Below are positions 1 through 33,235 of a stretch of DNA of 33,235 nucleotides, piece after piece (position 1 is the first letter of the stretch; each line of letters begins with the position of its first letter). The DNA is taken from the NCBI GenBank assembly GCA_903927725.1, contig CAIYOC010000041.1, positions 1 to 33,235 of the forward strand, given 5' to 3'. The position numbers were made by a program, and so were the translations under genes. This stretch comes from an uncultured bacterium. Lineage in GTDB: Bacteria; Planctomycetota; Phycisphaerae; Phycisphaerales; SM1A02. The notes under the pieces were generated by a model. The model searched no databases. It worked only from the letters and a program-made list of their open reading frames with translations, and was not told where the DNA came from.

Positions 1-186
1 CACATCCACCTGCGCGACCGTTGCGAGACCGACGGCATCACCTACATCAACGACGGTGCGGTGAGCGGTTCGTGGTGGAAGGGTGCGCTCGAGGGCGTGC
101 CCGAGGGTTTCGGTGTGCTCGACCTGCGGCCCGACGGGTCGTTCGACCATCGGTACGAGACCTACGGCTGGACCGCGAAGGAGTGA
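1..186 (+). CDS. Metallophosphoesterase (calcineurin-like), C-terminal fragment cut by window edge
   Basis: Frame 1 reads HIHLRDRCETDGITYINDGAVSGSWWKGALEGVPEGFGVLDLRPDGSFDHRYETYGWTAKE*; the GHIH-like 'HIH' plus 'YINDGAVSGSWWKG' resembles the C-terminus of calcineurin-like phosphoesterases; no start inside the window. Confidence 0.6.
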   Translation, partial: HIHLRDRCETDGITYINDGAVSGSWWKGALEGVPEGFGVLDLRPDGSFDHRYETYGWTAKE

Positions 187-220
187 CCGGCCGCCGGCGG
201 GTACCGGGCGGGTACCGGGC

Positions 221-993
221 TCAGTGATGGTTGCGCTGGGGCACGAATGACTGCGCGAAGACGCCCAGCACCGTGGCCAGGTAGCCGATGCCCGACACCA
301 TCAGGATCGCACCGGCGATCCGCCCGGGCGTGGTCACCGGATACATGTCCCCGTACCCCACCGTGGTGACGGTGGTCATGGCCCACCAGAGCACATCGCT
401 CGCCGAGCGGATCTTGCCGTCGGGTGCATCATGCTCGACATGCAGCACGACGATGCAGATCAGGATGAAGAGCATCTGGATGAAGAACGTCGCTCCCGCC
501 ATCACGATGCTGCGACGCTCGACCTTGGCCGATTCCAGAGGATGCGTGCGGCGCGCAGCAGCATCAGGAACCGCAGCAGCCGGGCCAGGCGCAGCCAGCG
601 CGTCTGGAACACGAACGGGATGCTGCTCAGCAGATCCACGATGCCCCAGCCGAACAGGTACTTCAGCTTTGACGGTGCTCTCCACAGGTGGCGCAGGAAG
701 TCATAGAAGAAGAAGAGGCACAGCACGAAGTCGACGACGGTGAGCACCCCGATGATGTCGGGCTCGCTCGGCGACAGGAAGAGCCCCACCGACACGAGGA
801 CCGCCAGCATCGCGAGTGCCGCCATGTAGATGTGGTAGACCGAATCCCGGTGCTCGGCCCGCGCCTTGTCGCCGGGCGTCTTCGCGGTCGGCATCGGCAC
901 GGGCTCGATGGCACGCGCGGTCCGTCGCGGCCGTCGCGGTGGGCTGATGCTGGGCATGTGGACAAGGTAGCGACCCGCGCCACCCACGTGCAC
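221..993 (-). pseudogene. Voltage-gated-type potassium channel (S1-S4 plus S5-pore-S6), interrupted by a frameshift
   Basis: ORF 502..993(-) has hydrophobic S1-S3 and an Arg-rich S4-like stretch (RWLRLARLLRFLMLLRAARIL); ORF 221..685(-) in another frame has S5, the selectivity filter TVTTVGYGD and S6. The pieces join at about 531-545. Could also be a sequencing error. Confidence 0.75.
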
Positions 994-1006
994 CTAGAGT
1001 GCCTCC

Positions 1007-2104
1007 ATGGCACTCGACCACTACGTCACCCTCGGCCGCTCTGGCCTTCGCGTCAGTCCCCTCTGCCTGGGCGCGATGACCTTCGGCACCGAATGGGGAT
1101 TCGGCACCGGCCCCGACGAATCGATCGCCCAGCTGGAGCGCTACGTCGCACGCGGCGGCAACTTCATCGACACCGCGAACATCTACACCAAGGGACACAG
1201 CGAGGCGATCCTGGGCGAGTGGTTCACCACCGGCGGCGGCAAGGGGCTGCGCGACCGCATGGTGCTGGCCACCAAGTTCGGCGGCGGCATGCACGTGGGC
1301 GATCCCAACGGGGGCGGTTCGGGTCGAAAGGCCATCATGCACCAGGTCGAGGACTCGCTGCGTCGCCTGCGCACCGACCACATCGACCTGCTCTGGGTGC
1401 ACTTCCTCGATCCGCACACGCCGGTCGACGAGACCGTGCACACGCTCGAAATGCTCGTGCGCTCCGGGAAGGTGCGCTACCTCGGGCTGAGCGATCACCC
1501 GGCCTGGGTGTGCACGCAGATGCAGTACGAGGCGATCCTGAAGGGCTGGGTCCCGTTCGTGGCGCTGCAGATCGAGTACTCGCTGCTGCAGCGCACCGTC
1601 GAGGGCGAGCTCATGCCGATGGCGCGTGCGCTCGGCCTGGGCGTGACGCCATGGGGGCCCCTGCGCGGCGGTGTGCTCTCGGGCAAGTTCGATCGCACGC
1701 ACCGACCCAAGGACGACGGCTCCACGCGCGTACGCAGCGACAGCACGTATCTCAACGAGACCACCTTCGCGATCGTCGATGCCCTGCGCGAGATCGGCGC
1801 CGTGCACCGGGCAACGCCGGCACAAGTCGCCCTGCGCTGGGTCATGGACCGCAGCGGCGTGACGAGCACGATCCTCGGTGCACGCACGATGGCGCAGCTT
1901 GAGGACAATCTCGGCGCGTGCACGATCACGCTGTCGTCGGAGGACACGGCCCGTCTCGACACACTGTCCAAGCCGAACCTGCCTTTTCCCTGTGACTTCC
2001 TGCACCCGGTGCGCACCACCACGATCCCGGGCAACACGAGGATCAATGGCGTCGAACCGTCGCCGTGGCACTTGGCGCCCAAGGATGCGATCGAACGCTG
2101 GTGA
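1007..2104 (+). CDS. Aldo/keto reductase
   Basis: LGRSGLRVSPLCLGAMTFGTEWGFG...FIDTANIYTKGHSEAILGEW...DHIDLLWVHFLDPHTPVDETVHTLEMLVRSGKVRYLGLSDHPAW; typical AKR motifs. Confidence 0.93.
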   Translation: MALDHYVTLGRSGLRVSPLCLGAMTFGTEWGFGTGPDESIAQLERYVARGGNFIDTANIYTKGHSEAILGEWFTTGGGKGLRDRMVLATKFGGGMHVGDPNGGGSGRKAIMHQVEDSLRRLRTDHIDLLWVHFLDPHTPVDETVHTLEMLVRSGKVRYLGLSDHPAWVCTQMQYEAILKGWVPFVALQIEYSLLQRTVEGELMPMARALGLGVTPWGPLRGGVLSGKFDRTHRPKDDGSTRVRSDSTYLNETTFAIVDALREIGAVHRATPAQVALRWVMDRSGVTSTILGARTMAQLEDNLGACTITLSSEDTARLDTLSKPNLPFPCDFLHPVRTTTIPGNTRINGVEPSPWHLAPKDAIERW

Positions 2105-2196
2105 TGCCGCGTGCAGGCGCAGGTTCCCGGTCGCGGCGCGCGGAATCCGTGCTCCTGCTTTGACCTGAGCCGGTCTGGTCCTACACTCGATTGCCC

Positions 2197-3249
2197 ATGA
2201 TCGCCACGACCCTTGCCACGTTCGCGCTCGCCCTTCCCGGCGGCGGCACCCCTGTCCTGCTCTGCCCGGATTCGCTCCGGCAGACGGTCTGGGCCTTCGA
2301 TGCCACGACCGGTGCGATCGTGAGCCAGAACGTGATCGTGGACACCGCATTCCTGGACCAGCCGATCCAGGTGGTCGCCAGCCCGACCGGCACGATGATC
2401 GTGACTGATGAGGTGGACGCCACCGTGCGCGAGTTCAGCGCGCAGGGCGTGTTCATCCGTGAACTCTGCGGCCCCGCGCAGGGGTTGACCCGCGCCTACG
2501 GCTGCTGCGTGAAGAACGACAAGATCTACGTGACCGAGCCATTCGTCACGACGCTTTCCGAGCCCGGTCGCATCTGGCGCATGAACCTTGACGGCTCGGG
2601 CTTCGAGCTCTTCCTGCAGAGTCCGCTCATGCGCAACCCGCGCGGCATCATCGCGGTGCCCGGTGGGTTCATGGTGGCCGACTCCGGCGAGGCCGCGCTC
2701 GGTGGCGAGGACCTTGAGTTCGTGAGCGACGCCGGCGTGGTGCAGTCCCCGCCCTTCTTCGATTCGGACGGCGTGAGCTACTTCGACTTCCCCCAGCAGA
2801 TCGCGCCAGCCACGGGCGGCGGCTTCTGGGTCGCCGGCTTCAGCGATCCGCGCGGGCTCTGGAACCTGTCCGCGACCGGGCAGTTGGGCAACTTCTATCC
2901 AACGTTCACGAGCCCACGCGGCGTGTGGACGCTGGGCAACGGGAAGCTGCTCTACACAGGCGGCACCCGCGTGCAGATGCTCGACCCCATCGGCGGCGCC
3001 GAGGTCGAGATCGTGAACAACCCGGGCGGTGCGGGCAATCCACCTGTCTCGAGCTTCCGGTTCCTCACGCCCTTCACGCTGCCACCGGCATGCCCGGCCG
3101 ACCTGGATGGCAATGGCCTCGTGGATGGCGGCGATCTTGGCCTGCTGCTCAGCGGTTGGGGCGCGTCCGGTCCCGCCGACATCGATGGCAGCGGCGCGGT
3201 CGACGGATCCGACCTGGGCGTGATGCTCAGCGCATGGGGCTCCTGCTGA
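2197..3249 (+). CDS. Secreted NHL/SMP-30-like beta-propeller protein with two C-terminal dockerin/EF-hand-like repeats
   Basis: Propeller-like repeats and a C-terminal CPADLDGNGLVDGGDLGLLLSGWGASGPADIDGSGAVDGSDLGVMLSAWGSC tandem repeat; probable ATG at 2197 followed by a hydrophobic N-terminus. Confidence 0.6.
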   Translation: MIATTLATFALALPGGGTPVLLCPDSLRQTVWAFDATTGAIVSQNVIVDTAFLDQPIQVVASPTGTMIVTDEVDATVREFSAQGVFIRELCGPAQGLTRAYGCCVKNDKIYVTEPFVTTLSEPGRIWRMNLDGSGFELFLQSPLMRNPRGIIAVPGGFMVADSGEAALGGEDLEFVSDAGVVQSPPFFDSDGVSYFDFPQQIAPATGGGFWVAGFSDPRGLWNLSATGQLGNFYPTFTSPRGVWTLGNGKLLYTGGTRVQMLDPIGGAEVEIVNNPGGAGNPPVSSFRFLTPFTLPPACPADLDGNGLVDGGDLGLLLSGWGASGPADIDGSGAVDGSDLGVMLSAWGSC

Positions 3250-3266
3250 ACCCCTAGGATGCGTGC

Positions 3267-3659
3267 GTGCAGCACGCGCTCCGACACATCGTCTCGCTCG
3301 CCGACACCGATGCGGCTGGCGTGGTCTTCACGGCGCGCACCATCGAGATCGCGCACCGCGGCTTCGAGCACTGGCTCGCTGCGCACGGCGCCCCGATCGC
3401 CGACATGCTCGCCGGACGTCTGCCCGCGATGCCGATCGTTCGGATCGAGGCGGACCTTCACGCGCCGCTGCGCGTGGGCGATGCCGTCGAGGTGCACTCG
3501 TCGATGACCGCCTGCGGCGAGCGCTCGGTGACGATGCTCCACGAGCTCATGCTCGGCTCACGGTGCGCCGCGCGCATCACGCTCGTGCACGCATGCGTGG
3601 GGCGTGACGGAGCGTCAGTGGCCGTGCCCGACGCCATCCGCCGGCTCGCCGACCGCTGA
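3267..3659 (+). CDS. Hotdog-fold acyl-CoA thioesterase; candidate 1,4-dihydroxy-2-naphthoyl-CoA thioesterase by gene context
   Basis: DTDAAGVVFTARTIEIAHRGFEHWL matches the DxD(A/P)xGxVYF...E signature of 4-hydroxybenzoyl-CoA/DHNA-CoA thioesterases; lies next to the men operon. Confidence 0.75.
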   Translation: MQHALRHIVSLADTDAAGVVFTARTIEIAHRGFEHWLAAHGAPIADMLAGRLPAMPIVRIEADLHAPLRVGDAVEVHSSMTACGERSVTMLHELMLGSRCAARITLVHACVGRDGASVAVPDAIRRLADR

Positions 3660-5009
3660 TCGCTCTGGAGCGGGCCTGCTCCACAGCACACGCGACGAGG
3701 GCAGCGCGGCATGGCACTGCGCCAACGACGCCTTGTGCGGCAGTTCCGCCGGCCACTCGACGATCGTGTCCGGCAGCGCATGGCGCGGCAGACGCTCGGC
3801 GAGCGATGCGACGAGCGCGTCCCAGTCGACCGCGCTTCCATCCGTGCGCACGAAGGCTGCCGGGCGCATGCCCCACCGGTCGTCCGGCGCGCCGATCACT
3901 CGCGCGCCGAGCAGGGCCGCATGGTGTAGCAGCTGCGTCTCGACCTCGACAGGATCGATGTTCTCGCCGCCGGAGATGAACACGCGGTCGCTGCGCCCGG
4001 ACACGATCACCGCGCCCTGCTCGAAGCGGCCCTGGTCGTTCGTGCGCAGCCAGCCACCGGCCTCGACGATCGGCTCGATCGCGCCATCACGCCACGCACC
4101 GAGCGCCATCGTGGGCGAGCGCACGAAGAGATCCGCGCCGAGCCGCTTGGCCACGACACCATCGAGCCATCGGCCCGACCAACCGTCGGGCGAGTCAGGC
4201 GCGGGACGACCGGCAGCGACCATCGCGCCGGTCTCGGTCATGCCGTAGGTCATGACGAGCGGCCAGCCGTTGGCGAGCGCCTGGTTGCGCCAGTCGATCG
4301 GGCACGGCGCACCGCCGATCACGAGCGCCTTCATCGCGCGGATGCGCTCATGCAGGCTCGAGTCCCGGCGCGCGGCGTGCAGAAGCCCGGCGAGCTGGGT
4401 CGGCACGATCGAGGCGTGCGTGACGGACGGCGCGGCGAGCAGGAACGTATGGAGCGGCACCGAGGACTCGCTGCGCACGATCGCCACGCGCGCACCCACG
4501 AGTGCGGCTCGCATGAGGATGCCGAGCCCACCGACATGATGCCATGGAATCGTGAGCGCCCAGCAGTCATCGGCGGCGAACGAACAGGCCTTGGATGCGC
4601 GCACGGCGGCCTCGACGAGCGTGGCGGCGGAATGCACGATCAACCGGGGTTCGCCGCTCGAACCGCTCGTGGGCACGATCACGGTGGGGCGCGATGGATC
4701 AGGATCCGCACCGGGCACCGTGCAGCTCGGCGCACTCGGTGCAGGCAGGCTGGCGGCACCGGCCTGCGCACAGACGGCGGTTCGACGGGCCTCGGGATCG
4801 CGCGGATTCAGCAGCACGGCGCACGCACCACGGCGCACGACCGCGAAGAGCGCACTGATCGCCTCCGCATCGAGCGAAGCGCTCACGCCGACGCGCACCC
4901 CTGCGCCGATCCCCTCTGCCCAGAGCGAGTGCTCGTAGGCGGCGCGAACGCCCTGCCACTGCGGATCGACGATGCCCCCGGGGCCCATCTGGAAAGTGAT
5001 CACGTCCAT
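3615..5009 (-). CDS. menE: o-succinylbenzoate--CoA ligase (AMP-binding enzyme)
   Basis: PTVIVPTSGSSGEPRLIVHS (AMP-binding P-loop), YGMTETGAMV, GRSDRVFISGGENIDPVEVE; position in men operon. Confidence 0.9.
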   Translation of the reverse strand: MDVITFQMGPGGIVDPQWQGVRAAYEHSLWAEGIGAGVRVGVSASLDAEAISALFAVVRRGACAVLLNPRDPEARRTAVCAQAGAASLPAPSAPSCTVPGADPDPSRPTVIVPTSGSSGEPRLIVHSAATLVEAAVRASKACSFAADDCWALTIPWHHVGGLGILMRAALVGARVAIVRSESSVPLHTFLLAAPSVTHASIVPTQLAGLLHAARRDSSLHERIRAMKALVIGGAPCPIDWRNQALANGWPLVMTYGMTETGAMVAAGRPAPDSPDGWSGRWLDGVVAKRLGADLFVRSPTMALGAWRDGAIEPIVEAGGWLRTNDQGRFEQGAVIVSGRSDRVFISGGENIDPVEVETQLLHHAALLGARVIGAPDDRWGMRPAAFVRTDGSAVDWDALVASLAERLPRHALPDTIVEWPAELPHKASLAQCHAALPSSRVLWSRPAPERSAVGEPADGVGHGH

Positions 5010-6016
5010 GGAACGACTGCCTCCTTGAGCGGCACGTACTCGAGCCTGGGAATCGGGAGCGCCGGCGCGATCTCCATGCGGCCTTCCCGCACGGCAGCCT
5101 GCTCCACGACATCGAATTCGAAGAGTCCCGCTGACGCAAGGCCGTGGTCGCGACCGCCGGTGGCGGTGACCGCTGCCAGCCGCGCGAGCAAGGCCAGCGT
5201 GTAGGACGACTCGAGGCAGCTCGAGAGCACCGTGTCCATGCCATGGATCCGGCCGCGCGTCACCGCGTGCTCGACTTCCTCGAGTGCACCGAGCAGGCTC
5301 GGCTTCAGGACCTGCACCTCGACGCCGGGCGCACCGACGAGCGCCTCGCGATGCTCGGGCTCGTGCAGCGATTCGTCGATGGCCATCGTGATGCCTGTAC
5401 GACGGCTGAGCTCGGGCAGCTCGAGCGGGTTGCGCAGCGGCTCCTCCATGTATTCGATGCGGGCCACGTCGAGCCGCTTCATCATGCGCACGGCCGAAGT
5501 CAACGTGAGCCGGCGGTTGCCGTCCAGTCGCAGGCGGACCGCGGAATCGAGCCCATCAAGCATCGCGGCGATCAGCGCTGCATCATCGGCGACCTTGCCC
5601 AGGCCGACCTTCACCTTCACGGTGCGGTAGCCGGAGAAGTCACCGCGCTCGATCGCCGCGCGTGCGGCGGCAGCATCGCCCGAGAAGACCGCGTTCACGC
5701 CGACCCCGCTGTGCTCGCTGCGCCCGAAGCCGAAGCGACGCTCATCCACCAGCGTGGCCTGCGCGCAGGAGAGCGCAAACGAGGCGCTCGGCGCCATGGG
5801 CATGGATCCGCTGCAGGTGGCTTCCTGAACGCCCTCGAGCGCATCCTGCAGCGACTCGCGGTGAAGCCCCGCCAGCGGAGCCATCTCGCCGTATCCACAT
5901 CGGCCATCCTCCTCGACACGCAGGATCGCCCCGCGTCGCACGCGGACCATCTCCCCGCCCGCCGGGAACGGCGTGCGCAACGGGAGTTCGTACCAAGCAA
6001 CGCTGAAGGACTGCAT
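5000..6016 (-). CDS. menC: o-succinylbenzoate synthase (enolase superfamily)
   Basis: VKVKVG (KxK), RLDGNRRLT, EYMEEPL, AIDESL, VLKPSLLG; start ATG at 6016 overlaps the menA stop (TGATG). Confidence 0.9.
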   Translation of the reverse strand: MQSFSVAWYELPLRTPFPAGGEMVRVRRGAILRVEEDGRCGYGEMAPLAGLHRESLQDALEGVQEATCSGSMPMAPSASFALSCAQATLVDERRFGFGRSEHSGVGVNAVFSGDAAAARAAIERGDFSGYRTVKVKVGLGKVADDAALIAAMLDGLDSAVRLRLDGNRRLTLTSAVRMMKRLDVARIEYMEEPLRNPLELPELSRRTGITMAIDESLHEPEHREALVGAPGVEVQVLKPSLLGALEEVEHAVTRGRIHGMDTVLSSCLESSYTLALLARLAAVTATGGRDHGLASAGLFEFDVVEQAAVREGRMEIAPALPIPRLEYVPLKEAVVPWT

Positions 6017-6939
6017 CAGGACCGGGTCATGACGAGGGCGAACAGCACTGCCGTCGCCAGCAGGGCCGATCCCGTGGAGGCTAGCACGCCATTCAACGGT
6101 CGACCGTCGAGCCCGCGCAGCACTCGCACGACCTGCACCACCAGCAGCGCGGACGGCACGCATGGCAGATAAGCCATCGGATCCTGGCCTGCGGCGAGCC
6201 ATGCGAAGCACGCCAGCGCACCCGCCACGCAAGCAGCGAACTCAAGCCGGGCGAAGCGCTCCCCCAAGCGCACCGCCAGCGTGAGCTTGCGCGCTCGTGC
6301 ATCGCCCTCGCGGTCACGAAGGTTGTTCACCGCCAGGATCGCCGTCGAGAGCAGGCCGCACCCGACACCCGCAACGACGAGCGGCGCACCAAGATCAGCG
6401 CCGAGCGCCAGCCCCGTGGCCACCACGGCCACGACGCCAAAGAACGCAAGCACGAAGAGGTCGCCCAGACCGACATAGGCGAGCGGCAACGGTCCGCCGG
6501 TGTACGCAAGTGCCAGCATCCCACTGATCAGGCCGAGGAAGGCATAGCCGATGCTCACCTCGATCGAGAGCCAGGCGGCAGCCAGACCTGCGACCGCGAG
6601 CGCGATGCCCGTCGCGACCCACATGCGCGCGGGTGCGATGAGCCCCGCCGCAACGGCTCGCGTTGGACCGAGCCGATCGGGCGTGTCGGCACCCTTGCGA
6701 AAATCCAGGCACTCGTTCGCGAAGTTCGTCGCGACCTGCACACCGAGCGCGCCGACCGCGCACGCAGCGAAGAGCCCCCACTCCCGGGCGTACCAAGGTG
6801 CACCGCTCTGCGCGCGGCCGAGCGCCGCGCCCACCACCACGGGCGCAAGGCCGGCCGGCAGCGTCTTGGGACGCATGGCGGCGATCCACGTGGCGAGTCC
6901 TGCGCGCTTGGGCGCCGGGATGGGCGTGAGGTCGCTCAC
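6016..6939 (-). CDS. menA: 1,4-dihydroxy-2-naphthoate polyprenyltransferase
   Basis: Polytopic UbiA family: [32 protein letters not shown] and [27 protein letters not shown] start at 6939 overlaps the menB stop (GTGA). Confidence 0.9.
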
Positions 6940-7772
6940 GGGCGACGCGTGATCGAGTCCCACGCTGGCGGACGGCGTTCGCGCCAAGCGCGGGAACCCT
7001 CCTGCGCCTCGTCGGTCATGTAGTAGAGCATGGTCGCGCAACCGGCCAGCTCCTGCAGTCCGGCCTGGCCATCGCAATCGGCGTTCATCGCGGCCTTCAA
7101 GCAACGCAGCGCGGTGGGCGAGCACGCCAGCATCTCGCGGCACCACTGCAAGGTCTCGCGCTCGAGATCGGCCAGCGGCACGACCGTGTTCACGAGGCCC
7201 ATGTCCTGGGCCTGCTGCGCGGAGTACTGGCGGCAGAGGAACCACATCTCGCGCGCCTTCTTCTGGCCGATGATGCGCGCCATGTACGAGCTGCCGTAGC
7301 CGCCGTCGAACGAGCCGACCTTCGGGCCGATCTGGCCGAACTTGGCGTTGTCGGCGGCGATCGTGAGGTCGCACATCATGTGGAGCACGTGGCCGCCGCC
7401 GATGGCGAATCCTGCCACCATCGCCACGATCGGCTTGGGGCACGTCCGGATCTCGCGCTGGAAGTCGAGCACGTTCAGCCGGTGCACGCCGGACTCATCC
7501 ACATAGCCCGCCTCGCCGCGCACGCTGTGGTCACCGCCTGCGCAGAAGGCATCGGGGCCCTCTCCGCACAGGATGATCACGCCGATCGACGCATCCTCGC
7601 GCGCCAGCTGCAGCGCGCGTCGCATCTCCATCACCGTCTCGGGGCGGAAGGCGTTGCGCTTGTGCGGGCGGTTGATCGTGATCTTCGCGATGCCCTCGGG
7701 CAGGGTGTGGTAGCGGATGTCGGTCCACTCGCCGACGGCGGTCCAGGCCGGTGCAGTGCTGGTCGTGGTCAT
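6936..7772 (-). CDS. menB: 1,4-dihydroxy-2-naphthoyl-CoA synthase
   Basis: Crotonase fold: [111 protein letters not shown], which is highly MenB-specific. Confidence 0.97.
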
Positions 7773-8638
7773 GGTGAGCAAGCGTAGTCCAGGACCTGCG
7801 CCACGACCGCGGGCGCCTCGACGAGCAGCGCGTGCGTGGTCGGGTGGCCATCGCCCGCATCGGCGACGGAAACATGCAGGTGACGGCCGCGGCGCAGCGC
7901 GCGCAGGCGTTCCCCTTCCTCGACGTAGGCCGTGTCGTCCTTGCCGGCCACGAACACGCAGCGCCGGGCAGGCGACAGGTCGGGTGCCTGCAGCGCCTTG
8001 CCCGGCGAGAGTTCGCGCAGGATCCGGACCCAGCTGGGCGTGCTTGCCGCGCGCGATGCCGCAACGGCCCCTGCGATCCCCCGCGCGACGAGTCCAGCGA
8101 ACATCGCACGCTCATGCCAGGAGCGCATGAAGGCCTGCATGCCGTCGCGCGCGAGCGCGGCGGAGAGCGCGGCATCGGTCCGTTGCCGTTCAAGCGCCTG
8201 CGCAGGTGCCAGCGGATGCACGCGCGCGCTCACCAGGACGAGTGCATCGGGCATCAGCGCGACCGTGGCCGCGGCGGCAAGGCGGCCGCCGAAGCTGTAG
8301 CCCGCCAGCACCAAGGGTGCGCGAGGTCGCTGCACCCGGATGGCCTGCACGGTGCGCGCCACCATCGCCGCAGCGTGCGGCATGTCGAGCACCGGGCATT
8401 GCGCCAACGGTGCGAGTGCGACCGCATGGAACGAAGCCTCCGTGCCGAGTCGTGCAGCCACCAGCTTCCAGTCACGGGGTTCGCCGAACGAACCATGCAA
8501 GGCCACGATGCACGGTGCGTCGTCGCGTGCGACGCGCAGGTCAACCCATGGCAGGATCGATCGATCGACGTGGTGCGCGGGCTGCGCTGCTGCGCGCGTC
8601 AGGGCCTCGTGGGTCCGAGCACGCATCGGCGCGCTCAT
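7769..8638 (-). CDS. menH: Alpha/beta hydrolase, probable 2-succinyl-6-hydroxy-2,4-cyclohexadiene-1-carboxylate synthase
   Basis: [13 protein letters not shown] (HGFxG), [13 protein letters not shown] nucleophile elbow; sits between menD and menB with ATGA overlaps at both ends. Confidence 0.8.
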
Positions 8639-10401
8639 CCTGCCAGCGCGGCATCGACCGCCTGCGTGACGGCGGTTTGCAGCGCGCGATGGCGGCCGAG
8701 GTTGTCCGCACGAGGAGTGACGAGCTCGACGATCGCGGGAGCTTTGCTCGACCATGCTTGCTGCAGGGCTCGCGTTGCTTCGTCACGAGTGGACGCGCGC
8801 GCGTAGGGCAGCGAGAACATCGATGCGGCGCCACTGAACGAGCAGCCATGCGGCGTACCGAAGAGCGTCTCGAACGGCACGGGCTGCTGTGCGACCGGCA
8901 GGAAGTGGAAGATGCCGCCACCATCGTTGTTCACGATCGCCAGCGTGCATCGGCCCGGCGTGCGCCGAAGGAGCTCGAGGCTCGACAGGTCATGCAGCGC
9001 GCTGACATCACCGATGAGCGCCGTGGTTGGCGCACCGCTGCGCGCAATGCCGCTTGCGGTGGCGATCAGGCCATCGATGCCGCTTGCCCCACGCTGGCCA
9101 AGCACCACCAGGTCGCGCCGAACGGGCGCATGCATGTCGAGGTCGCGCACGGGCATGCTGTTGCCTGCCAGGAGCACACCTGCCGGGGCGTGCTGCGCGA
9201 TCCACCAGGCGATCCATGGTTCGCTGAGGTCATCAGTCGACTCCATCCACGCTCCGATCGCGGCGGCGGCCGCAAGATCGGCCTGCACGAACGAGTCCGT
9301 GAGCGCGCTCGGCGCCGCAGGCAGCGCCTCGGGCTGGCTGTTCACGAGATCGCGCGCCAGGGCTGCCAAGTCCACATCCAGCGAGAACGCCGCAGTGTGC
9401 GATGGATCCTGGCGCTGAGCATGCCGACCGACCAGCACCGGACGCACGCGCGAGGCATCGATCCACTGCGTCACGGCCTTGCTCGTGAGCGCTCCGCCCA
9501 CGCGCAGGATCGCATCGGGCGCGAGAGCACGCTGCGCCGCATCGCTGCGCAGCACCAGATCGCCATGCGCGATCACGCGAGCGAGCGCCGTCGGCACGCC
9601 GCGCAACCCGCTGGCGATGTCGGCAATGACCGGCCAACCCAGTCGCGCCGCCAGGATCAGCGCCGCATCACGTTCGGCCTCGTCCCGCAGCGCCCCGGCC
9701 ACGATGACGCCGCGCGAACTGCCGCGCGTCACCGCACGCAACGCCGCGAGCAGCCCCGGCCCACCGCCAAAGCACGCTTCGGCACGCCACGGCGCCGTCG
9801 ATCCGATCCAGGCACGGATCGAATCCAGCGTCGCTCGATTCCATGCTGCTTCCTGCAGGCCGAGCGGTTCGCGGAACGGGCAGTTCACCTGGACGGCGCC
9901 GCACGGCACGGTGTGTGCACGGTTCCATGCCTCGGCCGCAGTCGAAAGCACCACGCGCGCATCGACTGCATCGGTCGGGCACCCCAGGTCCACGCTCCAC
10001 CGAGCGAAGCGACCGAGCACGTCCCGCTGCGGAATCGCTTGGTTCGCGCCGCATTCCAGGAGTTCAGGAGGCCGATCGGCGGTGAGCACGATCATCGGGA
10101 TCCCACTGGCCCACGCCTCGACGGCCGCGGGAAGGAGGTTCGCGACGGCCGTGCCGCTGGTCGTGATCACTGGCGCAGCGCAGCCGGTCGCCTTGGCGAT
10201 GCCGAGCGCATGGAACGCAGCTCCGCGCTCATCGAGCGCCACCACCAGGTCGAGCCCGCTCGCGTGCGCGGCCAAGGCCAGCGGCGTGCTGCGCGATCCC
10301 GGGCAGACCACGACATGACGCGCGCCCGAGCGCACGAACTCCGCCATGGTCAGGCGAGCCCAGAGGGCATTCAGGTTCGGAGCGTCGTCGAAGGTGATCA
10401 T
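8635..10401 (-). CDS. menD: 2-succinyl-5-enolpyruvyl-6-hydroxy-3-cyclohexene-1-carboxylate synthase (ThDP enzyme)
   Basis: VVCPGSRSTPLALAA, DERGAAFHALGIAKATGCAAPVITTSGTAVANLLPAAVEA, LTADRPPELLECGANQAIPQRDVLG, GDVSALHDLSSL...VNNDGGGIFHFLP. Confidence 0.96.
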   Translation of the reverse strand: MITFDDAPNLNALWARLTMAEFVRSGARHVVVCPGSRSTPLALAAHASGLDLVVALDERGAAFHALGIAKATGCAAPVITTSGTAVANLLPAAVEAWASGIPMIVLTADRPPELLECGANQAIPQRDVLGRFARWSVDLGCPTDAVDARVVLSTAAEAWNRAHTVPCGAVQVNCPFREPLGLQEAAWNRATLDSIRAWIGSTAPWRAEACFGGGPGLLAALRAVTRGSSRGVIVAGALRDEAERDAALILAARLGWPVIADIASGLRGVPTALARVIAHGDLVLRSDAAQRALAPDAILRVGGALTSKAVTQWIDASRVRPVLVGRHAQRQDPSHTAAFSLDVDLAALARDLVNSQPEALPAAPSALTDSFVQADLAAAAAIGAWMESTDDLSEPWIAWWIAQHAPAGVLLAGNSMPVRDLDMHAPVRRDLVVLGQRGASGIDGLIATASGIARSGAPTTALIGDVSALHDLSSLELLRRTPGRCTLAIVNNDGGGIFHFLPVAQQPVPFETLFGTPHGCSFSGAASMFSLPYARASTRDEATRALQQAWSSKAPAIVELVTPRADNLGRHRALQTAVTQAVDAALAG

Positions 10402-10413
10402 GCGCGTGCAGGC

Positions 10414-11781
10414 TCAGGAGACGGCGTCGAACGACTCCATCTTGCGGGCCGTCTCGAGCCATTCGGCATCGGCCTCGCTGCCCTGCACGATACCCGCGCC
10501 ACCGAACGCCACAGCCTGGTCGCCATGCACGAGCGCACTGCGGATGCCCACCGCAAAGTCGCTGCGGCTCGCGCTCACGAGCCCGACTGCACCGGCGTAG
10601 AGACCGCGCGGGTCGGCTTCGTGCGCCGCGATGAAGGCGCGCGCAGCCTCAGTCGGCGTGCCGCACACGGCGGGCGTGGGATGCATCGCGGCGAGCAGGG
10701 CGCCGTCGCGGACATCATCGGCCAGCCGCGCGCTCACGCCGGTCATCAGGTGCTGCACATGCGCCAGGCGCACGATCCCCGGCGTCGGTTCGGCATCGAG
10801 CCGGTCGCACCACGGCGCCAGCACGGCCTTGATGCGATCGAGGACCAGATCGTGCTCCAGACGGTTCTTCGTGCTCGCCAGCAAGCGGCTCGCGAGCCAA
10901 GCATCGGCGGCCAGATCGGGACCGCGCGGGCAGGTGCCGGCGATCGCCTCGGTGTGCACCACACGACCCTTGCGCTTGAAGAGCCGCTCCGGCGTGATCG
11001 ACACGAAGCTCGCGCCGGGCGCCGCCTCGACCGCGACGTGGAAGACGTCGTGCGCAGCGGACCTCAGCGACATGAGGAGCGCCATGGGATCGATGGCGCT
11101 CACCGCGCGATAGCGGCGCGTGCGCGCGACGACCACCTTGTCCAGCGTTCGGTCCGAGATCGCCTCGAGTGCCTCATCGACCATGCGCGCCCAGTGCGAG
11201 GGATCGCTGTCGGATTCCAGGCGCAGCGCCACGCGCTGCACGGACGTGGGCTGGCGCACCGCCCGCAGCGCATCGAGCGAGCGCGAGGCATCGCCATTCA
11301 CGTGCACAGCGAGGGTGGTCACGGTGCGCATGCGGCGAACCTCGACCAGGGGCAGCGACACGCGCATGGGTCCGAAGGCAGACCAGGCACCGGCGATCGG
11401 TGCGCTCGCATCGAACGCACACGTCGTCACCAGGAACGGTGACGCCGGCTCGTGCATGCGCGGGAAGATCGGGGGCTCCTGCTCAAGCAGTCGCTGGACC
11501 CGCGCATCTTCGAGGGAAGGTGCCGCAAACAGGCAGCCGAGGCTCGCCATCTCCAGGCTGCCTTCGCGATTGCGGAACATCGTCCGCTGGCCCGGCTGCT
11601 GGCTCGCCACCCAGGCCATGATGTCGAGCGGCTCGATCTCGACTTCGATGCGGTCCAGCGCATCGCTCGATCGGGCACCGAGGGACTCGATCGCGGCGCC
11701 CAGTTCCTGCACCGCCCTCGAGATGGGAACGACGCCGGGAAGGCGTCGCACATGCAGGTTCATGGTGTCGGCCGAGCCCAT
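10414..11781 (-). CDS. menF: Isochorismate synthase
   Basis: Chorismate-binding fold: KVVVARTRRY, SFVSITPERLFKRKGRVVHTEAIAGTCPRG, SRLLASTKNRLEHDLVLDRI, HPTPAVCGTP, GLYAGAVGLV; first gene of the men operon; alternative start at 11763. Confidence 0.92.
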   Translation of the reverse strand: MGSADTMNLHVRRLPGVVPISRAVQELGAAIESLGARSSDALDRIEVEIEPLDIMAWVASQQPGQRTMFRNREGSLEMASLGCLFAAPSLEDARVQRLLEQEPPIFPRMHEPASPFLVTTCAFDASAPIAGAWSAFGPMRVSLPLVEVRRMRTVTTLAVHVNGDASRSLDALRAVRQPTSVQRVALRLESDSDPSHWARMVDEALEAISDRTLDKVVVARTRRYRAVSAIDPMALLMSLRSAAHDVFHVAVEAAPGASFVSITPERLFKRKGRVVHTEAIAGTCPRGPDLAADAWLASRLLASTKNRLEHDLVLDRIKAVLAPWCDRLDAEPTPGIVRLAHVQHLMTGVSARLADDVRDGALLAAMHPTPAVCGTPTEAARAFIAAHEADPRGLYAGAVGLVSASRSDFAVGIRSALVHGDQAVAFGGAGIVQGSEADAEWLETARKMESFDAVS

Positions 11782-11796
11782 GGGTCGCAAAGTCTA

Positions 11797-11830
11797 GGAA
11801 TCGTGAAGGACGTCACGGAGTCACGAATCC
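11797..11830. promoter_or_regulatory. Imperfect inverted repeat plus nested GTCACG direct repeats in the menF/rnd divergent intergenic region (putative operator)
   Basis: GGAATCGTGA (11797-11806) versus TCACGAATCC (11821-11830), 9 of 10 positions complementary; GTCACG at 11812-11817 and 11820-11825. Confidence 0.35.
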
Positions 11831-11904
11831 GCCGCGATCCAACTTTGGTTTTATAGGACTCTTCTCTGGCCGCAACCTCCCCACCCCCGTACATTCCGAA
11901 CTTC

Positions 11905-13167
11905 GTGAACTTCCGCCGCCGCAAGCGCTCCATCCACCATGCCGAGGCCCACGCTGACGAGGCGCCCTCGCGGATCCGGGTCATGGAGCACCCGATGGTG
12001 CCGCAGGGCCATGCGCCTGTGGTGCAGACCCCGGCTGAGCTGGCGGAGCTGGTCGAGCACCTTCGTGCCGCCGGGACCTTTGCCTACGACACCGAGTTCA
12101 TCGGCGAGGAGACCTTTCACCCGCGGATCTGCCTGGTGCAGGTTGCGACAGCGGAGCGCGTGGCGATCATCGACCCCACGCAGACCCCCGACCTGTCGGG
12201 GATCTGGTCGGCCGTCTGCGACGAGCGCCTGATCACGTTGGTGCACGCTGGCGGCCAGGATGTGAATGCTGCCCAGCGCGCGGCCGGGGTGCTGGCGAGC
12301 AACGTGATCGATACCCAGGTCGGCGCGGCGCTCATGGGCATGCCGTGGCCGGCGAGCCTGGCCAACACGGTCGAGTCGCTCACTGGCCATCGCCTGTCGA
12401 AGGGGCACACGTTCACCGACTGGGATGCGCGCCCGCTCACCGCAAGCCAGATCAGCTACGCGGCCGACGATGTGCGCTACCTCCCCTTGGTGTGGCAGCG
12501 GATGCACGAGCGGCTCGCCGAGCTGGGACGAGTCGACTGGGCTCGGCACGAGTGCGAACTCGAGATCAAGGCCAGCGAATCGTTCGACCCCGAGAGTCAG
12601 GTCCGTCGCGCCTGCCGGGGCATGAACCTTCGCCCGCGCGTGATGACGATCCTGCGCGAACTCGTGGTGCTGCGATACGAACTGGCCCGCACCAAGGACG
12701 TCCCGCCACGCACACTGCTGGCCGATGCTCCCCTGCTCGATGTCGCCCGCGCCAAGCCGGAGACGGTGCGTGAACTCGATGACATTCGCGGACTGCCGCG
12801 GCCGGTCGTGCAGGAGTCGGGCCAGGCGATCATCGATTGCATCGCGCGCGCCAAGGAACTCCCCATCGACCGTGATCGGATCTGGACGCCGCCCGACGAG
12901 AACGCCGACGACCGCATGAAGATCGATGCGCTCTGGTCGATCCTCAACATGCGCTGCATCGGCCTGCATCTGGCACCGACGATGGTGCTCACGCGCCAGC
13001 AGCTCAGTCGCTGGTACCTGGCGCGGCAGAAGGACCCGGCCGCCCGGCTTTTCGAGGACGGCGACTGGCGTCATGCGGCGGTCGGGGTCTGGCTGGACTC
13101 CTTCATGGCCGGCAAGGAGCGCCTGGAACTCGAATGGGGCCCGCAAGGGCCGCAATCGGCGGGTTGA
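11905..13167 (+). CDS. rnd: Ribonuclease D family 3'-5' exonuclease
   Basis: FAYDTEFIGEETFHPRICLVQVA (DEDD Exo I), VHAGGQDVNA, VIDTQVGAAL, SYAADDVRYLPLVW (Exo III); HRDC-like region downstream; GTG start or a later start possible. Confidence 0.88.
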   Translation: MNFRRRKRSIHHAEAHADEAPSRIRVMEHPMVPQGHAPVVQTPAELAELVEHLRAAGTFAYDTEFIGEETFHPRICLVQVATAERVAIIDPTQTPDLSGIWSAVCDERLITLVHAGGQDVNAAQRAAGVLASNVIDTQVGAALMGMPWPASLANTVESLTGHRLSKGHTFTDWDARPLTASQISYAADDVRYLPLVWQRMHERLAELGRVDWARHECELEIKASESFDPESQVRRACRGMNLRPRVMTILRELVVLRYELARTKDVPPRTLLADAPLLDVARAKPETVRELDDIRGLPRPVVQESGQAIIDCIARAKELPIDRDRIWTPPDENADDRMKIDALWSILNMRCIGLHLAPTMVLTRQQLSRWYLARQKDPAARLFEDGDWRHAAVGVWLDSFMAGKERLELEWGPQGPQSAG

Positions 13168-13310
13168 CCGGCGGGATCCGCTCGCAAGCCCCGCCCGCAG
13201 CTCTCGCCATCAGGCCGCCGGCATCGCTCACGACCCGGGAAATCACTTGAATTCCCATTGAAACGCGCATGCACACCATTACCCTCGGTTTCAACACCGG
13301 AGGTTCCATC

Positions 13311-13604
13311 ATGAGCACCACCATCGAGAGCACCCCGACCCGCAAGCCCAATCCGACCAAGCCCCGCCCGCTGCCGCAGTGGAAGGTCTTGGTCCACAAC
13401 GATGACGTGAACACCTACGAGCACGTGATCCGCAGCTTCATGGACATCCTGCGGATGGAAGTGACGGCGGCCATGGTCAAGACGACCGAGGTCGACCGCA
13501 CCGGCGCTGCCGTGGTGTGCGTGACCCATCGCGAGCACGCCGAGCTCATTCAGGGCCAGCTGCAGTCGAAGTCGCTGACGGCCTCGATCGAACCCGACGC
13601 GTGA
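13311..13604 (+). CDS. clpS: ATP-dependent Clp protease adaptor ClpS
   Basis: WKVLVHNDDVNTYEHVIRSFMDILRM...A...H..G.AVVCVTHREHAELIQGQL; ATG at 13311 preceded by the RBS GGAGGT; the ORF-track start at 13269 is probably too early. Confidence 0.93.
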   Translation: MSTTIESTPTRKPNPTKPRPLPQWKVLVHNDDVNTYEHVIRSFMDILRMEVTAAMVKTTEVDRTGAAVVCVTHREHAELIQGQLQSKSLTASIEPDA

Positions 13605-13689
13605 TCGGCAGCGGGTTCCTGCAAGCAGTCGGCCAGCCTGCACAGGCCGGCCCGCGTTGAGGCCAAGCCTTGGCACGCCGCAGTGACGC

Positions 13690-14049
13690 TCAACCCGCAG
13701 CCTTGCGCGCGCGGCCGGGCGACCAGCGCAGGTCGAACTGCATGCCGAGGGCCGATGCCACTCGGAACACCGTGTCAATGCGCGGGTTGGTCTGCGCGGA
13801 GAGTGCCCTGTAGAGATTCTCGCGACCCAAGCCAGTGGATCGTGACAGGTCAGACATGCCTTGGGCCCGCGCCACATCACCAAGCGCAGCCACCAGCACG
13901 CGCGCATCGCCAGCGGACAGGGCCTCACGGAGGTAGGCGAGCACCAAGCGCTCATCGGTCAGGAATTCAGCCGCGTCAAATGGCTTGAGGCCGACCCGCC
14001 GACGGCGTGACGGCCTGCGAGCAACGGATGGCTTTGACTTCTTCGTCAC
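13690..14049 (-). CDS. HTH-type addiction-module antidote protein (HigA-like / TIGR02684-type)
   Basis: FDAAEFLTDERLVLAYLREALSAGDARVLVAALGDVARAQGMSDLSRSTGLGRENLYRALSAQTNPRIDTVFRVASALGM; GTG start overlaps the toxin stop. Confidence 0.88.
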   Translation of the reverse strand: MTKKSKPSVARRPSRRRRVGLKPFDAAEFLTDERLVLAYLREALSAGDARVLVAALGDVARAQGMSDLSRSTGLGRENLYRALSAQTNPRIDTVFRVASALGMQFDLRWSPGRARKAAG

Positions 14050-14366
14050 GTGATGCTCCTCAGGATTGCCCGAGCGCGCGCGATATCGCGAGCCTGGGTC
14101 GACTTGCTTCCCCCGCCGAGCAGGACCACCGTGGACTGGCTGATCGTGGCCAGATACACGCGGTAACCCAGTCCGACATCAATGCGCAGTTCCCTCAATG
14201 AGCCGCCCAGCGGTTTCCAGTCTCCTGAATGACCCATCTCGAGCCTCCGTATTCGGACGATGATCGATGCAGCGGCGCGCTGATCCCGAAGCCCGCGCAG
14301 CCATGACGCAAACCACGCCGTGCGGACCACCCGCACGGGACCGCTAGTGTCTTGAATACGATACAT
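14046..14366 (-). CDS. RelE/HigB-type addiction-module killer protein (Gp49-like / TIGR02683-type)
   Basis: MYRIQDTSGPVRVVRTAWFASWLRGLRDQRAAASIIVRIRRLEMGHSGDWKPLGGSLRELRIDVGLGYRVYLATISQSTVVLLGGGSKSTQARDIARARAI; typical toxin upstream of antitoxin. Confidence 0.88.
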   Translation of the reverse strand: MYRIQDTSGPVRVVRTAWFASWLRGLRDQRAAASIIVRIRRLEMGHSGDWKPLGGSLRELRIDVGLGYRVYLATISQSTVVLLGGGSKSTQARDIARARAILRSIT

Positions 14367-14525
14367 GTTGATCCCCCCGTCGGACAAGCCCCAAGTCAAG
14401 CAACGACCATACGGTCAGCACGCTGGGATCCCGGGAATCGGCGAACTCCCTCGCTGCAGAATCTCACATGAATCCCCGAGCTCCCCCGCAGGCGGACCTG
14501 AGCCCGGTCCCGCAATCGACAGGGA

Positions 14526-15935
14526 TCACGCGAGCCAGTCGGTGATCACGCGCCCGTGCACGTCGGTCAGGCGCATCTCGCGGCCGCCGAACATGAAGGT
14601 CAAGCGCTCATGGTCGATGCCCAGCAGGTGGAGCATCGTCGCGTGAAGGTCGTGGATGTCGACACGGCCGTCGACGGCCTTGTAGCCGTACTCGTCCGTG
14701 GCGCCGTAGATGCTGCCGCCACGCACGCCGCCGCCCGCCATCCAGATGCTGAATCCGAAGGGATTGTGGTCACGGCCTGCAGTCCCCTGCGCGAACGGCG
14801 TGCGGCCGAACTCGCCCGCCCAGACCACGAGCGTCTCGTCAAGCAGGCCGCGCTGGCGAAGGTCCTTGAGCAGCGCGGCGATCGGCTGGTCGACCGTGCG
14901 GGCGTTGTCCTCGTGGCCGCCCACGAGGTTGTCGTGCTGGTCCCAGCGGTCGTTGTTGGCGGTGTACGGAATGGTGAGCTCGACGAAGCGCACGCCGCGC
15001 TCGACCAGCCGGCGCGCGAGCAGGCACTGCGCCGCGAAGATCCGCGTGGGCTCGTAGGCGTGGTCCATCCCGTACATCGATTGCGTGGCCTTGCTCTCGC
15101 GCGAAACCTCCATGAGTTCGGGCACGGCCCACTGCATGCGGAAGGCGAGCTCCCAGTTGGCGATCGCCGCCTCGACGGCACCGCACGATGGCGCGCTGCC
15201 GTCGAGTTCGGCCACAAGCGCCTGCTTGCGCCGCTGCGCATCGGCTCCTTCGCGCGGGCGCACATTGGCCAAGCCATCGCCGCGCGGCAGGACCACACTG
15301 CCTTGGTGCGTGGCCGGCAGGAAACCGTTTCCGAAGCACTCGAGACCGCCCGGCGGCACGAGCCCGCCATTGAGCACCACGAAGCCCGGCAGGTCGGAGC
15401 TCTCGCTGCCGAGGCCATAGCTCGCCCACGCACCCATGCTCGGGCGACCCGCAAGCCCAGCGCCGGTGTGCAGGAAGTAGTTCGCGTTGGTGTGCTCGCT
15501 GAACTGGCTCGTCATGCTGCGGATCACCAGCAGCTCGTCGGCCATGGCCCGCACATGCGGGAAGAGATCGCTCACCGGCGTGCCGCATGAACCACCCGGC
15601 CGGAACGCCCACGGGCTGCCGAGCGTGTTGCCGTTGTTGTTGAACTGCGTGGGCTCCATGGCCATGCCGAAGGGCTGGCCGTTCTCCTTGGCGAGCCGCG
15701 GCTTGGGATCGAACGTGTCCATGCTGCTCGGACCGCCGTCCATGTAGAGGAAGATCACATTGCGCGCACGGGGACAGAGGCTGCGCGGCGCGGCCGACCC
15801 CTCCAGCAGCGCGGCCATCGCCTTGGGGCCCATCATGCCTGCCGCGGCAACCATGCCGAAGCCGCTCATGCACTGCCGCAGCATGTCGCGGCGCGTGAAG
15901 GCACGGGGTACGAAAGATCGGCAGTGATGGCCCAT
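14526..15935 (-). CDS. DUF1501 domain-containing protein
   Basis: FTRRDMLRQCMSGFG N-terminus, ARNVIFLYMDGGPSSMDTFDPKPRL, ETLVVWAGEFGRTPFAQGTAGRDHNPFGFSIWMAGGGVRGGSIYGATDEYGY; typical planctomycete DUF1501. Confidence 0.93.
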   Translation of the reverse strand: MGHHCRSFVPRAFTRRDMLRQCMSGFGMVAAAGMMGPKAMAALLEGSAAPRSLCPRARNVIFLYMDGGPSSMDTFDPKPRLAKENGQPFGMAMEPTQFNNNGNTLGSPWAFRPGGSCGTPVSDLFPHVRAMADELLVIRSMTSQFSEHTNANYFLHTGAGLAGRPSMGAWASYGLGSESSDLPGFVVLNGGLVPPGGLECFGNGFLPATHQGSVVLPRGDGLANVRPREGADAQRRKQALVAELDGSAPSCGAVEAAIANWELAFRMQWAVPELMEVSRESKATQSMYGMDHAYEPTRIFAAQCLLARRLVERGVRFVELTIPYTANNDRWDQHDNLVGGHEDNARTVDQPIAALLKDLRQRGLLDETLVVWAGEFGRTPFAQGTAGRDHNPFGFSIWMAGGGVRGGSIYGATDEYGYKAVDGRVDIHDLHATMLHLLGIDHERLTFMFGGREMRLTDVHGRVITDWLA

Positions 15936-15938
15936 GGT

Positions 15939-18707
15939 TCAGTCGATGAAGAGGAACTGCTTGGTGTTCAGGATCACGTGCGCGAGCGCAGCCCACGCAG
16001 CAGGGGTCGATCCACCCTCAGCCTGCACGAACGCCACGCACCGATCGACCTCCGCGGTGGCCGGCGCGCGCCCCCATGCATCGTGCAGCATGCCCGCGGC
16101 AACCCGTGCGATCGACTCGGGTGAACCATCGCACGATGCACCCGCACGCGCACCCCAGCGGGCTGCGAGCTCATGCACCAGCGGTGCATTCATCATGGCC
16201 AGCCCCTGCGCCGGCACGTTGCTTTCATGCCGCCGACCCACAGTGGTGGTTGGCACGGGCAGGTCGAACGTGGTGAGGAACGAATCCGCGAAGTTGCGCC
16301 GCACCTCGAGGTAGACGCTGCGACGGCCGTTGCCATCGAGCGGGCCTGACTGTCCCGGACGCCCGCGGCCGGTCATGAACTCGGTGAGGTGCGTGGGGAC
16401 GCCGGGGCCGCCCATCGATCGATCGAGCCCGCCTGCAAGCGCGAGCATGGCATCGCGCACGCTCTCGGCATCGAGTCGCCGGATGAACGCGCGGTGCAGC
16501 AAGGCGTTCGTGGGATCGAGCGCTTCGGCCCGTTCGCTGGCGATCCCCGACTGGGCGAACGTGGCGCTCAGCGCGATCTGCCGAACGAGCCGCTTGATGT
16601 CCCAGTCGCGCATGAAGTCGGCGGCGAGCCAATCAAGAAGTTCCGGATGCGTGGGTGCCGCACCGAGCGCACCGAAGTCATCCGGCGTGGGTACGAGACC
16701 GCGACCGACCACATGCTGCCAGATACGGTTGACCATCACCCGCGCAACAAGCGGGTGCGATCCGTCCACCAGCGTTCGGGCTAGTTCGAGCCGCCCAGAA
16801 CCGACAGCGCCGGGCGCAGGGACGCCCTGGGCGAGCGAACCCATCGCCCCGCGCGTGACCGAATCACCGAGCCGCTTCGCGCTGCCTCGCACGTGCACGC
16901 TGTCGTTCCACGCTCCGGCTTCGGCTAGGACCAGCGCCTCGATCGACTCTGGCAACGCTTGGGCGTCGATCGCCGCCAGTTCGGAAGCCAACGCCGGATC
17001 GGCCGCTGCCGGTGCAGGCATGGGCGCGAGCTCCGGCGACTGCACGAACGCCAGCCACGCCACATCGATCACGCCGCCGCCATCATCGACGTACTCGACA
17101 TGCGCGCGCCGCCCCTGGAAGCGGCGCAGGTCATGCACCACGGCCGCCCACGCGCCGCCTGTGTCTGGCGCCTGGGTCATGCCCTCGAAGAGCAAAGCGT
17201 TGTGATCGTCGAGGAAATAGCCATCGATCACGCAACGGACGCGGACCCCGGCACCTCGCACCGCATGCGCCAGGTAAGGGCCATCGATCATGAAGGACGG
17301 ACTGCGCAGCCAGCCGCGCAGCGCATGGCCGCCCACATCGCTCGTGGCGATGTCGCGCTCGAGCTGCACGACAGCCTTGCCACGCTGCCCGATCGCCGGC
17401 CGCTCGCCAGCCTCGCGCGCGAACGCTGCACCGCCTGCGGTCCAGCCCTCGGGCATCGGGGCTTCGAAGGTGGCGAGCAGGCGCAGCGCGCTGGTGGGCG
17501 GTGCAGGTGCTGGAACCATTGCGGTCGACGAACCACCGTGGGAGCCGGGCACCGTGGAGCTTGAGACGCGCACCCGTGCATCGAGGTCCGATCGTGCTGC
17601 CACGCGGGCCGAGCGTGCGGATTCCATCCGGCCATCATCGAGCCAGGCCGACGTGCGGGCGCTGCTCTTCAGCGAACCACTGAGCGCGTAGTAGTCGCGC
17701 TGCGCGATCGGGTCGAACTTGTGGTCATGGCATCGCGCGCAGGCAACGGTCGCGCCCAGGAAGGTGCGCGTCATCACGTCGACTTGGTTGGCGATGCGCT
17801 CGGCCTCGTCGGTGGCGACATCGACCGGCGCGTGCGTGCCCTGCGCCAGCAGCCAGAACCCCGTGCCGATCGGGCTGACGTCGGCGTTCCATGCCGGGTC
17901 CATGCGGGGCTCATCGAGTGCGTCGCCAGCCAGGTGCTCGAGCACGAATCGGTCGTACGGCACGTTGGCGTTGAAGGCACGGATCACGTAGTCGCGATAC
18001 CGCCACGCGTGAGGGATCGGATAGTCGAACTCGTGGCCGTAGGTCTCGGCATAGCGCACGAGATCAAGCCAATGCCGGCCGAAACGCTCGCCGAAATGCG
18101 GGGACGCCAGGAGCAGATCGACGGCAGCCTCGGGGGTCGTGGCCTGATCGAGCCCATCGATCGCCATCGGCGGCAAGCCCGTCAGCGCGAAGGACCATCG
18201 ACGGACTAGCGTGTCGTGATCGGCCTGTGCAGCAGGTGCGAGCCCGGCCTGCTCGAGGCCGGCGAGCACGAAGCGGTCCACGTCACCGCGCGGCCACGAG
18301 CCATCGCGCACCGCCGGCACCACCGGCGGCTTCACAGGCTCCCACGACCAGTGCGCCGCATAGGGCGCGCCCTGCTCGATCCACGCCTTGATCGTGTCGC
18401 GCTCGGCAGCCGTGAGCGGCGTGCCCTTGGGCGGCATGCGCTCGTCGGGATCCTCGCTCAGCAACCTTCGCCAGACCTCACTTGCATCAGGATCGCCAGC
18501 CACGATCGCTGCATGGCCATCACGCGAAGCCTTGGCCTCGTGCGGATCATCCAGGCGCAGGCCAGCCTTGCGACTCTCGGCATCGGGCCCATGGCAGTTG
18601 AAGCAGCGAGCCGCGAGGATCGGCCGGACGTCACGATTGAAGTCGACCGGGCGATCGCCCGCTCCACCCGCAGCGAGGACCAGCATCGTGACGATCGCCA
18701 GGGGCAT
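15939..18707 (-). CDS. PSD1 domain-containing protein (planctomycete cytochrome C + DUF1549 + DUF1553)
   Basis: RPILAARCFNCHGPDAESRKAGLRLD (CxxCH), RWSFALTGLPP, HWLDLVRYAETYGHEFDYPIPHAWRYRDYVIRAFN, CARCHDHKFDPI, HPLVARVMVNRIWQHHVG-like, DAESVRDAMLA. Confidence 0.94.
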   Translation of the reverse strand: MPLAIVTMLVLAAGGAGDRPVDFNRDVRPILAARCFNCHGPDAESRKAGLRLDDPHEAKASRDGHAAIVAGDPDASEVWRRLLSEDPDERMPPKGTPLTAAERDTIKAWIEQGAPYAAHWSWEPVKPPVVPAVRDGSWPRGDVDRFVLAGLEQAGLAPAAQADHDTLVRRWSFALTGLPPMAIDGLDQATTPEAAVDLLLASPHFGERFGRHWLDLVRYAETYGHEFDYPIPHAWRYRDYVIRAFNANVPYDRFVLEHLAGDALDEPRMDPAWNADVSPIGTGFWLLAQGTHAPVDVATDEAERIANQVDVMTRTFLGATVACARCHDHKFDPIAQRDYYALSGSLKSSARTSAWLDDGRMESARSARVAARSDLDARVRVSSSTVPGSHGGSSTAMVPAPAPPTSALRLLATFEAPMPEGWTAGGAAFAREAGERPAIGQRGKAVVQLERDIATSDVGGHALRGWLRSPSFMIDGPYLAHAVRGAGVRVRCVIDGYFLDDHNALLFEGMTQAPDTGGAWAAVVHDLRRFQGRRAHVEYVDDGGGVIDVAWLAFVQSPELAPMPAPAAADPALASELAAIDAQALPESIEALVLAEAGAWNDSVHVRGSAKRLGDSVTRGAMGSLAQGVPAPGAVGSGRLELARTLVDGSHPLVARVMVNRIWQHVVGRGLVPTPDDFGALGAAPTHPELLDWLAADFMRDWDIKRLVRQIALSATFAQSGIASERAEALDPTNALLHRAFIRRLDAESVRDAMLALAGGLDRSMGGPGVPTHLTEFMTGRGRPGQSGPLDGNGRRSVYLEVRRNFADSFLTTFDLPVPTTTVGRRHESNVPAQGLAMMNAPLVHELAARWGARAGASCDGSPESIARVAAGMLHDAWGRAPATAEVDRCVAFVQAEGGSTPAAWAALAHVILNTKQFLFID

Positions 18708-18817
18708 GCCGGAAGTAGAGCCCGGACCCCGCGCGGGGGCAAGCGGCAGGTGGAACTTCTTGGGGGTGTGGCGGAAGCGAGGCCACGGCGCGACGCATGA
18801 GCTCGCGGCGATGCCCC

Positions 18818-21748
18818 TCAGCGCACCAGGTGCACACCGGACGTGTCGACAGCGTGGATGCCCGCCTCATCGATCCACACGTGCTCGATGAGCCGCTGCG
18901 TGACCGGGATCCGGATCAGTTCTTCCAAGGTCGCGGCATCAAAGATCACGATGGCACCCTCGGCGCTGCCCGCGATGAGCCGTTGCCCGTCCGCAGAGAC
19001 CGTGATGGACCCAGCGCCCTGCTTGAAGGGCTGCACGATGTGCACCACCGCACCATCGCGGCCATCGAGCATCGCCAGTTGTCCCTCGCGCGTGACCATG
19101 TAGGCGCGAACACCGTCAGGTGCCCACGCCGCGCTCTCGCACTCGCTGGGCAGGCGGGTCACCCAACGCTCGTGGCCATCGGCTGGATCCAGGCAGATCG
19201 CCCCGCGTTGACGCGATCCCAGCAGGACTCGGCCGTCAGGCCATGCGAGATCAAGCGATCGAAACCCCTGAGGCTCATGTTGGTCATCGGGCGATGCGTG
19301 CTTCACATCCGTCCAGAGCACGCGCCCTTCGGACGACACCAACGCGACGACGCCAGCATCACCTGCCACCGCGATCACGCTGCCGTCCTTGGCCATGGCG
19401 GCGCGCTGCACCATGCCAACGCCGACGATCGCAAGGAGCTGGGGCGCGCGATCGGCGTACGCGATTCGGATCCGATCCACGTCGGCCGCGTCGACCCAAC
19501 CGATGCCCGGCTGTGCATCGAAGGCGAGGCTTCCATCTGCAGTGCCGAACCAACGCTTCAGCTGCTCCGAAGGCACGGTGTAGGCACCACGCGATCCACC
19601 GGAGTACAACGACGCTCCATCGGTCGACAGGCTCCACAGGCGATCCGATGACAGCGGGATGGCTCCGAGCGCCGAGCCATCCAGCACGGACCAGAGCCGG
19701 ATCGAACCGTCAGACGATGCCGTCGCGCAGCGTTGGGCATCGAGCCCGGCGACACCCCAGATCAGCGACTGGTGACCGAGTGCCCTCCACAGCCTTGCGC
19801 CTGTGCGGGGATCGAATGCCGAGAGCGCGCGGCCGCCGACCAACGCCACGCGGCCATCGTCGGACCATCCCACGGAGACGGCGCGCTCGCCTGGCTCGCC
19901 AAGACGCGTGATCGTGCGCGCAGCAACATTCACCACGATCGAACCGCCCTCTGCGCCGAGCAGCGCGACATGAGGATCGGCAGGACACGGCGCAACATCA
20001 CGGACCAAGCCGATGCCCAGCGGCACCAACCACGACGGAGCTTCGGCGCCGGGCTCGTACACGGAGAGTTCCTCGCCTGCGCAGACGAGGTGGCCGGATC
20101 GAGTCTGCGCCACCTCGCCTTGGTTACACGCGGCATTGCCTGAGGACAGCGGGAGCTCCACCCCCACTCCAGAAGCGAGCTCCCGCCAACCGACGTCGCC
20201 TTGCTGCGTGCACACCAAGACGCGGGAGCGATCATCAGACAGGGCCAAGCCGCCAACCTCTGCCGATTGCAGATCGAGTGTCCACCCGAACTGACCATCG
20301 ATCCACTGCACGACAGCCGTCGGTGCTGTGGGCGATGCAGCACGCTCGAACATCCCAACCCCGATCCCATCCACGACGATCCAATCGAGGCATGGCTTGG
20401 GGACCATGCCATCTTGCCCAACCCGAAGCATCCGCTGCACGGTGTCACGCTCAAGCGTGGGCGGCTCGTCCTGCAGCCATGCCAGGCACTGTTCGATCAC
20501 CAAGCGATCGGCATCGAGGATGGCACGCGACGCCACGGCCAAGCGCGCCAAGCGTGCCTCGTGCCGGGCCTTTGTCGCCTGACCCACCGCGATGATCGAG
20601 AGCGCGAGCAGGGAGCCGATGACGCCGAGCCCGACGGACACCGGCACCCGGTTGCGCCAGAGCGCGCGACGCACGCGCTCGAGTTGCCCCTGCTCGCCCA
20701 CCAGGACCGGCTCGCCACGCAGATGACGCCGCAGGTCATCGGCGAACTGCGCTGCGGTCTGGTAGCGATCCATCGGATCATGCGCTGTGGCCCGCCGAAC
20801 GATGCGTTCCAGTTCCGTCCGCTGCAGGCCGCCGAGCATCGGGAGGTGCACCGTCACGGGGCGGCTCGCCGCGTGCAACTGCTGGGCGATCGTCGCACCC
20901 ACGAGTCGGCGCAGGGGTTCACCTGCGATCAGCTCGTAGAGCATCGCACCGAGCGCGAAAATGTCTGCGCGCACATCCGGCAGGCGCGATGGATCGAGTG
21001 CCTCCGGTGCGACGTAGCGCATTGTGCCCTCGAGGCGCGAGCCGAGGAGCACGTTCGTAACGGCTGGCGATTGCTCCGACAGGCCCGCGATTCCGAAGTC
21101 GATCACGACCGGACGATCGCTCGCGTCGACCAGCACGTTGTCGGGCTTGAGATCACGGTGGATCACGCCGCGACCGTGGGCATGCTGCACGGCCTCGGCA
21201 ACGGTCGACATGGCCGCCACGCGCTCGGCGAGCGTTCGCGTGCCCGAGCCCGCCCAGCTGGTGAGCGTGCGTGCATCGCGCACGAGTTCCATGGCGATCC
21301 AGAACCAGCGGCGTCCACCGATCTCGCTCACGTCGGTTCGGTAGAACCGTGCGATGCCTGGGTGCTCGAGCTGCGCCAGCAGCCGCGCCTCGGCAGGTCG
21401 CAAGGGTCGATCATCCGCGCGCCAGACCGCCGGCATGATCTTGAGCGCCACATGTCGGCCCACGCCATGCTCCACGGCCTCAAAGACACGCCCTAGGCCG
21501 CCCTCGCCCAGCGGTCGCATGATGGTGAATTCGCCCAGCACGGTGCCAGCGCCGATGCCATCGCGCGAGGCGGGTCCGCCAGCCTCGAGCGGCTGCATGG
21601 CATCGTTCAGGCCCAGCAGCGTCCGGGCCTCGGCCAGCACCGCCGGATGGAATCGTTCAGCCGCTTCAGCCTCACGACCCTCGCACAGCAGTTCGAAGCA
21701 GGTGTGGACCGCGACCAGCCCGGTTGAATCGGTCGAATCGTGACCCAT
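18818..21748 (-). CDS. Membrane-anchored Ser/Thr protein kinase with C-terminal WD40/PQQ-like beta-propeller
   Basis: Kinase motifs: LGEGGLGRVFEAVE, HVALKIM, VIHRDLKPDNVLVD, VIDFGIAGLSE, YVAPEALD; one TM (VPVSVGLGVIGSLLALSIIAVG); repeated propeller blades. Start ATG 21748; the ORF-track extension to 22411 is antisense to the sigma factor. Confidence 0.93.
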   Translation of the reverse strand: MGHDSTDSTGLVAVHTCFELLCEGREAEAAERFHPAVLAEARTLLGLNDAMQPLEAGGPASRDGIGAGTVLGEFTIMRPLGEGGLGRVFEAVEHGVGRHVALKIMPAVWRADDRPLRPAEARLLAQLEHPGIARFYRTDVSEIGGRRWFWIAMELVRDARTLTSWAGSGTRTLAERVAAMSTVAEAVQHAHGRGVIHRDLKPDNVLVDASDRPVVIDFGIAGLSEQSPAVTNVLLGSRLEGTMRYVAPEALDPSRLPDVRADIFALGAMLYELIAGEPLRRLVGATIAQQLHAASRPVTVHLPMLGGLQRTELERIVRRATAHDPMDRYQTAAQFADDLRRHLRGEPVLVGEQGQLERVRRALWRNRVPVSVGLGVIGSLLALSIIAVGQATKARHEARLARLAVASRAILDADRLVIEQCLAWLQDEPPTLERDTVQRMLRVGQDGMVPKPCLDWIVVDGIGVGMFERAASPTAPTAVVQWIDGQFGWTLDLQSAEVGGLALSDDRSRVLVCTQQGDVGWRELASGVGVELPLSSGNAACNQGEVAQTRSGHLVCAGEELSVYEPGAEAPSWLVPLGIGLVRDVAPCPADPHVALLGAEGGSIVVNVAARTITRLGEPGERAVSVGWSDDGRVALVGGRALSAFDPRTGARLWRALGHQSLIWGVAGLDAQRCATASSDGSIRLWSVLDGSALGAIPLSSDRLWSLSTDGASLYSGGSRGAYTVPSEQLKRWFGTADGSLAFDAQPGIGWVDAADVDRIRIAYADRAPQLLAIVGVGMVQRAAMAKDGSVIAVAGDAGVVALVSSEGRVLWTDVKHASPDDQHEPQGFRSLDLAWPDGRVLLGSRQRGAICLDPADGHERWVTRLPSECESAAWAPDGVRAYMVTREGQLAMLDGRDGAVVHIVQPFKQGAGSITVSADGQRLIAGSAEGAIVIFDAATLEELIRIPVTQRLIEHVWIDEAGIHAVDTSGVHLVR

Positions 21749-21811
21749 GGACCAAACAGTGTAATTCCCTGCCCTCGAACGCCGATCAACCGCTTGAAGA
21801 GGACAACCGTC

Positions 21812-22471
21812 ATGGACCCTGCTGCACCTACCGACACCAGCGCACCCTCGTTCCCCAGCCCCAGCGAGCGGCACCGGGTGATTGATGGGCTGCTTGAGCG
21901 CCGCCAGCGGGGCGACCTGTCGGCCCTGCGGGAGCTGTGGGACCAGATCTACGCAGAAGTGCACCGCATGGCTCGGCATCGCCTGCGTGCAGAGGGCACG
22001 AATCGCCCGATCGATACCACCGTCCTGGTACATGAGCTCTACCTCAAGGCCGGCGATGTCGCCTTCGAGAACCGCGCTCACCTCTTCGGTTCGCTCGTGC
22101 GCATGATGGGCCAGGTGATCATCGATGCAGGCCGCCGTGCGCAGCTTGAGCGGCGTGTGGGAACCACTGCCCCGGGCGGCGGGATCCAGCTGGACCTTGT
22201 GCAGCTGGGTTTCGAGGAAGCCTCGGTGCCAGACATCGCACCAGCCGTGATCAGCGCGCTCGACCGGCTTGATGGGCTTGCGCCGCGTGCGGCGAGCGTG
22301 GCGTGGCTGCGGTTCATCGGCGGCCTCGAGATCGACGAGGCTGCGAACTGCCTCGGCATCTCCAGGCGAACGGTCGTGAACGACTGGATGTTCGCACGCG
22401 CCTGGCTCCACCGTGAGCTGTCGGCGCAGTTCCCCGAGTTGCTCGTGACCTCGCGAAAGGACCCTTCATGA
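21812..22471 (+). CDS. ECF-subfamily RNA polymerase sigma factor (planctomycete ECF_HTH / TIGR02999 type)
   Basis: LWDQIYAEVHRMARHRLRAEGTNRPIDTTVLVHELYLK...RAHLFGSLVRMMGQVIIDAGRRAQLERR ... DEAANCLGISRRTVVNDWMFARAWLHREL; divergent from the kinase. Confidence 0.92.
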   Translation: MDPAAPTDTSAPSFPSPSERHRVIDGLLERRQRGDLSALRELWDQIYAEVHRMARHRLRAEGTNRPIDTTVLVHELYLKAGDVAFENRAHLFGSLVRMMGQVIIDAGRRAQLERRVGTTAPGGGIQLDLVQLGFEEASVPDIAPAVISALDRLDGLAPRAASVAWLRFIGGLEIDEAANCLGISRRTVVNDWMFARAWLHRELSAQFPELLVTSRKDPS

Positions 22472-22731
22472 GTCCACACCACTCCTCGACCCAGCCGTGC
22501 TTCGACCCTGAACTTGGCGCGCCAGCATGGCGCGACTTCGGGGGGCTTCCCGCATCGACCTGGGCGCACGTGCATGAGTGCTTCGTCATGCTGCGCGGCA
22601 CCCCACGCGACCTCTGGCACGGGGCCATCGACCGTGCGTTCCACCACGACCGCCAGGCGGGCTACGAGGTCCTCACCCTGCTGATCGCCGACGAAGCCAC
22701 CCGGTCGGTCACGCCCGACCGACCCGAGTGA
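22468..22731 (+). CDS. Small uncharacterised protein (87 aa), translationally coupled to the ECF sigma factor
   Basis: ATG at 22468 overlaps the sigma stop (ATGA); no family recognised. Confidence 0.6.
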   Translation: MSPHHSSTQPCFDPELGAPAWRDFGGLPASTWAHVHECFVMLRGTPRDLWHGAIDRAFHHDRQAGYEVLTLLIADEATRSVTPDRPE

Positions 22732-22793
22732 AGATTTCCTTGCCCTCGGTCGCCTAGCCGTCCGCTTGCCTCTTCGTGGCGGCCTTCCGGGGG

Positions 22794-22813
22794 GCGCCGG
22801 TGCGAGCCGGCGC
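22794..22813. terminator. GC-rich hairpin between convergent genes (terminator-like, no T-tract)
   Basis: GCGCCGG-TGCGAG-CCGGCGC perfect 7-bp stem between the convergent ORFs ending at 22731(+) and 22829(-). Confidence 0.35.
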
Positions 22814-22828
22814 TCACGGCTGCCGCGG

Positions 22829-25252
22829 TCAATCCGCAGCGATGCGGAACACGCGCATCCGGGCATGCACGCGGCCAGCGGTGGCCAGCGCGTCGTCACC
22901 CGCGCCGAGGTAGAGATCGATCCGGCCTGCACCCGTGATCGCGCCACCGCAATCGGCGGCGTAGACGATGCGCGGCGCAGCGAGATCGGCTGAGACCCCC
23001 GCTTGATCCAGCTCCGGCACGAGCAGCAGCAGCGAACCAACGGGTATCACCCGCGCGTCCACCGCAACCGCCTGACCAGCCAACAACGTGAGCCCGAAGG
23101 GTGATTGAGGCCAGCGCTCACAGGGAACCTCGCGCCACCAGACGAAGCGCTCATTGCGGTCGCACGCTGCCCGCACGATGTCCGGAGCACGCTGCCAGAG
23201 CGCTCGCAGTCCATCCAGCGTTGCAGCCCGCGGATCGAGTGCACCATCGGCCACGAGCAACTTCGCCAGGCTGGAGTACTCCCGCTCGTTGGTGCCGTCA
23301 TGGACGAGGCAGCGCATCGATCCGTCGGCACGCTCGAGCTGCACGCTGCCATTGACGGCTGCGAGGTACACGCTGAACTCATCAGGACCGTGTGCGATCA
23401 CCGGATGCGCAGCCGGATCCTTCGCCGCTGCCGCCAGCCACTGCGCCCGCGTCGGACCCTCGCCACCCGCAGGCAGCCACGTCGGCCGGGCGAAGAACGC
23501 CGTACGTGCATCGCCGCTGGCCGACTCGCGCAGGCGCGGCGAGGCATACGCCGTCACCAGCGCGGGCTCGGCATCGACTGGATGCAGCGAGAGTCTGGAA
23601 CGCGCCGCTTCGGTGCCACCCACAAGCGCATGAAGCACCTCGATCGTGGGGACCGACGGAGCTCGTGAACCAGCGAGGGATCCCGCAGCCGGCGAAGGCT
23701 GCTCACCGTCCATGAGCCATGGCTCGAGCGTTCGGCGCAGGCGATGGAGCGAGGTGCGGTCACTGGTGGCGGCAGCCAGCGCCGTGTGGGGATCGGGCTC
23801 CACAGCCGCCGGTCCGCCCCACGGCACCCGAACGAGCTCGCGATCGAGGAAGACCGCACCATCCTTGTCGACGAATTTCACGCTGAGTGCGGCAGCACCT
23901 CCATCGAGCCGCGCCGTGAGCAACGCCATCATGTTCGGATGCGGGAAGTGTTCCTTCACCCAGTCGCTGCGCGACCAGAGGCTCGAGTCGTGCACGCCCG
24001 CGTGCATGGGGCTCGACACGATCTCCCACAGGTCGCGCCCGGCCGTCGACGCCGTCGGGTGCAGCAGCAGGCGGCTCGTGTGCACATCGCCACTCACGAG
24101 TACCACGCCGCCGGGCACATCACGCACGAGCCGCATCAGCCGCGCGTACTCCTCCGGGTACATGCCCCAGTAGTCGGTCTTGAGCGGCCGCACCGAGCTG
24201 TTGAAGACCATGCTGCTCACGATCACCTTGATCGGGGCGGTCGATGCAGCGAGTCCCTCACGCAACCATGTCCACTGCTGCCGGCCCAGGAGCGTCCACC
24301 CGCCGGCGGTCGCGGCATCGGCCGCACCATCGATGACGGGGTCCACGGCATCGGCCGGAGCGCATCGCGCGGTCCGCGCGAACCACCGCGTGTCGAGCAT
24401 GAAGACCTCCATGGGCCCCAAGCGCAAGCGGTGGTACACGCCCTCCGTGCCGGTCCCGAAGGATGCATTCGCGTGCCACTCGCGAAACGCCTGCAGGCTG
24501 CGTTCCTTCCCCTTGAGTCGACCGTCGGTGTCGTTGAGCCCGAAGTCATGGTCATCCCAGACCGCCGCGAGCGGCGTGGACGACAGCCACTCCGCCATGC
24601 CCGGCTGCGAGAAGAACTCGCCGTAGCGCTTGCGCTGCCGCGCGAGATCGGTGGTGTCGATGTACGGCGTATCGCCGATGAACGCGACGGCATCGGGGTG
24701 CAGGCCGGTGATCGTGCGCAGGAGCTTCTGCGTGCCGTCCTTCTCATCCGCGCAGCTGCCGATGGCCAGCGTGGCCGATGCGGCATCGGCCGCACGCATG
24801 CTGATCGTTCCATCGAAGCCATCCGGGCTGCGCGATGGTCCACCCGCGACGCCGGTGATCCGGTACCGATGCATGCTGCCAGCCACGAGATCCCGGACCG
24901 ACCACACCAGGGTTCGCGGCGTGCGACGCTCGGCGGCAGAGGCTTCGAGCCGCTGCGCGAGCGCAGCCCCCTGCGCATCGAGCACCTCGAGCGCGACCTG
25001 GTCGCCGGGCTCGCCATCCAGGCGGACCCAGACCTGCATGCCGCGGCCATCGAGTTCACCGAGGATCGGTCCATGCGTGATGCGGGTGGCCATGCGACCG
25101 GCGTGTTCGGCCGCGTCATCGCCCGAAGGACCGCCAAGCGCGATCGACGAGCCGACCGGCGCACCTGCACACGCTGCCAGGCAGGCCGCGCCCGCGGCGA
25201 AGGCGAGCGCGCGAAGGATGGCGCATGACGTCTGTTGCAGGCTGGATGGCAT
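22829..25252 (-). CDS. Lipoprotein: PhoD-like alkaline phosphatase fused to MltA-type lytic transglycosylase (3D) domain
   Basis: N-terminus MPSSLQQTSCAILRALAFAAGAACLAAC (lipobox LAAC); PhoD motifs SCADEKDGTQ, FIGDTPYID, VWDDHDFGLND, VSGDVHTSR; C-terminus TAYASPRLRES..., FSVYLAAVNGSVQLERADGS...YSSLAKLLVADGAL..., NERFVWWREVP..., GQAVAVDARVIPVGSLLLLVPE...RIVYAADCGGAITGAGRIDLYLGAGDDALATAGRV, which matches the MltA/3D pattern. One continuous reading frame. Confidence 0.85.
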   Translation of the reverse strand: MPSSLQQTSCAILRALAFAAGAACLAACAGAPVGSSIALGGPSGDDAAEHAGRMATRITHGPILGELDGRGMQVWVRLDGEPGDQVALEVLDAQGAALAQRLEASAAERRTPRTLVWSVRDLVAGSMHRYRITGVAGGPSRSPDGFDGTISMRAADAASATLAIGSCADEKDGTQKLLRTITGLHPDAVAFIGDTPYIDTTDLARQRKRYGEFFSQPGMAEWLSSTPLAAVWDDHDFGLNDTDGRLKGKERSLQAFREWHANASFGTGTEGVYHRLRLGPMEVFMLDTRWFARTARCAPADAVDPVIDGAADAATAGGWTLLGRQQWTWLREGLAASTAPIKVIVSSMVFNSSVRPLKTDYWGMYPEEYARLMRLVRDVPGGVVLVSGDVHTSRLLLHPTASTAGRDLWEIVSSPMHAGVHDSSLWSRSDWVKEHFPHPNMMALLTARLDGGAAALSVKFVDKDGAVFLDRELVRVPWGGPAAVEPDPHTALAAATSDRTSLHRLRRTLEPWLMDGEQPSPAAGSLAGSRAPSVPTIEVLHALVGGTEAARSRLSLHPVDAEPALVTAYASPRLRESASGDARTAFFARPTWLPAGGEGPTRAQWLAAAAKDPAAHPVIAHGPDEFSVYLAAVNGSVQLERADGSMRCLVHDGTNEREYSSLAKLLVADGALDPRAATLDGLRALWQRAPDIVRAACDRNERFVWWREVPCERWPQSPFGLTLLAGQAVAVDARVIPVGSLLLLVPELDQAGVSADLAAPRIVYAADCGGAITGAGRIDLYLGAGDDALATAGRVHARMRVFRIAAD

Positions 25253-25324
25253 CGGTGCATTGAACACCAGACACCTTCACCATGTGAAGCCGGTCGCCGC
25301 GCGACCGCGCGCTAGCCTGCGCGC

Positions 25325-25912
25325 ATGGCCAAGACGATCTGGGTGACCAGCGACACGCACTTCTGGCACGAAGAAGCCCTCGCGCTCTACAAGCGCGAAT
25401 TCGGCGGCGTGGAGGAGATGAATGATGCGCTGATCGACTGGATCAACGCCACGGTGGGCAAGGGCGACGAGCTCTGGCACCTGGGCGACTTCGTGGCCGG
25501 GCTTCCCTGGAAGAAGCAGCCGCGCAAGGCCGTCAAGCTCGCACGCGACTGCCGCGATCGGATCCGCTGCACCACCGTGCATCTTGTGCGCGGCAACCAC
25601 GACCCGCGCTTGCCGGGCTTCGAGCGGCTCTTCGATTCGGTTCACGACATCGCCAGCTGGAAGGGCTGGGAGCGCGGCGAGCACCGCATCGTGCTCTGCC
25701 ACTATCCGATGCTCGCCTGGCAAGGTCGATGGAACGGTTCGCTGCACCTGCACGGCCATCTGCACGGCGGCTTGCCGAGCCAGAGTCGATCGGCCGATGT
25801 CGGCGTGGATTGCCACCGCTACCGGCCGGTCGCGATGGAGTCGATGCTGGCGCGGTGCGCACGCCAGGCGATTCAGCACTTGGACGAGTACCAGCGTCCG
25901 CGTACGCGCTAG
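25325..25912 (+). CDS. Calcineurin-like metallophosphoesterase
   Basis: VTSDTHFWH, LWHLGDFV, LVRGNHDPR, VLCHYPMLAW, LHLHGHLHG: all five metallophosphoesterase blocks. Confidence 0.93.
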   Translation: MAKTIWVTSDTHFWHEEALALYKREFGGVEEMNDALIDWINATVGKGDELWHLGDFVAGLPWKKQPRKAVKLARDCRDRIRCTTVHLVRGNHDPRLPGFERLFDSVHDIASWKGWERGEHRIVLCHYPMLAWQGRWNGSLHLHGHLHGGLPSQSRSADVGVDCHRYRPVAMESMLARCARQAIQHLDEYQRPRTR

Positions 25913-25916
25913 CGCA

Positions 25917-26927
25917 TCACTCAGGATCGGAGCCCTTGTCGGATCCAGCAGCATCCGGCGCGGCGCTGGCATCATCGCCCTTGACGCGCCCCTTCCGGCC
26001 GGCCTTGCGTGCCTGCTCGAGCAACTCCCACTGGCGCCACGCCTCGCGCACGGCGTCGGACCATGCAAACGTCGGGCTTGTGGCAGGATCCCACCCCACA
26101 AGGTGCTCCTCGCCCGCGCGCGCATCGGCGCGCGTGTACGCCCAGGGCTGGCCGTAGACCTCCATGCAGAGCTCCCAGACCGCGGGGTCGTGCTCCTTCA
26201 GCTCGGTCACCGTGTCGACATGGTTGTGCTGGTTGTCGTTCTCGCGATTGGTGTCGAAGAAGGACTGCGTGGCCTCGGCCCAGTATTCCATGCGGTTCTC
26301 GCGGGCATAGGCCCCCTGCCACAGGCCCTTCTTCATCGCCGCGTCGTAAGCCGCCTCGAGCCGGCGATCGAAGGTCGGATCGACCGACGACAGGCCCATC
26401 TCGTGAATCGCGTGCGCGAACTCATGGATGAAGATGCTCTCGGTGGCGTATGGATCGCCGGGATACGTGAGCAGGTTCTCTTCGCCGGCACTCACGGCCG
26501 GCCGGTGCGGCGTTGCGCCAAGCCCGCGCGCACGCATGTCCCAGTATCCCTTGGGCTCGAGGTCGCTGTGCTCGGGCACGTCGGTGGTGACCTCGCCCAC
26601 ATCCATGATTGCCACGCGCACGTTGTTGGCACCCATCGCCCGCGCGATCTCGGGACGGCTGCGCAGCATGCGGCGCGCGAGCCACACGGCTTCCTGCAGC
26701 GCGCGTGGATCGACCTTGGCGCTGGCCACGAACGGCAAGCCTTCCCACACGATGCACTGCTCGTAGAAAGGCTTGAGGCCGAAGCGCTCGCGAACGTCGG
26801 CTGCGATCGGCCCCGCTGCCACCACCACGCGATCCACGAGCGTGCTGCCAGGAACCGATGGCCCGGCCGGCCGGTCATCGGCCAAGGTGAACGAAGCGAC
26901 GGCGAGCGTGCAGGCCATGCGGAGCAT
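25917..26927 (-). CDS. Secreted zincin-like metallopeptidase (HExxH), putative
   Basis: Signal-like N-terminus MLRMACTLAVASFTLA; ESIFIHEFAHAIHEMGL (HExxH) and downstream EYWAEATQSFFD possible third ligand. Confidence 0.65.
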   Translation of the reverse strand: MLRMACTLAVASFTLADDRPAGPSVPGSTLVDRVVVAAGPIAADVRERFGLKPFYEQCIVWEGLPFVASAKVDPRALQEAVWLARRMLRSRPEIARAMGANNVRVAIMDVGEVTTDVPEHSDLEPKGYWDMRARGLGATPHRPAVSAGEENLLTYPGDPYATESIFIHEFAHAIHEMGLSSVDPTFDRRLEAAYDAAMKKGLWQGAYARENRMEYWAEATQSFFDTNRENDNQHNHVDTVTELKEHDPAVWELCMEVYGQPWAYTRADARAGEEHLVGWDPATSPTFAWSDAVREAWRQWELLEQARKAGRKGRVKGDDASAAPDAAGSDKGSDPE

Positions 26928-26959
26928 GCCGGTACGGTACCCATCACAGGAGGCAGTCC

Positions 26960-28300
26960 ATGCACGTGACGCGCCGAGGATTCATCACCGTTGCCGCCAT
27001 CGGATCATTGGTCCCGATGATGCCGGCGTGTGCGACGCGCCCGCGCCGCTCGCGCCGGCCTGCGGCCGAGCCGCTGCGACTGGCCTGCATCGGCACGGCC
27101 AATCGCGCCTGGGACAACATCCAGGAGCTCCGCCATGAGCGCATCGTGGCGCTGTGCGATGTCGATGCCGGATACCTCGCCCGGGCATCGAGCGAGTTTC
27201 CAGATGCACGAACCTTCCGCGACTTCCGCGAATTGCTGGCGATGGAGCGCGAGCTCGATCTGGACGGTGTGGTCGTGTCCACGCCCGACCATACGCATGC
27301 GCTCGCCACGGCACTCGCGCTGCAGGCCGGCCTACCCGTGTACTGCGAGAAGCCGCTCACGCGCACGGTGCGTGAACTCGGCGTGCTGCGCTCGCTCTGG
27401 GAGCGCCACCCCGTGGCCACGCAGATGGGCACGCAGATCCACGCGGGCGACAACTACCGCCGCGTCGTCGAAGCGATCCGTGCGGGAGCGATCGGCCGCG
27501 TGACGGCGGTCGATTGCTGGCAACAGAAGAGCTGGGGCGATGGACGGCTGACGCCGGGTGCCGTGCCGCCGGCCGGGCTCGATTGGGAGCTGTGGCAAGG
27601 CCCGATTGAACGCCGCGCATACATCGATGGCGTGCACCCTGCGAACTGGCGGCGCTACTGGTCCTACGGCTCGGGCACCCTGGGTGACATGGGTTGTCAC
27701 ATCATGGACCTTCCGTTCTGGGCACTCGGGCTGGATCGGCTCGATGGCCGTTCGATCGAGATCCAGGCCGATGGCCCCCCACCCGATGCCATCGGCACGC
27801 CTGCGTGGCTCGAGGCATCGTGGGCGATCGCGCCCGAACGTGCCGGCGACGATCCGCTCGTGCTGCGATGGTTCGACGGCGGCCGCATGTCGCCCTTCGT
27901 GCAGGAGATCGGCGCGAAGGATCGCGTTGACTACCACGGTCGATTCAGCGTCTGCTTCCAGGGCACCACGGGCGCACTCTTCGCCAACTACGGCGAGATG
28001 CTGCTCTGGCCCGGCGCACGCGCCGCCGCATGGCAGCCGCCTGCACCCACGATCGCACCGAGCATCGGGCATCATCGGGAGTGGTTGCAGGCCATCCGCG
28101 ATGGCCAGCCGACCGCACCGCTGTGCGGGCTTCCCTATGCCACGCGCCTGACCGAGCTGGTGCTCCTGGGCACGGTCGCGTATCGCGCCGGCCGCCCGAT
28201 CCGCTGCGTTCCCGGAAGCATGCGCATCGACGGTGACCCTGCGGCGGACCGGCTGCTGGGCGAGCCTGCACTGCCGGGCTGGACGCTGCCCGGCGCGTGA
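26960..28300 (+). CDS. Gfo/Idh/MocA family oxidoreductase with Tat-like signal
   Basis: TRRGFITVAAIGSLVPMMPAC signal; LRLACIGTANRAWDNI, VSTPDHTHALATALALQAGLPVYCEKPLTRTVRE (Gfo/Idh EKP motif), GCHIMDLPFWAL. Confidence 0.93.
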   Translation: MHVTRRGFITVAAIGSLVPMMPACATRPRRSRRPAAEPLRLACIGTANRAWDNIQELRHERIVALCDVDAGYLARASSEFPDARTFRDFRELLAMERELDLDGVVVSTPDHTHALATALALQAGLPVYCEKPLTRTVRELGVLRSLWERHPVATQMGTQIHAGDNYRRVVEAIRAGAIGRVTAVDCWQQKSWGDGRLTPGAVPPAGLDWELWQGPIERRAYIDGVHPANWRRYWSYGSGTLGDMGCHIMDLPFWALGLDRLDGRSIEIQADGPPPDAIGTPAWLEASWAIAPERAGDDPLVLRWFDGGRMSPFVQEIGAKDRVDYHGRFSVCFQGTTGALFANYGEMLLWPGARAAAWQPPAPTIAPSIGHHREWLQAIRDGQPTAPLCGLPYATRLTELVLLGTVAYRAGRPIRCVPGSMRIDGDPAADRLLGEPALPGWTLPGA

Positions 28301-28307
28301 GCCTCGC

Positions 28308-29942
28308 TCAGTGCAAGCCCTCTTCCTCGTGCGCCTGCAGGATCGCACGGAAGGTCGGCAGGTTCTCCATGAAGAGATCGACGACCTCAGGATCGAACTG
28401 GCCTCCGCGCTCGCCCGTGATCAGCTCGATCACGCGGTCCTCGGTCCACGGCTCCTTGTAGCAGCGACGCGCGCTGAGCGCGTCGTAGACATCGGCGATG
28501 CCGACGATGCGTGCTTCGAGAGGGATCGCATCGCCGCGCAGCGGCCGAGACGATCCGTCGACCTGCGGCACCGGTGGATAGCCCGCACCATCCCAGCGCT
28601 GGTGATGGTGCAGCGCGATGCGCTTGGCGACCAGGTCGAACTCGCGGTCATCGCCGAAGAGATCGGCACCGATCGTGGTGTGCCGCTCCATCACGGCGCG
28701 CTCCTCGGGGTCGAGCTTGCCGGGCTTCTTGAGCACGGCATCGGGCACGCCGACCTTGCCGACATCATGCAGCGTGGCGGCCAGGGCGAACCGGTCCACG
28801 TCGCGCTCCCACTCCGGGCCATTGCGGCCGCGCCGGGCGCCCCATGCCTCGAGGAGGATGCGCGAGATGCGCGACACGCGCTGTACGTGCGGACCGGTCT
28901 CGCTCGGGTCGCGCAGGCGCGCCATCGCGATCGTGCGGTCGATGAGGCTCTTGGTCAGCTGGGCGCGCTGCACGCTCATCGAAACCGTGGCCGCGAAGCG
29001 CGCCGCCACGCCGATGTCACCGGGCTCGAAGCCGATCGTGCTCGCACCGTCGGCTCGATGCGGGTTGATCAGCTGGAACACGCCGATGCAGCGCCCGCTC
29101 TCGCCGAGCAGCGGCACACCGAGGATGCTCCTCGTGCGGTAGCCCGTGCGCTCGTCGACGGAGCGGTTGAACCGGTACGGCGCCTCGGACGGAAGGTCGT
29201 AGACATCGGGCACGTGGAGGATCTTGCCCGTGACCGCCACGTAGCCGGCGATGCTCGAGGTATCGAGCGGGAGCACGACCGACCGCACGAATCGCTCGGC
29301 GCTGCCGAGCACATCGTTCTGCGCATAGACCATGCGCAGCTGATTGCCCTCGCGCACGAAGACGCCGCCGGCCTCACAATGCGTGAACTGGCGCGCATCG
29401 GTGAGCACGCGCATGAGCACGGTTTCGGGATCGTTCAGCTGGGCCAGCTCGTTGGCCGACTGCTCAAGCGCCCCGAGCCGCACGACACCATCGTCGGGCT
29501 CGCTTCGCGTGGCGTGGAGCGTGACGCCGGCATCGATGTGCCGCAGCAGGATGTCGCGCAGCTCATGGGGAGGCGGCATCTTCACGATCACCTCGCGCGC
29601 ACCCAGGTCCAGTGCCTGGCGCCTGACCACCTCGTCGTCGCTGGCCGTCAGGGCAAGGATCGGGATGGCTCCGACCCACGGCAACTGGCGGACCGCCGCG
29701 ATCGCATCGAAGCCGGTGATGCCGGGCATCATCAGGTCGATGACGACCAGGTCGAGCTCGACCTGCGCCAGCGGCCCTCGGATCTCGGTGAGCGCAACGG
29801 CGCTGTCGGTGAAGCCGTGCACCTTGATGCGCTGGTCATCGGCCAGAACGCGGCGCACGAATTCGATGACCATCGGCTGATCGTCGATCACCACGACGTG
29901 GATGTCGTGGCCTGCCGGCAGGTGGTGCGTGCTTGTGTCCAT
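28308..29942 (-). CDS. Response regulator receiver - GAF - HD-GYP c-di-GMP phosphodiesterase-type protein
   Basis: Receiver: VVVIDDQPM...VVIDLMMPGITG; GAF region; HD-GYP: LAATLHDVGKVGVPDAVLKKPGKLDPEE and LHHHQRWDGAGYP. Confidence 0.92.
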   Translation of the reverse strand: MDTSTHHLPAGHDIHVVVIDDQPMVIEFVRRVLADDQRIKVHGFTDSAVALTEIRGPLAQVELDLVVIDLMMPGITGFDAIAAVRQLPWVGAIPILALTASDDEVVRRQALDLGAREVIVKMPPPHELRDILLRHIDAGVTLHATRSEPDDGVVRLGALEQSANELAQLNDPETVLMRVLTDARQFTHCEAGGVFVREGNQLRMVYAQNDVLGSAERFVRSVVLPLDTSSIAGYVAVTGKILHVPDVYDLPSEAPYRFNRSVDERTGYRTRSILGVPLLGESGRCIGVFQLINPHRADGASTIGFEPGDIGVAARFAATVSMSVQRAQLTKSLIDRTIAMARLRDPSETGPHVQRVSRISRILLEAWGARRGRNGPEWERDVDRFALAATLHDVGKVGVPDAVLKKPGKLDPEERAVMERHTTIGADLFGDDREFDLVAKRIALHHHQRWDGAGYPPVPQVDGSSRPLRGDAIPLEARIVGIADVYDALSARRCYKEPWTEDRVIELITGERGGQFDPEVVDLFMENLPTFRAILQAHEEEGLH

Positions 29943-30029
29943 GCGATCCGGGACGGATGCTAGCCACGATCGGTTCGTGCTTCGATTGCCGCACCGAATG
30001 CCATCGCAGGCCGCGCTACCCTTTCCTCC

Positions 30030-30689
30030 ATGGCACAGGCACCGCTCGTCGGCGTGATCATGGGCTCGCAGAGTGACTGGGAGACGATGCAGCACGCCAG
30101 CGCGATGCTCGCTCTGCTCGACGTGCCGCACGAGTGCCGCGTGGTGAGCGCACACCGCACCCCTGACTTGCTGTTCGAGTACGCCAGCGCCGCCCACGGT
30201 CGAGGTCTGCGAGTGATCATCGCGGGTGCAGGCGGCGCAGCCCACCTGCCGGGCATGTGTGCAAGCAAGACCCATCTGCCGGTGCTTGGCGTGCCGGTCG
30301 AGAGCAAGGCGCTGCGAGGCCTCGATTCGCTGCTGTCGATCGCGCAGATGCCAGCAGGCATCCCTGTCGGCACGCTCGCGATCGGCCGCGCCGGCGCCAC
30401 GAACGCCGGCATGCTGGCTGCAGCCATCATCGCCCACACCGAGACCTCGGTGCGCACGCGGCTCGAGCGCTACCGGGCGCAGCAGACGGCATCAGTGCTG
30501 GCCCACCCGGTGCCGCGCGCCGGGCACGTTGCGCCGGCGATCGATCTGGCGCTCGCCCAGCCGTTGATCGAATGGCGCGGCTCGGGTGCGGCGGCGACCG
30601 GCTCCACGCGCCGCTCGCGCACGCCGCGCTCGAGTGATCGCGCAGCACGGACGGCCAAGGGTGCCCGCCGCGGAAAGGGCCGTCGATGA
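30030..30689 (+). CDS. purE: N5-carboxyaminoimidazole ribonucleotide mutase, with basic C-terminal extension
   Basis: [64 protein letters not shown], followed by a long Arg/Lys-rich tail. Confidence 0.95.
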
Positions 30690-31726
30690 AGGTCGGTATC
30701 GTCGGTGGTGGCCAGCTTGGCCGCATGCTCGCGCTCGCCGGCATCCCGTTGGGCATGCGGTTCCGGTTCCTCGAGCCGAGCATGAGCTGCCCTGCAGCAG
30801 CGCTCGGCGAAGTCATCGGGACGCCCTACGACGATCCCGAAGGTCTGGTGCGGTTCGCCCAGAACCTCTCGGTGGCAACGTATGAGTTCGAGAATGTGCC
30901 CACCGCGACCGTCGAGTTCCTGCAGCAGTCGCTGGGCGTGCATCCAGGCGCCAAGAGCCTGCAGATCGCGCAGGATCGCATCCAGGAGAAGCACTTCTTC
31001 AAGGAGTGCGGACTCGGGGTGCAGGCGTTCCATGCGGTTGGGTCGAGTGCCGACCTCCCGCGCGCACTCGAAGCGGTCGGCCCCGTCGGCGTGCTCAAGA
31101 CCCGTCGCATGGGCTACGACGGCAAGGGCCAGCGCGTGATCCGCAACGGTGATTCGCTGGAATCCGCGTGGATCGCGCTCGGCAAGGTGCCCTGCATCTA
31201 CGAGGCCTTCGTCGAGTTCGAGCGCGAGGTGAGCATCATCGGCGTGCGTACGCGCGTGGGCGGCAAGCCGCAGGTCGCGTTCTACGAACTCTGCCAGAAC
31301 GAGCATGTCAGCGGGATCCTGCACCAGACCGTGGTACCCACGCCCGAGGGTGATCGGCTCACCGCGCTCGCGCGCGAGCAGGCGCACGCTGTCATGGAGC
31401 GGCTCGACCACGTCGGCGTGCTCACGATCGAGTTCTTCGCGCACGGCGACACGCTGACGGCCAACGAGATGGCGCCGCGCGTGCACAACTCCGGCCACTG
31501 GACGATCGAAGGCGCACAGACGAGCCAGTTCGAGAACCACCTGCGCGCGATCGCGGGGCTGCCGCTCGGCTCGACAGCGCTGCGCGCGCCCTGCGTGATG
31601 ACGAACATCGTCGGCACCCTGCCGACGACCGCCACCGTGCTCTCGCAGCCCAACGCGCACTTGCACCTGTACGGCAAGGCGCCTCGCGCCGGCCGCAAGC
31701 TCGGCCACATCACCCTGGTGGGGTGA
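30686..31726 (+). CDS. purK: N5-carboxyaminoimidazole ribonucleotide synthase (ATP-grasp)
   Basis: [107 protein letters not shown] overlap with purE. Confidence 0.96.
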
Positions 31727-31732
31727 GGGGTG

Positions 31733-31747
31733 GTGTCCCCCGGACAC
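31733..31747. terminator. Short hairpin between convergent purK and the downstream minus-strand gene
   Basis: GTGTCC-CCC-GGACAC, 6-bp perfect stem flanked by further GGTG/CACC complementarity; no T-tract. Confidence 0.3.
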
Positions 31748-31769
31748 GGACCACCACCACCCACGTCCA

Positions 31770-32450
31770 TCAACGCCGCTGCTCGACGGCGTCAATCAAG
31801 GCCGCCATCCGCAACATCTGGTGATCGGGCATCAGCGCTGGGACCTTGTCCGAGTGACCGGCCCCGATGCCCCTGAACCGCACGACGAACGCATAGGGAT
31901 CGGGCATGCTCCCACCGGACATCAATCGCTCGGCGGTGAGTGCCGCCGCACCAGTGCCTGACACCAGAAAGGCCCACGCACCCGTGTCGCCTGGTGCAAC
32001 GCCCGCCATCGGAGTTCCGCCCCCTTGCCATTCGCCGCCCGTTCCCACGCCACCCTGCCAACTGCCCGCGAACGGAGCCGCGCCGGTGCCTGGCATGATT
32101 CGTGACATCCCCGGGTGACTCGAACGAAGCAGCGTGACGACGAATCCGCCGAGCTCCCTCGGCAATCGGAACATGAAGCCCGTGAGGTACCCACCCCGTT
32201 CGACGTCGGACGTGTTGGTGAGGGACACAAGCATCTGCACAGCGTTGATCGACACGTGTGTGCAACTGATCATGCCCGAGAACGAACAGAGACGCTCGGT
32301 GCTGAGATCGGTGTTCGGAGCGAGGACAGCGATGCTGGTGTCGGATGGACGAATCGTGGATGGTCGATCCGCCCACGCCGATCGAGGTAGCCCCAGATCG
32401 ACGGTCGTTACCTGCTCAAGCGTCTGTGCGACAATGGGTTGGTCATTCAT
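31770..32450 (-). CDS. Paralog of the adjacent PEP-CTERM-like protein, lacking signal peptide and sorting anchor
   Basis: Shares GGYLTGFMFRLP, GTGAAPFAGSWQGGVGTGGEWQGGGTPMAGVAPGDTGAWAFLVSGTGAAAL and DPYAFVVRFRGIGAGHSDKVPAL with 32524..33156; likely start MNDQPIVAQ at 32450. Confidence 0.65.
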   Translation of the reverse strand: MNDQPIVAQTLEQVTTVDLGLPRSAWADRPSTIRPSDTSIAVLAPNTDLSTERLCSFSGMISCTHVSINAVQMLVSLTNTSDVERGGYLTGFMFRLPRELGGFVVTLLRSSHPGMSRIMPGTGAAPFAGSWQGGVGTGGEWQGGGTPMAGVAPGDTGAWAFLVSGTGAAALTAERLMSGGSMPDPYAFVVRFRGIGAGHSDKVPALMPDHQMLRMAALIDAVEQRR

Positions 32451-32477
32451 GGCAGTGGTCCCTTGTTGAGTATGCCA

Positions 32478-32513
32478 CTGCCTTGGGCCGATCAGGCAAT
32501 CGGCCCAAGGCAG
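32478..32513. repeat. Perfect inverted repeat / hairpin between the two paralogs (15-bp stem, 6-nt loop)
   Basis: CTGCCTTGGGCCGAT (32478-32492) - CAGGCA - ATCGGCCCAAGGCAG (32499-32513). Confidence 0.9.
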
Positions 32514-32523
32514 GGCGTGTGCA

Positions 32524-33156
32524 TCAGTTACGGCGGCGACGGCTGAAGGCCAGGCCCATGGCACCAAGCACCAAGGCACCGGGCGCAGGAGTAACTGCCG
32601 GCACCTTGTCGGAGCAATCATCATCCAGCCCGCGGAAGCGGACGATGAACGCGTAGGCATCGCCATCCACGAAGTTGACGGCATCCAGTGCGGATGCCAT
32701 CACCCCCGTGATGGAGAAGACCCACTGACCAGTCGAGCCAGACGCAACTCCGTCATTCGGGCTACCGCCGCTCAGCCACGACGCCCCCAGCCCTGCCCCG
32801 CCAAGCCACGCGCCGGGGAAGGGTGAGCCACTGGAGCCAGCCGGGATGTTGGTCATGCCCGCGTAGGTCGAGGAGACCAAGTTCGAGGTGAATGCGCCGA
32901 AGGAAGCGGGCGTACGGAACATGAACGCCGTCAGATAGCCACCTTTCGATGGATCGGTGGTGTTGGTCAGCGTGACCGTGAGCTGGCCCTGGTTGCCGCC
33001 CAAGAACTGGTAGTCCAGGAAGCCCGTGAAGTCAGCGAGCCCCTCGGTGCTCAGGGCAAGGTTGCCCTCGATCGAGGTCATGCTGGCTGAAGCGGGGACG
33101 GCGATCGCCCCAAGAAGGGACAGGGCCACGACGGACGAGATGCGTGCACAAGACAT
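32524..33156 (-). CDS. Secreted PEP-CTERM-like sorting-domain protein
   Basis: Signal peptide MSCARISSVVALSLLGAIAVPASAS; C-terminal VTPAPGALVLGAMGLAFSRRRRN = PEP-CTERM-like motif, TM and Arg cluster. Confidence 0.75.
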   Translation of the reverse strand: MSCARISSVVALSLLGAIAVPASASMTSIEGNLALSTEGLADFTGFLDYQFLGGNQGQLTVTLTNTTDPSKGGYLTAFMFRTPASFGAFTSNLVSSTYAGMTNIPAGSSGSPFPGAWLGGAGLGASWLSGGSPNDGVASGSTGQWVFSITGVMASALDAVNFVDGDAYAFIVRFRGLDDDCSDKVPAVTPAPGALVLGAMGLAFSRRRRN

Positions 33157-33235
33157 AACAGGCCTTTCGAGAAAGGTTTCAACGCGAACACATGTGCAGG
33201 CCGCCTTCGGACCTTCGCAGGTAGAAAACGACCAA

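Follow-up and report, generated by a model that had tools for sequence, protein, structure and literature searches.

One open reading frame on the minus strand of the window, as we call the whole 33,235-nucleotide stretch of planctomycete DNA analysed here, appeared to join a PhoD-type phosphatase to an MltA-like lytic transglycosylase in a single lipoprotein. We asked whether this is one genuine gene, whether each half retains the residues on which its family depends, where and how often the fusion arose, and what its product might do in the cell envelope. All coordinates given for the fusion are on the minus strand.

Reading frame, domains and export signal

The fusion coding sequence (22829-25252, stop codon included) comprises 807 codons from an ATG start, with zero internal stops. 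An alternative in-frame GTG upstream, at 25267, would extend the product to 812 aa; we preferred the ATG because the codon matching this GTG is a non-start codon in a relative from the same genus (G001). Three Pfam domains scored above their curated gathering thresholds in the window protein: PhoD (PF09423; E 1.2e-28, 100.7 bits against 27), MltA (PF03562; E 4.6e-14, 53.2 bits against 24.3), and 3D (PF06725; E 3.4e-14, 53.2 bits against 23.8). With the frame unbroken, these matches bear out the original prediction that PhoD and MltA/3D modules share one frame, and that the MltA-type module is complete, with both an insert and a 3D domain. Known members of the MltA family (GH102 in CAZy) are stand-alone lipoproteins, whereas here MltA forms the C-terminal half behind PhoD.

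Sequence searches of the PDB led from the C-terminal half to MltA-type enzymes and from the N-terminal half to PhoD (2yeq). Foldseek was run with a single predicted model covering the full-length protein, confident in the PhoD half and of low confidence in the 3D part, and it ranked Bacillus subtilis PhoD 2yeq first (E 2.8e-23) and recovered the MltA-type enzyme LtgG, 6qk4 (E 5.5e-10). A predicted model of the MltA half alone (3 sequences) had a pLDDT of 49 and was left unused. The protein scored 77.5 bits against the NCBIfam murein transglycosylase A equivalog NF008366 (cut-off 242) and 22.4 bits against the AlkPhosPhoDBac equivalog (cut-off 1000). It is thus a member of the MltA and PhoD families and, by the NCBI equivalog cut-offs, an orthologue of neither; with scores this far under those cut-offs, substrate range may have drifted.

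The lipoprotein signal that had been read from the sequence is present as a lipobox, L25-A26-A27-C28 (25169-25180), with the lipid-anchor Cys codon at 25169-25171. Equivalent LxAC or VxAC motifs occur in G001 and G004-G007, and the window's genus has a lipobox, as does G053, a genome with an unfused PhoD gene at the same locus. Comparison of sequences from the fused relatives G009, G013, and G055 revealed no clear lipobox. The window protein is a candidate for lipidation, and the Ala that follows the lipid Cys suggests an outer-membrane location.

Active-site residues of the two halves

The PhoD-like phosphatase domain spans residues 163-424 (23981-24766). Relative to B. subtilis PhoD (2YEQ, PF09423) it has the same fold and the same Fe3+/Ca2+ ligand set, Cys ligand included, although identity is ~17% and the window protein carries a second enzyme. 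Ligands have been described for the B. subtilis protein (PMC4223295), and in a profile alignment to 2yeq Cys167 (24752-24754) corresponds to Cys180, an Fe3+ ligand. Within GDTPYID (residues 193-199, 24656-24676), whose ligand positions are invariant in 30 sequences, D194 aligns with the ligand Asp207, and Y197 is paired by motif with the Fe-binding Tyr. In WDDHDFGLND (residues 232-241, 24530-24559), D233, D234, N240, and D241 correspond to the Ca ligands D265, D266, N271, and N272, the last present as Asp; the pairing of N240 and D241 supposes a one-residue offset. GDVH (residues 388-391, 24080-24091) supplies D389, equivalent to Asp436, and H391 at the following His ligand position. The set of Fe3+ and two-Ca2+ ligands is thus kept in the alignment (C167, D194, Y197, D233, D234, N240, D241, D389, and H391), which, together with the Pfam score and the fold match, upholds the identification of a PhoD-type metallophosphatase. 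We located no equivalent of the C-terminal capping helix bearing Arg562 and His566, the Pfam match ending at model position 299 of 343.

In the MltA half, the proposed catalytic residue had to be reassigned. Escherichia coli MltA uses D308 as its catalytic carboxylate, oriented by T99, and has two other 3D-domain Asp residues, D261 and D297 (PMC4499186). The 3D domain of the fusion (22847-23071) contains all three: Asp732 (23057-23059), the first of the set and invariant in fusions, equals D261; Asp767 (22952-22954) equals D297, a substrate-binding residue rather than the catalytic acid; and Asp779 (22916-22918) equals D308, the catalytic general acid/base. The codon singled out originally, 22952-22954, therefore encodes D767, and catalysis would depend on D779, which aligns with the Asp replaced by Ala in the inactive chains 2pi8, 2pic, and 2pjj.

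Substrate positions of MltA have also been listed (PMC8562663), and four of five (T99, Y101, Q162, S164, and Y180) are identical in the fusion. T567 and Y569, in the T-A-Y stretch at residues 567-569 (23546-23554), correspond to T99 and Y101 in the alignment to 6qk4 (PMC8562663, PMC4499186), while S636 and Y659 correspond to S164 and Y180. Counting the 3D residues, identical counterparts exist for T99, Y101, S164, Y180, D261, D297, and D308, nearly all of them invariant across fusions. The fusion shares the insert and 3D domains, the catalytic Asp, and most substrate-binding residues with E. coli MltA (2AE0, 2PI8) and Burkholderia LtgG (6QK4), but differs in having Asn for Q162, a change common to stand-alone planctomycete MltAs, and Ala for the second Tyr of the TGYY motif. 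The B. subtilis 3D-domain proteins YuiC and Sps have the same 3D domain and catalytic Asp (PMC4499186), but without an MltA insert domain and without PhoD.

The stretch at 23620-23830 had been described as a linker. With a profile built on the fused MltA half from residue 490 onwards, alignments to many stand-alone planctomycete MltAs began at profile positions 5-16, in the N-terminal part of those proteins, and most of the supposed linker is therefore the helical region native to the MltA N-terminus (residues 480-565, 23558-23815), where the profile match to stand-alone MltAs begins. The insert domain lies further downstream, at 23132-23452 (PF03562 positions 58-163).

Distribution, selection and origin of the fusion

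A single open frame spans the junction in six genomes of the window's genus (G000, G001, G002, G004, G005, and G007), in three of genus g6 (G013, G055, and G163), and in one of genus g2 (G009). These ten separately assembled genomes represent three genera of one family, their proteins being ~38-97% identical to that of the window, and in each the frame crosses the junction uninterrupted. Pieces of the fusion broken by contig ends were found in G003, G006, and G008, and with these counted, the fusion is present in 9/9 genomes of the window's genus. In the family, covered by 181 genomes, genera g1, g2, and g6 alone have the full fusion. No further match to this PhoD model running on into MltA was found in 400 order-level and 392 phylum-level sampled genomes, in which scoring covered the best candidates from each genome, a design that reversed domain order would escape. 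At least two fusions (L031 and L095) were among the best 80 loci of a contig profile scan, and a plasmid search returned partial PhoD-type matches without the fusion. The literature searched yielded no description of a PhoD-lytic transglycosylase fusion. The architecture is therefore as unusual as first supposed, being confined, within the genomes searched, to a single small clade.

Within the window's genus, dN/dS was 0.11-0.17 for PhoD, 0.11-0.19 for MltA proper, and 0.17-0.25 for the MltA N-terminal region, and reached 0.4-0.6 at the signal peptide where measurable. These low values in both halves indicate that both are under similar purifying selection. A chance open frame in GC-rich DNA was ruled out by the domain scores, the dN/dS values, and the junction shared by ten genomes.

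Trees of the two halves were congruent. Fused and contig-broken copies formed one group in the MltA tree (support 96/97), with a stand-alone MltA paralogue of genus g33 as sister (90/93), and one group in the PhoD tree (100/99), adjoining genus g45. A test on raw labels rejected a single clade for sequences labelled fused (AU p ~1e-4); the biological group nevertheless stands, because what fell outside were contig-broken copies of the same genus (L006, L169, and L170) and G053, where the MltA half has been lost. The fusion adjoins coaBC and RNase D in G009, G013, G055, and G163, which belong to the two other genera, while in the window RNase D and men genes lie ~10 kb or more from the fusion on the same contig. 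In G053, a PhoD gene at the syntenic locus ends before coaBC without an MltA half, which is a later loss of that half. The congruent trees and the synteny together indicate one fusion, vertical inheritance, and one observed loss. Just upstream of the G053 PhoD gene (L172:1966-3941) is a 214-codon ORF that resembles the collapsed remnant of cytochrome-type and DUF1552 genes.

By profile search, the fusion is the only PhoD of the window's genome and its MltA half the second MltA. The g33 paralogue (L141 and L148-L150) has the same TAYA motif as the fused half but is unfused, with PhoD on another contig in those genomes. More broadly, a second MltA paralogue type (L141, L142-L145, L148-L150, and the fusions) has TxYA, with Ala for the second Tyr of TGYY, and a widespread MltA paralogue differs in being without this substitution. 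The fusion arose when a diverged second MltA paralogue was joined to a PhoD-like gene at its 3' end in the ancestor of the three related genera, probably next to coaBC.

The same PhoD subfamily also occurs in other single ORFs. Three of ~905 aa (L123:1660-4368, L124:1507-4239, and L127:408-3134), from genus g45, sister to the PhoD-MltA clade, pair it with a Type I phosphodiesterase/nucleotide pyrophosphatase domain (PF01663). Two of 660-671 codons, from genera g5 and g8 (L018:697-2676 and L020:679-2691), pair it with a 3-keto-disaccharide hydrolase domain (PF06439), Pfam-confirmed in L018. Further partners are an S9/alpha-beta-hydrolase-like domain (L048) and LamG (L066). The L123, L124, L127, and L018 fusions resemble PhoD-MltA in joining this subfamily to another hydrolase, but their partner is N-terminal to PhoD and from a different enzyme family than MltA. 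The subfamily is promiscuous in its fusion partners, and that these include quite different hydrolases tempers any claim of a special match between PhoD and MltA.

Function of the fusion product and competing readings

We consider it likely that the product of this singly derived fusion is an exported, lipid-anchored bifunctional envelope enzyme that releases phosphate and cleaves glycan strands. The N-terminal half would act as a PhoD-type Fe3+/Ca2+ phosphodiesterase/phosphomonoesterase and the C-terminal half as an MltA-type lytic transglycosylase, cutting peptidoglycan glycan strands via the single Asp D779; both activities are predicted from the retained residues. With Cys28 lipidated, the protein would be anchored to the outer membrane on its periplasmic side, where the MltA half could bind and trim peptidoglycan and so place the PhoD half at the wall to free phosphate from phosphoesters. 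The benefit to the cell may be local salvage of phosphate and wall fragments. Counting against this reading are the Asn at the Q162 position, the low equivalog scores, the low confidence of the modelled 3D part, the patchy conservation of the lipobox among fused relatives, and a gene neighbourhood that suggests neither phosphate nor wall metabolism. Peptidoglycan in Planctomycetota is no longer doubted (PMC4432640, PMC4432595), and it is expected in the window's genome because two transpeptidase and four Mur-ligase matches were found there.

Less likely, at slightly under even odds in our view, is a reading in which two independent envelope enzymes were tethered by chance, gaining co-expression and shared export while their substrates stay uncoupled, PhoD scavenging phosphate from nucleic acids or lipids and MltA trimming the wall. 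Being a sub-reading of the bifunctional enzyme, it overlaps with it in the confidence we assign. The range of partners joined to this PhoD subfamily (Type I phosphodiesterase, 3-keto-disaccharide hydrolase, S9/alpha-beta-hydrolase-like, and LamG) favours it, as does G053, which dropped MltA and retained PhoD in place; however, divergent genera and every genome of the window's genus have kept the fusion, and both halves remain constrained.

That the MltA half serves mainly as a peptidoglycan-binding anchor parking PhoD at the wall, its catalysis weak or lost, seems unlikely to us. Such a role would fit the Ala at the second Tyr of TGYY in the fusions and their nearest stand-alone relatives, a sign of a diverged paralogue, and an insert domain that in the window's genus matches its Pfam model only from position 57-58. 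It fits poorly with the retention of all three 3D Asp residues and of the Thr, Tyr, Ser, and Tyr substrate positions, and with dN/dS in MltA as low as in PhoD.

We give still less credence to the idea that MltA and PhoD work one after the other on a single phosphate-bearing polymer, linked to the wall and peculiar to these planctomycetes, with MltA freeing the glycan strand and PhoD cutting the phosphodiester that links polymer to strand. If it held, the fusion would point to a phosphodiester-linked wall polymer in Planctomycetota that has yet to be described.

An artefact, in which a missed stop or a chimeric contig had merged two genes, would be conceivable in a 283-contig assembly whose relatives sometimes have the gene contig-broken, but it was in practice ruled out by the same junction in ten separately assembled genomes at ~38-97% identity and by the congruent trees.

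What is new is the combination of two known enzyme families, and the system itself is of no new kind. The bifunctional enzyme would be a rare natural pairing of a phosphate-releasing with a wall-cutting enzyme, kept in a phylum whose cell wall had been a matter of long dispute, within a PhoD subfamily that repeatedly recruits other hydrolases as partners. As a concrete protein open to experiment, it could be used to ask whether phosphate is carried by planctomycete walls or whether their turnover goes together with phosphate salvage.

The genes around the fusion (menaquinone genes, RNase D, coaBC, a Ser/Thr kinase, and DUF1552/DUF1592) indicated no phosphate or wall pathway. The Ser/Thr kinase gene (18818-21739, minus strand) encodes a beta-propeller-like C-terminus and is divergent from an ECF sigma factor gene (PF07638; 21740-22471, plus strand). 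At 25917-26927 (minus strand), the window encodes a conserved protein, 85-93% identical within the genus, with a HEFAH zinc-protease-like motif; its Pfam matches are all sub-threshold, and it is possibly an uncharacterised metallopeptidase.
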